Of a stretch of DNA of 64,000 bases, positions 1-64,000 are shown piece by piece (the stretch's first letter is position 1; each line of letters opens with the position of its first letter). The notes under the pieces are model-generated. The model searched no databases and had not been told where the DNA came from. It saw nothing but the letters and a program-made list of their open reading frames with translations. A program made the translations under genes and the position numbers. Source of the DNA: Hydrogenophaga sp. PBL-H3 (GTDB lineage: Bacteria > Pseudomonadota > Gammaproteobacteria > Burkholderiales > Burkholderiaceae_C). The DNA lies in the NCBI RefSeq assembly GCF_010104355.1, contig NZ_CP044972.1:2480001-2544000 (forward strand), given 5' to 3'.

Positions 1-3000
1 ATGTCGTCGCCGGCCAGCAGGGTCACGCGGGTTGCGCCCTTGATGTCGGCAGCGTTCTCCAGGATCAGGTCTTCGTCGGCGTTGCTGCCGTCGTTGCCGG
101 CTGAGGTGATGCCCGGGCCACTGGCGATCCAGGGCAGCAGCGTCATGGCCGCCGAGTCGATGGCGTGCAGCTCGACCGTGGCGTGGGTGGACTCCACGTC
201 CTCCCGCACCCGCATGAAGCCGGTGCTGGTCACGCGGATGTCGTTGCGGGCACGCAAGCCGTTGAGCAAGGCGTTGAACGATGCGGGCGCGCCGACCAGG
301 CCGATGATGCCGAGCACGACACCGGACTCGTCGTCGATGAAGATGCCGCCAGCGGTGCTGCTGCCTTCCAGGAAGGCGACATCCACCTCCAGTTCGTTGG
401 CATCGCGGCCGATGTCGCCCTGCGAGATCAACTGCGCCGTGCGGGCCTGGATCTCCAGGTCGCTGTCGCCGTTGTCCAGGATGGCGCCCAGGCGCGACAC
501 CACCACCACGTTGGTGCTGGTGCGCAGGTGGGACAGGAGGATGTCCCGCGCGGAACGCACATCGATGTTGCCGTCGGTGGCGTCCACATACGAGCGGTCG
601 GCCATGGTGATGCCGCCGGTGCCGTTGAAGTCTTCATCGGCGCTCAAGGTGACCAGGCTGGCGCCTGTTTCGGTGTCGATGTAACCGCGCTCGGTGAAGA
701 AGATGCTGCGGTTGGCCAGCAGTGACACGGCTCCCCCGCCGCTGGTGATGCCGGCGTTGACGGTGATGTCCTGGCTGGCCTTCAGCCACACGGGTCCATC
801 TTCGGTGTCGATCGCCTCGTTCACGGTGAGCGTGCCCAGCACCTCCAGGTGCACCGTGTTCCGGGCCTGGATGCCCGCCAGCGTGCTGATGTCGCCGACC
901 ACCAGATCACCGGTGTTGCGCAGCCAGATGCCACCGCTGGTCACCTGGGCCTCAAGGCGGGCGATGCGGGTGTCGAAGAGATTGTCATGACTGCCCACAT
1001 CATCGCCAGCCACCAGGATCGCACCGGTTGCAACGATGTTGGCGAGATCGTCGTCGCGCCGGTCCACGATGGAGCCGGTGGCGCGGATGGTCACCAGTCC
1101 GTCGCCCAGCGAAGTGGCGGGATCGGCTGTTTCGTTGCCCAGCGCGGTGATCAGGCCGATGTTGGCCTGACCGGCCACGGTCAGGGTCACGTTGCCGTCG
1201 CGCGAGGTGTACTCGCCCACGTTGAGGTCGATCACGCTGTTGACGAAGCTGTCGCGCGCCACGTCGCCATTCAGGTCGGCCTGCAGGATCTGGACGTCGA
1301 CGAAGTTGGTGGCGGTGCCGACGTTGCCGGTCGCTGTGTAGAGGAACACATCCGCCGCAGCGTTCTCGGTGTAGACGTTGACCACGGTGTCGGCCGCGTC
1401 GTCGTAGAAGTCCAGGATGTCGCTCTGGGCACGCAGTTCGACGGCATCACCCGCCTCCACCCGGCCCAGGTACAGGTCACCCTCCTTCACCTCGATCTCG
1501 GCCACGCCACCCGCATCGATGCGGAACGCGATCAGGTCGTTGATGTCCAGGCGGCTGACGCCCAGCACGGCCGTGTCGAAATCGCTGACCTCGATGTCCG
1601 CTGCCACTTGCACCAGGCGCAGGTTGCCGCGCACATCGACGTTGAGCAGGCTGTCGGGCGCAATCTGCAGGCGCAGCGCCGTGTCGCTGGCCAGCCCTTC
1701 GATGGATGTGCCCGCGATCATGGCCAGGTCACCAAAGACACTGATGGCCGCCTTCTCGGCGGTGTCGCCACTGTCGAACAGGCTGCCGCCCGCCCGGATG
1801 CGCAGGTCGCCGTCGACCAGGATGTGGTCGATCTTGAAATCGCCGGTGGTGTCGATCACCACGGCGGCACCAGCGTCCACCGAGAGGTTGCCCGACGCCT
1901 CGATGTCCACGTCGTCGAACAGCTGCAGGGTCAGCACATCGATGTGGCGTTTGTCCTGCACGATCTGGTTCGCACTCAGGGTCTTGAGACCCACGTCGTC
2001 GGTGGCGTGGTTCGCCGTCAACTCCGTCCAGCGGCCACCCGCCTGGAAGCTTTCCGTGGCCAGGTTCAGCGTGACCGCCGTTCCCTGGTCGTCACCGCCG
2101 TTGAAGGTGTAGAGGCCGTACTCGCCCGCCGAGTACTGCACCAGCACCCGCTGGCCGCGCGTCAGCGTCACGGTGTCGGCCGTGGTGCGGTCCAGTCGGG
2201 ACACCACATCGGCCGTGATGCGCACCCAGTCGCTGGTGTTGAAGTTGAAGCCGCTGTCGCCCAGGTTCACGCCGGTCGCGCCTGCGCCCACGTAGCGGTA
2301 GGTCGCGTACTGCGCACCGATCACGTCATCCGCCGTGGCATTGGCCAGGGTCGACTTTTCAGCGTCGCTCAGATCAGACCAGTTGCCTGAGAGGTCAATC
2401 GACTGGCGCCCCGAGGCGCGGCCCACGCCGCCGTCCAGGCCACCGGCCACCAGCGTCACGTTGACACCGACGATGTTCGGGTCCTCGTCGGCGTTGATGG
2501 CGGGCGTCTGCCCGAGGAATTCGGTCTGCGGGAACAGGTAACGCATCAGGCCTGGGGACACCGCGAAACTGGCGGCGTCGAGCGAGAACAGACCCGCGTC
2601 GAGATCGAGCTTCATCTGCTCTGAAAGCATGTCGCGCGTCAGCGTGGTGCCGGCCTCGCCCGGTCGGAACAGCTCGACCATGCCGTCCAGGATGGTGCCG
2701 TTGCCGGTCTGCAGGTGCACGTTGCCACCCGTGGAGGCCACCGAAGCGGTGCTGGTCCAGCTCACGGCCTTGACCAGCTTGAGGTTGCCGGCGTTGCGCG
2801 CGGCGTTGTCCTCGGTGATGAAAATGTCGCCCTGCGCGCGCGCCGACAGGCCACCGGTGGCGGCCACGCCGTCGATGTCGCTGTTCACGCGCAGCATCAG
2901 CGTGCTGCTGCCGATGTACCCGTCGGCGGCATCGAGCTCCACGTGTTCGCCGGTGATCTGCGCCGCGGCCGAGGCCGCGTAGATGCCGTTGCGGGCATTG

Positions 3001-6000
3001 ACCAGCACGTCGCCCTTGCTGGAATTGATTTCCGCGATCTTGAAGCGGCTGCTGATGTTGTTCAGCGACACCGCGTTGACCGTGATGTCACCACCCGCGG
3101 TGGCGATCAGGCCCTTGTCGGCCACCTTGAGCCAGTTGCGCTGGTCGCTCAGGTCCTGCTGGCTCATGAGCAGCGTCACGGCGTTGCGGCCCACCTGCAC
3201 GGTGGTGCCATTGCTCTGCAGCACCGCGCCGTTGCCGGTGAACTGGTAGAGCCCGTCGGCGCGTTCGACGAAGTCGCCGCGCCGCAGGGTGAGCTCGTTC
3301 ATGCCCTGCTTGTGCGGCGTGTCCACCGGCAGCTTGTTGCCTTCGATGTTGAGCCGGATGATGTCCTCGACGCCCTGGCCGGCGTGCACCTCGGGTGTTG
3401 CGCCGTAAATGGCAATGCCTTCTGCGCCGATGATCGATCCGGTGAAGGAGCGCAGGTTGATCGCACCATGCACCGGCGACTCGATGTCGCCGTTGAGGTA
3501 CAGGTTGCCCTGGGTCTGGACGTTGATGTAGGGCGAGGTCGGGCCCTGCAGGAAGTCCAGGCTGATCGGGTAATCCGCCTTGAGCGTGTGGGTGTAGATG
3601 TCCTTGAGGCCGGCGATCTCGGTGATCTCGGTGTGCACAGTCTTGTAGCGCAACCAGCCGCCACCCTCGGTCCACACCTCGGCATCGACCGAGTAGTTGA
3701 TGTAGCCCTGGTAATACTGGTTGAGCGTGCGGTTGAGGACGGCGATGTCGTCCTCGTCGTTCGAGTCACCCAGCTGGATCTGCGCCAGCTCGGCCTCGGT
3801 CAGCGGCGCCCACAGGTTGGTGTCGGTGTAGGTCTGCGTGGGCAGGTACAGCAGCGCGTTCTCGCCGATGTACTTGTACCAGGTGCCTCCCGTGCCGTAG
3901 CGGATGTCGCCACCCACGAACACCTTGGTCACGTTCTTCGTTGCGTCAAGCTCGCCTTCGCTCACCTGCACGTAGCGGATGGTGTAAGCGCTCTCGTCGG
4001 CATACGCCGGCAGGCCACTCGTTCCTTCGAGCTCAAGCGTCTCGGATTCCAGCAACGGCTGCTTGTCGGTGTAGAAGGTGTCGCGGCTGACCCAGCTGGT
4101 GTCGCCCACCAGCCAGTCGGCCAGCGCGTTGTCGCCGAGCAGGTTGAAGCTCTTCTGCTCGTACTTGGTGATGATCGTGCGCTGCAGCGACTGGCCTTCC
4201 GACCAGACGTAGTGCAGGCCCTCGCGGGGCATGTAGGTCGCCTCGATGCCGGCGCCCACGGTCCCTTCGTTGACGGTGGGCAGTGCCGTGTACACGATGG
4301 CCGAGACCACCCCGTCGGCACTGACCGGCTGCGTGGCCACGACGCCCTGGTAGGGCGTGTGCACCACCCGGCCGGCCGACACCTCGTACACATCCTTGGT
4401 CAGGCGGGCCGTGTCGACGATGGTGATCTTGCCCTTGCGGTCGGTCGTGGTGTCGATGCGGTCCAGGATCAGGTCGTAGCCGCTGCGGTTGTTGATCAGC
4501 ACATTGGTGTAGCCGTTGGCCACGCGCAGCATGCCGTGGCCCGTGCTCAGGATCTGGCCCGCCACCACGATCTCGCCACCCTGCGGCGAAATCTCTTCCA
4601 GCACGATGGCCCGGCGGCTGGCGTCGAAGTAGCCGTCCACCGGCACGTCGCCGCCGAAGTGGATGCCCGGCAGCACGATGCCGTCGTCGTCGGTGAAGTT
4701 GACCGTGCGGTTGCCCGGGTTGAAGCCGGCATCGATGTCCAGCTCGATCGTGTCAACGCCGCTCTGCACCAGCCCGTTGATGTTGAGGAAACGCGCGGTG
4801 ATGGTGATCTTGCCCTGCGCGAGGATGCGCGAGTTGTCGGCGTTGATGGCGGCGGTCAGGCCCGGCACGGCCGACGACGGGATATCGGGCGTGGCCGTGG
4901 CGTTGTCGTAGTCGGTTGACAGGCCGCTGAGGTTGAAGCCCAGGGAGGCCAGGAGATCGGCCAGCGCGTTGATGCCCGCCGATTGCTGGGCCAGGGCGCG
5001 CATGGCGTCGTAGTTGATGTACTGGCGGGGGTCCTTGTTGGTGTGGAACCAGCCCTCGCTGTTGAGCGAGAAATCGCGGAAGGCGGTGATCGACACCGTT
5101 TCGGCGCGCAGCGTGCCCGAGACGATGATGCTGCCCTCGAAGTTGGTCACCACCAGGCCACCGTTTTCGTTGATCACGTCACCGGCCAGGTACATGTCCT
5201 GGTCCAGGCCGCCCAGCGCGCGCGCCAGGTTGGCGTCGAAGCCGTAGGCCGCGATCGGGAACGCGTCCTGCACGATGCGGATCTGCGGCGGGGTCGTGTC
5301 CTGGTTGTTGGTCAGCTTGTAGGTGTTGAGCCAGGCGTTGCCGGGCTCGAACACCGTGTACACGCCATCAACCACCTGCACCCGCTTGTTGTCGCGGATG
5401 ATCGCGTCGCCGAAGACGGTGGTGAACGGGGTGGCGTTGAAGACATCGATCGACGCCCCGGAGCGCGCGATCAGCCGCCCGGTATCCACCAGGTCCTGGT
5501 AGACATCCCTGGCCAGCACTTCTTCGGCATCGTCGAGCGCATCGCGCTCGATGTAGATAGAGCCCGGCGCGGCGTAGATGTCGGGGATGTTGAGGAACAG
5601 CGAATCGAGTTCGCGCTGGACCACGCGCGTGCCCACCGTGGTGGTGCTGAGGATGTCTCCGGCCTGGGCCGTGGTACCGCCGAGCAAGGTCCAGCGGCTG
5701 GTGTCGCTGAAATCTTCGGAGGTGAGCACGTAGCCGGCGGCCATGGTGGTGTGCTGGTAGCGTTTCGCGCCAGCCACGTCGAACACCACGGCATTGGTGG
5801 CCACCGGGGTGATGTAGTCGGCCAGACCCAGCTTTTCCAGCGTCTCGTCGATCGCATCGAGCTGCACCTGGTAGCGTGCCAGCGCCTCCGCGTCACCACG
5901 GTGGTTGGTGATCCACGACACCAGTTCCTCGCGCTGACTCAGCAGCAGGTTGCCCACGTTGGCGTAGGTCACTGTGGGCTTGGCCAGCTCCACTGGCTTG

Positions 6001-9000
6001 ATCACATAGAACTTGCCCTGGGCCGATTCGCGCAAGGCGGCGGTGGCGTCGCTGCCATAGGTGCGGTTGAGTTCGTCGCTGGACAGCGCGCGGGTGATCT
6101 TTTCCCAGCGCAACGTGTCGGCGTAGTTCTCGTTCTCCAGCACGATGTCGATGCCATCGGCACCCACCGCCGGACGGAAGCGGTAATAGGCACCGACCTC
6201 GCCGCCCTGGTTGGCTCCCGCGGCCACCTGGATGAAGCTGCTCTGGGTCAGGCGGAAGGCGATCTCGCTGACGTCCAGCCACGCGTACTCGTACTTCAGG
6301 CCGGCCGGCAGCGCCGGGGTGAGCAGCGCCAGTTCGGCGTCGCTCAGGCGCCGGCCCACACCGGCCACGTCGCTGGTGCTGTTCAGGCGCGCGATGATCG
6401 GGTTGCCCAGCAAGTCGGTGCGCTCCAGGCCGTTGATCGTGACCGGCAACGCGCGCACCACCGTCTTGTTGTTCAGGCCGGCTTCGATCAGCGCGGTCGC
6501 GTCGATGTTGACCTCGTTGACGCTGCGGTCGTCGGCGCCATCGGGCACCGGGAAGCCGAAGGGAATCAATGACAGCGACAGGGCCAGACCACTGGTGTCG
6601 GCCCGCACCTGGCCAATGCCCTTGTTGGCCGACAGGATCACGTCCTGCAGTGTCTGGATGCGGGTGGTGCCGCGCACATTGACCTGGTTGGTCTCGTTGA
6701 TGTCGGCATCGACGATCGGCACGACGATCGACGGGAACAGCGAGATCGTGAGGATCTCGGCGTTGGCCGAGGTGAACAGCTGGTTGGAGATGCCGTCTGT
6801 GTTGCGCCCGGCGGTGAGGTTGACATCGCTGGCCTTGATCGTGCTGTCGGTCACCGTCACGCGGTTGTCGGCGGTGTTGATGCTGGTCACGTTCACGCCC
6901 ACCGCGCTGGCAAAGGCCGAGCCCACGAACAGGTTGGCGCTGGGCCGCACCTGGACGTTGCTGCTGGTGGCCATCACCACGTCGCCGGTCTTGTTCTCGA
7001 TCGTCGCGCCGGTGACGTTCACCTCGGCGTCGCCGTCGAAGCGGATCTCCGACAGGCCGATGGCCAGCGAGAAGCCCGTGACGCTTTCCAGGCGCAGCTT
7101 GTCGAAGGCTGCGCCGGTGTTGGCCGCCTCGATCTCGATCTGCCCGCGCTGGTCGTTGCTGCCCAGGGCCGTGAGGGACGTGCCGGCGCCGATGTCGATC
7201 ACCGCATCCGAGTTGAGGATGGTGCTGCTCTTGAGGATGGTCAGGCCGAAGGCACCGGCCGAGCCTGAGTTGAGGTTGTAGTCGCCGTCGTCCAGGGCGG
7301 GTTTCTGGAAGGCGTTGACCGCCTTGATGAAGATCGAGTCCGCCGTGAGGTTGGTGGCGGCGCCACTGCCCACGCCGATGTCGATATCGGCCCGGGTGTT
7401 CATGGTGTTGGTGATGGCCGCACCGGCGCCGAACGCCAGGCCGAAGGAAATCGCATCGGCGGTGGCGTTGAAGGTCTGGCCATGGGTGGAGGTGACCACC
7501 AGGCTGCCGCTGGTGATGGCCACGTTCTCGCCGATCCGCGCCAGCGACACGGTGTCGTTGGTGATGGTCGTGTCGGCGCCGGCACCGGCGATCAGGCCGC
7601 CGGCGGCGGCCTGCGAATGGCTGGTCAGGATGTTGCTGGCGGCAGAGCCGATGGTCACACCGCCCGCCTCGATGCGGGTGTGGTCGCCCACGCCGGCGCT
7701 CACGTCCACCGCGTGGTCACCGCCGATGCGCACCGCCGACACCATGGCGCCTGCGGCAATGGCACCGAACGCGCCGCCCACGGCCGATGCATCGGCCTGG
7801 TTGACCCCGCTGGCCGAGATGACCAGGTCATTGGCCACGCTCACGTTGGCCTGGCCGACCAGGGCCGAGGCGCTGGTGGACACCTTGGCTTCAGCCAGGT
7901 TGACGGCCACCCCCAGCAGCGAGGCCGCCACACCCACCGTCTTGGTCCGGTCGATGTCGGCATCGGCCAGCGCAGACACGCTGAGATTGTCGGCCCAGAG
8001 GTCCAGGCGGTCGGTGCTGCTGGCACCCATCACGCTGGCCGAGACATCGCTGGTGATCGCGTTGAGCACGTCCGACACGCCGATGGCGGCGCCCAGGCCG
8101 ATGGCCAGCGTCACGTTGGTGGCGTCGCCCTCCAGGTAGGCATGGTCGGCCGCCGACACTTCCACATCGCCCAGCGCCATCACGTTCATGCCACCCGTCA
8201 TCGACGCCACCACCGTGTTGTCGATGGTGTTGTCCATGCGCAGGCCGCCGCCGCTGACCGCCACCAGACCGATCGAGACCGACACGGTGACCGCCTCGAC
8301 ATCGGCGATGCGCGCCGTGGCGTCGGCATCCACCGTGATGTCGCCGGTGGCCAGCACGATGTGTTCGGCGTCCCCCTCGATCCAGGCTCGCACGTCGTTG
8401 GCAATCGTGTTCTCGGCCAGCGAGACCGCGACCGACAAGCCCACCAGGCTGCCCGAGAGCGCCACGCCCACGGCCGCCGAGCGCGCCATCTCGCTGTCCG
8501 ACGTGGCCAGGACGTCGATGTTGCCGGTCGCCACCAGTTCGCTGTCGATGACCGAAGCGTGCGTGTCGGTACCGAAGGTGTTCCGTATCTGCACACCGGC
8601 ACCGGCCACCGCGCCACCAATGCCGATGGCGATTGCCACCGAGCCGGCAAAGGCATCGCCCTCGATGCGTTCGGTGGAGTCGGCCAGCACCCGCACATCG
8701 CCCGCGGCATGCACCGTGGAGTCCTCGATGCGGGCCTTGGCCGTGTTCGATGTGTTGACCGACCTGAACGAGCCGGAAGCGACGTCGAACACCTCGATGC
8801 TGTGGTCGCCGATGAAGTTGTCGGCCAGCGTGAGACCCACCGCGCCCGACACCGCCACGAAGCCGCCCGACACCGCACCGGCAATGGCGCCGGTGAGGGA
8901 CTTGATGGCCGCGTCGTTGGTGGCTTCCACGGTCACGTCCTTGCTGGGGATCGTGAGTTTTCTCCACAGCGACGTGTTGGCGTAGTTCTCGCCGCGCAGG

Positions 9001-12000
9001 CCCACCGGTTCGGTGGCCGAGCCACGGGTGGCACCGATGTATTCGTACACCGAGCCCACCGTGCCCGTGCCCAGCAGGCCGGTGGCACCATCGACCACCA
9101 GCACGCGCTTGCCGGTGACCAGTGAAGTCAGCAACTGGTCGGAGGTGTGGTCCTGCGGTGCCTGGGTCGTGACGACGCTGCCGTCGATGTAGCTCTGCAC
9201 GTCGTTGGAGATGATGTTGTCGGCCACGGCACCGGCACCGCCAATGGCCACACCCACAAAACCACCGGCAATGGCCACCGAGGCGGCGACCACGATGGCA
9301 TCAACCCGGGCCAGTTCGTGGGCCTCGATGCTCACCTCGCCCTTGCGTGCGATCAGACCCTGATCGGCGTCTTCGATGAAAGCGTGCACCTGGTTGGTCA
9401 CGGTGTTGCTGGCCACGGCCACGCCCAGGGACACCGAGACGGCGGCCACGCCGGCAAAGGACGCTGCCACCGAGGCAGCGCCCGCCAGTGCGTTGATGCG
9501 TGAGCTGTCCTGGGCGAGCAGCGCCACGCTGCCCACGTCGATGCCCGTGCTGCCGTCACCTCTGATGAAGGCGCCCACGTCGTTGGCGATGCGGTTGGCC
9601 GCATAGACACCAGCCCCGCTGGCACCCACGCCGGCCACACCGCCGCCGGTGATGGCTGCCGATCCGGCGAAGACGATGGCGTTGATGGTGGCATCGGCGA
9701 TCGCGGTCTGGGTGAGCGCTCCGCCTGCCGTGATGCTGCTGTCGTCCACGTAGGCGCGGGTCTGGGCCCGGGCGTTGCCCAGGTTGGCCTGCTGCCAGAG
9801 GTCTTCGTTGCCGTAGTCCTGCTCCGCCAGGCGGGTGGAGCCCACGTACTGCCAGTGGTCGCCGTCGAGGTAGTCCTGCGTGGACAGGTTGAGGCTGGCG
9901 CTGTCGGAGCCCACGTACTTGTACAGGCCACCGACCTTGCCGTTGGGCGTGGTGCCGTCGTCATCGGTGTCGTGCGTGTAGCCCGATGACACCTCGACGA
10001 GGTCGTTTTCGCTGACCGAGACCGTGCCCTGGCTGCTGGTGAAGCGCGGGTCGACGGTGCTGCCGAGGTAGCGGTACACGTCGCCAGCGCGGGCACCCGA
10101 GTCCACCCGCACCAGGTCGCCGGTTTCCAGCGGATTCGATCCGGAGAAGCGGTCGCGGCTGGCGTCGCCGGTGGAGAAGTCCACCTCGGCCGCCAGGCCG
10201 CTGGAGACGCTGGTGTCCCAGCCGATGTAGTTGCGCGCCACCGCCACACCGATGGAGGCGCCCACCCCGGCCACGCCACCGGCACCGATCGCGGCCGAGG
10301 CCGAAATGACGATGGCGTCGATGCTGGCGGTGTTGCTCGCGTCCAGGTCCACGTCGCCCTGCAGGGCCTGCAGATTGCTGCTCTCGATGAAGGCGTTGGT
10401 GTGGGTGAGGATGACGTTGGTCGCCTCGGCGCCCGCGCCGCTCACCGCAATACCGGCCACGCCACCCACGCCCACGCCCAGCGATGCCGCCACCGACAAC
10501 GCGGTGATGGCCGAGGTGCGCGTCCAGCGCGAGGTGTCGCTGAAGTCCTCGGCCGCCAGGTTGCGGGTGATCATTTCCCAGCGCGTGGTGTCGGTGTAGT
10601 CCTGCAGGCCCAGCTCCAGGTCGAGCACATCGGCCCCCTTGAAGCGGTAGAACACGCCGCCCTCGCCGAAAGCGTTGTCGGCCGGCTTGCCCAGGCGCCA
10701 CTGCGTCGTGTCGGTGTAGTCGATGTCGTTCAGGTCGACGCTGGTCAGCAAGGCCGTGCCGATGTACTGGTAGGTCGCGCCCTCGATGCCGTCGCGCACG
10801 CCCACCACGGGCTCGAAATCTTCGCCAAGGGTGACAAAGCTCTTGTTGGGGACCAGGTCCACGCCGGTCTCGTCGCTGCCGCGGATGACGGTGTAGCCGC
10901 GCCCCACCTCGACGATGTCGCCGGTTTCGAGGTCGGTTTCACCGCCGTTGGTGTTGTAGGCGGCTGGCTGCTTCACCAGCACCCAGCGCGACGACGGGTA
11001 GGTCTGTGTGCCCAAGTCGAGTGACACGGGCGTGGAGGTCGCCGCGGTGTTGTTGTAGCGGTAGAGCGTCAGCTCGTTGTCGTCGTCGGCCACGCCCACC
11101 AGATCGCCGTGGCGCACCTGCTGCACGCCGTCGGTGGACAGGAAGTCGGGGGCGTATGGCTGGTCTTCACCACGGAAGCGGTAGACCACGCCACCGCTGT
11201 TGACGGTGTCGCCCGCCTTGAGCGCCACCACGCCGCTGGCGTCGTACTGGCTGGGGAAGCCGCTCGGGTCTTCAATGGTGCCGGCGTGGATGGTCACGTC
11301 GCCCTCGCGCGAGACCACCTGGCGGGCGTTGCGCATGCCCGCCTCCACCACGTTGCGGATCTCGTTGCGGGCCAGTGATACGCCGATGGACAAGGAGATG
11401 CCGGCCACGCCAGCGAACGAGGCCGCCAACGAAGCGGCCGCCGCATCGGCCAGGATCACCGAGCTGTCGAAGGCATCGATGGCGATGCTGTCGGCGTGGA
11501 TGCCGGTCACCGTGGCGTTGGCGTTGTTGTCGTCGCCGTCGATGAAGGCCTTGATGTGCTGGGTGATGAGGTTGGTGGCGCTGACGCCGGCACCACTGAA
11601 GCCAATGGCGGCCACGCCCGAGGCCGCCACGGCGGCCGAACCGGCCACCACCAGGGCTTCGATGGTCTGGTTGCCGTCGGCGCTGATCGTCAGCGCGCCG
11701 TTCCTGGCGTTGACGGTGGAGCTGTCGATGTAGGCCAGTACCTCGGACGCATCACCGGGGTCGCCAATGCGGTTGTCAGCGATCGACAGGCCGATGGACG
11801 CGCCGATGCCGGCCAGGCCGCCACCGGCCAGTGCCACCGAGGCCGCGATCACCGTGGCGTCGATGCTGGTGGTGCTGGTGGCTTCGATCGTCACGCCGGT
11901 GGCGCTCTCGACCTGGCTGTCGGTGATGTGCGCCCGGACGTCGCTCAGGATGTTGTTGCTCGACCAGGCACCGGCGCCACTGAGCGCGATGCCGGCCTTG

Positions 12001-15000
12001 CCGCCGATTCCGGCGGCCAGCGAAGCGGCGACCGAAAACGCGCCGATGGAGGCGGATTCGGTGGCGACGACGGAGATCTCGCTCGTGGTGGTCTTGATGC
12101 CCGTGTCGGCGTCTTCAATGAACGCCGCGATCTGGTTGTCGATCTCGTTGCGCGCCAGCGAAATGCCCACCGACACGGCCAGCCCGAGGCCGCCGCCCAG
12201 GCCGGCGGCCAGCGACGCGGCGCCGGCCGTGGCCACGATGGTCGAGGCATCGCGCGCGTCCAGCGCCAGGCTCGCGCCGGTGATGCCCAGTGCGCCGTCG
12301 CCGTGTATGAAGGCCTCGATGTCGGTGCGGATGCGGTTCTCGGTGTAGACACCGGCGCCGCTGGCACCGATGCCGGCCTTGCCGCCACCGCCCACAGCCA
12401 CCGCGCCCGCGACCACCAGGGCCTCGATGCTGCGCGTGGCATCGGCGTCCACCGTGATGTCGCCTGTGGCGTCGATGCTGGTGTTTTCGATGAAGGCGCG
12501 CACCTGCGAGCTGGACTTGCCGTCCTCGTCCACCTGCGCGGCCAGATTGGTCTGGCGCCAGACGCGGCGGTCGGAGTAGTCGAGCGTGCGCAGGTCGGTG
12601 CTGGCCAGCTCCCAACGGGTGCTGTCCTCGTAGTTCTCCGTCGTCAGGTTGACGTTGTCGTTGTCGTTGGCGGTCGCGCCGCCCAGGTAGCGGTACACCG
12701 CCCCCAGCGTGCCGCCCTCGCCTGTGTGGTCAGCCGTCACCTCCACCAGGTCGCCCGCCATCAGATTCCGGATGCCGCTGGACTGGAGGTTGGCCGTGGG
12801 CTGTGTGAGGGTCTCGCCCAGGTATTCGTACACGTCGCCAGCGCGCGCGCCCTCGCTGAGCTTGACGGTGTCACCCGCGGCCAGCGAATCGCCCGCGGGC
12901 AACCCGTCGCTGGTCTGGTAGTCGGCCACGGCGTCGCCGTCGATCGACCAGCCGATGAAGTTGCGGGCCACCGACACGCCCAGCGCCACGCCCACGCCGG
13001 CCTTGCCGCCAAAGGCGACTGCCGCCGAGACCGCCAGCACGCGCGCGTCCACCGTGGCCGTGCTCACAGCGTCGATGTCGACCGCGCCCACCGTGTCGGC
13101 GCCCGCGCCCAGCACGCTGTCGGCGATGAAGGCCTTGGTGGAGGTGAGGATGGTGTTGGTGGCCACGGCGCCGCCGCCGGCAAACGCCACGCCGAGCTTG
13201 CCCGAGGCGCCAATGGAGACCGCCACGGCCGTCGACGTGGCGTTGATGGTGGCGTCGTCGGTGGCACTCACCGTCACCGTGCCGCCCTTGGTGTCCACCG
13301 CGTCCACGTCGGTGATGTGGGCTTGGATGCTGTTGCGGATGGCGTTTTCCGCCAGCGACAGCCCGATGGCCACGGAAATGGCGCTCTTGGCGGTGAGCGC
13401 GGCCGAGATGGCAGCGGCCATGGCGTCGGCATCGATGGTTGAGGTGTCCTGCGCCGTGACGCTCAGCGCGCCATCGCTCTGCACGCGCGTGGCGCCGTCG
13501 ATGTAGGCGTGGATGTCGCTGGCGATGCGGTTGTCGGTCCACAGCCCGGCGCCAGTGGCCGCAATCGCCGACTTGGCGGAGATGGACAGGGCCAGCGCAG
13601 CGGCCTGCACGGTGGCGTCGATGCGGTTGCTGGAGGTGGCCGAGACCTCGATGCCGCGGTCGGCCAGCAGCCAGGTGTCGCCATCGCCATCGGTATCGGC
13701 CACATAGGCCTTGACGGCCAGCGGGTCGGCGCCGCCGAACTCGTTCCAGCCGATGAGGTTGCGCGCGATCGACAGGCCGATGGCGACCGCCGTGCCGGAA
13801 CCCTTGAACGTGAGCGCGGCACTGACCGCGATGGCGCGCACCAGGGCATCGATCTCGGCGCTGTTGACGGTGATCACCTCGATGGCGCCGGTGCTGGCCG
13901 TGGGATCGACGGCCGCCTTGGTGGCGGTGACGCGGGTGTCGCGGATGAAGGCCTGTGCGCCACCCTTGATGCTGTTGACCGCGGTGGCGCCGCCGCCGCT
14001 GAAGGCCGTGCTGTTGCTGCCGGCCAGCGACAGCGACAGCGCAATCGAGGTGGCGGTGGAGGTGGCGTCGATGGTGGCCGCCTCGTTCGCACCCACCCGC
14101 ACCGAGCCGCCGGTGGCGGTGACCTGCGACACATCGGACACACCGACGAGCATGTCGGTCATCACCTCGTTGCGGGCCACGCTCAGGCCCACGGAAATCG
14201 AGGTCTTGTCCCCGCTGGGGGTGGCGGCCACGGCCAGCGTGCTGACCTGCACTTCTGCTTCAATGACGGCCGAATCGGTACCGTCGATGGTGACATTGCC
14301 CCGAGCACTCGCCGTGTTGATCGGGTCCTGCACGCCGGACAGACCGTTGGGGTCCACACCGTCGATGCCGGCACGCACCTGGGTGGCGACCCGGTTGAGC
14401 GCCACCACCGCACCCACCGAGATGCTCTGGGTGGCGCTGAAGGTGAAGAGTGCCTTGGCGATCGTGGTGACGCTGTTCTCCACGGTGGCCGTGATCGATG
14501 CATCGGACGCGGCCGTCACCGACAGGTCGCCACCGGCGCTGACCGTGCTGTCCAGGATCTGGGCGCGCACCTGGGCCGGCATCTCGTCGGCCAGCCCCAG
14601 GCCGAACAAGGTGTCGGCCAGATCGAACAGCAGGTTTTGCGATGCGTAGCCGATGGAGTTGAACGCCAGCGTGACACCGACGTTGGTGCCCTTGGCGGTC
14701 AGGCTGCTGGTGGTGGTCGCGTTGATGGTGGAGATGTTTTCGGCATCGACCACGATGTCACCCGTGCGGGTGAGGACGTTGCTGTCTTCGACGATGGCGT
14801 TGGCTTCGCTCAGCACCAGGTTGGCGGCAATGACGCCGTTGACGTTGGTGGCGGTGCCGCCCTTGGTTTGCACCGTGCTCTGGTGGGCGGCCTGGATGGA
14901 CGCGGTCTCCAGCGCACTGACGGTGAACGCGTCCTGCACGCGCAGCGTGGCGTCGCTCACGCGGGCATCGGCCAGGCCGCGCACGTCGTTGCGTGCCACC

Positions 15001-18000
15001 AGCGCCCCGGCGGCGGTGGACACACCACCGCCCAGGTTGCTCGGGATCAGGTCCAGCACGAAGCTCAGCGCGGCGTCCAGGTCCTGACCGGCCACGGTGC
15101 GCACCAGCCAGGTGGTGGTGCTGAAGTCGGCGCTGTTCAGGTCCACATCGGCCGGGCCACCCTGGTACTGCACGACCTTGCCGCGCAGGGCGATCTGCTC
15201 TGTCGTCGTGCCGTAGTCGCTGGCCACGCGCACCAGCGCGCCCTTGTTCAGCGACTGCATGCCCGAGTTCGAGGTGAACTGGTAGTCGGCGATGAGGGTG
15301 CGCAGCAGGTTGGTGGCGATGCTGAGGCCATAGTCGTTGACCACCGAGGCGATGGCCTTGACGGTGGTGTCGGCGTTGATGAGGGCCGCGTCGTCGGCGG
15401 TCACGACGAGGCTGCCGCCCACATGGTTGGCGGCCGCGTCGGCCAGGCCGGTGATGTTCTCGAGGTGGGCGCGCGTGTCGCTGCTGACCATGTTCTTGGC
15501 CAGAACCACGCCCACGGCCGTGGCGTTGGCTCCCTTGAGGGCCACCGCGGCCGACGTGGCCTCGTTGCTCACGGTCGCGTCGATGGAGGCTTCCGTCACG
15601 GCGCTGACCGTGAGGTCTCCGCCCACCGCCAGCACGGTGTCGCGCAGGGTGGCGTGCGTGAGCGCCGGGCGCTCGGCCGCAAACACCTTGAGCGTTCGCT
15701 CCCAGGCCAGCGGATCATCGAAATCGGCGTTGTTCAGGTCCACGCGGCTGGTGGTGGTGGTGCCCAGGTAGCGGTAGACGGCATCGGCGTCGTTCACGTC
15801 CTGCACCAGCGCGCCGTTGTTGATCCCGTCTTCCAGGATCTCGTCGGAGCGGTGGTCGTAATCGAACGGACCGACCAGGGTGTCGATCGCATTGAACAGC
15901 ACGTTCTGCGGCTCCCAGCCCACGGTGTTGAAGGCCAGGGTCACGCCCACGCCCTTGTCGCCGCTGGTGGTCGAGTTCAGGTTCACGGCCTCGATCAACG
16001 AGACGTTGGAGGCCGTCACGGCCAGGTCCCCCGTGAGGGTGACCGTGCTGCTGTCCAGCAGCGCCTGCGCGTTGCTCAGGATCAGGTTGGTGGCGATCAC
16101 GCCGCTGACAGCCACCACGTTGCCTTTGCCCAGGGCGCTGCCGCCGGAGGCGCTGGCCGCGCTGTCGGCGGTGGCGCGGATGACGGCGGTCTGGTCGGCC
16201 GTGACCGACAGGCTGCCGGCTGTCAGCTGAACGTCCGACACCTCGGCGTCCACATCGCTGCGCACGTCGTTGAGCACGATGAGCGCACCCACGCCGATCG
16301 AGTCGGAGTCGCTGATGTTGTAGCCGCTGGGAATCAGCTTGGTGACCAGCACCTCTTTCCAGAAGTCGAGGTTGGTGTAGTCCGCGCTGCCCAGGTTCAC
16401 GCTGGCGTCGGAGCCCATCCATTCGTAGATGGCGCCGGCACCACCGATCTTCAGCCACAGCGTGCTGTCGGTGTAGTCCACCAGGCCCAGGTCGGCGTCG
16501 GCCACTGCGCTGCTGCCCAGGTACTCGTAGACCACGCCAGCCTCGCCGCCCACACGCACCCACTGGGTGGTGTCGCCGTAATCCTGCGCGGCCAGGTCCA
16601 GCCGCAAGCCGGCACCTCCAACACCCACGTACCGGTAGACCCCGCCGGCCACGGCCTGCCAGTCGCCGCCGGTGAAGTCTTGCGCCGCAAGATCCACCGG
16701 GCCGCTGTCGCCGCGGTAGGCGTACACCGCTCCGTCATCGCCCTGGACACGCGCCCAGCGGTCCGTGTCGTCGTAGTCTTCAAGTTCGAGGTCGACGCTG
16801 CCGGGGGTTCCCACGTAGCGGTAGATCGCCGAGCTGAGCACCTGGCCGTCGGCTTCGGAACCGGGTTCGCCCATCACCACGCGCTTGACGAAATCGCCTG
16901 CGTCCAGATCGACGAGCTGGATGTCGCCATCGGCAGCCGTGACCGTGTAGTCGGCCTCCAGCTTGACGAACTGGCCGTTGCTCAGGCTGACCGTCTTGTC
17001 GCCCCGGGTGCTCAGGCCTGCGTCGTTGTAGTCGTCGGTGAGCTGCACCTTGTCGCCAGTGACGATCAGGCGCTTGCCGGACTCGTTGGTGAAGCGCGTC
17101 GCGTCAAAGCCGTCGGCCACTTCCACCCGCTTGCCCTGGGTGAGCAGGACGCCGCTGTCATCGCTGCTGAAGTCGGGGTCACCGTAGTCGTCGGCCAGGC
17201 GCACCCGGTCGCCAAAGACCAGCTGCACCGTGCCGTCACCGCTCTGGTGGTCGGCGGCGATGAAGTCGTTGATCGTCTCCTGCAACACGGCGGCGCCGCC
17301 GTCGTTGGTGGTCATGGATGCCGACACCAGCTTGACGTTGGCATAGATGCCCGAGACGTCCTGTGCCGCCACGGTGACCGCACCGGCTTCGGTGGTCAGG
17401 GTGTCGTCGCCACGGATGTAGGCTTGCGCGTCGCTGCTGACCTTGTTGCTGGCCACGACCGCACCCACGCTCTGGCCCTTGGCGCCGTACAGCGCCGAGG
17501 CGGTGGACTGGGCCACGTTGCTCACCGTGGCATTGATCAGGGCCTGCGAGGTGGCGCTGACCGTCAGGTCGCCGTCCACGTCGAGCGCGGTGTCGGTGAT
17601 ATGGGCCAGCACCAGCGCGGGTTGCTCGTTGGCGAACGGGTTGATGACCCGCTTCCAGCGATCGGGGTTGGCCTGGAGGTCGGCGCCGAGGTCGATCGGC
17701 ACCGGGTCCTGCAGCGCCCAGTCGGCGCTGACGAAGCCGGTGGCACTGAACAGCGCGCGCAGGTCGATGCCGTCCCCGTCGGACAGGTCGCTGCCGGCGT
17801 ATTCGTACAGGCCGGCCTCGGCCAGCACGGTGACGCCGTCGGTGTCCAGCAGGTCGGCGTTCAGGCGCACGCGGTCCCCGGCCACCAGCGCCGTGGGCTT
17901 GCTGTAGACCGTGTACTCCTGCGCGCTCTCGCCGGTGCCGGCGTACCAGTAGATGTCGCCGGTGCCCATGTCTTTGACGCGATCGCCCACGGCCAGCGAA

Positions 18001-21000
18001 TCCACCGTCTCGGTGCTCTCGTGGTCGTACTGGTCGACCGGACGGCCGATGATGGTGTCCAGCGCGTTGAACAGGAAGTTCTGCGACTGCCAGCCGATGG
18101 AGTTGAAGGCCAGCGTGACGCCGACCCCGGTTTCGCCGGTGCTGGTGGTGGCCGTCATCGTGGCGTCGATGGTGGATTCGTTCTCGGCCAGCACCGCCAC
18201 GCTGCCACCGCCGGTGGTGGTGATGTCGCTGTCGGTGATGGTGGCCGTGACGTGGCTGAGCACCACGTTGGTCACGATCTGGCCATTGACGGCCAGCACC
18301 GAGCCTTTGCCCAGGAAGCTGCCGCCCGAGGCCTGAACGCTCGCCTCGGCGGTGGCCTGGATGAAGGCGGTCTCGAAGGCGTTGACGTTGACCGACTCGA
18401 CACGGCGCCACAGGTCGGCGTCGTCAAAACCGGTGTCGTCCAGCTCGAATTCGCGGTCCGACTCGCCCAGGTACTCAAACACGCGGCCGTCGGTGGCCTG
18501 CACCCGCTGGCCGGTCTCGATCTCGATCACGTCCACACCCGCAGCCGGCGCAACGTGTTGCCACACCGTGGGCTGGGCCGCCGTGACCACCGCGTTGTGG
18601 ATGTAGGCGTCCACCCCGCTGCGCACGTCGTTCATCACCACGAGGATGCCCACCGCCGTTGCGTCGGACTCGGTGAGGTTGCCGATGCCCGGGTACAGGT
18701 CTTCCAGGTTGTCCGCGCCACCGACGAGCTTCTCCCACACGAGCTCGTCCGTGTAGGTCTGGGCAGACAGCAACAGCTCGCCGCCCGTCTGGCCGATGTA
18801 TCGGTACACCGCGCCGGCGTCGCCGCGCAAGGGATCAAAGTCCGGGCCCACCTTGACCTGTGTGCCGGACTCCACCAGCACCGTGCCCGAGCTCGTGGTG
18901 TAGTCGAAATCACCCGGCAGCAGGGCTTGGATCTGATCGACCACGCCGGCCAGGGTGTTGCTGGCCACCGCCAGTTGAGACAAGGCCGAGCTGGCGTTGA
19001 TGCCAGCCTCGTCCTGCGCCTGCACGGTCACGGCACCCTCCGCCTGCACCGTGCCGGCGGTGGCGCCGGTGAAGGCGATGTAGGCCTTGGCAAAACTGCT
19101 GACCTTGTTGCTGGCCAGCACACCGCCACCGGCCACGGCCTCGGCGCCCTCCATGGCGCCGGGGATGACGATGTCCACCTCGGCCACGATCTCGTTGTCG
19201 TTGCCCACATACGAGCTGATCTGGGCCGTGGAGCGGGCATCGACGGTCACGTCGCCGCCAGACACGATGCGGGTGTCGAGCGCGTAGGCCTGCACCTCGG
19301 CTGGCTGCTCGCCGTTGAAGGCGTCGGAGATCAGTGGGTCGCCGATCAGCGCGTCCACCGCGTTGAAGAGCACGTTCTGCGACTGCCAGCCGATGGTGTT
19401 GAAGGCCACCACGGCCGTCTTGGCACCCCAGGCCTCGACCTTGCTCGTGACCTCGGCGTCGATGGTGGAGAGGTTCTCGGCCCGGATGGCCACGCTGCCA
19501 TCGGTCTGGACGTCGCTGCCGGTGACGGTGGCGTTGGCGCTGCTGAGCACCAGGTTGGTCGCGATCACGCCGCCGGTGCCGTCCCACGGAACCACGTAGC
19601 TGTCGTCAAGCGCGTTGATGGTCGCGCTCTCCCACGCCTGCACGCTCAGGTCACCACCGATGCGCAGCACCGCGCCGTCGATGCTGGCCAGCACCTCGCT
19701 GCGCACGTCGTTGCGGTCGATCAGGCCGTACAGGCTGGTGGATTCACCGGCCAGGCTCGGGTCGGTGCCGGTGGCCTTTTTCTGCGAGGCACTGAGCACC
19801 GACAACACAGCGTAGGTGGTGGAGTCGGTGATGAGGTTGGCCGGGTTGAGGCGCTTCCACCGGCCGTAGTCGGTGAAGTCGTCCAGGTCCAGCGCGGACA
19901 GGTCCACCTGCAGGCCCAGTGCATCGGAGCCCATCCACTGGTAGCTGCCACCCACCTCGACCCAGCGGGTGGTGTCGGTGAAGTCCTCGGTCGCCAGGTC
20001 CACGTCGGCACCGTTGGCGAGACCGATGAAGCGGTAACGGCTGCCGGCGGTGCCGTCGCCGTCGAAGCCCTCGTCGAGCTCGACCACATCACCCACCGCC
20101 AGCACGACGATCTGCTCGGTCTCGCCATCGTTCTCGTAATCGGCGTCGAACGCACCGAAGCTGACGTACACCTTGTCGCCAAACACCAGGTCCTGCATGC
20201 CCGACTCGGTGGTGTACTGGTAGTCGTCCAGGAAGGCGCTGGCCGCGTTGTTGAACAGCCCGGTGGCGGCGTCGTTGGTGGGCGACACCTCGGCCGACAG
20301 CCGGGTCTCGGCATCCACCGAGGCCTCGTCCAGCGCTTCCACCAGCACGTTGCCGCCCACGATCAGGTCGCCCAGCACCGGGTGGGTGTAGCCGTCCGTG
20401 AAGGCGATGCGTGCGGTGGCGCTGCTGTTGACCAGGTTGCTGGAGAGCACGCCGCTGACGCTCTGGCCGGCCGCGCCGAAGAAGGCGCTGGGGTAAGAGG
20501 TGGCGTCGTTGCTCACCCGGGCAAAGATCTGCGCGGCGTTGTCGGCGGTCAACCGGAAGTCGCCGCTGGCGCGCACCTGGCTGTCGAGCACGGTGGCGTT
20601 GACGCGCGCGGCGCGCTCGTCGGCGAACAGGCTCGTGCCCAGCAGCGCGTCCAGCGTGTTGTAGAGCAGGTTCTGGGCTTCCCAGCCCACGGTGTTGAAG
20701 GCCAGCAGGAAGGCCGCCGTCTGGGCACCCGAGGTGGCCACCACGCGGGTCAGCGCGTCGATCTGCGACAGGTTCTCGGCCGCCACGGCGATGTCGCCGC
20801 CGGTGGTGCCGGTGGTCGCCAGCACGCTGTCGGTGACCAGCGCGTCGGCGGCGCTGAGCACCAGGTTGGTCGCCAGCACGCCGCCCAATGCCAGCGAGGT
20901 GCCTTTGCCAAACACGTTGCCGCCCGACGAGGACAGCGCCGCGTCGGTGTCGGCACGGATCACGGCCGCCACGCTGGCCGTCACGGCGATGGCGGCATCG

Positions 21001-24000
21001 GTGTCGTCGGCCGAAGCGGCTGTCACCTCGGCCTGGTCGATCTGCGCCAGCACCGCGCTGCGCACGTCGTTGAGCACCACCACGCCGCCCACGCCCACCG
21101 AGTCGGATGAGGTGATGTTCAGCCCGGAGGGGATGACCTGCGACTCGGGGACGAGCTTCCAGAGCGTGTCGTCGCCAAAGTCGGCCAGCACGAGGTCCAC
21201 CGTGGCCGTCTGGCCCATGTACTGGTAGATCTCGCCTTCGCTGCCGCTGATGACGCGCCACAAGCTCTCGTCGGTGTAGTCCTGCAAGGCGAGGTCGAGC
21301 GTGGCGTCGCTGCCCAGGTACTCGTACAACGTGTCGGCATCGCCGCCGATGCGCACCCAGCGCGAGGTGTCTGTGTAGTCCTCGGTCTGCAGATCGGTGC
21401 GCTGGCCGCGCGTGCCGGGGGCGACGAAGCGGTAGGTGGCGCCGGCGTCGCCGCGCGACGGGTCGTCGTGGTCGTCGGCCAGTTGCACCACGTCGGCGTA
21501 ACGCAGCAGGCGCACGCCGTTGTCAGAGCTGAACTTGCTGGCGGTGTGCTCGGCGCTGACCAGCACCCTCTGGCCCGTCGCCAGGGACTGCTCGCCGTCC
21601 CCGCTGTCGAAGTCCTTGTCGCCGTAGCCCGCAATGAGCTGCACACGGTCACCGAACTCCAGGGGCGCATTCGGATCGTCGCTGAGGTGGTCCACCGGCA
21701 GGAGGGCGTCGATCTCGCCGCCGAGGAGGCCCACGCCGCCATCGTTGGACGTGACGGAGTCGGACACCAGCCGGGTGTTGGCGTAAATGCCCGCGTTGTC
21801 CTGGGCCACCACCGCCACGCGGCCTGCGGCCTGCACGTCGGCATCCACCGGGTGGACGAAGGCGTCTGTGTAGACGATGGACGCTTCGGCCGCGCTGCTG
21901 ACCTTGTTGCTGGCCAGGATGCCGCCAATCGACTTGCCGGTGGCGTTGATCAGGGCCGACGCGGCCGAGCTGGCGGCGTTGCTCACGGTGGCGTTGATCT
22001 GCGCCTCGCCCACGGCGCTGACGATCACGTCGCCCTTGCTGGTGACGAGGGTATCAAGCAGCCGCGCGCGGGTGGCGGCGGGCAGCTCGTTGCCGTAGGG
22101 CGAGACCACCTCGTCCCATTGCGTGGCGTCGCCCTGGAAACCGTCTGCCAGGGCCGCGATGGTGGTGGTGTCGCCGAGGTACCGGTAGACCTTGCCGTCG
22201 TCGGCCAGCACGCGGTCGCCGGTCAGGAGTTTGCCCACGTCGGCGGCACGCACGTCGAAGGTCTCGACCTGCTGGCCCGCGGCCACCAGGGTCCAGCTCG
22301 ACGGAGCATCGTTGTAGAAGAAATCGCCCAGGGTCTGGCCCGACACGGTGGGCCCGCCGTAGGTGTAAACGGAGCCATTGGCTGCGAGCACGCGCGTGCC
22401 CTGGGCCAGCGCGCCGACCTCGGTGCGCGTGGCATCAAACGAATCCACCGGCCGGCCGATGACCGCATCCAGCGCGTTCATCAGCAGGTTCTGCGAGGTC
22501 CAGCCCACGCTGTTAAAGGCCAGCATCACGCCCACAGCGGTGTCACCGCTGCTGGTCTTGCTGAGCAGGGTGGCGTCGATCTGCGCGGTGTTCTCGGCCG
22601 TCACCGCCACGTCGCCCACCGTGCTGGTGAGCTCGCTGCGCAGGGCCAGTGCGTCGGCGCCGCCGAGCACGAGGTTGGTCACGGCGCTGCCGTTGCCGGC
22701 GATGACGGTGCCACTGCCGTAGAGGCTGCCACCCGAGGCCTCGGCGGCACTGAGCGTGCTGGCCGTGATGATGGCCTGGCCGACGGCATGGATGCCGATG
22801 GCCGCACCGGTGAGCGTGCTGTCGGCCACGGTGGCGTTCACGCCGCCGCGCACGTCGTTGCGCACCACCATGCCGCCAATGGCGATCGAGTCGGAATTCG
22901 ACACGTTGCCAAAGGCCGGGACGATGTTGCGCTCGTCCACGCGCAGCCAGTCGGCGCTGCGGTAGTCCACGGTGTCCAGATCGATGACCGCTGGGTCGCT
23001 GCCCTGGTAGACATACAGCGCGCCCGGCACACCCTGGGTGCTGTCCGAGGCCACGCGCACCATGTCGTCCGGGTTGACGGTCTGCTGGCCCGAGCGCGAG
23101 GTGTAGCGGTACTCGTTGAGCAGCGCCCGGGCCAGGTTGTTGATCAGGCTGGCGCCACCGTCGTTGCTGGTGGACCCCTTGGCCAGCATCTCGGCCCCGG
23201 ACTGGATGGAGCTGCTCTCGGTGGCTCGCACCTCGATGGCGCCGGCGGCCGTGATGGAGCTGCCCTGGGTGGCATCGGACGGGTCACCGACCGATGCCAG
23301 GGTCTCGGTGCTGACCATGTTGCTGGCCAGCAGCGCACTCACCGACAAACCCGTGGCGCCGTAGATGGCGCTGGCGGTCGACGTGGCCTGGTTGTCGACG
23401 GTGGCGTCGATCAGGGCCGCCATCTCGGCGGTGATCGCCACGCTCCCGTGGGTGGTCACCACCGTGTTCAGCAATTCGGCGCGCGCGCCCGCCTTGTCTT
23501 CTTCGGCGATGTCGGTGGACACCAGGGCATCGACCGTCTGGTACAGCAGGTTCTGCGCTTCCCAGCCCAGGGTGTTGAAGGCCAGCGTGACGCCTACGCC
23601 GGTGTCGCCCGAGGTCACCGCGTTCTTCACGGTGGCGGTGATGCTGGAGCGGTTCTGGGCGTCGATGGTGAGCGTGCCGGTGCCGACCGGTCCACCGAGG
23701 CTCTTCTCCAGCTTGAGACGGCTGTTGCTGGCCCGGGCATCGGCCTGGCTGCGCACCATGTTGGTGGCGATCAGGCCGCTGGCGGCGATCACCGTGCCGG
23801 TGCCGTAGGCGCTGCCGCCCGACGCGGTGGCGTTGGCGTCGGCCACCGACGAGATCGTCGCGGCCTGCAGCGCGGTCACGGCGATGTCGCCGTCCGTGAT
23901 CTCGGCCACCACCTGGTCCAGCAGGGCCAGCACGTCGGTGCGCAAATCGTTGCGCACCACGAGACCGCCGATGGCGACCGAACTGGAATTGGCGAGGTTG

Positions 24001-26504
24001 TAGCCCTCGGGAATGAGCTGGGTCTCCAGGATCTCTTTCCACCAGTCGGCGTTGCTGTAATCCTGCAGGCCCAGGTCCAGCGTGGCGCCAGTGCCCATGT
24101 ACTGGTAAGCCCGGTCGGTTTCGCCACCAGCGGTGTGGCCTCCATCCACCAGCACGCGGTCGCCGAAGGCCAGCGTCACCGAGCCGTCCAGGCTGGTGTG
24201 GTCGTGCGCCAGGCTGGCCAGCAGGTCGTTGAGCACGTTGGCCCCGCCGTCGGAGGTGCTGACGGCGCTGGACACGAGCCGGGTGTTGGCCGCAACCAGC
24301 GTCGTGTCGCTGGCCTTGACGGTGAGCGAGCCCAGCGCGGTGATGTCCACCGTGTTGTCGATGGCTGCGGTGTTGGTCACCAGGGCCTGGGCCGAACCGC
24401 TGACGAAGTTGCTGGTGAGGATGCCGCTGGCGGCCGCGCTCAGGGCACCGAACAGGCCGGCGCCGGTGGCGGTGTTGGTGTTGCTGACGGTGGCGTCGAG
24501 CCGGGCGCCGGCCTCCGCCTGCACCGTGACGTTGCCCGCCGCCTCGACGCGGGTGTTGTACAGGGAGGCGGTCACGTCCAGTGAGTCTTCCGCCGCGTCG
24601 CCGAAGCTGGTGCCGATCAGCGTCTCCAGCGTCTGTTCGCCAGCACTGATGTTCCAGCCCATGGCGTTGAATGCCACGGCCACACCGGCGCTGATGCCAC
24701 CAGCCACAAAGCCGATGCCCGTGGTGGTGGCGACACCGCTCAGGCCGGCCTGGGCATCGATGAGCGAGGTGTCGGTGGCCTGGACGCGCACCAGACCGCT
24801 GTCCAGGGTGGTGAGTTCGCTGTCAGAGACTTCGGCCGTGATGTCGCCGAGCACGCGGTTTTCGGCATACACACCGCCGAGTTCCAGCGCGCCGAAGGCA
24901 GAGCCGCCCAGCAGCGTGGCGTCGGAGAGTTCCACGCCCGAGGCGGTGGCGCGCAACTGGCGCGCCGCATCGGCGTCCAACGTGATGTCGCCGTTGGTGG
25001 CGCTCACCACGGAGCTGTCCATGGAGGCCGTGACCTCGCGCGCAACGGTGTTGCGCGCCACGCCCGCCTGCAGGCCGATTTCACCGACCACCATCTGGGC
25101 ATCGAGCAGCACCGGCGTGGCCTCGGCCGTGAGGCGGGCGCTGTCGGTGGCCGCCACCGACACCGACCCGGTGGCCGTGACGGCGCTTTCCGCCCGGATC
25201 GCGGCGAGGGTGTTGCCGTCCAGCGTGTTCGAAGCCACCCGGCCCAGTGCGGTGTACACCCCGGCGTTGCTCGCCAGCACCGAGAGCGATGCATTCACGG
25301 TGGCGCCGGTCACGCTGGCTTCGGCCACGTCGGTGACCGTGTTGCTGGCCTGACCCACCAGGCCGCCCAGCACCCGGTTGGAGACGCTGAACAGGTCTTC
25401 TGGCGCCACGCCCGTGCGCGGTGCCAGGTCGTTGCGCGCGCTCAGGGCCACCAGGCCACCGCTCTCGACCGTGCTGCCCTCCTGCAGCATCACGGTGGTA
25501 CTGCGCGTGAGCACCACCTGGGAATTCAGCAGCGCGAAGTCGAGTTCGAGTTCGATACCGCCGGACACATCGATGCCGGTGCTGTCGAGCTCGATCTGAA
25601 TCCAGCTGTCATCCAGGGCCTCGACGATCACGCCGTCCGCGCCGTTCACCGTGACACCACCGCCCACACTCACCGCCGTGGTGTTGTCCTGGGTGATCGA
25701 CAGGGTGGACTGGGTGAAATCGGCCGCATCGAACTGGGCCGTCACGACCGCGCGGTTGTGCGCGGTGATCGCCACCGTCTGGCCCTGCACGGTGGTGCCG
25801 GCGCCAGTGATGGCGATCGTGGCCGTGGATGCCGCATCGTGGCTCGTGAACCCGTTGAGCGCCGTGGTCGCGCCGGACTGCGCCGACAGCAACACCGCCC
25901 CCGAGGCTTCGATGTCGCCTTGAACCGTGATCGTGGCCAGGGTGTCGCTGTGCGCCATGAAGGTCACCGACGAGGCGCCCGTGATGGAGCCCGCCAGCGT
26001 GATCTCTTCACCCAGGGCCAGCAGTGCATGGCCCGCGAGATCGAAGTCACCCTCGAAGCGGATGGTGTCCTGACCGCCCAGCGCATCGATTTCGACGCTG
26101 TCGAACAAGCCGCTGTTGAAGCTGTCGATCAGGACCCCGCCGATCTTCACGTCCAGACCGGAAGCGGTTCGGGTCAACACCACCTCGTCGTCGCCACTGG
26201 TGCCGCCCACCTGCAAAACGCCCAGGGCATTGACATCGGCCGAGAGCAGCAGCCTGGGCTCCATGACCTCCAGGCCGAAAGGCCGGGTGCGCGTGCGCCC
26301 GCGCACCGAATGCAAAACCTGCGGCCGTCGCCCGTGTCTGGTCGGCACCAGCGGCAGGGTGTGATGCACCGTGCTGGCCGGCCGCATGAGCCGCCCGTAA
26401 CCATCCTGCAACCGCGACCACAGTGTCGAGGGCCGCAAGGCCCTGGCCAAAGCGAATCGGCGCCAGACGGATTCGGTGCGGCTGCGGTTGACGGACGTAT
26501 CCAT
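1..26504 (-). CDS. giant LEPR-XLL domain repetitive surface/secreted protein (3' end beyond window)
   Basis: One reading frame stays open from an ATG at 26502-26504 to the left window edge, giving 8,834 visible codons with no stop; the C-terminus is outside the window. The start is chosen because GGAG lies 6 nt upstream. An in-frame ATG at 26510 has no room for a ribosome site, and a stop lies just beyond it. Residues 1-75 are Arg-rich. Residues 78-90 (LEVMEPRLLLSAD) match the LEPR-XLL motif found near the N-terminus of very large exported proteins. The rest is Gly/Ala/Val/Asp/Thr-rich and reads like parallel beta-helix adhesin sequence (short GD-V-x-A-x-A-x-I strands). It carries three repeat classes, listed separately. 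Adhesion, biofilm or matrix function is inferred from the family type only. The export route cannot be seen because the C-terminus is missing. A BTAD regulator lies upstream in the same direction. Confidence 0.9.
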   Translation of the reverse strand, partial: MDTSVNRSRTESVWRRFALARALRPSTLWSRLQDGYGRLMRPASTVHHTLPLVPTRHGRRPQVLHSVRGRTRTRPFGLEVMEPRLLLSADVNALGVLQVGGTSGDDEVVLTRTASGLDVKIGGVLIDSFNSGLFDSVEIDALGGQDTIRFEGDFDLAGHALLALGEEITLAGSITGASSVTFMAHSDTLATITVQGDIEASGAVLLSAQSGATTALNGFTSHDAASTATIAITGAGTTVQGQTVAITAHNRAVVTAQFDAADFTQSTLSITQDNTTAVSVGGGVTVNGADGVIVEALDDSWIQIELDSTGIDVSGGIELELDFALLNSQVVLTRSTTVMLQEGSTVESGGLVALSARNDLAPRTGVAPEDLFSVSNRVLGGLVGQASNTVTDVAEASVTGATVNASLSVLASNAGVYTALGRVASNTLDGNTLAAIRAESAVTATGSVSVAATDSARLTAEATPVLLDAQMVVGEIGLQAGVARNTVAREVTASMDSSVVSATNGDITLDADAARQLRATASGVELSDATLLGGSAFGALELGGVYAENRVLGDITAEVSDSELTTLDSGLVRVQATDTSLIDAQAGLSGVATTTGIGFVAGGISAGVAVAFNAMGWNISAGEQTLETLIGTSFGDAAEDSLDVTASLYNTRVEAAGNVTVQAEAGARLDATVSNTNTATGAGLFGALSAAASGILTSNFVSGSAQALVTNTAAIDNTVDITALGSLTVKASDTTLVAANTRLVSSAVSTSDGGANVLNDLLASLAHDHTSLDGSVTLAFGDRVLVDGGHTAGGETDRAYQYMGTGATLDLGLQDYSNADWWKEILETQLIPEGYNLANSSSVAIGGLVVRNDLRTDVLALLDQVVAEITDGDIAVTALQAATISSVADANATASGGSAYGTGTVIAASGLIATNMVRSQADARASNSRLKLEKSLGGPVGTGTLTIDAQNRSSITATVKNAVTSGDTGVGVTLAFNTLGWEAQNLLYQTVDALVSTDIAEEDKAGARAELLNTVVTTHGSVAITAEMAALIDATVDNQATSTASAIYGATGLSVSALLASNMVSTETLASVGDPSDATQGSSITAAGAIEVRATESSSIQSGAEMLAKGSTSNDGGASLINNLARALLNEYRYTSRSGQQTVNPDDMVRVASDSTQGVPGALYVYQGSDPAVIDLDTVDYRSADWLRVDERNIVPAFGNVSNSDSIAIGGMVVRNDVRGGVNATVADSTLTGAAIGIHAVGQAIITASTLSAAEASGGSLYGSGTVIAGNGSAVTNLVLGGADALALRSELTSTVGDVAVTAENTAQIDATLLSKTSSGDTAVGVMLAFNSVGWTSQNLLMNALDAVIGRPVDSFDATRTEVGALAQGTRVLAANGSVYTYGGPTVSGQTLGDFFYNDAPSSWTLVAAGQQVETFDVRAADVGKLLTGDRVLADDGKVYRYLGDTTTIAALADGFQGDATQWDEVVSPYGNELPAATRARLLDTLVTSKGDVIVSAVGEAQINATVSNAASSAASALINATGKSIGGILASNKVSSAAEASIVYTDAFVHPVDADVQAAGRVAVVAQDNAGIYANTRLVSDSVTSNDGGVGLLGGEIDALLPVDHLSDDPNAPLEFGDRVQLIAGYGDKDFDSGDGEQSLATGQRVLVSAEHTASKFSSDNGVRLLRYADVVQLADDHDDPSRGDAGATYRFVAPGTRGQRTDLQTEDYTDTSRWVRIGGDADTLYEYLGSDATLDLALQDYTDESLWRVISGSEGEIYQYMGQTATVDLVLADFGDDTLWKLVPESQVIPSGLNITSSDSVGVGGVVVLNDVRSAVLAQIDQAEVTAASADDTDAAIAVTASVAAVIRADTDAALSSSGGNVFGKGTSLALGGVLATNLVLSAADALVTDSVLATTGTTGGDIAVAAENLSQIDALTRVVATSGAQTAAFLLAFNTVGWEAQNLLYNTLDALLGTSLFADERAARVNATVLDSQVRASGDFRLTADNAAQIFARVSNDATSYPSAFFGAAGQSVSGVLSSNLVNSSATARIAFTDGYTHPVLGDLIVGGNVLVEALDEASVDAETRLSAEVSPTNDAATGLFNNAASAFLDDYQYTTESGMQDLVFGDKVYVSFGAFDADYENDGETEQIVVLAVGDVVELDEGFDGDGTAGSRYRFIGLANGADVDLATEDFTDTTRWVEVGGSYQWMGSDALGLQVDLSALDLDDFTDYGRWKRLNPANLITDSTTYAVLSVLSASQKKATGTDPSLAGESTSLYGLIDRNDVRSEVLASIDGAVLRIGGDLSVQAWESATINALDDSYVVPWDGTGGVIATNLVLSSANATVTGSDVQTDGSVAIRAENLSTIDAEVTSKVEAWGAKTAVVAFNTIGWQSQNVLFNAVDALIGDPLISDAFNGEQPAEVQAYALDTRIVSGGDVTVDARSTAQISSYVGNDNEIVAEVDIVIPGAMEGAEAVAGGGVLASNKVSSFAKAYIAFTGATAGTVQAEGAVTVQAQDEAGINASSALSQLAVASNTLAGVVDQIQALLPGDFDYTTSSGTVLVESGTQVKVGPDFDPLRGDAGAVYRYIGQTGGELLLSAQTYTDELVWEKLVGGADNLEDLYPGIGNLTESDATAVGILVVMNDVRSGVDAYIHNAVVTAAQPTVWQHVAPAAGVDVIEIETGQRVQATDGRVFEYLGESDREFELDDTGFDDADLWRRVESVNVNAFETAFIQATAEASVQASGGSFLGKGSVLAVNGQIVTNVVLSHVTATITDSDITTTGGGSVAVLAENESTIDATMTATTSTGETGVGVTLAFNSIGWQSQNFLFNALDTIIGRPVDQYDHESTETVDSLAVGDRVKDMGTGDIYWYAGTGESAQEYTVYSKPTALVAGDRVRLNADLLDTDGVTVLAEAGLYEYAGSDLSDGDGIDLRALFSATGFVSADWALQDPVPIDLGADLQANPDRWKRVINPFANEQPALVLAHITDTALDVDGDLTVSATSQALINATVSNVAQSTASALYGAKGQSVGAVVASNKVSSDAQAYIRGDDTLTTEAGAVTVAAQDVSGIYANVKLVSASMTTNDGGAAVLQETINDFIAADHQSGDGTVQLVFGDRVRLADDYGDPDFSSDDSGVLLTQGKRVEVADGFDATRFTNESGKRLIVTGDKVQLTDDYNDAGLSTRGDKTVSLSNGQFVKLEADYTVTAADGDIQLVDLDAGDFVKRVVMGEPGSEADGQVLSSAIYRYVGTPGSVDLELEDYDDTDRWARVQGDDGAVYAYRGDSGPVDLAAQDFTGGDWQAVAGGVYRYVGVGGAGLRLDLAAQDYGDTTQWVRVGGEAGVVYEYLGSSAVADADLGLVDYTDSTLWLKIGGAGAIYEWMGSDASVNLGSADYTNLDFWKEVLVTKLIPSGYNISDSDSIGVGALIVLNDVRSDVDAEVSDVQLTAGSLSVTADQTAVIRATADSAASASGGSALGKGNVVAVSGVIATNLILSNAQALLDSSTVTLTGDLAVTASNVSLIEAVNLNSTTSGDKGVGVTLAFNTVGWEPQNVLFNAIDTLVGPFDYDHRSDEILEDGINNGALVQDVNDADAVYRYLGTTTTSRVDLNNADFDDPLAWERTLKVFAAERPALTHATLRDTVLAVGGDLTVSAVTEASIDATVSNEATSAAVALKGANATAVGVVLAKNMVSSDTRAHLENITGLADAAANHVGGSLVVTADDAALINADTTVKAIASVVNDYGLSIATNLLRTLIADYQFTSNSGMQSLNKGALVRVASDYGTTTEQIALRGKVVQYQGGPADVDLNSADFSTTTWLVRTVAGQDLDAALSFVLDLIPSNLGGGVSTAAGALVARNDVRGLADARVSDATLRVQDAFTVSALETASIQAAHQSTVQTKGGTATNVNGVIAANLVLSEANAIVEDSNVLTRTGDIVVDAENISTINATTTSSLTAKGTNVGVTLAFNSIGYASQNLLFDLADTLFGLGLADEMPAQVRAQILDSTVSAGGDLSVTAASDASITATVENSVTTIAKALFTFSATQSISVGAVVALNRVATQVRAGIDGVDPNGLSGVQDPINTASARGNVTIDGTDSAVIEAEVQVSTLAVAATPSGDKTSISVGLSVARNEVMTDMLVGVSDVSQVTATGGSVRVGANEAATIDATSTATSIALSLSLAGSNSTAFSGGGATAVNSIKGGAQAFIRDTRVTATKAAVDPTASTGAIEVITVNSAEIDALVRAIAVSAALTFKGSGTAVAIGLSIARNLIGWNEFGGADPLAVKAYVADTDGDGDTWLLADRGIEVSATSSNRIDATVQAAALALSISAKSAIAATGAGLWTDNRIASDIHAYIDGATRVQSDGALSVTAQDTSTIDADAMAAAISAALTAKSAISVAIGLSLAENAIRNSIQAHITDVDAVDTKGGTVTVSATDDATINATSTAVAVSIGASGKLGVAFAGGGAVATNTILTSTKAFIADSVLGAGADTVGAVDIDAVSTATVDARVLAVSAAVAFGGKAGVGVALGVSVARNFIGWSIDGDAVADYQTSDGLPAGDSLAAGDTVKLSEGARAGDVYEYLGETLTQPTANLQSSGIRNLMAGDLVEVTADHTGEGGTLGAVYRYLGGATANDNDNVNLTTENYEDSTRWELASTDLRTLDYSDRRVWRQTNLAAQVDEDGKSSSQVRAFIENTSIDATGDITVDADATRSIEALVVAGAVAVGGGGKAGIGASGAGVYTENRIRTDIEAFIHGDGALGITGASLALDARDASTIVATAGAASLAAGLGGGLGLAVSVGISLARNEIDNQIAAFIEDADTGIKTTTSEISVVATESASIGAFSVAASLAAGIGGKAGIALSGAGAWSSNNILSDVRAHITDSQVESATGVTIEATSTTSIDATVIAASVALAGGGLAGIGASIGLSIADNRIGDPGDASEVLAYIDSSTVNARNGALTISADGNQTIEALVVAGSAAVAASGVAAIGFSGAGVSATNLITQHIKAFIDGDDNNANATVTGIHADSIAIDAFDSSVILADAAAASLAASFAGVAGISLSIGVSLARNEIRNVVEAGMRNARQVVSREGDVTIHAGTIEDPSGFPSQYDASGVVALKAGDTVNSGGVVYRFRGEDQPYAPDFLSTDGVQQVRHGDLVGVADDDNELTLYRYNNTAATSTPVSLDLGTQTYPSSRWVLVKQPAAYNTNGGETDLETGDIVEVGRGYTVIRGSDETGVDLVPNKSFVTLGEDFEPVVGVRDGIEGATYQYIGTALLTSVDLNDIDYTDTTQWRLGKPADNAFGEGGVFYRFKGADVLDLELGLQDYTDTTRWEMITRNLAAEDFSDTSRWTRTSAITALSVAASLGVGVGGVAGIAVSGAGAEATNVILTHTNAFIESSNLQALQGDVDLDASNTASIDAIVISASAAIGAGGVAGVGASIGVAVARNYIGWDTSVSSGLAAEVDFSTGDASRDRFSGSNPLETGDLVRVDSGARAGDVYRYLGSTVDPRFTSSQGTVSVSENDLVEVSSGYTHDTDDDGTTPNGKVGGLYKYVGSDSASLNLSTQDYLDGDHWQYVGSTRLAEQDYGNEDLWQQANLGNARAQTRAYVDDSSITAGGALTQTAIADATINAIVFAGSAAITGGGVAGVGASGAGVYAANRIANDVGAFIRGDGSTGIDVGSVALLAQDSSRINALAGAASVAASFAGVAAVSVSLGVAVASNTVTNQVHAFIEDADQGLIARKGEVSIEAHELARVDAIVVAASVAIAGGFVGVAIGGAGAVADNIISNDVQSYIDGSVVTTQAPQDHTSDQLLTSLVTGKRVLVVDGATGLLGTGTVGSVYEYIGATRGSATEPVGLRGENYANTSLWRKLTIPSKDVTVEATNDAAIKSLTGAIAGAVSGGFVAVSGAVGLTLADNFIGDHSIEVFDVASGSFRSVNTSNTAKARIEDSTVHAAGDVRVLADSTERIEGDAFAGSVAIAIGIGGAVAGAGVQIRNTFGTDTHASVIDSELVATGNIDVLATSDSEMARSAAVGVALSGSLVGLSVAVSLAENTIANDVRAWIEGDAEHIVLATGDITVDADATARIADVEAVTVSVSIGLVAVSGGGLRMDNTIDNTVVASMTGGMNVMALGDVEVSAADHAYLEGDATNVTLAIGLGAAIGVSDVLNAITSDVSASVMGASSTDRLDLWADNLSVSALADADIDRTKTVGVAASLLGVAVNLAEAKVSTSASALVGQANVSVANDLVISASGVNQADASAVGGAFGAIAAGAMVSAVRIGGDHAVDVSAGVGDHTRIEAGGVTIGSAASNILTSHSQAAAGGLIAGAGADTTITNDTVSLARIGENVAITSGSLVVTSTHGQTFNATADAISFGLAFGAGAAITNTMNTRADIDIGVGSGAATNLTADSIFIKAVNAFQKPALDDGDYNLNSGSAGAFGLTILKSSTILNSDAVIDIGAGTSLTALGSNDQRGQIEIEAANTGAAFDKLRLESVTGFSLAIGLSEIRFDGDAEVNVTGATIENKTGDVVMATSSNVQVRPSANLFVGSAFASAVGVNVTSINTADNRVTVTDSTIKASDVNLTAGRNTDGISNQLFTSANAEILTISLFPSIVVPIVDADINETNQVNVRGTTRIQTLQDVILSANKGIGQVRADTSGLALSLSLIPFGFPVPDGADDRSVNEVNIDATALIEAGLNNKTVVRALPVTINGLERTDLLGNPIIARLNSTSDVAGVGRRLSDAELALLTPALPAGLKYEYAWLDVSEIAFRLTQSSFIQVAAGANQGGEVGAYYRFRPAVGADGIDIVLENENYADTLRWEKITRALSSDELNRTYGSDATAALRESAQGKFYVIKPVELAKPTVTYANVGNLLLSQREELVSWITNHRGDAEALARYQVQLDAIDETLEKLGLADYITPVATNAVVFDVAGAKRYQHTTMAAGYVLTSEDFSDTSRWTLLGGTTAQAGDILSTTTVGTRVVQRELDSLFLNIPDIYAAPGSIYIERDALDDAEEVLARDVYQDLVDTGRLIARSGASIDVFNATPFTTVFGDAIIRDNKRVQVVDGVYTVFEPGNAWLNTYKLTNNQDTTPPQIRIVQDAFPIAAYGFDANLARALGGLDQDMYLAGDVINENGGLVVTNFEGSIIVSGTLRAETVSITAFRDFSLNSEGWFHTNKDPRQYINYDAMRALAQQSAGINALADLLASLGFNLSGLSTDYDNATATPDIPSSAVPGLTAAINADNSRILAQGKITITARFLNINGLVQSGVDTIELDIDAGFNPGNRTVNFTDDDGIVLPGIHFGGDVPVDGYFDASRRAIVLEEISPQGGEIVVAGQILSTGHGMLRVANGYTNVLINNRSGYDLILDRIDTTTDRKGKITIVDTARLTKDVYEVSAGRVVHTPYQGVVATQPVSADGVVSAIVYTALPTVNEGTVGAGIEATYMPREGLHYVWSEGQSLQRTIITKYEQKSFNLLGDNALADWLVGDTSWVSRDTFYTDKQPLLESETLELEGTSGLPAYADESAYTIRYVQVSEGELDATKNVTKVFVGGDIRYGTGGTWYKYIGENALLYLPTQTYTDTNLWAPLTEAELAQIQLGDSNDEDDIAVLNRTLNQYYQGYINYSVDAEVWTEGGGWLRYKTVHTEITEIAGLKDIYTHTLKADYPISLDFLQGPTSPYINVQTQGNLYLNGDIESPVHGAINLRSFTGSIIGAEGIAIYGATPEVHAGQGVEDIIRLNIEGNKLPVDTPHKQGMNELTLRRGDFVERADGLYQFTGNGAVLQSNGTTVQVGRNAVTLLMSQQDLSDQRNWLKVADKGLIATAGGDITVNAVSLNNISSRFKIAEINSSKGDVLVNARNGIYAASAAAQITGEHVELDAADGYIGSSTLMLRVNSDIDGVAATGGLSARAQGDIFITEDNAARNAGNLKLVKAVSWTSTASVASTGGNVHLQTGNGTILDGMVELFRPGEAGTTLTRDMLSEQMKLDLDAGLFSLDAASFAVSPGLMRYLFPQTEFLGQTPAINADEDPNIVGVNVTLVAGGLDGGVGRASGRQSIDLSGNWSDLSDAEKSTLANATADDVIGAQYATYRYVGAGATGVNLGDSGFNFNTSDWVRITADVVSRLDRTTADTVTLTRGQRVLVQYSAGEYGLYTFNGGDDQGTAVTLNLATESFQAGGRWTELTANHATDDVGLKTLSANQIVQDKRHIDVLTLQLFDDVDIEASGNLSVDAGAAVVIDTTGDFKIDHILVDGDLRIRAGGSLFDSGDTAEKAAISVFGDLAMIAGTSIEGLASDTALRLQIAPDSLLNVDVRGNLRLVQVAADIEVSDFDTAVLGVSRLDINDLIAFRIDAGGVAEIEVKEGDLYLGRVEAGDAVELRAQSDILDFYDDAADTVVNVYTENAAADVFLYTATGNVGTATNFVDVQILQADLNGDVARDSFVNSVIDLNVGEYTSRDGNVTLTVAGQANIGLITALGNETADPATSLGDGLVTIRATGSIVDRRDDDLANIVATGAILVAGDDVGSHDNLFDTRIARLEAQVTSGGIWLRNTGDLVVGDISTLAGIQARNTVHLEVLGTLTVNEAIDTEDGPVWLKASQDITVNAGITSGGGAVSLLANRSIFFTERGYIDTETGASLVTLSADEDFNGTGGITMADRSYVDATDGNIDVRSARDILLSHLRTSTNVVVVSRLGAILDNGDSDLEIQARTAQLISQGDIGRDANELEVDVAFLEGSSTAGGIFIDDESGVVLGIIGLVGAPASFNALLNGLRARNDIRVTSTGFMRVREDVESTHATVELHAIDSAAMTLLPWIASGPGITSAGNDGSNADEDLILENAADIKGATRVTLLAGDD
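9300..13800 (-). repeat. short-period (62-65 residue) repeats in the giant protein
   Basis: Segments containing an A-[FHY]-I-[DE]-like turn recur on the minus strand near 9375, 9565, 9747, 11540, 11727, 11924, 12115, 12305, 12490, 13125, 13313 and 13500, that is every 186-195 nt. Between turns the protein alternates Ala/Ile/Ser-rich strands with Gly-rich loops and V-[SA]-[LV]-A-[RE]-N motifs. The regular spacing suggests one beta-solenoid coil block per unit. This region is built differently from the 14.6-24.7 kb super-repeats. Confidence 0.7.
14630..24680 (-). repeat. long-period super-repeats in the giant protein (about 8 copies)
   Basis: A landmark of the form LAFN-x-x-GW-x-x-QN-[LVF]-L recurs on the minus strand near 14650 (Tyr for Trp), 15920, 18090, 19380, 20675, 22500, 23560 and, degenerate, 24650. 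Intervals are about 1.06-1.3 kb (roughly 355-430 residues), stretched to 1.8-2.2 kb where extra aromatic units are inserted. Each period also contains a conserved ASNKVSS-like segment and an S-x-TNDGG-like segment. This is an internal duplication series within one gene, not a mobile element. Confidence 0.8.
16350..16830 (-). repeat. tandem array of short aromatic YxYxG...DYxD...W units
   Basis: Five consecutive units of about 30-35 residues read on the minus strand as YRYVG, YAYRG, YRYVG, YEYLG and YEWMG. Each is followed by a DL or NL, then a D-[YF]-x-D-like stretch, then a Trp. Similar single units or short runs appear throughout the giant protein, for example near 2290, 3880, 6180, 9850, 12690, 15760, 19930, 21150-21440 (three units), 22160 and 24090. 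The pattern is seen directly. A binding role, perhaps for carbohydrate, is only a guess. Confidence 0.75.
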
Positions 26505-26622
26505 GAGCATCTCCGGTTGTTTGCGCTATCCCTTGCGCCCACGCTGGCGTTGGTGCACAGCGCACGAAGCAACCGGCAATGACCCCAGAGTCAGCATTCC
26601 GTGAGCCTGCAACCTCCATGGC

Positions 26623-26688
26623 GATGTTTCCGGGGGCCATGAAACATCCCACCGCCAGCCGCAGTACCCTCGGGGGCATCCTAGGGAG
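26623..26688 (-). promoter_or_regulatory. two inverted repeats between the regulator and the giant gene
   Basis: The 202-bp gap between the regulator stop and the giant start holds two dyads. GATGTTTC (26623-26630) pairs perfectly with GAAACATC (26641-26648) across 10 nt. TACCCTCGG (26665-26673) pairs with CCTAGGGAG (26680-26688) at 7 of 9 positions. They could be operators for the adjacent BTAD regulator or leader hairpins. No convincing -35/-10 pair was seen, so this is a tentative call. Confidence 0.35.
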
Positions 26689-26706
26689 TGGGCACGTAGG
26701 GATGAC

Positions 26707-28113
26707 TTAGCAATCCCCAAGATCGCCTGGACTGCTCTCGAAAAAGGGCACGGCCCCAGGCGCGGTGAGCCTCCGGCTGGCCCGCACGGAGGCCTCTCGA
26801 ACGCTCTCCGTGCGTTCCGATGGCGCCAGACCCAGCACAATGGAGAGCAATTCCCGGCAGCGCCGGTGGACCCGAAGCACCTCCGCGTGTTCACCCAGCT
26901 GTTGGTGGCACAGCATCAACTGGCGGTAGAGCGCTTCAGTCAGGTTGTCGACCTCCAGGGCGCGCTCGTAGATCTCGATGGCCAGGTCCCACTGGCCGAG
27001 TTGCTCGAACCGGCCACCCAGCGCCCGCACCAGGCGCAGGTAACGGCTCTTGATGCGGTCGCGGTAGGCCAGGACCCAGGGCTCGTCGCCCTCCGACTGC
27101 AGGAAATGGCCCGAATACAGTCGCAAGGCAGCCAGGGCGTCGCGCTGCAAGGCACGGCCCCGGGCTGCATCGGTCGGCGCGTCGGCCGCGAGGAAGGCGC
27201 CGGACAGGCGCTGGAAGGCCCAGGCGTCGACCCAGCACATTGACGGGTCCAGCGTCAGTTTGCCGTTGCGCACCTGGATCACTTCAACCGGCCCCATCAG
27301 TTTTCTCAGCCGGTGCAAGGTGTTGTCGAACAGGTTCTTCATGTCACCCCCATCCTCGTCGGGCCAGAGGTTGCGGATGAGCAACGGAAGCGACACCTCG
27401 CGTCCGCCGTTGGCAATGAGCGCTTGAAGCAACTCCAGCGCCTTGCGCGGGGATTTGCCGGAGAACGCCAGGGGCGCGTTGTCGCACAGCACGGCAAACC
27501 GACCCAGGGTGTGAATGCGAACCGGCCAGGGCCAGTTGAGCGACTCGGCCGCATCGGGCGGGGGCGGGGGCCAGTGCTGGCGGATCAGCGCCTTCACGCG
27601 TTCGACCTCGACCCCCTCCTCCAAGGCCAGCGAGAACAGACGAGTCATGGCAGGCGCCGGCCCGGGCAGCTTGTGGGACAGGCAGGGTGCAAACCGCTCG
27701 CCCAAGGCCAGGCGAAGCAGGCGCTGCGCGACCGCAGGTTGCCGTTCACGCAAGGCATCGGCGAGAAAGAGCAGTGCCATGACCTGCGCTTCTTCCGCGA
27801 AAGTGGCCACGCTCCCCAGGGCTCGGGTGTCAGACACCTGATCCGCTGCGGGCAGCGGCTCTCCCGCCTCACCCGGCACGGCCCAGGACCTCACGAACGT
27901 CTGTACGCACAGGGAGAGCTCGGCCTCCCGGCCTCGGGCTCCCGCGCCGCCAGCCCAGGCCACCATGCAAGCATTGAAACGCGCGGGGTCACCGTGGACA
28001 AACGCGAGCTGGGACAGGTTGCCGTCTTGAAACGCCGTGGCCGTGCCAACGGCGCCAGGCACAGGCGCGGGAACGTCCAGCTCGTCCCCTGCAAGCAATT
28101 TGCGAACTCTCAC
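26707..28113 (-). CDS. BTAD-domain transcriptional regulator, apparently N-terminally short
   Basis: This is a 468-residue protein if started at the GTG at 28113, which has GGAG 4 nt upstream and lies downstream of a good promoter. The same frame stays open further upstream, but only over the end of the neighbouring flavoprotein gene. Residues about 155-180 (RLFSLALEEGVEVERVKALIR) and 198-300 (WPWPVRIHTLGRF ... SGKSPRKALELLQALI ... LWPDED ... LHRLRKLMG) match the linker and winged helix of MalT/SARP-like regulators. The remainder (CWVDAWAFQRL onward) is a TPR-like bacterial transcriptional activator domain. Members of this family usually carry a large P-loop ATPase and TPR region in front. 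No Walker A is visible here, so the gene is either a naturally short form or a 5'-truncated one. It lies 202 bp upstream of the giant gene on the same strand, so control of that gene is plausible but inferred. Confidence 0.75.
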   Translation of the reverse strand: MRVRKLLAGDELDVPAPVPGAVGTATAFQDGNLSQLAFVHGDPARFNACMVAWAGGAGARGREAELSLCVQTFVRSWAVPGEAGEPLPAADQVSDTRALGSVATFAEEAQVMALLFLADALRERQPAVAQRLLRLALGERFAPCLSHKLPGPAPAMTRLFSLALEEGVEVERVKALIRQHWPPPPPDAAESLNWPWPVRIHTLGRFAVLCDNAPLAFSGKSPRKALELLQALIANGGREVSLPLLIRNLWPDEDGGDMKNLFDNTLHRLRKLMGPVEVIQVRNGKLTLDPSMCWVDAWAFQRLSGAFLAADAPTDAARGRALQRDALAALRLYSGHFLQSEGDEPWVLAYRDRIKSRYLRLVRALGGRFEQLGQWDLAIEIYERALEVDNLTEALYRQLMLCHQQLGEHAEVLRVHRRCRELLSIVLGLAPSERTESVREASVRASRRLTAPGAVPFFESSPGDLGDC

Positions 28114-28196
28114 CGGGCTCCCCCCAAGATCCAGATACCGGAGCTTTCTGTCGAAGTCGGTACTCGGAAATACGCGGAATGGCGTACCCCCGGGGA

Positions 28197-28225
28197 TTTG
28201 TAACAGCAACAACCTTGTGCAACAA
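28197..28225 (-). promoter_or_regulatory. candidate sigma-70 promoter for the BTAD regulator
   Basis: On the minus strand TTGTTG (28220-28225) and TACAAA (28197-28202) are separated by 17 nt. Transcription would start near 28190, downstream of the flavoprotein stop and upstream of the GTG at 28113. This supports the short form of the regulator. Confidence 0.45.
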
Positions 28226-28262
28226 GCCGGGTGCCCCAGCCAAACGGACCAGTGCCGCCCCT

Positions 28263-29576
28263 TCAGCCGCCTGCCGTGACCCCAAGCCTGTGCAGGACGC
28301 CCTGCCCCGCCCGCACCCCGCTGGCCAGGCAGGCGGTGAGCAGGTAGCCGCCGGTCGGGGCTTCCCAGTCCAGCATCTCGCCTGCGCAAAACAGGCCCGC
28401 TTGCGCCTCGACCATGAGGTCGTTGTCCAGGGCATCCCAGCGCACACCACCCGCGCTGCTGATCGCTTCATCGATCGGCCGGGTCGCGCGCACGGTGATG
28501 GGCAAGGCCTTGATGGCAGCGGCCAGCCGCGCCGGGTCGTTCATCGCATCCTTGTCGAGCCGCTCGTGCAGGATGCCCATCTTGATGCCGTCCAGGCCGA
28601 GGCGGCTCTTGAGGTGGCTGGAGAGGCTGCGTGATCCGCGCGGGTGGCTCACATGGGCCAACACCTGCTCGGCGCTGCGGTCGGGCAGCAGGTCGAGTTC
28701 GAAGCTGGCCTGGCCGCTGCGCGCGATCTCGTCGCGCAGCAGGCTGGATACGGCGTAGACCAAGCTGCCTTCGACGCCGGTGGCGGTGGCGACGAACTCG
28801 CCCTTGCGGTGGAAGTGCTGGCCCAGGCTGTCGGTGGCGCGGATCGCGACCGACTTGAACGGCTGGCCGGCGAAGCGTTCGATGAAATGCCCGCTCCAGC
28901 CTTGCGCCACACCGTGTGCGGCCGAGCCCGCCACATCAAAGCCGCAGTTGCTGGGCAGCAGCGGGTTCACCGCCACGCCGGCGGCCTGCAGCCAGGGCAG
29001 CCAGGCGCCGTCGGACCCCAGGCGCGCCCAGCTGGCACCGCCCAGCGCGAGCACGGTCGCGCGGGCGCTCGCTTCCACCCGGCCGCCGGGCGCGTCGAAC
29101 ACCAGCGGCCCATCGGGCGAGCCAGCCCAGCCCTGCCAACGGTGGCGCATGTGAAACACCACGGGAACCCCACCCGCGCCCGGGTGGCGCAGGCGGTGCA
29201 ACCAGGCGCGCAGCAAAGGCGCGGCTTTCATGTCGGCGGGAAACACCCGGTACGAGGTGCCCACGAAGGTCTCGATGCCCAGGCCGGCGGCCCAGTCGCG
29301 CACAGCCTGCGGGCCCCAGTGCTGCAGCAGCGCTTGCACGCGGTCTTGTGCTGCGCCATAGCGCGTGACGAAGGTTTCCAGCGGCTCGGCGTGCGTGAGG
29401 TTCATGCCACCTTTGCCGGCCAGCAGGAACTTGCGCCCGACCGAGGGCATGGCGTCGAACAGGTGCACGGCCACGCCGGCGCGGCTCAGGACCTCGGCGG
29501 CCATGAGGCCGGCGGGACCGCCGCCGATGATGGCCACGTCCACGTTGAAAGATGGGGTTGGGTTGAGGTCGCTCAT
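28263..29576 (-). CDS. NAD(P)/FAD-dependent oxidoreductase, BaiN/HI0933 (TIGR03862) family
   Basis: This 437-residue flavoprotein starts at the ATG at 29576. An upstream in-frame extension lies inside the helicase gene and is rejected. The N-terminal dinucleotide-binding fold is clear: VAIIGGGPAGLMAAEVLSRAG at about residues 14-34, then GRKFLLAGKGGMNLTH, the FAD-contact segment typical of HI0933-like proteins. The C-terminal SSAGGVRWDALDNDLMVE ... GLFCAGEMLDWEAPTGGYLLT is the second family signature. The physiological substrate is not known. The start overlaps the stop of the AddA-like gene (ATGA), so it is probably translated with that operon, although a link to DNA repair is not established. 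Confidence 0.85.
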   Translation of the reverse strand: MSDLNPTPSFNVDVAIIGGGPAGLMAAEVLSRAGVAVHLFDAMPSVGRKFLLAGKGGMNLTHAEPLETFVTRYGAAQDRVQALLQHWGPQAVRDWAAGLGIETFVGTSYRVFPADMKAAPLLRAWLHRLRHPGAGGVPVVFHMRHRWQGWAGSPDGPLVFDAPGGRVEASARATVLALGGASWARLGSDGAWLPWLQAAGVAVNPLLPSNCGFDVAGSAAHGVAQGWSGHFIERFAGQPFKSVAIRATDSLGQHFHRKGEFVATATGVEGSLVYAVSSLLRDEIARSGQASFELDLLPDRSAEQVLAHVSHPRGSRSLSSHLKSRLGLDGIKMGILHERLDKDAMNDPARLAAAIKALPITVRATRPIDEAISSAGGVRWDALDNDLMVEAQAGLFCAGEMLDWEAPTGGYLLTACLASGVRAGQGVLHRLGVTAGG

Positions 29577-32500
29577 GAATGGATCGATGTGTCTTGCAGT
29601 TCGATCAGACGACCGTGCAGGTTGATGAAGGCCGGGCGCACCACAGCGCCGGGCCGCGCGGCTTGCACCGCCTGTGCGTAACGCCGCATCTGCGCGAGCA
29701 GTTCGGGTTGTTGTTCTGGATGTTCCGCGCTCTTGAAATCGAGCACCCACCATTCGCCAGAGTCGGTGCGCCGCACCAGGCGATCCAGCCGCAACAGTTC
29801 ACCGCCATGGAACAGCTCGACTTCGTTGCCGGTGTTGTCGACCACGGCGTCGTCCCACGCCCAGGCGGCTTCGCCCTGCACGATGCGTCGCGCCATGGCC
29901 TGCGCCTGCGTGGCCTGGGCCGGGCTGAGCGCGAATTCGCGGGCCACGGCGTGGGTGTGCACGCTGGTCCAGTCGAACCCCCGCGCGGGCGTGGGGTGCC
30001 ACTGCAGCAGGCGGTGCAGTGCCAGCCCGATGCGGGTGCGCTCGTCGTCGGCCCGCACCGCCTCGGCCGGCGGGGGTGCTGCGGGACTCGCCGCGAACGT
30101 CAAGGCGGGCAGCTCGAGCAGGCTGAAGGTGTCGGCATGGGATGCGTCGGGCGCCCCGTGCCCGCCAGCTTCCAAGGGCACCGCCAGCGGCTGTGTCAGC
30201 GGCAGCAACCGCTCGTACCAGCTGGTGGCGTTGCCGCGTGCATGGGGTTCGAAGCTGGAGATCACCAGGCGCGTTTCGGCCCGGGTGAGCGCCACATACA
30301 GGGCATTGAGCTCTTCGAGCGAGCGGGCCTGCTGCTCCAGCGCCAGGGCACTGGCGGCGCAGGCCGGCGGATTTTTTTCACTGGCCAGAAACACGAAACG
30401 GCGCGGCAGCGGCGCTTCGCCCGGCCAGTCGATCAACACGCCCATGCTCTCGGGGCGCGAGGGGCCGGTGTCGGTGTCGAGCATGAGCACCGTGTGGGCC
30501 TCCAGCCCCTTGGCGCCGTGGATGGTGAGCAGGCGCACAGCGCCGCTGTTGTGCGTGGGCGTGGCCTTGATGCCACCGGCCTTGAGCGCGCGCACAAAAC
30601 GGTAAGGCGTGAGGAACCTCCCGCCATCCTGCGCCAACGCGTTGGCCAGCAGATCGCGCAGCTGCGCCAGCACACCGGCGCGCTGGCTGGCGGGCACGGC
30701 CCGGGCAAACCGGGCGAGCACATCACCATGGCCATAGATGGCGGAGAGCGCGTCGTGCGGCGGCAGGCTATGCACCCACTGCCGGTAGCGCAGAAGGCGC
30801 TCGGCGGTGGCGTTGAAGTCCAGGGCGATTGACCCGGGCACTGGCGGCAAGGCAACCCCGTCCAGCGCTGGCGTCTCCGCGAAGCGCTGCAACGCGGCCC
30901 ACCACGAGGGTTTGACGGGTTTGGCGTCGGTGCCCGGGCGCACCGTCCAGTGCTGTTGCAGCCGGGCCAGCCAGGCCAACGCATCGTCGCCCCAGCCGAA
31001 CAGCGGCGACTTCAGTGCGCGCGCCAGGCTCAGGTCGTGGCGGGTCGAGACCAGCGCATCCAGCAGCGCCACCACGTCCTGCACGGCGGGCGCTTCACAC
31101 AGGTCGAGTTTCTCGGGTTGTTCGCTGGCAATGCCGCGTTCGCGCAGTGCCTCGAACATCCAGGCCAGGCGCTCGCGCCGACGCGCCAGCACCATCAGAC
31201 CGTCGGCGCTCAAGCGGCCCGAGCCGATCTCGGCCACGATCCAGTTGGCCGCCTGGCGCGCCTCCAGCGCCGACATGGTGTCTTCGAGCAGCACGCGCGG
31301 CGTGCTCAGGCTGTCGCGCCAGGTGCCTTCATCGCCAGCGCCAGCTTCGCGTTCTCGCGCGCTGCGCGGCACCTGCGGCAGGGCCACCACCTCACCCGGC
31401 TCGTGGCTCTCGGTGGTGTGCAGACGGAAATCGCTGCCGTAGTCACCGGCCTGCACGGCGGCCAGCATGGCGCTGTTGAGGGCATCCACCACGGCAGGGG
31501 CGCAGCGGCGGGTGTGGTCGCAGCTGAGCAAGGCGCCCGCGAGGCCTTGCACCACAAAGGCCTGCGCGGCCTTGAACACCTGTGGCTCGGCGCGGCGGAA
31601 GCGGTAGATCGACTGCTTGGGGTCGCCCACCAGAAACACGCACGGTGCCTCGCCCGGGCCGGCGCCCGCGTAGGCCGAGAGCCAGCCGTAGAGCGCCTGC
31701 CACTGCAGCGGATTGGTGTCCTGGAACTCGTCGATCAGCACATGACGCACCCGTGCGTCCAGCCGCTGCTGCAACCAGCCGGAGAGCTCGGCGTCGCCCA
31801 GCAGGCGGCGCGCGGCGGACTCCACATCGTTCATGTCAACCCAGCCGCGCTCGCGCTTGAGCGCGGCGAAGCTGGCGAGCAGCACTCGCGTGAGGCGTGC
31901 CATGCGCTGGTGGTGCAGCCAGGCCTGGTGTTGCGCACGCGCGGCGAGCACACGCAGTGCCGTCTCTTGTGCCGCACGGACCTGCTCGATACCGGTGAGC
32001 TTGTCGCTGAACTTGCGGGGCTCGCTCTTTTGCGTGAGCAAGGCATCGAGAACACCGGCACCGTTCAGGTCGGTGATGGCTTTTTCCAGCTCGGTGCCTT
32101 TCGCCGCGAAGGTCACGGCGCTGGCTCGCCCAAGGGCGATGGCAGCACCCGACAACAGGCTGCGGGTGGGTGCGTTTTCGACCAGCCACCGAAGCGGATC
32201 GTCGAAGCCAGCGAACTCGGGAAACTGCTCGACCATCGAATCCACCGAGGTCTGCACCACGCCAGCCGCATCGGCCAGTGCGAACTCCACGCGTTTTTGC
32301 AACGCCTTGTGCAAGGCCTGCTGCGTCTGAAAGCGACCGTGTGTGCCGACCGCATCGACGAAGTCCTGACGGTCGGTTGGACTGGCGGCGAGCGCGCCGT
32401 AAAACCGCGGCCACACCTGGCCCACCGCCTGCGTGTCGTCTTCGAGCAGCTCGTACTGCACCGGCAACTGCAGCTCTTGCAGCACCGACAGCGGCGCGCC

Positions 32501-32926
32501 GCGCAGCAAGGCGGCGAACCAGCTGTGGAAGGTGCGCACCTGCACCGGCCGCCCCAGCGCCATCACCCGGGCATGCAGGCTGCGGGCCTCGGGCGCGCGG
32601 CGCTCGGCGTCGGCGCGGCTCAGACCACGCTGCAGCAACGTGTCCACAAGCTCGGCTTCGGAGAGATCGGCCCAACGCCGCAACTCTTCACCCAGCCGCT
32701 TGCGCATCTCGCCGGCGGCTTTCTTGGTGAAGGTGATCGCCAGAATGTCTTGGGGCGCGCAGCCGTCGAGCAGCGCGCGCAAGATGCGCGAGACCAGCAT
32801 CCAGGTCTTGCCGGCGCCGGCGCAGGCTTCCACCGCGATGCTGCGCGCCGGGTCGCAGGCCAGCGCATAAAACGCTTCGCGGGACACCGGTGCACCGTTG
32901 ATGCGGTAGGCAGCAACGGTGCTCAT
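29573..32926 (-). CDS. AddA-like UvrD/RecB-type helicase-nuclease
   Basis: This 1,117-residue protein starts at the ATG at 32926, overlapping the AddB-like stop by 4 bases. The helicase motifs are intact and in order: Walker A EACAGAGKTWML, motif Ia ITFTKKAAGEM, Walker B VLIDEFQDTNPLQ, motif III FLVGDPKQSIYRFRRAE, motif V LLTIHGAKGLEAHTV and motif VI LYVALTRAETRLVIS. The C-terminal GEWWVLDFKSAEHPEQQP stretch looks like the RecB-type nuclease motif. With its partner it should form an AddAB-type complex that unwinds and resects double-strand ends for RecA loading. The product length and order (nuclease partner first) fit AddAB-like systems of betaproteobacteria. Confidence 0.88.
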   Translation of the reverse strand: MSTVAAYRINGAPVSREAFYALACDPARSIAVEACAGAGKTWMLVSRILRALLDGCAPQDILAITFTKKAAGEMRKRLGEELRRWADLSEAELVDTLLQRGLSRADAERRAPEARSLHARVMALGRPVQVRTFHSWFAALLRGAPLSVLQELQLPVQYELLEDDTQAVGQVWPRFYGALAASPTDRQDFVDAVGTHGRFQTQQALHKALQKRVEFALADAAGVVQTSVDSMVEQFPEFAGFDDPLRWLVENAPTRSLLSGAAIALGRASAVTFAAKGTELEKAITDLNGAGVLDALLTQKSEPRKFSDKLTGIEQVRAAQETALRVLAARAQHQAWLHHQRMARLTRVLLASFAALKRERGWVDMNDVESAARRLLGDAELSGWLQQRLDARVRHVLIDEFQDTNPLQWQALYGWLSAYAGAGPGEAPCVFLVGDPKQSIYRFRRAEPQVFKAAQAFVVQGLAGALLSCDHTRRCAPAVVDALNSAMLAAVQAGDYGSDFRLHTTESHEPGEVVALPQVPRSAREREAGAGDEGTWRDSLSTPRVLLEDTMSALEARQAANWIVAEIGSGRLSADGLMVLARRRERLAWMFEALRERGIASEQPEKLDLCEAPAVQDVVALLDALVSTRHDLSLARALKSPLFGWGDDALAWLARLQQHWTVRPGTDAKPVKPSWWAALQRFAETPALDGVALPPVPGSIALDFNATAERLLRYRQWVHSLPPHDALSAIYGHGDVLARFARAVPASQRAGVLAQLRDLLANALAQDGGRFLTPYRFVRALKAGGIKATPTHNSGAVRLLTIHGAKGLEAHTVLMLDTDTGPSRPESMGVLIDWPGEAPLPRRFVFLASEKNPPACAASALALEQQARSLEELNALYVALTRAETRLVISSFEPHARGNATSWYERLLPLTQPLAVPLEAGGHGAPDASHADTFSLLELPALTFAASPAAPPPAEAVRADDERTRIGLALHRLLQWHPTPARGFDWTSVHTHAVAREFALSPAQATQAQAMARRIVQGEAAWAWDDAVVDNTGNEVELFHGGELLRLDRLVRRTDSGEWWVLDFKSAEHPEQQPELLAQMRRYAQAVQAARPGAVVRPAFINLHGRLIELQDTSIHS

Positions 32927-35577
32927 GTCACGCTCCAGAAATCTTTGCGGCACAGGCCACGCGCCTTGCAGAATTCGCACACGCGGCCTTCACCCAGTGG
33001 GTGCATGGGGTGGCCCGCAGCCACGCGGGCCATGTCGTGCGAGAGGCCTGCGCGGAGGTGTTCACGCGCATCCAGCACCTCGATGTGTTCAACCAGTTTG
33101 GTGGCGCCGTCATTCGCGCCAGAGCCGGGCCGGTCGTTGATGCTGAGGTAGGCGGCACGCAGGTTGTCGTCGGGCAGGAGCGCGGCGTAGAACGCCAGTT
33201 GCACGTCCTCCAGCGGCTCTTTCAAGCGGTCGGTGGTGGTCTTGCGGCTCTCGGTCTTGTAGTCGATCACAAACGGGATCGGGCCTTCCGGGCTGTCCTG
33301 CGCATCCACGCGGTCGAGCTTGCCGTAGAGCTTCCATGGGCCCACGCTGGCCGTCATCGCCGCTTCGGCCTGCACGAAACGCGGGCCGGGTCGGTCGGCC
33401 GTGGCCTCGAACGTGGCCAGCCATTCGAGGTAACCGTCGCGCGTGGCGGGCCACACCACTTCATACGGCAGAAAGCCCGCCCCACCCTCGCCGGCGTTCA
33501 GCCCCATGGCTGCGGCGGTTTCAAGGGCGATCTGGTCGAGCGCCGCGCGATCGGCCTCGGCCCCGGGGCGCGCATCGCCGCGCTGTTCGTGAAAAGTGCG
33601 CAGCACCGCGTGCAGCCAGTTGCCCATGTCACGCTGGTCCGGCTCGGCAGCGAGCTCGGGTGCATCGACCAGCCGCAACTGGCGCAGGGCGAAAAACCGG
33701 TAGGGACAATCGCGCAGGTCCTGGTAAGCGCTGGCCGAAAGTGCGCCGGGCAACACGTCGCCCGCCGATGGCGCGGGACGCGCAGAAGGCACCGACACCA
33801 TCGCCGTCACCATGCGGGGGTCGAGCGAATCGATGCTGGCCTCGGTCCGCAACGCCAACACCCAAGCACTGGGCATCACGGGCTCGCCAAGCTCCTGCGT
33901 TCGCCACAGCACATCCAGACGCGGCATCTGCAGGAGCGAGTGCCAGGCGCTGGCCATGGCCTGGGCCAAGGTCTCCCGAGATGGCAAGCCCAGCAGTTCA
34001 CGCTGCGCGGCGGTCCACGAACCAGGCGGCTCCGGACTGGGATTGAGATGCACCTCGTCGCAGCCGGGCACCACCGTGGCCGCGAAGGAGCGTCCGAGCA
34101 ACTGCGCCATCGGCAGGATCACCACCGACGCGTCTTGTGCACCGCGCGGCATGAAGGTTGCACCCTCGAGCACGTCGCGCACCCAGGCTGTGAACGCGGC
34201 GAGTGATTTGCGCCCAGCAACCCGCTGTGCGGCGGGATCGACCGAGATCTCACCGATGTCCGAGAGTTCCTGCGCCGCGCCGTCTTCCAGACGCAGCACC
34301 TGCAAAGCCTGTCGCCCCGCGCCGTCAAGCTGCAGCAGGTCCCACAAGCCGGCGGCCTTCAAAGCCTGCGCTACCGCGTCGAGCCAGTGCACCAGGGTGC
34401 GCGGCAATTGCAAGCCCGCCAGGAGTTCCGTCAAACCACCGGGCAAGGCTTGCTCCAGACTGGCTGTGCGAGCAGCGGCGCGCCACTGCGACACACCGGC
34501 TTCTCGGGCGAGCTGCTCCAGCGTGAGCACAGTTTCTTCTGGCCAGCTCGGCGCCTGCTTCAGCAGGTCGAGCACATCGTCCATGGACGCGCGCGGAGAA
34601 GCCGCGCGCAACAGACTCATGAGTTGAGCAGCCGCATGGGTGGTGGAGAGCTTCCATCCCGTCTCATCGGTCACGGCCACCCCGGCACCGTGCAGCAACG
34701 CGCTGATGCGCCGGGTGAGCAGCCGGTCGGTGGCGACCAACGCCACAGGCCGATGGCCCTGGTTGATCCGGGCAATCACGCAGGCGGCTGCGCGCTGCGC
34801 CTCGTCTTCGGCGTCATCGCAAGCGTGCAGCGTCCAGCCCGAGGCTTCGACGCTGGTTGGCTGACCCACGCTCCACGACAAGCTCAGCGCGCGCTCGCCC
34901 CAGTGCGCCGCCAGGGCTGCGGTCAGGGGATCGGTCTGAAAACCCTGCAGCACCACCAATGCCTGTGCGCCCGTGCCAGGGCTGGCCTGCGGACACCACA
35001 ACACGTCGGTGGCGTAAGCGGATGTGCTGGCCCAGGTCAGCGCGAGTGTGGCCACCAGACCTTCCCATTGCAGCGAGGCCGGACCCGGCAACAGGTCCTG
35101 GCGCAGCGTTTCGGCCCACGCCGTGCGCTGCTCCGGCGGCACGGCCGCGGCCAAAAGAGCGAGTTGCCGCGCGGCCTCCACCAGACGCGTCGCCATCACG
35201 GCGCGCAACTCGGCGTCGGCGCGGGCAGGCGCCACCCGGTCGATGAAGCCTGCGGCCATGAGGCTGTCGCGCGCCATGTCCATGCTCAGGTCGGTGGCCC
35301 CGGGCACGAAGGGTTGCAGCGATGCAGCCCAGTTGCGGCTCGACTCGAAACGCGGTGCAAAGCCATCGGGATGGCGAATCGACCAGGCGCGCCGACCCAC
35401 GTCCATGAGTTGCGCGTAGGGCACCAGCACCACAGCACTGCCCGGGGACACACCGCGCTGGGCCAGCGCCTGCGACAGTGTCTCAACCAACGAAAACCAG
35501 TCGCTGGTGCCGCCTTCGGTTTCTCGCTCGGGCCAGGCGAGAAGACCGGATTCGGAAGGCGGGTTGGCAGGCGTCAT
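32923..35577 (-). CDS. AddB-like PD-(D/E)XK nuclease family protein
   Basis: This is an 884-residue protein and the first gene of the chain. The N-terminal two thirds resembles an inactivated helicase fold with no clear Walker A. The C-terminal nuclease domain has IPFVIDYKTES, matching the catalytic D-x(n)-D-Y-K core. Four cysteines bracket the nuclease: one in LRDCPYRFF and three in CEFCKARGLC near the C-terminus. This is the arrangement that holds a 4Fe-4S cluster in AddB and Cas4-type nucleases. It should be the structural and nuclease partner of the AddA-like protein with which it overlaps by ATGA. No strong ribosome site precedes the ATG. Confidence 0.82.
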   Translation of the reverse strand: MTPANPPSESGLLAWPERETEGGTSDWFSLVETLSQALAQRGVSPGSAVVLVPYAQLMDVGRRAWSIRHPDGFAPRFESSRNWAASLQPFVPGATDLSMDMARDSLMAAGFIDRVAPARADAELRAVMATRLVEAARQLALLAAAVPPEQRTAWAETLRQDLLPGPASLQWEGLVATLALTWASTSAYATDVLWCPQASPGTGAQALVVLQGFQTDPLTAALAAHWGERALSLSWSVGQPTSVEASGWTLHACDDAEDEAQRAAACVIARINQGHRPVALVATDRLLTRRISALLHGAGVAVTDETGWKLSTTHAAAQLMSLLRAASPRASMDDVLDLLKQAPSWPEETVLTLEQLAREAGVSQWRAAARTASLEQALPGGLTELLAGLQLPRTLVHWLDAVAQALKAAGLWDLLQLDGAGRQALQVLRLEDGAAQELSDIGEISVDPAAQRVAGRKSLAAFTAWVRDVLEGATFMPRGAQDASVVILPMAQLLGRSFAATVVPGCDEVHLNPSPEPPGSWTAAQRELLGLPSRETLAQAMASAWHSLLQMPRLDVLWRTQELGEPVMPSAWVLALRTEASIDSLDPRMVTAMVSVPSARPAPSAGDVLPGALSASAYQDLRDCPYRFFALRQLRLVDAPELAAEPDQRDMGNWLHAVLRTFHEQRGDARPGAEADRAALDQIALETAAAMGLNAGEGGAGFLPYEVVWPATRDGYLEWLATFEATADRPGPRFVQAEAAMTASVGPWKLYGKLDRVDAQDSPEGPIPFVIDYKTESRKTTTDRLKEPLEDVQLAFYAALLPDDNLRAAYLSINDRPGSGANDGATKLVEHIEVLDAREHLRAGLSHDMARVAAGHPMHPLGEGRVCEFCKARGLCRKDFWSVT

Positions 35578-35698
35578 GAAATGGGGGTTTCTGTCACAAT
35601 TGCTCGGACTGGCCGGCCCAGCGGGAAATTCAAGCTCTTGAAGCCCGTGCGAGTGCCCAAACTTTAACCTCCCCGTTCAACGTTTTTTAGGATGAATC

Positions 35699-36031
35699 AT
35701 GGCGAGCGACCTGATCAAACACGTTTCTGATGCAAGCTTTCAGGCCGATGTGCTGGAAGCGCAGGCGCCCGTCCTGGTTGACTTCTGGGCCGAATGGTGC
35801 GGCCCTTGCAAGATGATTGCCCCCATCCTTGACGAGGTGGCTGGCTCCTACGACGGCAAGCTCAAGATCGCCAAGCTCAATGTGGACGACAACCGCGACG
35901 TGCCGGCCAAGTTCGGCATTCGCGGCATCCCCACGCTGATGCTGTTCAAGGACGGTCAGCTGGCGGCCACCAAGGTTGGCGCCATGAGCAAGGCCCAGCT
36001 CACCGCCTTTATCGATCAGCAACTCGCCTGA
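35699..36031 (+). CDS. trxA: thioredoxin 1
   Basis: This 110-residue cytoplasmic disulfide reductase has the classical active site WCGPC (Cys34, Cys37) after VLVDFWAE, and the cis-proline loop [13 protein letters not shown]. Length and sequence match the canonical TrxA family throughout. The ATG at 35699 follows AGGA at a good distance. The gene is divergent from the AddB-like gene across a 121-bp gap in which I could not fix a convincing promoter. A hairpin with a short T run follows the stop. The order trxA-rho is common in proteobacteria. Confidence 0.97.
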
Positions 36032-36044
36032 TCTCCATTGACGA

Positions 36045-36074
36045 GTGCCTGGGTGCAATGCCCGGGCACCTTTT
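36045..36074 (+). terminator. rho-independent terminator after trxA
   Basis: The strand forms GTGCC-T-GGG paired with CCC-G-GGCAC (36045-36069), with one G.T wobble and a 7-nt loop, followed by CTTTT. It lies 13 bp after the trxA stop. Confidence 0.7.
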
Positions 36075-36100
36075 CAGCGGCTTTCTTTTCCTGTCATAAT
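36073..36100 (+). promoter_or_regulatory. candidate promoter for rho
   Basis: TTCAGC (36073-36078) and CATAAT (36095-36100) are 16 nt apart, and TG one base before the -10 gives an extended -10 (TGTCATAAT). The predicted leader is about 105 nt. Rho leaders are often autoregulated by early termination in other bacteria, but nothing in the sequence proves that here. Confidence 0.5.
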
Positions 36101-36213
36101 TTCTCGCAGGCGGATCCGACAGTCCCCGCCTCACATCTGCGCACCGCCCGACATCCGGACGCCAGCGCCCCCTCCCCCGGTTCCCGACTCAACTCCCTCA
36201 CGGAGTGAATTCC

Positions 36214-37476
36214 ATGCACCTCAACGAACTCAAGGCACTGCACGTGTCTGAAGTCCTCAAGCAGGCTGAAGCGCTTGAGATCGAAAACACCGGCCGCATG
36301 CGCAAGCAGGAGCTCATGTTCGCCATCATCAAGAAGCGCGCCAAGGGCGGTGAACTGGTATACGCCGACGGCGTGCTGGAAGTGCTGCCCGACGGCTTTG
36401 GCTTCCTGCGCGCGCCCGACACGAGCTACACCGCCAGCACCGACGACATCTACATCTCGCCCAGCCAGATCCGCCGCTTCAACCTGCACACCGGCGACAT
36501 GATCGAGGGCGAGGTTCGCATTCCCAAGGATGGCGAGCGCTACTTCGCGCTCAACAAGCTCGACAAGATCAACGGCCTGCCCCCAGAGGACAACAAGCAC
36601 AAGATCATGTTTGAGAACCTGACGCCGCTGTTCCCCAAGGAACAGATGCGCCTGGAACGCGACATCAAGAGCGAAGAGAACATCACCGGCCGCGTGATCG
36701 ACATCATTGCGCCCATCGGCCGCGGGCAGCGCGCGCTGATCGTGGCACCACCCAAGAGCGGCAAGACGGTCATGATGCAGCACATCTGCCATGCCATCTC
36801 CGCCAACCACCCCGAGGTGGTGCTCATGGTGTTGCTGGTCGACGAGCGCCCGGAGGAAGTGACCGAGATGCAACGCACCGTGCGCGGCGAGGTCATCGCC
36901 TCCACCTTCGACGAACCCGCAGCACGGCACGTGCATGTGGCCGAAATGGTGATCGAGCGCGCCAAGCGCCTGGTCGAACTCGGCAAGGACGTGGTGATCA
37001 TGCTCGACTCCATCACCCGCCTGGCCCGCGCCTACAACAACGTGCTGCCTTCCAGCGGCAAGGTGCTCACTGGCGGCGTGGACGCCAACGCCCTGCAACG
37101 TCCCAAGCGCTTCTTCGGAGCGGCCCGCAAGATCGAGGAAGGCGGCTCGCTGACCATCATCGCCACCGCGCTGGTCGACACAGGCTCGCGCATGGACGAA
37201 GTGATCTTTGAAGAGTTCAAGGGCACAGGCAACTGCGAAATCCACCTGGACCGCCGCCTGTACGAAAAACGCGTGTTCCCTTCGATCCAGCTCAACCGCA
37301 GCGGCACCCGCCGCGAAGAGTTGCTGCTGCAGCCCGAGATCCTGCAGAAAACCCGGATCCTGCGTCAGTTCATGTACAACATGGACGAGATCGAGGCCAT
37401 GGAGATGGTGCTCAAGAGCATGAAATCCACCAAGAACAACTCCGAATTCTTCGACATGATGCGTCGGGGCGGCTGA
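36214..37476 (+). CDS. rho: transcription termination factor Rho
   Basis: This 420-residue homohexameric RNA-dependent ATPase ends untranslated transcripts. The start is the ATG at 36214 ([19 protein letters not shown]), with GGAG 8 nt upstream; a GTG 9 nt earlier is less likely. The Rho N-terminal domain spans about 1-45. The cold-shock-like RNA-binding domain is at about 50-125 ([22 protein letters not shown]). The ATPase core has the P-loop [12 protein letters not shown] near 178-188, Walker [18 protein letters not shown] and the Q/R-loop region [15 protein letters not shown]. Length and motifs are complete. Confidence 0.98.
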
Positions 37477-37488
37477 TCTGGACTTTCC

Positions 37489-37497
37489 TGCTAAAAT
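37489..37497 (+). promoter_or_regulatory. extended -10 promoter for rpmE2
   Basis: TGCTAAAAT gives an extended -10 with TAAAAT 12 bp after the rho stop. It is followed by GGCTTTGC, a sequence often seen just after start sites of ribosomal protein genes in Burkholderiales. No good -35 was found. Confidence 0.5.
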
Positions 37498-37575
37498 CGC
37501 AGGCTTTGCTAATTGCTGCAAGTACAGGGAAATGGTTTTCCTGCGGCTGCCGCACCTGAACCTCAAGGAATCGTC

Positions 37576-37839
37576 ATGAAAGACGGCATTCACCCCAACT
37601 ACCGCGAAGTCTGCTTCCAGGACCTCTCCAATGGCTTCAAATTCGTGACCCGCTCCTGCGCGAACACGAAAGAGATGATCAAGATGGAAGACGGCCGCGA
37701 GCTGCCGCTGTTCAAGCTGGACACTTCCAGCGAATCGCACCCCTTCTACACCGGCACGCAGAAAAGCGTGGACAACATGGGTGGTCGTGTGGAGCGCTTC
37801 CGCAACCGTTACGGCAAGACGACTCCCGCTGCGAAGTAA
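37576..37839 (+). CDS. rpmE2: 50S ribosomal protein L31, type B
   Basis: This is an 87-residue protein starting [23 protein letters not shown], with HPFYTGTQK and a [12 protein letters not shown]-terminus. These are type B L31 features: longer, and without the paired zinc-binding CxxC motifs of type A. Type B copies usually replace type A under zinc limitation, but in many betaproteobacteria the type B gene is the main one. AAGGA lies 6 nt before the ATG; an in-frame upstream extension has no such support. A strong terminator follows. Confidence 0.95.
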
Positions 37840-37888
37840 GCAGAAGGCTGGCTTGCGTCTGCACAGGCGCAACGTCCCGCACAAGAAG

Positions 37889-37917
37889 AGCAGCTGGTTG
37901 TCCGGCTGCTTTTTTTT
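37889..37917 (+). terminator. rho-independent terminator after rpmE2
   Basis: AGCAGCTGG pairs with CCGGCTGCT (nine pairs, one G.T) around a TTGT loop and is followed directly by a run of eight T. It is a textbook intrinsic terminator. Confidence 0.9.
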
Positions 37918-37968
37918 CGTCCTTTCCTGGCTGCCCCTGCCTGTCGGGCTCCTTGTATATTCCCCGCA

Positions 37969-39699
37969 GTGAACCAGCCCACACCCGCTATCGTCACCCA
38001 GTCAGCCGTGCGCCGGCTGCCCCGGATCGCTCTGGTCCTGTTTTGCGTGGCCTATGTTCTGCCGGGTTTTCTGGGGCGTGAGCCCTGGAAGAACGCCGAC
38101 GTATCGGCCTTTGGCGTGATGCTGGAGATGGCTGTTGGTCACAGCGGCTGGTGGAGCCCACGGGTACTGGGTGTAGCGGTCGAGGAAGCCGGCCCGCTGC
38201 CCTACTGGCTCGGAGCGGTGTTCATCAAGCTGCTGCCTTTTCTCTCACCCGAGTTCGCCGTGCGTGTGCCCTTCGCGCTGCTGCTGGCTCTCACCTTGGT
38301 CTGCACCTGGTACACCGTGTACCACCTCGCTCGCCAGCCCGCCGCGCAGCCAGTGCAGTTTGCTTTCGGTGGTGAAGCCAAACCGACCGACTACGCACGG
38401 GCCCTGGCCGACGCCGGGCTGCTGGCGCTCATGGCCTGCCTGGGCCTGGCCCAGCTGTCGCACGAAACCACCCCGGATCTGGCGCGACTCGCACTGGTTT
38501 CGCTCATGCTTCTGATGGCTTCGCGCATGGCGCACACAGGCCAACGGCAACCATGGCGAAGTGTGGCTCTGTGGGGCGTGGCCGTGGCGTCACTGGTGTT
38601 CAGCGGGGCGCCATGGATCGCAGTCACGCTCGGCGGTGGTCTGCTGCTGATCCTGTGGCTCTCACGCCGCAACCAGGAGGCACCCGACACCGCGTGGCTC
38701 ACCAGCGAAGCGCCTTCACAGCGCGACCCGTTGGCCTGGTCAGCCGTGTTGCTGGCGCTGATCGTGGCGGCATCCGCACTTACCGGACAAGTCCCTGTAC
38801 CCGGCCTGCAAACCGCACTGAATCTGGTGGAATGGCAGAGTTGGGGTCAGCTGCTTGTGTGGTTCACCTGGCCGGCTTGGCCGCTGGTGTTGTGGACGCT
38901 GTGGCGTTGGCGCCATCAGCTCCTGCGACCCCATGTGGCGCTGCCCATGTGGGCTGCTTTGGTGAGCATTGCGGACAGTGCACAGTCTCCCGAACGTGAT
39001 CGAGCGCTGCTGCTGGCCTTGCCCGCGCTCGCAGCGCTGGCGGCCTTTGCGCTGCCCACGCTGCGCCGCAGCGTCTCTGCCCTGGTTGACTGGTTCACGT
39101 TGATTTTCTTCTCGGGCTGTGCCTTGGTCATCTGGGTGATCTGGTTTGCCATGCAAACCGGCGTGCCCGCCAAGCCGGCGGCCAACGTGGCCAAACTGGC
39201 TCCTGGTTTCGTGCCCGAGTTCTCCTGGTGGCTGTTTCTGGCAGCGGCTGTGGCCACCGGCGCCTGGCTCTGGCTGGTGTCATGGCGCGTGGGAAAACAT
39301 CGGCAAGCGTTGTGGAAGAGCCTCGTGCTGCCTGCAGCGGGCAGCACCCTGTGCTGGCTGTTGCTCATGACGCTGTGGCTGCCGCTGTTGGACTTCGGCC
39401 GCAGCTATGGCCCGATTTCACGGCGCATTGCCACCCTGGTGCCGGCTGAGGGTTGTGTGCTGGCTGACGGCTTGACACAGGCGCAGATTGCCGCCCTGCA
39501 GTACCACGGATCGCTCAAGCTGGTGCGCACCACCGACCGTGGCGCAGGCGCCGATTGCCAGAGCCTGGTCGTGGCGCCGCCCAACCAGGCCACGCTCCAT
39601 CAACGCGTCGAATTGACCCACTGGGCTTTCAAGTCCACCGTCAGCCGACTCACCGACACCAAAGAAAGTTTGCTGATCTACCAGCGCGTGGGCAACTGA
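37969..39699 (+). CDS. ArnT-like GT-C membrane glycosyltransferase
   Basis: This 576-residue integral membrane protein starts at a GTG at 37969, giving MNQPTPAIVTQ. About 10-12 hydrophobic segments are visible (for example IALVLFCVAYVLPGF, FALLLALTLVCTWY, WIAVTLGGGLLLILWL, WWLFLAAAVATGAWLWLV). The first periplasmic loop, GREPWKNADVSAFGVMLEMA, carries the acidic residue position and layout seen in ArnT/PMT-type transferases that use polyprenyl-phosphate sugars. Lipid A or another envelope polymer is the likely acceptor; the exact sugar is unknown. It follows the rpmE2 terminator and ends 12 bp from the convergent phoR gene. Confidence 0.7.
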   Translation: MNQPTPAIVTQSAVRRLPRIALVLFCVAYVLPGFLGREPWKNADVSAFGVMLEMAVGHSGWWSPRVLGVAVEEAGPLPYWLGAVFIKLLPFLSPEFAVRVPFALLLALTLVCTWYTVYHLARQPAAQPVQFAFGGEAKPTDYARALADAGLLALMACLGLAQLSHETTPDLARLALVSLMLLMASRMAHTGQRQPWRSVALWGVAVASLVFSGAPWIAVTLGGGLLLILWLSRRNQEAPDTAWLTSEAPSQRDPLAWSAVLLALIVAASALTGQVPVPGLQTALNLVEWQSWGQLLVWFTWPAWPLVLWTLWRWRHQLLRPHVALPMWAALVSIADSAQSPERDRALLLALPALAALAAFALPTLRRSVSALVDWFTLIFFSGCALVIWVIWFAMQTGVPAKPAANVAKLAPGFVPEFSWWLFLAAAVATGAWLWLVSWRVGKHRQALWKSLVLPAAGSTLCWLLLMTLWLPLLDFGRSYGPISRRIATLVPAEGCVLADGLTQAQIAALQYHGSLKLVRTTDRGAGADCQSLVVAPPNQATLHQRVELTHWAFKSTVSRLTDTKESLLIYQRVGN

Positions 39700-39711
39700 C
39701 GCTGGGCCCGT

Positions 39712-41031
39712 TCAGCCGGTGGCGCGCTCGCGCACCCGGTTGGGCGGCAAAGCAATCGCAAACCGGGAGCCTTCTCCCACGGTACTTTCGGCATCAATGT
39801 GTCCCCCATGGCGCTGCGCCACGTGTTTCACGATGGCCAGACCCAGACCGGTACCGCCGGTCTCGCGGGAGCGGCTGCGGTCCACGCGGTAAAAGCGCTC
39901 TGTCAGGCGTGGCAGATGCTCAGCGGCAATGCCGGGTCCCGTGTCCTTCACAAAGAATTCACCCCAACCGTCGGATCGCAACCGCCAGCCCGTCTGGATG
40001 AGGCCCCCTCCGGGTGTGTAGCGCACCGCGTTGCTGAGCAGGTTGGACATGGCACTGAGCAGTTCGGTCTTGGCGCCAGACACCCACATCGAAGGCCCGG
40101 GTATGGGTTCGATCTTGTGCAGTGTGGTGGAGATTGCCTGCGTCAGGCCTTGCGCCTCCTGCACAACATGCGTGAGCAGTTCTTCGCTGTCGATCCACTC
40201 GCCCGGACCAGGCGCGGGACTGCCTTCGAGACGCGACAGCGTGAGCAGGTCGCTCACCAGCGTCTGCATGCGGTGGGCCTGCTGACTCATGAGACCCAGA
40301 TAGCGCGTGCGATCGGCCTCTTCCAGCGGAATGCTCTGCATGGTTTCCACGAAACCGCTGAGCACAGTCAGTGGGGTTCGAATCTCGTGCGAGACGTTGG
40401 CCACGAAGTCCCGCCGCATGGTTTCGGCCAATTGCACCGCCGTCACATCGCGGGTCAGCATGAGCTTGCGCTTCTTGCCATATGGGTGAATCTGCAGCGA
40501 GATCTTGGAAGGCTGGGAGGGCCGCGGCCCGATCCCGTCGATCTGAATCTCCTGGTTGAAATCGCCGCCTGCCAGATACGCGGTGAACGCCGGGTTGCGC
40601 ACCATATTTCGCACGTACTGGCCCAGATCGCGCTGCGGGTCAAAGCCCAGATGGTTGGCGGCCGTGAGATTGGACCACTCGATCCGGCCAGCAGAATCCA
40701 GCAACACCACGCCGTTGGGCGAGGCCTGGATGGCGGCGAGAAAGTCCTCCAGACGGGCATCGCTGCTCTGCGCCTTTTTTTCAAGCTTCTTGATCAGCTT
40801 GCGCGCCCGATCCACCATTTCGCCCCAGGTGCCGGAAAGGTGGGGCTGACGGGCCACGTCGGCCTTGTTGAGCCAGCGCAAAAAGCTGCGGGCCCGCAAG
40901 CCATCGACAACCGTCCAGGCCAGGGCGCCGACCAGCGCGCCGGCAAACGTCCAGCCAGGTGAGTTTTGCGTCCACCCCAGCACTGCCCCCAGTGCAACCA
41001 GAAGCAGAAGCTCTATCGCGCGCCGGGTCAT
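39712..41031 (-). CDS. phoR: phosphate regulon sensor histidine kinase PhoR
   Basis: This is a 439-residue inner-membrane kinase. Two hydrophobic segments lie at about 6-20 and 27-43. A PAS domain follows at about 95-195 (FLAAIQASPNGVVLLDSAGRIEWSN). The dimerisation/phospho-acceptor helix has FVANVSHEIRTPLTVL with His215. The ATPase domain has N-box NLLSNAVRYTP, G1 VKDTGPGIA and G2 GGTGLGLAIVKH. It phosphorylates PhoB when phosphate is low, restrained by PstSCAB and PhoU. The start overlaps the phoB stop by ATGA. Confidence 0.95.
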   Translation of the reverse strand: MTRRAIELLLLVALGAVLGWTQNSPGWTFAGALVGALAWTVVDGLRARSFLRWLNKADVARQPHLSGTWGEMVDRARKLIKKLEKKAQSSDARLEDFLAAIQASPNGVVLLDSAGRIEWSNLTAANHLGFDPQRDLGQYVRNMVRNPAFTAYLAGGDFNQEIQIDGIGPRPSQPSKISLQIHPYGKKRKLMLTRDVTAVQLAETMRRDFVANVSHEIRTPLTVLSGFVETMQSIPLEEADRTRYLGLMSQQAHRMQTLVSDLLTLSRLEGSPAPGPGEWIDSEELLTHVVQEAQGLTQAISTTLHKIEPIPGPSMWVSGAKTELLSAMSNLLSNAVRYTPGGGLIQTGWRLRSDGWGEFFVKDTGPGIAAEHLPRLTERFYRVDRSRSRETGGTGLGLAIVKHVAQRHGGHIDAESTVGEGSRFAIALPPNRVRERATG

Positions 41032-41759
41032 GCTGCGGATATGGGGGTGCTTTGCGCCGGTCGTGCGGTGTTGTTCATCGAAGTGAGCCGGTAGCCAGCG
41101 CCACGAACCGTTTCGATCATGCTCGAGGCCTCACCCAGTGATTCCCTCAATCGTTTGACATGCACGTCCACGGTTCGTTCCTCGATGAAAACATGGTCTC
41201 CCCAGACCTTGTCGAGCAGCGTACCACGGGTGTGCACCCGCTCTGCGTGCTTCATGAGGTAGTGCAGCAGCTTGAACTCGGTTGGCCCGACCTTGAGTTC
41301 GGCACCACGGAACGTGATGCGGTAGGTCGCCGCGTCCAGGGACAGCTCTCCCACCTGCACCGAGTCGTTGACGATCTCGGGCGCACGCCGGCGCAGCACC
41401 GCGCGGATGCGCGCAAGCAGCTCCTGCGTGGAGAACGGTTTGGTGATGTAGTCGTCGGCACCCGCGTCCAGGCCCTGTACCTTGTCGCTCTCGTCGCTGC
41501 GCGCGGTGAGCATGAGGATGGGGATGGTCTTGGTGCGCTCGTTCTTGCGCCAGCCGCGGGCCAGCGAGGCGCCGCTTTCGCCGGGCAGCATCCAGTCGAG
41601 CAGGATCACATCGGGAAGCACGGCATCCACCTCGCGCTGCGCGGCCACACCGTCGAACACGACGGTGGGCGCGAAGCCGTTGTGCCGCAGGTTGACGGCG
41701 ATCAGCTCGGCGATTGAAGGTTCGTCCTCAACCACGAGGACTCTGGGCAACTTCCTCAT
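41028..41759 (-). CDS. phoB: phosphate regulon response regulator PhoB
   Basis: This is a 243-residue OmpR/PhoB-type regulator. The receiver domain has the acidic pocket VVEDE, phospho-acceptor Asp55 in VILLDWMLPG, the T in LMLTA and Lys107 in YITKPFS. The C-terminal winged helix (about 130-228) contains GPTEFKLLHYLMKH and RTVDVHVKRLRESL, the recognition helix that reads the Pho box. Box-like repeats upstream of pstS and ppk in this window are its expected targets. It overlaps phoU upstream and phoR downstream by 4 bases each. Confidence 0.96.
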   Translation of the reverse strand: MRKLPRVLVVEDEPSIAELIAVNLRHNGFAPTVVFDGVAAQREVDAVLPDVILLDWMLPGESGASLARGWRKNERTKTIPILMLTARSDESDKVQGLDAGADDYITKPFSTQELLARIRAVLRRRAPEIVNDSVQVGELSLDAATYRITFRGAELKVGPTEFKLLHYLMKHAERVHTRGTLLDKVWGDHVFIEERTVDVHVKRLRESLGEASSMIETVRGAGYRLTSMNNTARPAQSTPISAA

Positions 41760-42457
41760 CCGACCACCGATTCCACTTTCGACATCGGCGTGTGGCGCAC
41801 GTCTTCACCCTTCACGATGAAGATGATCTGCTCGGCGATGTTCTTGGCGTGGTCGCCCACGCGCTCGATCGACTTGGCCAGGAACAGCAAGTCCAGGCTG
41901 GGCGAGATCGTGCGGGGGTCTTCCATCATGTAAGTGATGAGCTTGCGCAGGAAGCCGTTGTATTCGTTGTCGATGGCGTTGTCGCCCTTGATGATGGCCA
42001 CCGCCATCGTGGTGTCGAGCCGTGCGAACGAATCGAGTGTCTTGCGCAACAGGGCGGAAGCCAGGTCGGCTGCCATGCGCAGCTCGGAGCTGGGCAGGTT
42101 GCGCGGTGAGCCGTTTTCGATGATGGACTTGACCATGCGGGCGATGCGGGCCACCTCGTCACCGGCCCGTTCGAGATTTTGCGTCGTGCGCGAAATCGCC
42201 ATCAGAAAGCGCAGGTCGCGCGCGGTGGGCTGGCGACGACCGATGGTGGAGATGATCTCGTGGTCGATCTGGATCTCCATCTGGTTGATGCGCGCTTCGT
42301 TCTCGATCACCTGATCGGCCGACTCCATGCTCATGTGCACCAGTGCGTAGACCGCCTGATGCAACTGGGATTCGACCAGGCCGCCCATTTCGAGGACCTG
42401 GGAAGAGATGGAGTTCAACTCGGCGTCGAACTGGCTGGATATGTGTTTGTCGCTCAT
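41756..42457 (-). CDS. phoU: phosphate signalling protein PhoU
   Basis: This 233-residue cytoplasmic protein consists of two three-helix bundles and links the Pst transporter to PhoR. The repeated metal-binding E/D-x3-D type segments are visible as QNLERAGDEVARIARM in the first half and KSIERVGDHAKNIAEQI in the second. Sequence and length match the family end to end. It lies 53 bp after pstB and its stop overlaps the phoB start (ATGA). That makes phoU-phoB-phoR a tightly coupled translation unit. Confidence 0.96.
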   Translation of the reverse strand: MSDKHISSQFDAELNSISSQVLEMGGLVESQLHQAVYALVHMSMESADQVIENEARINQMEIQIDHEIISTIGRRQPTARDLRFLMAISRTTQNLERAGDEVARIARMVKSIIENGSPRNLPSSELRMAADLASALLRKTLDSFARLDTTMAVAIIKGDNAIDNEYNGFLRKLITYMMEDPRTISPSLDLLFLAKSIERVGDHAKNIAEQIIFIVKGEDVRHTPMSKVESVVG

Positions 42458-42510
42458 GGAAAATCTCCCGTGATGGCTTGGAACTGTTCGACCTTCGGCC
42501 CGTTGGCGGG

Positions 42511-43299
42511 TCAGCCGAAGCGCCCGGTGATGTAGTCCTCGGTTTCGGTCTTGGCGGGCTTGAAGAAGATCTGCTCCGTGGAGCCGAACTCGACCAGTTC
42601 ACCCAGGTACATGTAGGCCGTGTAGTCGCTGCAGCGCGCGGCCTGTTGCATGTTGTGGGTGACGATGGCGATCGTGTAGTCCTGCTTGAGCTCATGCACC
42701 AGTTCTTCCACCTTGCCTGTGGAAATCGGATCGAGCGCCGAGGTGGGCTCGTCCAGCAGCAACACCGAGGGCTTCACCGCCACGCTGCGCGCAATGCACA
42801 GGCGCTGCTGCTGACCGCCGGAGAGCGAGAGACCGCTCTGGTTGAGCTTGTCCTTCACCTCGTTCCACAGTGCCGCCTTGGACAGCGCCCATTCCACGCG
42901 ATCGTCCATCTCGCTGCGGTCCAGGTTTTCGTAGAGCTTCACGCCAAAAGCGATGTTGTCGTAGATCGACATGGGAAAGGGCGTGGGCTTCTGGAACACC
43001 ATGCCGATGCGCGCGCGCAGCAGGTTGATGTCCTGCTTGTCGTCCAGGATGTTCTGGCCATAAAAGTTGATCTGGCCTTCGGCGCGTTGACCCGGGTACA
43101 GGCTGTACATGCGGTTGAGCGTGCGCAGCAGGGTCGACTTGCCACAGCCCGACGGGCCGATGAAGGCGGTGACCTTGCGCTCTTCAATGTTCATGTTGAC
43201 GTTCTTCAGGCCCTGAAACTTGCCGTAGAAGAAGTTGAGGTTACGCAGTTCGAGCGCGTTCTTGGCAGCGGCAGCGGGTTGGGCGGCGGTGTTCGGCAT
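42511..43299 (-). CDS. pstB: phosphate ABC transporter ATP-binding protein PstB
   Basis: This is a 262-residue ATPase of the high-affinity phosphate importer. Walker [11 protein letters not shown]-loop [15 protein letters not shown], signature [14 protein letters not shown], Walker [13 protein letters not shown] and the switch His in IVTHNMQQA are all present. The start is set at the ATG at 43299 ([10 protein letters not shown]); an in-frame extension of 17 codons overlaps the end of pstA and has no ribosome site. The gene follows pstA in the pstSCAB operon. Confidence 0.96.
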
Positions 43300-43346
43300 G
43301 GTGATGTCCGTATTTCTTGATTCTGGGAAGTTGGGATACGCCGGGT

Positions 43347-44201
43347 TCAACCCAGCTTCTTCTCGCGCAGGAACACGCGGGCAACGATGTTGAGCAACAG
43401 CACCGACAAGGTGATCAGCAGCGCACCACCCCAGGCCAGGCGGATCCAGTTGTCGTAAGGGCTGAGCGCAAACTGGAAGATCACCACCGGCAGATTGGCC
43501 ATGGGCGCGCCCATGTCGGTGCTGAAGAACTGGTTGTTGAGCGCGGTGAACAGCAGAGGTGCGGTCTCCCCGCTGATGCGGGCCACCGCCAGCAGCAGGC
43601 CGGTCATGACACCGCTCTTGGCCGCGCGCAGCGTGACCAGCGTGGCCACCTTCCAGCGCGGCGCGCCCAGGGCGAATGCCGCTTCGCGCAGGCTGCCCGG
43701 TACCAGGCGAAGCATGTTCTCGGTGGTGCGCACGACCACCGGCACCGCGATCAGCGACAGCGCCAGGCTGCCGGCCCAGCCGGAGAAGTTGCCCACGGTG
43801 GCCACAGCGATGGCGTAGACGAACAGGCCGAGCACGATGGAGGGAGCCGACAGCATGATGTCGGTGACGAAGCGGGTGAGCTCGGCGGTCTTGCTCTCGT
43901 CGCCGTACTCGGCCAGGTACACCCCGGCAAACACGCCGATGGGGGTGGATACCAGCACCGAGAAGCCGACCATCATCAGGCTGCCGACGATGGCGTTGGC
44001 CAGGCCGCCGCCTTCGCTGCCCGGGGCCGGCGTGGACTGGGTGAACATGTTCCAGTCGAGCGCGGCCAGGCCGTTGGACAGCAGCACGCTCAGGATCCAG
44101 AGCAGCACCACCAGGCCGAGCACCATGGCTCCCATGGAGAGCGTCAGGCCAACGGTGTTGGCGCGCTGGCGGCGTTTGTAGAGTTGGTTGTTGAATTCCA
44201 T
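43347..44201 (-). CDS. pstA: phosphate ABC transporter permease PstA
   Basis: This 284-residue permease has six predicted membrane segments. The first is [22 protein letters not shown]. The EAA-type coupling loop ([31 protein letters not shown]) contacts PstB. It pairs with PstC to form the channel. There is one base between its ATG and the pstC stop, so translation is probably coupled. Confidence 0.95.
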
Positions 44202-44202
44202 G

Positions 44203-45201
44203 TCAGAAGCCTTTGGCCTTCTCGGCGCGCATCATCATGATCTTGGCCGCCGAGAGCACGATGAAGGTGATCACGAACAGCAGGAAGCCCAGCGCAAACA
44301 GCGTGGAGAGGTGGAAATCGGCGGCTTCACCGAATTCGTTGGCCAGCGTCGAGGCGATCGAGGTGCCCGGCGAGAACAACGAGGTCGGCATGCGGTTGGC
44401 ATTGCCGATCACGAAGGTGACCGCCATGGTCTCGCCCAACGCCCGACCGAGGCCGAGCATGATGCCGCCAATGACGCCCTTCTGCGTGTAGGGCAGCACC
44501 ACGCGGCGCACCACTTCCCAGGTCGTGCAGCCCAGTCCGTAAGCCGATTCGCGCAGGATGGGTGGCACGATCTCGAACACGTCGCGCATCACGGCCGCCA
44601 CGAACGGCAACACCATGAAGGCCAGCACGATGCCCGCGGCCAGGATGCCGAAGCCGTTGGTGCTGCCGCCGAACAGAAAGCCCACCAGCGGCATGCCGCC
44701 CAGCACGTTTTGCACCGGCACCTGAAAGTAGTCTGCGAACAGCGGCGCGAACACAAACAGACCGAACATGCCGTAGATGATGGACGGCACGGCCGCCAGC
44801 AACTCGACCGCCGTGCCCAGCGGGCGGCGCAGCCACACGGGGCAGGTTTCGGTGAGAAAGAGCGCGATGCCGAAGGCCAGCGGCACAGCGATCAGCATGG
44901 CGATGGTGGCGCTGGCGATGGTGCCAACGATGGCGATCGCGGCACCGAATTCTTCGTTGATGATGTCCCACTCCACCCGCCAGATGAAGTTCAGTCCGAA
45001 CTTCTGGAACGTGGGCCAGGCATTGATGAACAGCGAGACGATGATGCCCAGCAGGGCGACCAGCACCAGCAGCGAAAAACTCTGTGTAATGCGGTGAAAC
45101 AGGACGTCCTGGAAGCGTTGCCGCTTGGCAATCGACGCCATGTTGGGATTGTCCAGCTCAATGGACACGGGTTGCGAACTCATGGTGGTTCCCAGGCTCA
45201 T
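44203..45201 (-). CDS. pstC: phosphate ABC transporter permease PstC
   Basis: This is a 332-residue permease if started at the ATG at 45201, which has GGAG 5 nt upstream. An ATG six codons later (45183) is also possible. A hydrophobic segment ([19 protein letters not shown]) follows the N-terminal cytoplasmic stretch, with about six segments in total. The EAA-type loop ([31 protein letters not shown]) for PstB contact and the PstC-type [16 protein letters not shown] are present. It follows pstS after a stem-loop. Confidence 0.94.
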
Positions 45202-45240
45202 GTTGACTCCGATCCGGTGGTGACCGGCCCCACAAGTCAA

Positions 45241-45274
45241 CATCCGCCGGCCCGACTGAACCGACCGGCGGATG
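45241..45274 (-). other. stem-loop between pstS and pstC
   Basis: CATCCGCCGG (45241-45250) pairs perfectly over 10 bp with CCGGCGGATG (45265-45274) around a 14-nt loop, in the short gap after pstS. No T run follows on the minus strand. It is therefore more likely an mRNA-stabilising or partial-attenuation hairpin than a full terminator. Such a hairpin would let the binding protein be made in excess of the permease, as in many ABC operons. Confidence 0.6.
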
Positions 45275-45295
45275 CAACTTGGGGAGCAGCCTAAC

Positions 45296-46327
45296 TTACT
45301 TGGCGATCTGCGTCCAAACCTTGGCGCGGATCTGCGCGGTCAGCGCGTCGGGCAGCGGCACGTAGTCCAGTTCGGTGGCCATGGCTTTGCCACTTTTGAA
45401 AGCCCAGTCGAAGAACTTCAGCACTTCGGCGGACTGCGCCTTGTCGGCCGGGTCCTTGTACATCAGGATGAACGAGGCGGTGCTGATGGGCCAGCTCTCG
45501 GCACCTTTGGCGTTCACCATCGACACGCCCATGCCGGGCACGCTGAACCAGTCGGCACCGGCGGCGGCCGAGGCGAAGGTCTTGTCGTCCGGGCTCACGT
45601 ACTTGCCGTCGGCGTTCTGCAGCTGCAGGAAGTTCATGTTGTTCTTCTTCACGTAGGCGTACTCGACGTAACCCACGGCGCCCTTGACGCGGTTCACGTT
45701 GGCAGCCACGCCCTCGTTGCCCTTGCCACCGACCGAAGAGGCCGCTGGCCACTTCACGGCAGCACCCTTGCCCACGCTGTCGGCCCAGGGCTTGCTGACG
45801 GCGCTGAGGTAGTCGGTGAAGTTGAAAGTGGTGCCCGAACCGTCAGCGCGGTGGATCACGGTCACGTTCTGGTCGGGCAGCGTCTTGCCGGGGTTCAGGG
45901 CTGCCAGCTTGGGGTCATTCCACTTGGTGATGGTGCCCAGGTACAGCTCGGCCAGCACGGGGCCGGTCACGCGCAACTCGCCCGGCTTGAAGCCTTCGAG
46001 GTTGATCACGGGCACGGTACCGCCGATGATGGCTGGGAACTGCACCATGCCGTCCTTGTCGAGGTCGGCACCGGGCACCGGCGCGTCGGAGGCGCCGAAG
46101 GCCACGGTCTTGGCGCGGATCTGGCGAATGCCACCGGACGACCCGATCGACTGGTAATTCAGACCGGTACCGGTTTCCTTCTTGTAGGCCTCGGCCCACT
46201 TCGCGTAGATCGGGAAGGGAAAGGTGGCGCCGGCACCCGTGATGTCGGCAGCGATGGCGGAGCTCATGCCGGCGGTTGCCATGGCGGCAGCGGCGACGGC
46301 CTGAAGGAAGATGCGTTTGTTGATCAT
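45296..46327 (-). CDS. pstS: phosphate-binding periplasmic protein PstS
   Basis: This 343-residue precursor starts at the ATG at 46327 with AAGGAG 8 nt upstream. Residues 1-26 are a signal peptide ([20 protein letters not shown] then SSAIAA), with cleavage predicted before [12 protein letters not shown], the usual mature PstS start. Phosphate-contact segments [18 protein letters not shown] and [11 protein letters not shown] are present. It is the first gene of pstSCAB-phoUBR and has a clear Pho box and -10 upstream. Longer in-frame N-terminal extensions would cross the promoter and are rejected. Confidence 0.97.
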
Positions 46328-46365
46328 GTCGAGACTCCTTGCGGTTGAAAATACGAACACAGGCG

Positions 46366-46400
46366 ACTTTAGGCAGGCAATGTGACATCTACATGACATC
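46366..46400 (-). promoter_or_regulatory. Pho box and -10 element of pstS
   Basis: On the minus strand GATGTCA occurs twice (46394-46400 and 46383-46389), 11 bp apart. This is the PhoB half-site arrangement. TAAAGT (46366-46371) follows after 11 nt, matching the geometry of PhoB-activated promoters in which the box replaces the -35. The predicted leader is about 30 nt. Confidence 0.85.
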
Positions 46401-46423
46401 TCACGAATGTCACAAAGCCTGCC
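46372..46423. repeat. large interrupted palindrome in the pstS-ppx divergent region
   Basis: The 17-nt arm 46372-46388 (GGCAGGCAATGTGACAT) is complementary to 46407-46423 at 15 of 17 positions, separated by 18 nt. The left arm overlaps one Pho half-site. It could be a symmetric regulator site for both divergent genes, or a cruciform-forming element. Confidence 0.6.
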
Positions 46424-46552
46424 GTGACGCACTCACAAACCCATGGCCATGGCCCGGGCATGCGTCACAATCCGGGCTCGCCCCAACCTCCCCCCTCCCC
46501 CGCTCTCCCGGAGCCGTCCCTGAGCCGTTCTGGCTCGCCGCTCCCCCTTCGC

Positions 46553-48037
46553 ATGCAAAACGGAACCCTCCTCGCCGCCATCGACCTCGGCTCCAACAGT
46601 TTCCGGCTGGAAATCGGCCGTTACCACTCGGGCCACATCGAGCGCATCGAATACCTCAAGGAGACCGTGCGCCAGGGCAACGGGCTGGACGAGGAAAAAA
46701 ACCTCAGCCAGGCGGCCATGGAGCGTGGCTGGGAATGCCTGGCCCGGTTTGCCGAGCGGCTGCACGGCTTCAAGCGACAGCAGGTGCGCGCCGTGGCCAC
46801 CCAGACCCTGCGCGAGGCGAAGAACCGCGACGAATTCGTGCGCCAGGCCCAGGCCATCCTGGGTTTTCCGATCGACGTGGTGTCTGGCTACGAGGAGGCG
46901 CGCCTGATCTACCAGGGCGTCTCGCGCCTGCTGCCGCATTCAGACGAAAAACGCCTGGTGGTCGACATCGGGGGGCGCTCGACCGAGATGATCCTGGGCC
47001 AGGGTTATTCGGCCCGCACCATGGAGTCGTACCGCCTGGGCAGCGTGGCCTGGTCCACCCGCTATTTCCCGCGTGGCCAGCTCACCGCCGCCGCCTTCAA
47101 GACTGCTGAAGTGGCGGCCAAGGCGGTGATCGACGAGGCTCTGGACCGATTCCCCCCCGCCGACTGGACCGTGGCCTACGGTTCCTCGGGCACGGTGGGC
47201 GCGGTGGCCGACATGCTGGCCGCCAACGGCTGGGCCTCCGGCGTGGTCACCCGGGCGGGGCTCGACTGGCTCACCGATCGCATGATCAAGGCGGGCAATG
47301 TCGACCAGTTGCGCCTCGAAGGCCTGAAGGACGACCGACGCCCGGTGATCGGCGGTGGCCTGAGCGTGCTGCGCGCCATCTTTGATTTGTTCGGCATCGA
47401 GCAGATGCTGCCCGCCCAGGGCGCGCTGCGCCACGGCGCGCTGTACGACCTGATCGACCGCGACACCGATGGTGGCGACGTGCGCGAGCGCACCGTGAAC
47501 TGGCTGACCCACCGCTTCTCGGCCGATGAGGCCCAAGGCAAGCGCGTCAGCACGGTGAGCACCGCCCTCTTTTCACAAATTGCCGCGCTGGACGCGCAGA
47601 ACGAACGTTACTCGCAGAAACTGGCCTGGGCCGCTCGGCTGCACGAGATCGGCACCCACATTTCCCACGAACGCTCGCACCACCATGGCGCCTACATCCT
47701 GGACAACGTGGATGCACGCGGTTTCTCGCTGCCCGAACTGCACCGCATGAGCCAGCTGGTGCTGGGCCAGCGAGGCAAGCTTCGAAAGCTCGAAGACACA
47801 TTGCAGGACGAGCTCTTTGCCAAACAACTCATGGCCCTGCGCCTGGCGGTGTTGTTGTGCCACGCACGCCAGATGCCCGAGCACGAGTCGGTCAAGCTGA
47901 GTTACAAGCCACGCGCCTTCAAGCTGGCCACCAACCCTGGCTGGGCCAAGCGCTACCCACAATCGGCATGGTTGCTGGGCGAAGAGGTCGTGGCCTGGCA
48001 AAAGTCGGCGTGGAAGTTCACCGCCGACATCCGTTGA
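46553..48037 (+). CDS. ppx: exopolyphosphatase, Ppx/GppA family
   Basis: This 494-residue protein starts at the ATG at 46553 (MQNGTLLAAIDLGSNSFRLEIG); a 43-codon Pro-rich upstream extension is unlikely. The N-terminal phosphate-binding loop AIDLGSNSFRLE, the catalytic-region motifs VRAVATQTLREAKN and GYEEARLIYQGV, and VVDIGGRSTEMILG define the ASKHA fold of Ppx/GppA. A C-terminal HD-like helical domain has LHEIGTHISHERSHHHG. It removes terminal phosphate from polyphosphate, or phosphate from pppGpp. The place next to pst and ppk favours polyphosphate. No clear ribosome site is seen. Confidence 0.93.
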   Translation: MQNGTLLAAIDLGSNSFRLEIGRYHSGHIERIEYLKETVRQGNGLDEEKNLSQAAMERGWECLARFAERLHGFKRQQVRAVATQTLREAKNRDEFVRQAQAILGFPIDVVSGYEEARLIYQGVSRLLPHSDEKRLVVDIGGRSTEMILGQGYSARTMESYRLGSVAWSTRYFPRGQLTAAAFKTAEVAAKAVIDEALDRFPPADWTVAYGSSGTVGAVADMLAANGWASGVVTRAGLDWLTDRMIKAGNVDQLRLEGLKDDRRPVIGGGLSVLRAIFDLFGIEQMLPAQGALRHGALYDLIDRDTDGGDVRERTVNWLTHRFSADEAQGKRVSTVSTALFSQIAALDAQNERYSQKLAWAARLHEIGTHISHERSHHHGAYILDNVDARGFSLPELHRMSQLVLGQRGKLRKLEDTLQDELFAKQLMALRLAVLLCHARQMPEHESVKLSYKPRAFKLATNPGWAKRYPQSAWLLGEEVVAWQKSAWKFTADIR

Positions 48038-48044
48038 CGTCGCA

Positions 48045-48073
48045 CCGTCACACTGCCGTCACACTGCTGCCAC
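48045..48073 (+). promoter_or_regulatory. three phased Pho-box-like half-sites before the H1-like gene
   Basis: CCGTCAC (48045-48051), CCGTCAC (48056-48062) and CTGCCAC (48067-48073) are spaced exactly 11 bp apart. Each differs from the PhoB half-site CTGTCAC at one position. Spacing to the AT-rich TATAAA at 48079 is not the classic 10-11 nt, so PhoB control is plausible rather than certain. Confidence 0.5.
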
Positions 48074-48098
48074 AACCGTATAAACGATTTATACGGTT
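48074..48098 (+). promoter_or_regulatory. perfect 11-bp inverted repeat operator before the H1-like gene
   Basis: AACCGTATAAA (48074-48084) is the exact complement of TTTATACGGTT (48088-48098) across a CGA spacer. A further TTTATAC follows at 48097-48103. The dyad covers the probable -10 region (TATAAA or TATACT), as expected of a repressor site. The nearest DNA-binding candidate is the ribbon-helix-helix protein encoded 40 bp downstream, so autoregulation is inferred. Confidence 0.6.
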
Positions 48099-48137
48099 TA
48101 TACTGCTCTCCTTTTTATCGACCAACGGAGTGCATTC

Positions 48138-48584
48138 ATGGCCAGTCAGAGCAACAAGAAACCCAAGCTCGTGCGCGACAGCTTCACCATCCCCAAGGCG
48201 GAGTTCGCCGCCATTGAAACGCTGAAAACCCGCGCCATCGCGCTGGGCACCAGCGTGAAGAAGAGCGAGTTGCTGCGCGCTGGACTCATGGCCCTGCAAG
48301 GCCTCAACGACGCCGCCTACAAGGCTGCGCTGTCCGCCGTGCCCACGCTCAAGACCGGCCGCCCCACCGGCGCCGACAAGAAGCCCGAAGCCGCGAAGAA
48401 CCCAGCGAGCAAGCCAGCCGTCAAGGTAGCCGTGAAGACCGCCGTCAAGGTGGCGCCCAAGGCACCGGCCAAGCCATTGGCCAACCCCGCCAGCAAGACT
48501 GCCGCTCCAGCCGCCGCGAAAAAAGTCGCTGCCAAGCCCGCTGTGAAAAAAGCCGCTCCCGCCAAGAAGGCTGTGGCCGCCTGA
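48138..48584 (+). CDS. ribbon-helix-helix-like protein with histone H1-like Lys/Ala-rich tail
   Basis: This is a 148-residue, strongly basic protein. Residues about 10-60 (KLVRDSFTIPKAEFAAIETL, then LKKSELLRAGLMAL-like sequence) look like a ribbon-helix-helix strand followed by two helices. From about residue 70 the sequence is low-complexity Lys/Ala/Pro with KPA-V-K-V-A and AAKKVAAKPAVKKAA repeats, resembling bacterial histone H1-like or PhaF-type tails. GGAG lies 8 nt before the ATG. A perfect palindrome and Pho-box-like repeats precede it. It sits between ppx and the convergent sixA-ppk pair. DNA binding is likely. Binding of polyphosphate by the basic tail is my inference from context. 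Confidence 0.75.
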   Translation: MASQSNKKPKLVRDSFTIPKAEFAAIETLKTRAIALGTSVKKSELLRAGLMALQGLNDAAYKAALSAVPTLKTGRPTGADKKPEAAKNPASKPAVKVAVKTAVKVAPKAPAKPLANPASKTAAPAAAKKVAAKPAVKKAAPAKKAVAA

Positions 48585-48615
48585 AGCCTACCCGGGGCAC
48601 CGCTGCGGATGTCGC

Positions 48616-49110
48616 TCAGATCAGTTCAGGGGTCTGAACCGTGACCACCACGGTCTGGCTGCCATTGGCACGTTCGCGATGGCGCAGCCACCACAGCGCT
48701 CCCTTCTTCACCGAGCAGTCGTCCTCGGCCAGGTTGAGCAAGCGCGCAATCACCCGGCCCAGCGTGGGCTGGTGACCGACAACCACCACAGGCGACTTGC
48801 CGTTTGGCCACTGCACCAGTTCCAGCAGGGCCAGCGGGTCGCCCTCGGGCAACAGCTCTTCGCGCATCTTGAACTTGCGGCCCAGGGCCAGTGTGGTCTG
48901 CTCGCACCGCAAAGCCGGGCTGCTCCAGACGCGCGCGCCTTCGGGCAACTGCCGGTCCAGCCAGGCGGCCATGCGCGCGGCCTGCTTCTCGCCGCGCGGG
49001 GTGAGGCGTCGGGCCAGATCCCGGGCGTCGCCAGGCACCCCGGTCAGGAGATCGGGATGCTCATGCGCTTCGGCGTGCCGCCACAGGATGAGGTCCATCG
49101 TGCCGAGCAT
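48616..49110 (-). CDS. sixA: SixA-type phosphohistidine phosphatase
   Basis: This is a 164-residue protein of the histidine phosphatase (RHG) superfamily. Catalytic RHAE sits near residue 11 in MDLILWRHAEAHE. The rest of the pocket is visible as SSPALRCEQT and VVVGHQPTLG with the second His. The ATG at 49110 has AAGGG about 6 nt upstream; the conserved MDLILW start at 49098 is the alternative. SixA removes phosphate from histidines such as those of phosphotransfer proteins. It starts 3 bp after the ppk stop, so the two are cotranscribed. A role on phosphohistidine of Ppk or another partner is unproven. Confidence 0.88.
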   Translation of the reverse strand: MLGTMDLILWRHAEAHEHPDLLTGVPGDARDLARRLTPRGEKQAARMAAWLDRQLPEGARVWSSPALRCEQTTLALGRKFKMREELLPEGDPLALLELVQWPNGKSPVVVVGHQPTLGRVIARLLNLAEDDCSVKKGALWWLRHRERANGSQTVVVTVQTPELI

Positions 49111-49112
49111 CC

Positions 49113-51191
49113 CTATCCCTTGCTGCCGTAGCGCGCCATCAAGCTGGCCTGCGCCGAATGCATCACCGAGCGGGCGCGACCACTGCCAGTGATGCTGGCC
49201 GGCACATAGCGGCCATCGGGCTGCAGCAGCCAGGCGTCCTTGGTGTCGTGCAGGTAGGCCGACAGGCACTCGTCCATGATGCGGTGGCGCAGCGCATGGT
49301 CGGTCACGGGCCAGGCCAGTTCGATGCGGCGCAGCATGTTGCGGTTCATCCAGTCGGCACTGGAGAGCCACAGTTCTTCCGACTCTCCCGTGCGGAAATA
49401 GAACACCCTGGAATGCTCCAGCAGGCGCCCGATGACCGAGCGCACGCGCACGTTGTCGGTGAAACCCGGCACCTGCGCCGGCAGGATGCAGGCGCCGCGG
49501 ATGATGAGGTCGATCTTCACGCCCTGCTGCGATGCCGTGGCCAGCGCTCGGGCAAGTTGCTCGTCGGTCAGCGCATTCATCTTCACGATCACGCGTGCCT
49601 CCAGCCCAGCCTTGGCCGCGGCGCCCGCGGCGTCCAGCTTGTCGAGCATGGCCTTGTGCAGGTGAAACGGTGCGATCAGCGCCTTGTTGAGTTTGGGCAG
49701 GCGGTTCTGGCTGGCCAGGTGCAGGAATATCTGCTCCAGGTCGGCGGTGAGCGCGTCGTCGGCCGTGAGGTAGCTGATGTCGGTGTAGAGCCGGGCCGTG
49801 CCCGGGTTGTAGTTGCCGGTGGACAGGTGTGCATAGCGCTTGAGTCCAGCCTCTTCACGGCGGGTCACCAGCAGCATCTTGGCGTGGGTCTTGAGGCCCA
49901 CCACCCCATAGACCACCTGCGCGCCCACCGACTCCAGCCGCTCGGCGTAATTGATGTTGGCCTCTTCGTCGAAGCGGGCCTTGAGCTCCACCACGGCGGT
50001 CACTTCCTTGCCGCGGCGCACCGCTTCGCGCAGCAGGTTCATCAGCTCCGACTTCGCACCGGTTCTGTAGATGGTCTGCTTGATCGCCAGCACATCGGGG
50101 TCTTCCACCGCCTCGCGCAGGAAGGCCAGTACGGCATCGAAGCTCTCGTAGGGCTGGTGGATCAGCACGTCGCCCTGCTGCAGCCGTTCGAAGTACGACT
50201 GCCCGGGCGTGAGCTGCGCCGGCCAGCCCGCGTTGTAGTTGTCGAAGCGCAGCGCGGGCGCGTCGACCTTGTCGATCAGCTGGTTCAGGCGGACCAGGTT
50301 CACCGGCCCGGGCACGCGGTACAGCGCCTTGTGGGGCAGCACAAACTGCTCCAGCAAAAAATTCGACAGAAACTCCGAACACCCGGCCGACACTTCCAGG
50401 CGCAAGGCCTGCCCGTAGTGGCGCTGCTGCAGGCCCTTGCGCAGCGCGGTGCGCAGGTTCTTCACCTCTTCCTCGTCCACCGCAAGATCGGAATGGCGCG
50501 TGACGCGGAACTGGGAAAACTCGGTGACCTGGCGACCCGGGAACAGGTCGCCCAGGTGAGAGCGGATCAGGCTGGAGATGGAGACGAAGTGCGTCTGCTT
50601 GGAGCCCTTGACGGGCGGCATGCTGAAAAAGCGCGGCAGGATGCGCGGCACCTTGACGATGGCGATCTCGTTTTCGCGTCCGAAGGCGTCCTTGCCAGCC
50701 AGGCGCACGATGAAGTTGAGCGACTTGTTGGCCACCTGGGGAAACGGGTGCGCCGGGTCCAGCCCCACCGGCATCAGCAGGGGTTGCACTTCCTTGACGA
50801 AGAACTCCTTGACCCAACGGCGCTGGCGCGCGTTGCGCTCACCGTGCGAGATGAGCTTGATGCCCTTTTTCTCCAGCAGCGGCAGCAATTCGTCGTTGTA
50901 GATGGCGTACTGCTGCGCCACGAGCGTGTGGATTTCTTCGGACAGCTTCTCGAAAGTCTGCGCGGTGTACTGGCCGCGCTGCTCGTTGGCCTGCGCGGCC
51001 GTCAGGTGGGGTGCGACGCGCACCTCGAAGAACTCGTCGAGGTTGCTGGAGACGATGCTGAGGTAACGCAGGCGTTCCAGCAACGGTACGTCGGGACGAC
51101 GCGCCCAGTCCATGACACGTTCATTGAAGGCCAGGATGCTGTGGTCCCGGTCCAGCAGGGGAAACTTGTTGTTGGAGTTGTTGCCGCTCAT
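49113..51191 (-). CDS. ppk: polyphosphate kinase 1
   Basis: This 692-residue enzyme makes long-chain polyphosphate from ATP reversibly. The start MSGNNSNNKFPLLDRDHSILAFNERVMDWA fits the family; an upstream extension is possible but unlike homologues. The N-domain has NLDEFFEVR. The two phospholipase-D-like catalytic halves have GLKTHAKMLLVTR (the autophosphorylated His) and RLLEHSRVFYF (second catalytic His), plus STGNYNPGTARLYTD. A Pho box and -10 lie about 90-130 bp upstream, inside the end of the GT4 gene. ppk therefore appears to have its own phosphate-starvation promoter, with sixA following. Confidence 0.97.
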   Translation of the reverse strand: MSGNNSNNKFPLLDRDHSILAFNERVMDWARRPDVPLLERLRYLSIVSSNLDEFFEVRVAPHLTAAQANEQRGQYTAQTFEKLSEEIHTLVAQQYAIYNDELLPLLEKKGIKLISHGERNARQRRWVKEFFVKEVQPLLMPVGLDPAHPFPQVANKSLNFIVRLAGKDAFGRENEIAIVKVPRILPRFFSMPPVKGSKQTHFVSISSLIRSHLGDLFPGRQVTEFSQFRVTRHSDLAVDEEEVKNLRTALRKGLQQRHYGQALRLEVSAGCSEFLSNFLLEQFVLPHKALYRVPGPVNLVRLNQLIDKVDAPALRFDNYNAGWPAQLTPGQSYFERLQQGDVLIHQPYESFDAVLAFLREAVEDPDVLAIKQTIYRTGAKSELMNLLREAVRRGKEVTAVVELKARFDEEANINYAERLESVGAQVVYGVVGLKTHAKMLLVTRREEAGLKRYAHLSTGNYNPGTARLYTDISYLTADDALTADLEQIFLHLASQNRLPKLNKALIAPFHLHKAMLDKLDAAGAAAKAGLEARVIVKMNALTDEQLARALATASQQGVKIDLIIRGACILPAQVPGFTDNVRVRSVIGRLLEHSRVFYFRTGESEELWLSSADWMNRNMLRRIELAWPVTDHALRHRIMDECLSAYLHDTKDAWLLQPDGRYVPASITGSGRARSVMHSAQASLMARYGSKG

Positions 51192-51288
51192 GTCTGATGT
51201 TGTTGTTGTCGCCAGTTGCGCCTGCCCTGTGCCCAGGCACGCGGGACCCAGCCCAGTGTGCAAGGCCATCAACGCATGACTTGTGACG

Positions 51289-51322
51289 ATTATTCAACGA
51301 CAGGATGACGTTTGTGTGACAG
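51289..51322 (-). promoter_or_regulatory. Pho box and -10 element of ppk
   Basis: On the minus strand CTGTCAC (51316-51322) and ACGTCAT (51305-51311) are 11 bp apart. AATAAT (51289-51294, 5 of 6 to consensus) follows after 10 nt. The leader to the ppk ATG would be about 90 nt. The site overlaps the last codons of the upstream GT4 gene. Confidence 0.75.
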
Positions 51323-52402
51323 CTTCGTGATGCCAGCACCCTCATGGCCGTGCACGGCAAATTCCGAACGCAGGCGCTGCCGCCGGTGCCTCGGCAGCAT
51401 CACCAGATGCGACAGAAACAGCGCACCCGATCGTCCCCAGCCCAACAGCAATGCGCGGTTGCGTGCATCGTGGCGCTGCAGCTTGAGGGCCTCGTACCAG
51501 GCCTCACGCAAATCGTCGCGCAAGGAGCCCGCGCGGCTTTCACCCACCAGATGCAGCGGTCCGTCCACCGGGTAGGCGGCCACCGGCACGCCACAGGCCA
51601 TGGCCTCCAGCATGGCCTTGCCCTGGGTTTCTCCACGACCGGGAAACACGAACACGTCGGCTGCGGCATACACCTGCACCAGCTCTTGCCGTGGCAACTC
51701 GCCGAGCCAGTGCACATTGGGATAACGCGCGCGCAGGCTCGATGCCAGCGGGCCGTCACCACACACCACCTTGCTGCCGGGCACATCCAGCGACAGGAAG
51801 GCCTCCAGGTTTTTTTCGACCGAGAGCCGCCCCACGTACAGACTGACCGGGTGGGCCAGGGGACCGAGCGAAGCGCTGGACCGGGTTCGATCGGTCAACG
51901 CAAACAGATGCGTGTCCACGCCGGGTGTCCACTGCCGCAGGCGCTCGAAACCGCGCTCCTGCAGGCGGTTGAGCAAGCCCTGGTTGGGCACCATCACGCC
52001 GCCGGATGGCCGGTGAAACCAGCGCAGCAGCGCGTAACTCCAGGACAGCGGCAAACGGAATGCGGCTTGCAGCATCTCGGGAAACCGACTGTGAAACGCG
52101 GTGGTGAACGGCAGACCGCGCCGCACGCAGTGGCGCCGCGCCGCCCATCCCAACGGGCCTTCGGTGGCAATGTGGATCGCATCGGGGTCGGCGGCGTCCA
52201 TGAGCGAACGCAGCCGAGCGCCGGGAAACAGCGCGATCTCCAGCCCCGGACAACCCGGACAAGGCCGTGTGCGGAACTGCCCCGGCTGTATCACCACCAC
52301 CTCGTGGCCACCGACTTGCAACTGGCGCACCAGCTCCACCAGGGTGGAGACCAGCCCATGGACTTGCGGCAGCCAGGCGTCGGTGACGAGCAGGATTTTC
52401 AT
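51290..52402 (-). CDS. GT4-family glycosyltransferase
   Basis: This is a 370-residue GT-B fold enzyme. The N-terminal acceptor domain starts MKILLVTDAWLPQVHGLVSTL, with the Gly-rich loop and TAFHSRFPEML. The C-terminal donor domain has SLYVGRLSVEKNLEAFL and the E-x7-E motif in GETQGKAMLEAMACGVPVAAYPVDG. Family members include diacylglycerol and phosphatidylinositol glycosyltransferases. The start lies 7 bp after the acyltransferase stop, so the pair forms an operon. With an OlsB-like partner and ppk next door, synthesis of a phosphate-free glycolipid is a reasonable guess, not shown by sequence. Confidence 0.82.
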   Translation of the reverse strand: MKILLVTDAWLPQVHGLVSTLVELVRQLQVGGHEVVVIQPGQFRTRPCPGCPGLEIALFPGARLRSLMDAADPDAIHIATEGPLGWAARRHCVRRGLPFTTAFHSRFPEMLQAAFRLPLSWSYALLRWFHRPSGGVMVPNQGLLNRLQERGFERLRQWTPGVDTHLFALTDRTRSSASLGPLAHPVSLYVGRLSVEKNLEAFLSLDVPGSKVVCGDGPLASSLRARYPNVHWLGELPRQELVQVYAAADVFVFPGRGETQGKAMLEAMACGVPVAAYPVDGPLHLVGESRAGSLRDDLREAWYEALKLQRHDARNRALLLGWGRSGALFLSHLVMLPRHRRQRLRSEFAVHGHEGAGITKLSHKRHPVVE

Positions 52403-52409
52403 GGGCGCA

Positions 52410-53222
52410 TCAGGCCCCCAGGAAGTGCTTGCGGTAGCGCGCGGGCAGATCGGAGATGCGCATGAGCATGGGCAAGTCGGCGGCATTGAAATCCGGGTCC
52501 CAGGCCGGCGGGCCCAGCACCTTGGCGCCCAGGCGCAGGTAGCCCTTGATCAGCGCGGGTGGCTCCACGTCCAGCGTGTCGTCGAGCCGCTCCACCGGCA
52601 ACGGCAGGCGTGGGCGCACGTGAAAATCGATCGGCGCGAGGTGCGTCTGCCGCACCTGGCGCCAGATGCTGGCCGCTGCGTGACCACCACCCACCATGCC
52701 GTGCGGGCCTTCGTGCTGCATGGGGATGCTGGCGCAGCCGATCATGGTGTCGAGCTGGTTGCGCACCATGAATTCGGCCAGCGCGCCCCACAGCGCCATG
52801 ATCACGCCGCCATGGCGGTGATCGCGGTGCACGCAGCTGCGGCCAAGCTCCACCATGCGCTCGCGCACGCCACGCAGGCGGGTGAGGTCGAACTCGGTGT
52901 CGCTGTAGGTGCTGCCCACACGCTTGGCCTGGGCCGGCGTGAGCACGCGGTAGGTGCCGATCACCTGCCGGGTGGCGCTGTCGCGCACCAGCAGGTGTTC
53001 GCAGAAGTCGTCGAAGAGGTCCACGTCATGGCCGGGCAGCGTGTTGGGCAGGCGGGCGCCCATCTCACGGGAGAACACGTCAAACCGGAGTTTCTGTGCC
53101 TCGCGCACTTCGCTCTGGTGCCGGGCCCAGGAAACCTCGATGCCGTGTGCAACCGGCTGCGCCGGTACAGGGACGAAGACCGTCTCTGGCGGAATGGCGT
53201 GGGGGATGAAGGTTGTGGTCAT
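52410..53222 (-). CDS. OlsB-like GNAT N-acyltransferase (hemolysin-type family)
   Basis: This 270-residue protein starts at the ATG at 53222. A GNAT-like acyl-ACP-dependent domain covers about 30-190, with AQKLRFDVFSREMGARLP, FCEHLLVRDSATRQVIGTYRVL and ELGRSCVHRDHRHGGVIMALWGALAEFM. This is the pattern of ornithine-lipid N-acyltransferase (OlsB) and related hemolysin-like proteins. OlsB attaches a 3-hydroxy fatty acid to ornithine, often during phosphate limitation. No OlsA partner is seen in the window, so the acceptor is uncertain. A weak Pho-box-like repeat lies 47-64 bp upstream. It is divergent from the arsenic operon. Confidence 0.78.
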   Translation of the reverse strand: MTTTFIPHAIPPETVFVPVPAQPVAHGIEVSWARHQSEVREAQKLRFDVFSREMGARLPNTLPGHDVDLFDDFCEHLLVRDSATRQVIGTYRVLTPAQAKRVGSTYSDTEFDLTRLRGVRERMVELGRSCVHRDHRHGGVIMALWGALAEFMVRNQLDTMIGCASIPMQHEGPHGMVGGGHAAASIWRQVRQTHLAPIDFHVRPRLPLPVERLDDTLDVEPPALIKGYLRLGAKVLGPPAWDPDFNAADLPMLMRISDLPARYRKHFLGA

Positions 53223-53268
53223 GAACAGGCAGTGTGAAAACCGGTCATGACCCTCACAAGGCACTCGC

Positions 53269-53286
53269 ATGAAGTTTTGATGACGG
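53269..53286 (-). promoter_or_regulatory. weak Pho-box-like repeat before the acyltransferase gene
   Basis: On the minus strand CCGTCAT (53280-53286) and ACTTCAT (53269-53275) lie 11 bp apart. The first matches the PhoB half-site at 6 of 7 positions, the second at only 4. The expected -10 position (TGTGAG) is poor. Low confidence. Confidence 0.3.
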
Positions 53287-53304
53287 TCTGCGGAGGGCCA
53301 CCCC

Positions 53305-53333
53305 TTGTTATTTCAAATATCATTGAAATATAT
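53305..53333 (+). promoter_or_regulatory. ars operon promoter with palindromic ArsR-type operator
   Basis: TTGTTA (53305-53310) and ATATAT (53328-53333) are 17 nt apart. Between them, overlapping both, TATTTCAA (53309-53316) and TTGAAATA (53323-53330) form a perfect 8-bp dyad across 6 nt. AT-rich TTGAAAT-type dyads are typical ArsR/SmtB operators. A repressor bound here would cover the promoter. The arsR gene is encoded further along the same operon. Confidence 0.7.
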
Positions 53334-53351
53334 GAAAGGCACCTGAAAGCC

Positions 53352-54683
53352 ATGAACCTCGCCGACACCCTCAACCTGGGCTGCGCCTGCCAGACGCTGT
53401 CCATGCCCCACCTGCGCGAGCAGCTGGAAACCGGCCCGGCGCTCGACGGCCTGGCCGCGCGGCTGACGCTGAGCCATCCCCACCTCTTTTCGGCCACCGC
53501 CGTGTTCCTCGACAGCGCCATGGCACAGCGCATCGGGCAGGCGGTGGCGGCCATCGAGCGCGTGATCGCCCTGCCCGCCTGGCAAGACCAGGCGTTGGCG
53601 CGGGCGCCAGCGATTGCCGCCCTCAACCACGGCCCGGTGGGCGTGTTCATGGGCTACGACTTCCACCTCACCAGCACGGGTCCGCGGTTGATAGAGATCA
53701 ACAGCAACGCCGGCGGCGGGGTGCTCAACGCGGCCCTGGCCCGCGCGCACAGCGCCTGCTGCAACGCCATGGGCGAGGTGGTTGATCCACGCGGCACGCT
53801 GGAGTCGATCGACACGGTGTTCGTCGACATGTTCCGCTCGGAATGGGCCTTGCAGCGGGGCGACGCACCACTGCGCACCGTGCTCATCGTGGACGATGCG
53901 CCCGACCAGCAGTACCTGGCACCCGAGTTCGAGCTCGTGCGCGAACTGTTCGCCGCGCACGGCCTCACCGCCCTGGTGGCCGACGCGGCCGATCTGCAGT
54001 GGCGGGATGGCGCACTGCACCACCCCGCCCTGCCACCCGGCACGCCGGTGGACCTGGTCTACAACCGCCTGACCGACTTTTACCTGCAAGACGAGGCCCA
54101 CCAGGCCTTGCGGCTTGCTCATGAGGCCGGCGCAGTGGTGCTCACACCGCACCCGCGCACCCATGCCCTGTACGCCGACAAACGCAACCTCATTGCCCTC
54201 TCCGATACCGATCTGCTCGCCCGCTGGGGCGTGAGCGAGGCCGACCGCGCCCTGCTGCAGGCCGTGGTGCCCGCCACGCAACGGGTGGGCACCCACAACG
54301 CAGACGAGCTGTGGGCCGGGCGCCGAGGTTTGTTCTTCAAGCCGGCCGCCGGGTTTGGTGCGCGCGCGGCCTACCGGGGCGACAAGCTCACGCGCCGCGT
54401 GTGGGGCGAGATCCTGGCGGGCGACTACGTGGCCCAGGCCCTGGTGCCACCGAGCGAGCGCCTGGTGCGGGTTCAGGACGGCACCCAACTGCTCAAGCTG
54501 GACCTGCGGGCCTACACCTACCGGGGTGACGTGCAACTCCTGGCCGCACGCACCTGGACCGGCCAGACCACCAACTTCCGCACCGAGGGAGGCGGCTTCT
54601 CGCCGGTGGTGGTGGTGCCCACGATGCCGGCGGCGCTGTCACAGAACGGTCACGAAGTCGCACAACAATTCAACACTCGTTGA
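53352..54683 (+). CDS. uncharacterised ATP-grasp-like protein heading the ars operon
   Basis: This is a 443-residue protein starting at the ATG at 53352 ([19 protein letters not shown]), just after the ars promoter. I do not recognise a named family. Visible segments suggest an ATP-grasp ligase fold, perhaps circularly permuted. [23 protein letters not shown] resembles a metal-ligand motif, and [13 protein letters not shown] and [14 protein letters not shown] resemble glutathionylspermidine-synthase-like segments. [29 protein letters not shown] looks like an ATP-binding Lys strand. Cys residues occur at GCACQ and SACC. It is 44 bp upstream of the ArsJ-linked GAPDH gene and shares its promoter. 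Ligation of an arsenical or a protective thiol/amine conjugate is conceivable. No signal peptide is seen. Confidence 0.7.
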
Positions 54684-54727
54684 ATAGTTTGACGCCCTTC
54701 TGCGTCCCACCCTCCACAGGACATTTC

Positions 54728-55771
54728 ATGAAAGTTGGCATCAACGGCATGGGCCGCATCGGCCGCCTGGCCCTGCGCGCCGCCCTCGGCGCGGCCGAGC
54801 GCGAAGCCACCGACCCGCGCGCCGGCAACCGGCTGCAAGTGGTGCACCTCAACGAACTCAAGGGTGGCGCTGCGGCCACCGCCCACCTGCTGGCCTTTGA
54901 CAGCGTGCAGGGCAAATGGCGCGCCGACATCGCCTCCGAGGGTGAAGACAGCATCCGCATCGACCAGCAGCGTTTGTCGTTCTCTTCTCACGCCGCCCCA
55001 GGCGACATTCCCTGGGGCGATCTGGGGGTGGACCTGGTGCTGGAGTGCACCGGCAAGTTCCTCACGCCAGAGACGATTCAGGGCCACCTGGACCGGGGCG
55101 CGAAGCGCGTGATCGTGGCCGCGCCGGTGAAGACGGGCGGTGTGCTCAACGTCGTGGTGGGCGTGAACCACATGCTCTACGAACCCGTGCGCGACCGCAT
55201 CGTGACCGCCGCCTCGTGCACCACCAACTGCCTGGCGCCGGTTGTGAAGGTGGTTCATGAAGCCATCGGCATCCGCCACGGCCAGATCACCACGCTGCAC
55301 AACCCGACCAACACCAACCTGGTGGTGGACGCGCCGCACAAGGACCTGCGACGCGCCCGCAGCGCGCTCATGAGCCTGGCGCCCACAACCACCGGCAGCG
55401 CCACCGCCATCGCGCTGATCTACCCCGAACTCAAGGGCAAGCTCAACGGCCACGCGGTGCGCGTGCCGGCGCTCAACGCCTCGCTCACCGACTGCGTGTT
55501 CGAGCTGCAGCGCGAGACCACGGTGGACGAAGTCAATGGCCTGTTTGCCGCGGCGGCGCAGGGCCCGCTGGCCGGCATTCTGGGTCACGAGACGCGCCCG
55601 CTGGTGAGCGCCGATTACGCACGCGACACGCGGTCGAGCATCGTGGACGCGCCGTCCACCATGGTCACCGACGGCACGCTGCTCAAGGTCTACGCCTGGT
55701 ACGACAACGAGATGGGCTACGCCTGCCGCATGGTCGACCTGGCCTGCCACATGCACAGCGTCGGCATCTGA
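54728..55771 (+). CDS. ArsJ-associated glyceraldehyde-3-phosphate dehydrogenase
   Basis: This is a 347-residue GAPDH. The NAD-binding start is [20 protein letters not shown]. The active site is [14 protein letters not shown] with the nucleophilic Cys. The inorganic-phosphate/substrate loop region is [12 protein letters not shown], and the C-terminal [12 protein letters not shown] is conserved. AGGA precedes the ATG. In ars operons this enzyme uses arsenate in place of phosphate to form unstable 1-arseno-3-phosphoglycerate, which ArsJ exports. The assignment to arsenic rather than glycolysis rests on the adjacent arsJ and arsR and on the shared upstream operator. Confidence 0.92.
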
Positions 55772-55797
55772 CCACACCGCACGAGCCGGATCCACAT

Positions 55798-55846
55798 CCG
55801 CTCGGGCTGAGCCCATATCCGTTCGGGCTGAGCCTGTCGAAGCCCT
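55798..55846 (+). repeat. extragenic REP-like repeat, one full and one partial copy
   Basis: GTTCGGGCTGAGCCTGTCGA (within 55819-55846) is a dispersed extragenic repeat often met in Burkholderiales genomes. A shorter related copy (CTCGGGCTGAGCCC) lies at 55801-55813. Both sit in the 84-bp gap between the GAPDH gene and arsJ. Confidence 0.6.
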
Positions 55847-55855
55847 CGCACACAC

Positions 55856-57094
55856 ATGAACACAGCAGAACGCAACTACGCCATCGTCACCGCCGCCTAC
55901 TGGGGCTTCACGCTCACCGACGGCGCGCTGCGCATGCTGGTGCTGCTGCACTTCTACCAACTCGGCTATTCGCCGTTCACGCTCGCATTTCTGTTTCTGC
56001 TGTACGAGGCGGCGGGCATCGTGGCCAATTTCATCGGTGGCTGGCTGGCCACGCGCTATGGCATCACACGCATGCTCACCGTGGGACTGGTCACGCAGAT
56101 CGTCGGATTCACCGTGTTGTCCTTCCTCGATCCGGGCTGGAGCGCGGCGATGTCGGTGGCCTGGGTGGTGCTGGCGCAAGGCATCTGCGGTGTGGCCAAA
56201 GACCTCACCAAGACCGCCAGCAAGTCGGCCATCAAGGTCACGGCCGACCAGGCCAAAAACCAGGGCTCGGGCCAGCTCTTCAAGTGGGTGGCCTGGTTCA
56301 CCGGCAGCAAGAACGCCATGAAGGGCGTCGGCTTCTTCCTCGGCGGCCTGCTGCTGCAGATGCTGGGCTTTCAGCACGCGCTGTGGGCCATGGCGGCGCT
56401 GCTGGCGCTGGTGCTGATGGGTGTGGTGAGCGCGCTGCCACAGATGATGGGCAAAAACAAGGCGTCCAGGTCCGCGAAAGAACTGTTCGCCAAGAACACG
56501 GGCGTGAATGTGCTGGCCGCCGCACGCGTGGTGCTGTTTGGCGCGCGTGACGTGTGGTTTGTGGTGGGCGTGCCGGTGTACCTGTACTCGCAGGGCTGGA
56601 CCTTCACCATGGTCGGCACGTTTCTGGCGGCCTGGACCATCGGCTACGGCGCAGTGCAGGCCATGGCACCCGCTTTTGTGAAGCGCAGCACCGACGGCCT
56701 GAGCACCGAGGTACCCGCCGCGCGTCTGTGGTCGGCCTTGCTGGCGCTGGTGCCCATGGCGCTGGCCGTGGCGGTGGCGCTGGACGTGCCGCACCTGCCC
56801 TGGGTGGTGGTGGGTGGGCTGGGCGTGTTCGGCTTTGCGTTCGCGGTGAACTCGTCCGTGCACTCCTACCTGGTACTGGCCTACGCGGGTTCGGAAAAAG
56901 CGGCCGAGGACGTGGGCTTTTACTACGCGGCCAACGCACTCGGCCGCTTCAGCGGCACGCTGCTCTCGGGCCTGCTGTACCAGTGGGGCGGCCTGCTCTA
57001 TGCGCTGCTGGGCTCCGCGCTCATGCTGGTCGCGTGCTGGCTGGCCACGCTCAAGCTGCCCATCCGCCCGCCCCTGCAACACACACCTGCCTGA
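55856..57094 (+). CDS. arsJ: organoarsenical efflux MFS transporter ArsJ
   Basis: This 412-residue major facilitator has about 12 membrane segments. It starts MNTAERNYAIVTAAYWGFTLTDGALRMLVLLHF, a strong ArsJ signature. The conserved GVAKDLTKTASKSAIK and GSGQLFKWVAWFTGSKNAMKGVGFFLGG loops are characteristic. It exports 1-arseno-3-phosphoglycerate made by the preceding GAPDH, which then breaks down outside to give net arsenate efflux. No obvious ribosome site precedes the ATG. An REP-like repeat separates it from the GAPDH gene. Confidence 0.95.
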   Translation: MNTAERNYAIVTAAYWGFTLTDGALRMLVLLHFYQLGYSPFTLAFLFLLYEAAGIVANFIGGWLATRYGITRMLTVGLVTQIVGFTVLSFLDPGWSAAMSVAWVVLAQGICGVAKDLTKTASKSAIKVTADQAKNQGSGQLFKWVAWFTGSKNAMKGVGFFLGGLLLQMLGFQHALWAMAALLALVLMGVVSALPQMMGKNKASRSAKELFAKNTGVNVLAAARVVLFGARDVWFVVGVPVYLYSQGWTFTMVGTFLAAWTIGYGAVQAMAPAFVKRSTDGLSTEVPAARLWSALLALVPMALAVAVALDVPHLPWVVVGGLGVFGFAFAVNSSVHSYLVLAYAGSEKAAEDVGFYYAANALGRFSGTLLSGLLYQWGGLLYALLGSALMLVACWLATLKLPIRPPLQHTPA

Positions 57095-57104
57095 AAGACA
57101 TCCC

Positions 57105-57434
57105 ATGGACGAAATCCAAGCCGTCAAGTCCCTCGGAGCCCTGGCGCAGGAAACACGCCTGCGCATCTTCCGCGCACTGGTGGCGCAAGGGCCTCTGGGC
57201 CTCACACCGGGCCAACTCACCGAAGTGCTGGGCGTGGCAGGCACGGCGCTGTCGTTCCACCTCAAGGAGCTCAGCCATGCGGGTCTTGTTTCACAAGAGC
57301 GCAACGGCCGCCACCTGATCTACCGCGCCGAGTTCAGCACCATGAACGACTTGCTGCAATTCCTCACCGCCCACTGCTGCCAGGGTGAGCCCTGCGAGGT
57401 GACCGCCTCCGTTGCTGTCTGCACCACCTGCTGA
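57105..57434 (+). CDS. arsR: arsenic-responsive repressor ArsR
   Basis: This is a 109-residue winged-helix repressor. The N-terminus QAVKSLGALAQETRLRIFRALVAQGP and recognition helix VAGTALSFHLKELSHAGLV are typical ArsR/SmtB sequence. The classical CxC in the DNA-binding helix is absent. Instead Cys91, Cys92 and Cys97 (HCCQGEPC) and Cys106/Cys109 (CTTC) lie at the C-terminus, as in the Acidithiobacillus-type ArsR that binds As(III) there. It follows arsJ by 10 bp and should repress the promoter at 53305-53333, making the operon autoregulated. Confidence 0.93.
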   Translation: MDEIQAVKSLGALAQETRLRIFRALVAQGPLGLTPGQLTEVLGVAGTALSFHLKELSHAGLVSQERNGRHLIYRAEFSTMNDLLQFLTAHCCQGEPCEVTASVAVCTTC

Positions 57435-57447
57435 AAGGTTTTCCAGA

Positions 57448-57708
57448 ATGGACTTCGTGCGAACCGTGTGCGACAAGGCGGCCGGCGAGATGTGCCCGGT
57501 GTGGCCTGGGCAGCCCATGTCGGCCCACCGGGGCGTTGAAGATCCTGCGGCGGTCAAGGGCAGCGATGAGACCATCCAGCGAGCGTTCAACGACCGTTTC
57601 ATCGTTCTGAACCGGCGCATTGCCCTGCTCTCGGTGCTGCCCATCCACAAGCTCGACAAGCACGCACTCAAAAACGAGCTCACCGGCATAGGACGGGTCT
57701 CAGCCTGA
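57448..57708 (+). pseudogene. arsC: N-terminally truncated arsenate reductase ArsC fragment
   Basis: These 86 codons match only the C-terminal half of the low-molecular-weight-phosphatase-type ArsC: MDFVRTVCDKAAGEMCPVWP, GQPMSAHRGVEDPAAV and the [10 protein letters not shown]-type tail. The catalytic C-x5-R phosphate loop and the first ~75 residues are missing, and only 13 bp separate it from arsR, so the 5' half was deleted. The ATG corresponds to an internal Met of the full protein and has AAAGG about 9 nt upstream. The stop overlaps the acr3 start (TGATG), so the remnant is probably still translated and coupled to acr3. It cannot reduce arsenate by the known mechanism. Confidence 0.85.
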
Positions 57709-58742
57709 TGGGACTCTTTGAACGTTACTTGACGCTGTGGGTGGCGCTGGGGATCGCCGCCGGGGCGGGGCTGGGGCTGCTCGCACCCGCCGGATTTCAG
57801 GCCGTGGCTGCGATGGAGGTCGCGCAGGTCAACCTGGTCGTGGCCGTGTTCATCTGGGTGATGATTTACCCCATGATGATCCAGATCGACTGGCACGCCG
57901 TGCGCGATGTGGGCAATAAGCCGCGAGGGCTGCTGCTCACGCTGGTGGTCAACTGGCTGATCAAGCCTTTCACCATGGCCGCTCTCGGCGTGCTGTTCTT
58001 CCAGGTCATCTTTGCGCCCTGGGTCGATCCGCAGTCGGCCAGCGAATACATCGCCGGCATGATTTTGCTGGGCGTGGCGCCCTGCACGGCCATGGTCTTC
58101 GTGTGGAGCCAGCTCGTCAAAGGCGATGCGAGCTACACGCTGGTGCAAGTGTCGATCAACGACCTCATCATGGTGGTGGCGTTCGCGCCCATCGCGGCGT
58201 TTTTGCTGGGAGTGACCAACGTGACCGTGCCCTGGGAAACGCTGCTCCTGTCCACCGTGCTCTACGTGGTGCTGCCCCTGGCAGCCGGCATGCTCACACG
58301 CAAGTGGCTGATGCAACGCGGACCTGCTGCGATGAGCTCGTTTGTGGCCGCGCTCAAGCCGTGGTCGGTGATCGGCCTGATTGCCACCGTGGTGCTGCTG
58401 TTCGGTTTTCAGGCACAAACCATCGTGCGCCAGCCACTGGTGATTCTGCTCATCGCGGTGCCGCTGGTGTTGCAGAGCTACGGCATCTTCTTCATCACCT
58501 GGTGGGGCGCGAAATGGCTCCAGCTGCCGCACAACGTGGCGGGCCCGGCCTGCCTGATCGGTACTTCCAACTTCTTCGAACTGGCAGTGGCCGTGGCCAT
58601 TTCGCTCTTCGGTTTGAACTCGGGCGCGGCGCTGGCCACCGTGGTCGGCGTGCTGGTGGAGGTGCCGGTGATGCTGTCGCTGGTGGCCCTGGTCAACGCC
58701 TGGCGACCCGCCGAAACAGGCCTGCGGACAGGCCCCCCTTGA
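57708..58742 (+). CDS. acr3: arsenite efflux transporter Acr3
   Basis: This is a 344-residue member of the BASS-like Acr3 family with about 10 membrane segments. The signature [31 protein letters not shown] contains the conserved Cys needed for arsenite transport; [10 protein letters not shown] and [25 protein letters not shown] are also conserved. It expels As(III) using the proton gradient. The ATG at 57708 overlaps the truncated arsC stop by one base. A short hairpin follows the stop. Confidence 0.95.
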
Positions 58743-58772
58743 GTCATGACAAAGCGCTGTGCCGCGTGGGCT

Positions 58773-58792
58773 GGGTGAATTTCACCCTTTCT
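58773..58792 (+). terminator. possible weak terminator after acr3
   Basis: GGGTGAA and TTCACCC (58773-58787, one-base centre) form a perfect dyad followed by TTTCTT, 30 bp after the acr3 stop. The stem is short for a terminator; a regulator site is the alternative. The rest of the 147-bp gap shows nothing else clear except a CATAAT near 58857. Confidence 0.4.
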
Positions 58793-58889
58793 TGATCCGG
58801 CTCAAGCAGTGCCCACTTGGGCGCCCCGGCCCTCTTCTCTTTGCGCATCGGCTTTCCATAATGGACAGACTTGAAGGAGCGCGCGCGGC

Positions 58890-60335
58890 ATGGAACTGTT
58901 CCTGAGGATGATCCACGGTGGGGCCGGCAGCCTGGCGGCCTACCTGGCGGCGCACGTGTTGCTGTGCCTGCTGCCCGCGTTCTTCATTGCCGGGGCCATG
59001 GCCGCGCTGATTCCCAAGGCCAGCATCACGCGCTGGCTGGGGCGCCATGTGCCCGCCTTCGTGTCTTACCCGGCGGCTGCGGCCGCGGGCTCGCTGCTGG
59101 CGGTGTGCTCCTGCACCATCGTGCCCTTGTTTGCCGGCATCTACCGCAAGGGTGCCGGTATCGGCCCGGCCATGACGTTCCTGTTCTTCGCACCGGCGGG
59201 CAACGTCATGGCGCTGGCCTACACCGGCAGCATCCTCGGACCGGAATTTGCCGTCGCCCGCCTCGTGCTGTGTCTGATGTTCGGCGTCGGCATCGGCCTG
59301 TTGATGGCGCTGATTTTCTGGCGCGACGACGCGGCCCACGACGCCCAGACCGACCAGCTGTTTGCCGACCGGGCCAGCGTCTCGCCGGCCGCGCTGGGCG
59401 TCATGGTTTCGCTGGTGGCACTGCTGATTGCGGGCACGCTGAAGCTGTGGCCACTCACCGCTGCGCTGGGTTCGTTCGCATTGCCCGGGTCGTGGGCGCA
59501 GAGCTGGCAGGCCACCCTGCTTGGCTGGGTGCCGTTTGACTCGGCCCGGGGCGAAGAAGGCGTGAGCCTGCACGGCTCGGTGCTCATCGTGTTGCTGGTG
59601 CTGGTGGCCACCACGGCGGGGAAAGGGCTGGAGAACATCATCGAAGGGGCCAACCGCTGGACCTGGCTCGTGCTGGGACTGGCGGCCACCACACTGCTGG
59701 TGGCTTCACTGAGCCTGGTGCCTGGCCTCCAGGGGCTTGAGATCGAGGTCACTGGCCGCACTGTCGGTGTTGCGCTCGCCATGGCGTCTGTGTGGTACCA
59801 CGCGCGTCAGCTGCCGGCCGACGACTGGCGCTCATGGCTGTGGGAAACCTGGCGCTTCGTGAAGCAGATCTTTCTGGTGCTGGTGATCGGCGTGTTCATT
59901 GTCGGCATGGCGCGCCAGGTGATCCGGCCTGAGTGGATCGAGTCCCTGGCCGGCAGCAACACGGTGCAGGCCAACGTGGTGGCGGTCGGCTTTGGTGTCT
60001 TCATGTACTTCCCCACGCTGGTGGAGGTGCCGGTGGCGCGCATGTTCCTCGATCTCGGCATGCACCCGGGCCCCTTGCTGGCCTACCTCATGGCCGATCC
60101 GGAACTCAGCCTGCAAAGCATGTTGATGGTGGCCGCCGTCATCGGCTGGACCAAGACCGCAACCTACGTGGGCTGGGTGGCGGTCTTCAGCGTGTGCGCC
60201 GGCCTGATTTTTGGCGCCTGGTCCGATGGCGTGGGCTGGCCATCGCTGGCGGCGGTGATGGCGCTCGTGCTGGGCTCACTGGCCGTGGCAGTGGGCCGGC
60301 TGCGGCGGCGCTGGCGCGCCTCCGTGCCCGCTTGA
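58890..60335 (+). CDS. ArsP/YraQ-family permease (DUF318)
   Basis: This is a 481-residue membrane protein with about 10-12 segments. The family hallmark LLAVCSCTIVPLFAGIYRKGAGIGPAMTF-like segment is present, as is a second one, VFMYFPTLVEVPVARMFLDLGMHPGP. Known relatives export organoarsenicals (ArsP) or other metals. The exact substrate is not fixed by sequence. The place directly after acr3 and before a small CxxC protein suggests an arsenic or metal role. AAGGAG lies about 11 nt before the ATG. Confidence 0.8.
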   Translation: MELFLRMIHGGAGSLAAYLAAHVLLCLLPAFFIAGAMAALIPKASITRWLGRHVPAFVSYPAAAAAGSLLAVCSCTIVPLFAGIYRKGAGIGPAMTFLFFAPAGNVMALAYTGSILGPEFAVARLVLCLMFGVGIGLLMALIFWRDDAAHDAQTDQLFADRASVSPAALGVMVSLVALLIAGTLKLWPLTAALGSFALPGSWAQSWQATLLGWVPFDSARGEEGVSLHGSVLIVLLVLVATTAGKGLENIIEGANRWTWLVLGLAATTLLVASLSLVPGLQGLEIEVTGRTVGVALAMASVWYHARQLPADDWRSWLWETWRFVKQIFLVLVIGVFIVGMARQVIRPEWIESLAGSNTVQANVVAVGFGVFMYFPTLVEVPVARMFLDLGMHPGPLLAYLMADPELSLQSMLMVAAVIGWTKTATYVGWVAVFSVCAGLIFGAWSDGVGWPSLAAVMALVLGSLAVAVGRLRRRWRASVPA

Positions 60336-60363
60336 ACCCGTTCGTTCCCACAGGAGAAAACCC

Positions 60364-60612
60364 ATGTTGACCGTGAAAATCCTCGGCTCCGGCTGTGCCA
60401 ACTGCAAAAAACTCGAAGCGGTGGCGCGCGAGGCCGTCAGCGCGTCCCGGGTTGAGGCCGAATTCGTCAAGGTAACCGACGTGAAGCAGATCATTGCCTA
60501 CGATCTGATGTCCACACCGGGCCTTGTCATCAACGAAAAACTCGTGAGCAGCGGCCGCATTCCGACCGTGGCCGAAGTGCAAGGCTGGCTGGTGTCGCCC
60601 GCCACGCCCTGA
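60364..60612 (+). CDS. small thioredoxin-fold protein (redox-active disulfide protein 2 type)
   Basis: This 82-residue protein begins MLTVKILGSGCANCKKLEAVAREA, with the CxxC active site (CANC) and the cis-proline segment LMSTPGLVINEKLVSSGRIPT. It matches the TIGR00412-like small thioredoxins that are usually encoded with YraQ-type permeases. AGGAG lies 8 nt upstream. It follows the permease by 28 bp, so the two probably work together, perhaps by delivering or reducing the metalloid cargo. Confidence 0.88.
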   Translation: MLTVKILGSGCANCKKLEAVAREAVSASRVEAEFVKVTDVKQIIAYDLMSTPGLVINEKLVSSGRIPTVAEVQGWLVSPATP

Positions 60613-60649
60613 CCTGGACGACCGCAGGGGCCTGAGAGAATACGGCCCT

Positions 60650-61213
60650 GTGAACCCCGTCTCGCCCGCGACCCCACACCCGCTGCAATGCCACCCCGCC
60701 ACACCGCCCGGCACACCGCTGGGCCTGTCGGTGGCGGTGAGCGTCGAGCGCGATGGCTTGCTGCTGGTCTACACGGTGAGCGGGCACACAGACGCACTGC
60801 GCATCCCGGCGCCGACCGCACCGGGCCCGCTTGACGGTCTGTGGCAACACACCTGCCTGGAGGCCTTCGTGGCCGCCGAGGGTGGGGCGACCTACCGCGA
60901 ATTCAACTTCTCGCCCTCGGGTCAATGGGCGGCCTACCGATTCGCCAGCGAGCGGGTGAGGGACACCAACGCAGAAGCGAGTCCGCCGCCATCGTTGGAG
61001 CTGAGCCTCACGCCCGCCTGCCTGGTCCTGTCGGCCCGTCTGCCGTGGGCTGCCCTGCCCCCGCGCCCCGGCACGCTGTGCATCGCCCTGAGCGCCGTCA
61101 TCGAGGAGGCCAACGGTCACCTCAGCTACTGGGCGCTGCAACACCCGCAAGCACGTCCCGATTTCCACCACCCCGCCGGTCGCTCGTTGCGCCTGGCCCT
61201 GCCCCAGAACTGA
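60650..61213 (+). CDS. DOMON-like domain-containing protein
   Basis: This 187-residue protein starts at a GTG at 60650. LDGLWQHTCLEAFVAAEGGATYREFNFSPSGQWAAYRF is the hallmark of DOMON-like/carbohydrate-binding-type beta-sandwich proteins. YWALQHPQARPDFHHP near the C-terminus is also conserved. No signal peptide is evident. Function is unknown in the family; binding of a sugar or haem has been proposed. It is followed 5 bp later by the NamZ-type gene, so they are cotranscribed. Confidence 0.82.
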   Translation: MNPVSPATPHPLQCHPATPPGTPLGLSVAVSVERDGLLLVYTVSGHTDALRIPAPTAPGPLDGLWQHTCLEAFVAAEGGATYREFNFSPSGQWAAYRFASERVRDTNAEASPPPSLELSLTPACLVLSARLPWAALPPRPGTLCIALSAVIEEANGHLSYWALQHPQARPDFHHPAGRSLRLALPQN

Positions 61214-61218
61214 ACGCC

Positions 61219-62421
61219 ATGCAATTCGGCCTCGATCGTTTCCTGCAAGACCCCACCCTGCGCGCTCCGCTCGCGGGCCGGCGCGTGGCCCTGCTGGCCC
61301 ACCCCGCCTCGGTCACGCGCGACCTCACGCATGCACTCGACGCACTGGCCGCCCTGCCCGATGTGAAGCTCAGCGCCGCCTTCGGCCCGCAGCATGGCCT
61401 GCGCGGCGACAAGCAAGACAACATGGTCGAGTCGCCCGACTACCTCGACCCGCGACTGGGCATTCCGGTGTTCAGCCTGTACGGCGAGGTGCGCCGCCCG
61501 ACCGACGCGATGATGGCCAGCTTCGACGTGCTGCTGGTCGACCTGCAAGACCTCGGCTGCCGCATCTACACCTTCATCACCACGCTGCGCTATGTGCTGG
61601 AGGCTGCAGCGCAGCACGGCAAGGCGGTGTGGGTGCTGGACCGCCCCAACCCCGCAGGCCGGCCGATCGAAGGCCTCACCCTGCGCGAAGGCTGGGAGAG
61701 TTTTGTAGGCGCCGGACCCATGCCCATGCGCCACGGCATGACCATGGGCGAACTCGGGCACTGGTTCATCGCCAGGCTCGGCCTCACCGTGGAGTACCGC
61801 GTGATCGCCATGGCCGGCTGGCAGCCCGACGCAGCGCCCGGCTTTGGCTGGCCGACCGAGCGCAGCTGGGTGAACCCCAGCCCCAACGCCGCCAACCTGA
61901 GCATGGCGCGCGCCTACGCCGGCACGGTGATGCTGGAGGGCACGACGCTGTCCGAAGGCCGAGGCACCACGCGCGCGCTGGAGTTGTTTGGCGCGCCGGA
62001 CATCGATGTGCCGCGCCTGCTGGCCAACATGCGCCGCATCGCGCCGCAATGGCTGCTGGGCTGCGTGCTGCGGCCGTGCTTCTTCGAGCCCACCTTCCAC
62101 AAGCACCACGGGCAGTTGTGCGCCGGCCTGCAGATCCATGTGGAAGACCCGACCCATTACGACCACGCCGCCTTCAAACCCTGGCGGCTGCAAGCGCTGG
62201 CGTTTCGCGCATTGCGCCTGCAGGCACCCGACTACCCCCTGTGGCGCGACTTCGCCTACGAGTACGAACACGACCGCCTGGCGATCGACCTCATCAACGG
62301 TGGGCCGATGCTGCGGGAGTGGGTGGACGATGTGTCGGCCTCGCCGGACGTGCTGGATGCTGCCGCGGCAGCCGACGAGGGGGCTTGGGCTTTAGGACGC
62401 GCGCCCTTCCTGCTGTACTGA
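61219..62421 (+). CDS. NamZ-type exo-beta-N-acetylmuramidase (DUF1343)
   Basis: This is a 400-residue protein. Family landmarks are RRVALLAHPASVTRDL, FGPQHGLRGDKQDNM, PVFSLYGEVRRPTDAMM, DVLLVDLQDLGCRIYTFITTL, VLDRPNPAGRPIEG, MRHGMTMGELGHWF and GTTLSEGRGTTRALELFG. Homologues remove MurNAc from the non-reducing end of peptidoglycan chains. No signal peptide is seen, so this copy may work in the cytoplasm on recycled fragments, unlike the secreted Bacillus enzyme. The ATG lies 5 bp after the DOMON-like stop. Confidence 0.87.
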   Translation: MQFGLDRFLQDPTLRAPLAGRRVALLAHPASVTRDLTHALDALAALPDVKLSAAFGPQHGLRGDKQDNMVESPDYLDPRLGIPVFSLYGEVRRPTDAMMASFDVLLVDLQDLGCRIYTFITTLRYVLEAAAQHGKAVWVLDRPNPAGRPIEGLTLREGWESFVGAGPMPMRHGMTMGELGHWFIARLGLTVEYRVIAMAGWQPDAAPGFGWPTERSWVNPSPNAANLSMARAYAGTVMLEGTTLSEGRGTTRALELFGAPDIDVPRLLANMRRIAPQWLLGCVLRPCFFEPTFHKHHGQLCAGLQIHVEDPTHYDHAAFKPWRLQALAFRALRLQAPDYPLWRDFAYEYEHDRLAIDLINGGPMLREWVDDVSASPDVLDAAAAADEGAWALGRAPFLLY

Positions 62422-62428
62422 AACGGCT

Positions 62429-62917
62429 TCAGTCCAGCCACTTCTGATAGAACCGGGCCGTGCCCATGGCCGGGTCCAGCTGGTAACCAGCGAAGCCGAT
62501 GCGCTCGTACAGCCGGACGGCGCCCTGGTTGCCCGACAGGACTTCCAGCGTCATCTTCACCGCGCCGCGATCGCGCGCGATCAACTCTGCGAAGGCCAGC
62601 ATCTGCTCGGCAATCCCGCGCCCGCGGTGGCTGGCCAACACGGCCACATCGTGCACGTTCACCAGCGGCTTGCAGGCAAAGGTGGAGAAGCCTTCGATGC
62701 AGTTCACCAGTCCCACCGGCTGCGTACCGTCAAACGCCAGCACGCTGTAGGCCTGTGGCCGCGCCGAGAGTTCGCGCACCAGGTGCTGTTTGGCAAAGTC
62801 CGACAGCCCTTCGCCGCCACCCGCCGGATCGCTGGCATACGCATCGAGCAAGGCCACCAGCGCGGCCGCGTGAATGGGGTCGGCGTAGTCCGCGCGCAAG
62901 ATGGAAGCGGCACTCAC
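62429..62917 (-). CDS. GNAT family N-acetyltransferase
   Basis: This 162-residue protein starts at a GTG that overlaps the glmM stop (GTGA). The acetyl-CoA loop is [28 protein letters not shown]; the C-terminal [22 protein letters not shown] is typical GNAT motif B. The substrate is unknown. Coupling to glmM could hint at an amino-sugar-related acceptor, but GlmU normally does that acetylation. It is convergent with the NamZ-type gene. Confidence 0.88.
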
Positions 62918-64000
62918 GCGGGCACCTGCGCCCGCACGGCGGCCACCAGGCGCTCGGCGCAGGCCTGCGCCTTCTGTGCGTCGCGCGCCTCCACCATCAC
63001 GCGCAGCAGCGGCTCGGTGCCGCTGGCGCGGATGAGCACACGACCGGTCTCGCCCAGATCGGCTTCCACCGCACTCGTCTGCTGCGCCAGGAAGGTGTTG
63101 GTCTTCCAGTCCTGGCCGGGTTGCAGGCGCACGTTGATCAGGGTCTGCGGAAACAGCGTCACGTCGGCCAGTTGCTGCGCCATGGTCTTGCCGCTGTCCA
63201 CGCAGGCGTGCAGCACCTGCAAGGCCGACACCAGGCCGTCACCAGTGGTGTGCCGGTCAAGCACCAGCAGATGGCCCGAGCCCTCGCCGCCCAGGATCCA
63301 GCCGTGTTTTTCGAGTTCTTCGAGCACATAGCGGTCACCCACCTTGGCGCGCACGAACTTCACGCCGCGCGCCTTCAGCGCCACTTCCACCGCCATGTTG
63401 GTCATGAGCGTGCCCACCACGCCGGGCACGTCGTGGTCGCGAGCCAGACGATCGGCCACGATCAGGTACAGCAACTCGTCGCCGTTGTACAGACGCCCGT
63501 CCGAGTCCACCATCTGCAGGCGATCGGCGTCACCATCGAGCGCGATGCCAAAGTGTGCGCCATGTGCCTTCACCGCATCCACCATGGCTTGCGGATGCGT
63601 GGCGCCCACGCCGTGGTTGATGTTCAGGCCGTCCGGAGCACAGCCAATCTTGATGACCTCGGCACCCAGCTCATGGAACACGGCGGGCGCGATCTGGTAG
63701 GCCGCGCCGTTGGCGCCGTCCACCACGATCTTCAGGCCCTTGAGCGAGAGGTTGTGCGAGCAGGTGCTTTTGCAGAATTCGATGTAACGGCCCGCCGCGT
63801 CGTCCAGCCGGCGCGACTTGCCCAGTTCGGCCGAGGCGGCCCACACCGGCGGCTCGTCGAGCGCCGCCTCCACCGCGTGCTCCCAGTCGTCCGGCAGCTT
63901 GGTGCCCAGGGCGCTGAAGAACTTGATGCCGTTGTCGGCAAACGGATTGTGGCTGGCGGAGATCACCACGCCCAGGTTGGCGCGCTGGGCCCGTGTGAGG
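62914..64000 (-). CDS. glmM: phosphoglucosamine mutase, C-terminal part (5' end beyond window)
   Basis: The frame continues to the right edge; 362 codons are visible. The phosphoserine loop [18 protein letters not shown] is intact, as are the metal-binding loop [14 protein letters not shown], the sugar-specificity loop [19 protein letters not shown] and the phosphate-binding loop [15 protein letters not shown]. It converts glucosamine-6-phosphate to glucosamine-1-phosphate for UDP-GlcNAc synthesis. The stop overlaps the GNAT start. Confidence 0.96.

Follow-up and report, generated by a model that had tools for sequence, protein, structure and literature searches.

A predicted circularly permuted ATP-grasp ligase of a previously unnamed family is attached to bacterial soft-metal(loid) resistance modules

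Introduction

Metal-resistance operons are usually described in terms of sensors, redox enzymes and pumps. For the ArsJ pathway, VarH and the algal PGK3 have been reported as accessories, and like the gene analyzed here they are encoded by an extra gene beside GAPDH and arsJ (PMC9601151, PMC7826186). One of them is regarded as a putative phosphatase and the other as a PGK-like protein; neither is an ATP-grasp ligase, which is the type of enzyme predicted for the protein analyzed in this paper. Characterized circularly permuted ATP-grasp enzymes with solved structures (YgiC/YjfC, Cp1B) are amide ligases, which join an acid to an amine (PMC12568646). YgiC and YjfC are peptide-spermidine ligases, and Cp1B (PDB entry 9cjn), a fungal ligase of the E-64 pathway, couples epoxysuccinate with an amino acid to form an amide (PMC12568646).

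Here, we analyzed a stretch of 64,000 nucleotides (the window) from the genome of Hydrogenophaga sp. PBL-H3 (4.8 Mb, 3 contigs). A first-pass annotation of this DNA had suggested that an uncharacterized ATP-grasp-like gene is the first gene of an ArsR-controlled ArsJ operon, with a palindromic operator inside a well-spaced promoter, and that its product might conjugate an arsenical or a protective thiol or amine.

Results

Identity of the gene and its neighborhood

The gene is located at 53352-54683 (plus strand) and encodes a protein of 443 amino acids, which we classify as a predicted circularly permuted ATP-grasp ligase on the basis of an AlphaFold model, PDB fold matches and residue conservation in 60 homologs plus 196 hits. 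The reading frame (first residues MNLADTLN) is open throughout, its GC3 amounts to 0.88 and the start codon is shared by dozens of genomes, many of them from Burkholderiales; these data indicate that the gene is genuine. When we searched Pfam and NCBIfam, no model claimed the protein (NCBIfam gave none at E up to 1). A PDB sequence search yielded zero matches, and a PDB search with the family profile returned only two chance matches, both of them short adaptor proteins. The earlier statement that the protein matches no named ars function is supported. Plasmid-borne relatives are annotated as 'hypothetical protein', as 'conserved hypothetical protein' or not at all, and together with the missing Pfam and NCBIfam models this explains why the family is easily overlooked. 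The gene was also absent from the listed titles and abstracts on circularly permuted ATP-grasp proteins and on ars operons, ArsJ or copper/arsenic resistance in combination with ATP-grasp or glutathione synthetase. The ATP-grasp protein mentioned in an arsJ paper (PMC7826186) is encoded elsewhere, in an algal cluster for a sunscreen compound. An 'ATP-grasp domain-containing protein' of Nitratiruptor is induced by cadmium and copper (PMC10092412), but any kinship with the ligase family would be conjecture and we draw no support from it.

Downstream on the same strand we found the GAPDH-arsJ-arsR-acr3 series named in the first-pass annotation, and NCBIfam and Pfam matches confirmed each of these assignments. 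The ArsJ-associated glyceraldehyde-3-phosphate dehydrogenase (54728..55771; NF033735, 538 bits, cut-off 450) is followed by the ArsJ organoarsenical/arsenate efflux permease (55856..57094; NF033734, 525 bits, cut-off 400), an ArsR/SmtB-family repressor (57105..57434; NF033788, 64.6 bits, cut-off 55; PF12840 and PF01022) and the Acr3 arsenite efflux transporter (57708..58742; TIGR00832, 406 bits, cut-off 282.8). Directly in front of acr3 there is a C-terminal remnant of a thioredoxin-type arsC (57448..57708, plus strand), which matches TIGR02691 partially from position 71 onward and, when compared with the full-length homologue of locus L002, lacks the N-terminal half and with it the CTGNSAR active site. 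Elsewhere in this genome, no arsC scored above the TIGR02691 or TIGR00014 cut-off, and GAPDH-ArsJ probably carries the arsenate handling of the strain. An ArsP/SO_0444-like permease gene 3' of acr3 (58890..60335, plus strand; PF03773, 222.8 bits) is possibly part of the resistance cluster. On the other side, the ligase-ars cluster adjoins a block of ppx, ppk, sixA-like, glycosyltransferase and ornithine-lipid acyltransferase (OlsB-like) genes (46424-53270). This block is found on the same side of the cluster in many Burkholderiales, and this recurrence suggests a preferred chromosomal insertion site.

Fold prediction and comparison with known ligases

The AlphaFold model, which was calculated with 60 homologs, reached a pLDDT of 93 and a pTM of 0.91. 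In Foldseek, glutathione synthetases from human, yeast and plants had the smallest E-values (about 1e-14). VIA-align returned Z-scores of 28 for YgiC, 26 for homoglutathione synthetase, 25 each for GspS, human glutathione synthetase and trypanothione synthetase, and 23 for Cp1B. Altogether, 26 entries of the permuted type aligned over 322-390 residues with Z-scores of 23-28; for the non-permuted RimK, LysX and GshB the Z-scores were at most 9.3. According to this model, the protein is a circularly permuted ATP-grasp over its whole chain. The ATP-grasp-like segments recognized in the first pass are present and form part of the ATP-grasp core, and the fold proposed there is borne out.

The closest structural relatives differ from the window protein in several respects. 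YgiC/YjfC and GspS, which belong to PF03738, share its permuted fold, with Z-scores of 25-28 across about 340-357 residues, and the D...E-x-N pattern of magnesium binding, but in the window protein a glycine appears to occupy the position of the expected catalytic arginine, and neither its four cysteines nor its linkage to metal operons are known for YgiC/GspS. Eukaryotic-type glutathione and homoglutathione synthetases have the same fold (Z 24.9-26.3) with 12-15% identity. Nevertheless, this likeness is insufficient for membership in that group. With E up to 1 as limit, the window protein matched no glutathione synthetase family of Pfam, and no such family was among those listed for the 60 homologs. 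The bacterial GshB model TIGR01380 was not matched either (NCBIfam, E up to 1), and an ordinary GshB is encoded by a separate gene of the same genome. Cp1B, which has the same fold and also lacks a Pfam domain, is 14% identical to the window protein and carries R-x-D...E-x-N, whereas the window family carries G-x-D...E-x-N. Finally, there is a sub-threshold likeness to CP_ATPgrasp_2 (PF14403), to which E-values of up to 1 were obtained for 26 of the 60 members (best value 8e-8); with 12.5 bits the window protein does not reach the curated cut-off of 32.

Since the structural matches included the ATP-grasp proteins RimK, which acts in protein glutamylation, and ITPK1, which is a kinase, one may ask whether the enzyme modifies a metal-handling protein or peptide, as ligase or kinase, rather than a metabolite. 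However, the nearest folds are small-molecule or peptide ligases and the gene has no recurrent neighbor that encodes a conserved small partner protein, and we consider such a function distinctly improbable. Ligase rather than kinase activity is what we infer.

Active site and conserved cysteines

Nine residues (D103, E115, N117, K277, K330, K382, D384, R386, R400) are kept in practically all of the 196 hits except for fragments. D103, E115 and N117 are putative magnesium ligands, K277 and K330 are conserved lysines, and K382-D384-R386...R400 constitutes a C-terminal set. This conservation is what one expects of the residues that bind magnesium and ATP in an ATP-grasp enzyme; the GspS register leans on a weak alignment. 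In fact, hhalign gave no significant alignment with either YgiC or GspS, and for GspS only the magnesium-binding motif was in register (YDFHL...IEIN aligned with 'DF...YEYN'), from which the D103/E115/N117 assignment follows. In Cp1B, alanine exchange of R139, D141, E163 or N165 abolished or strongly reduced the activity. The arginine that precedes the magnesium-binding aspartate by two residues in this enzyme (R139-x-D141) would be replaced by Gly101 in the window protein if D103 is the magnesium-binding aspartate. Gly101 is invariant except for a few Ser/Cys. If the D-E-N register is right, the acid may be bound in a different way, and even the reaction may be a different one. Taken together, the ATP/magnesium side of the active site looks active, and the acid-binding side appears, as judged from the sequence, unlike that of characterized enzymes, which would explain why the gene is kept out of PF03738 and the glutathione synthetases.

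These data bear on the idea that the enzyme is a glutathionylspermidine or trypanothione synthetase-like protein, which would join glutathione to a polyamine or another amine and thereby form a better metal chelator. YgiC, GspS and trypanothione synthetase are among the best whole-chain structural matches (Z 24-28). However, PF03738 (GSP_synth) was not matched by the window protein at E up to 1, although E. coli GspS (221 bits) and YgiC (547 bits) match this model, and the lack of a significant hhalign alignment and the apparent glycine-for-arginine replacement point in the same direction. We therefore regard this explanation as unlikely.

Four cysteines arranged as a CxC (C11, C13) and a CC (C136, C137) pair are near-invariant in the arsenic- and metal-linked branches of the family. 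Among 97 non-redundant sequences, both pairs were present in 77, both were incomplete or absent in 15 and only 5 were split; the pairs are thus co-present or co-absent in 92/97 (Fisher p = 7e-13, relatedness ignored). Divergent relatives lack both pairs but have the same catalytic residues as the other groups, so that the quartet marks the metal-linked branches. Probably, these four cysteines bind the metal(loid) or a thiolate of it.

ArsR-type operators

An ArsR-type operator (TTCAA-N6-TTGAA) is located at 53312..53327 and ends 24 bp 5' of the start codon. This palindrome, TTCAAATATCATTGAA, is the sole match in the window when one mismatch is allowed, and shuffled sequences gave none. It is kept 5' of the orthologue in L002, L003, L018, L082 and L105 as a phylogenetic footprint, and the motif precedes arsR in 41 of 53 loci (shuffled expectation 0.6%). 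Thus, the operator proposed about 20 bp in front of the gene was confirmed. The well-spaced promoter proposed around it did not hold up, since a sigma-70 consensus scan found none; TTGTTA-18-TATATG, which flanks the palindrome, is a weak promoter candidate at most.

A second ArsR-type operator, TTCAACACTCGTTGAA, is an exact TTCAA-N6-TTGAA at 54669..54684, where it overlaps the stop codon of the ligase gene and precedes GAPDH. Sites with at least 9/10 matches were found within 90 bp 5' of GAPDH in 17 of 21 loci, compared with 0.8% in shuffles. GAPDH-arsJ may have a separate ArsR-controlled promoter, and because it carries its own ArsR site the ligase gene need not head a single transcript. Hence, of the suggestion that this is the first gene of one operon, the operator in front and the ars genes downstream on the same strand stand, but the single operon is not established. 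Perfect ArsR palindromes also precede solitary copies of the gene in two loci (L018:7943-7958 and L048:7962-7977) with no listed ars gene within 6 kb. This fits membership of the gene in an ArsR regulon that would reach past the operon.

Genomic context of the family

A scan of GTDB species genomes yielded 318 relatives, of which the best 80 were kept by similarity to the window protein. Altogether, 122 family loci were counted within 6 kb; these loci are not independent, and 80 of them were picked by this similarity. Counting ars, copper, mercury, RND-efflux and CDF neighbors uniformly, we found an ars or metal gene in 88/122 loci (ars genes in 58 and metal or CDF genes in 38, with some overlap) compared with 2 of 40 random 13.3-kb regions from the survey genomes (Fisher p = 1e-14). 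The rate was lower in the class/phylum subset (11/21), and none of the 16 loci of divergent relatives had such neighbors. The reference set overlooks some neighbors: L206 was scored 'none' despite annotated copper proteins nearby. Of 98 loci whose flanks covered 4 kb or more on each side, 20 carried no listed resistance gene or arsR.

In many loci, including those of the closest relatives, arsR lies directly 5' of the gene, usually at a distance of 8-30 bp, and the neighbors of the closest relatives include arsC, acr3, arsH, arsI, aquaporin, ArsA or an ArsK-like MFS protein. Moreover, family members were found on 32 plasmid records. Their neighbors on plasmids include copper P-type ATPases, CopB, multicopper oxidases, CueR and DUF305 genes, an RND efflux system, a CDF transporter and a mer operon with organomercurial lyase. 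Arsenic, copper, mercury and CDF contexts have no partner gene in common. In a quick maximum-likelihood tree of 97 sequences, three clades stand out: a betaproteobacterial, mostly ars-linked one (34 rows, support 100), a mostly copper/metal-linked one (20 rows, support 99) and a divergent one (12 rows, support 100), which is widespread among genomes from several further families of the phylum and whose members lack the N-terminal ~43 residues. It can be seen that this previously unnamed family is attached to soft-metal(loid) resistance modules.

Some members (L101, L109, L197, L198, L206, L207) have an additional C-terminal region of roughly 120-170 amino acids, and for the three regions that were tested (L101, L198, L207) Pfam gave no match. 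In the subgroup of L044, L047, L050 and L053, the gene order is CDF transporter, ligase gene, glutathione S-transferase-like gene, and this order hints at glutathione chemistry. One family includes four genomes (L172:8895-10198 and L173-L175) in which a divergent relative is followed by the TIGR04283 and TIGR04282 'arsenosugar biosynthesis' glycosyltransferases, and these neighbors possibly hint at an ancestral role.

The plasmid records and the members without metal neighbors would be compatible with a gene that merely travels as mobile cargo of metal islands and whose function is unrelated to metals. We give this explanation little credence because the gene is tightly coupled to arsR, with the operator kept even before the solitary copies L018 and L048, because no fewer than two supported clades, the ars one and the copper/metal one, show the metal association, and because the cysteine quartet occurs in the metal-linked branches but is missing from divergent relatives.

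Relation to ArsJ

When 369 genomes of the class were surveyed, 72 contained ArsJ over the cut-off, 14 contained the ligase gene and 2 contained both, compared with 2.7 expected for independence. These two are the genome of the window and G465, and in G465 the genes reside on different contigs. An ArsJ-specific partnership was rejected on account of this chance-level co-occurrence. Within 6 kb of the ligase gene arsJ was present in 14/122 loci, and both counts show that ArsJ is one partner among several. The ArsJ-operon framing of the first-pass annotation thus survives in part: the gene does recur near arsJ and in arsenic operons of many genomes, but it is not specific for ArsJ.

An arsenic-specific ligase, which would conjugate an arsenical or a compound derived from 1-arseno-3-phosphoglycerate in the GAPDH-ArsJ arsenate pathway, would account for the adjoining GAPDH-arsJ genes here and arsJ near 13 other loci, for the ArsR operator 5' of the gene, for the arsM gene that adjoins one family member and for the 'arsenosugar' glycosyltransferases behind the divergent relatives. 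However, ArsJ is missing from most loci, and a large supported clade resides in copper/mercury islands without ars genes. The many relatives in copper, mercury, RND and CDF islands without an arsenic gene argue against arsenic-specific chemistry, and we consider it improbable.

Discussion

Our favored but tentative interpretation is that the protein is an ATP-dependent amide ligase of soft-metal resistance modules, which makes or modifies a small, probably thiol, ligand, with its cysteines contacting the metal(loid). Arsenite, either taken up or formed inside the cell, would free the palindrome at 53312-53327 from ArsR, so that the enzyme is produced. The enzyme would then activate the carboxylate of a common metabolite as acyl phosphate, with Mg-ATP being held by D103, E115, N117 and the conserved lysines, and would join the activated acid to an amine, whereby a low-molecular-weight soft-metal ligand is made or altered. 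Most likely, this ligand would be a glutathione- or cysteine-based thiol buffering As(III), Cu(I), Hg(II) or Zn/Cd ahead of export. The cysteine quartet, which probably holds the metal(loid) or a thiolate, might tune the activity or present the substrate.

Several observations guided this proposal. Ordinary metabolites are likely substrates because there is no partner gene common to the different contexts, and a lone enzyme that is useful in all of them would most simply yield a product that handles soft metals in general, as is also suggested by the plasmid-borne copies next to copper, mercury, CDF and RND genes. Relatives are attached to resistance clusters for arsenic, copper and mercury, and probably also to clusters for zinc/cadmium. 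The fold shared with glutathione synthetases and GspS makes a thiol ligand or conjugate the leading candidate, and the conjugation of a protective thiol or amine, as put forward in the first pass, is our best guess. Additional glutathione would be a less likely and unsatisfying product since the host has a normal GshB.

In a bolder form, which we consider doubtful, one stand-alone enzyme of arsenic, copper, mercury and zinc/cadmium modules would build a metabolite of a so far undescribed kind that binds soft metals, much as phytochelatin or trypanothione do in other organisms, and the enzyme would itself sense the metal via its CxC and CC cysteines. Since the gene has no constant partner and its substrates are likely to be ordinary, the function should be directly testable with one purified protein. 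If our proposal is true, a conserved ATP-dependent ligase of arsenic, copper, mercury and CDF modules would mean that many bacteria not only sense, convert and pump but also respond by making or editing a small molecule.
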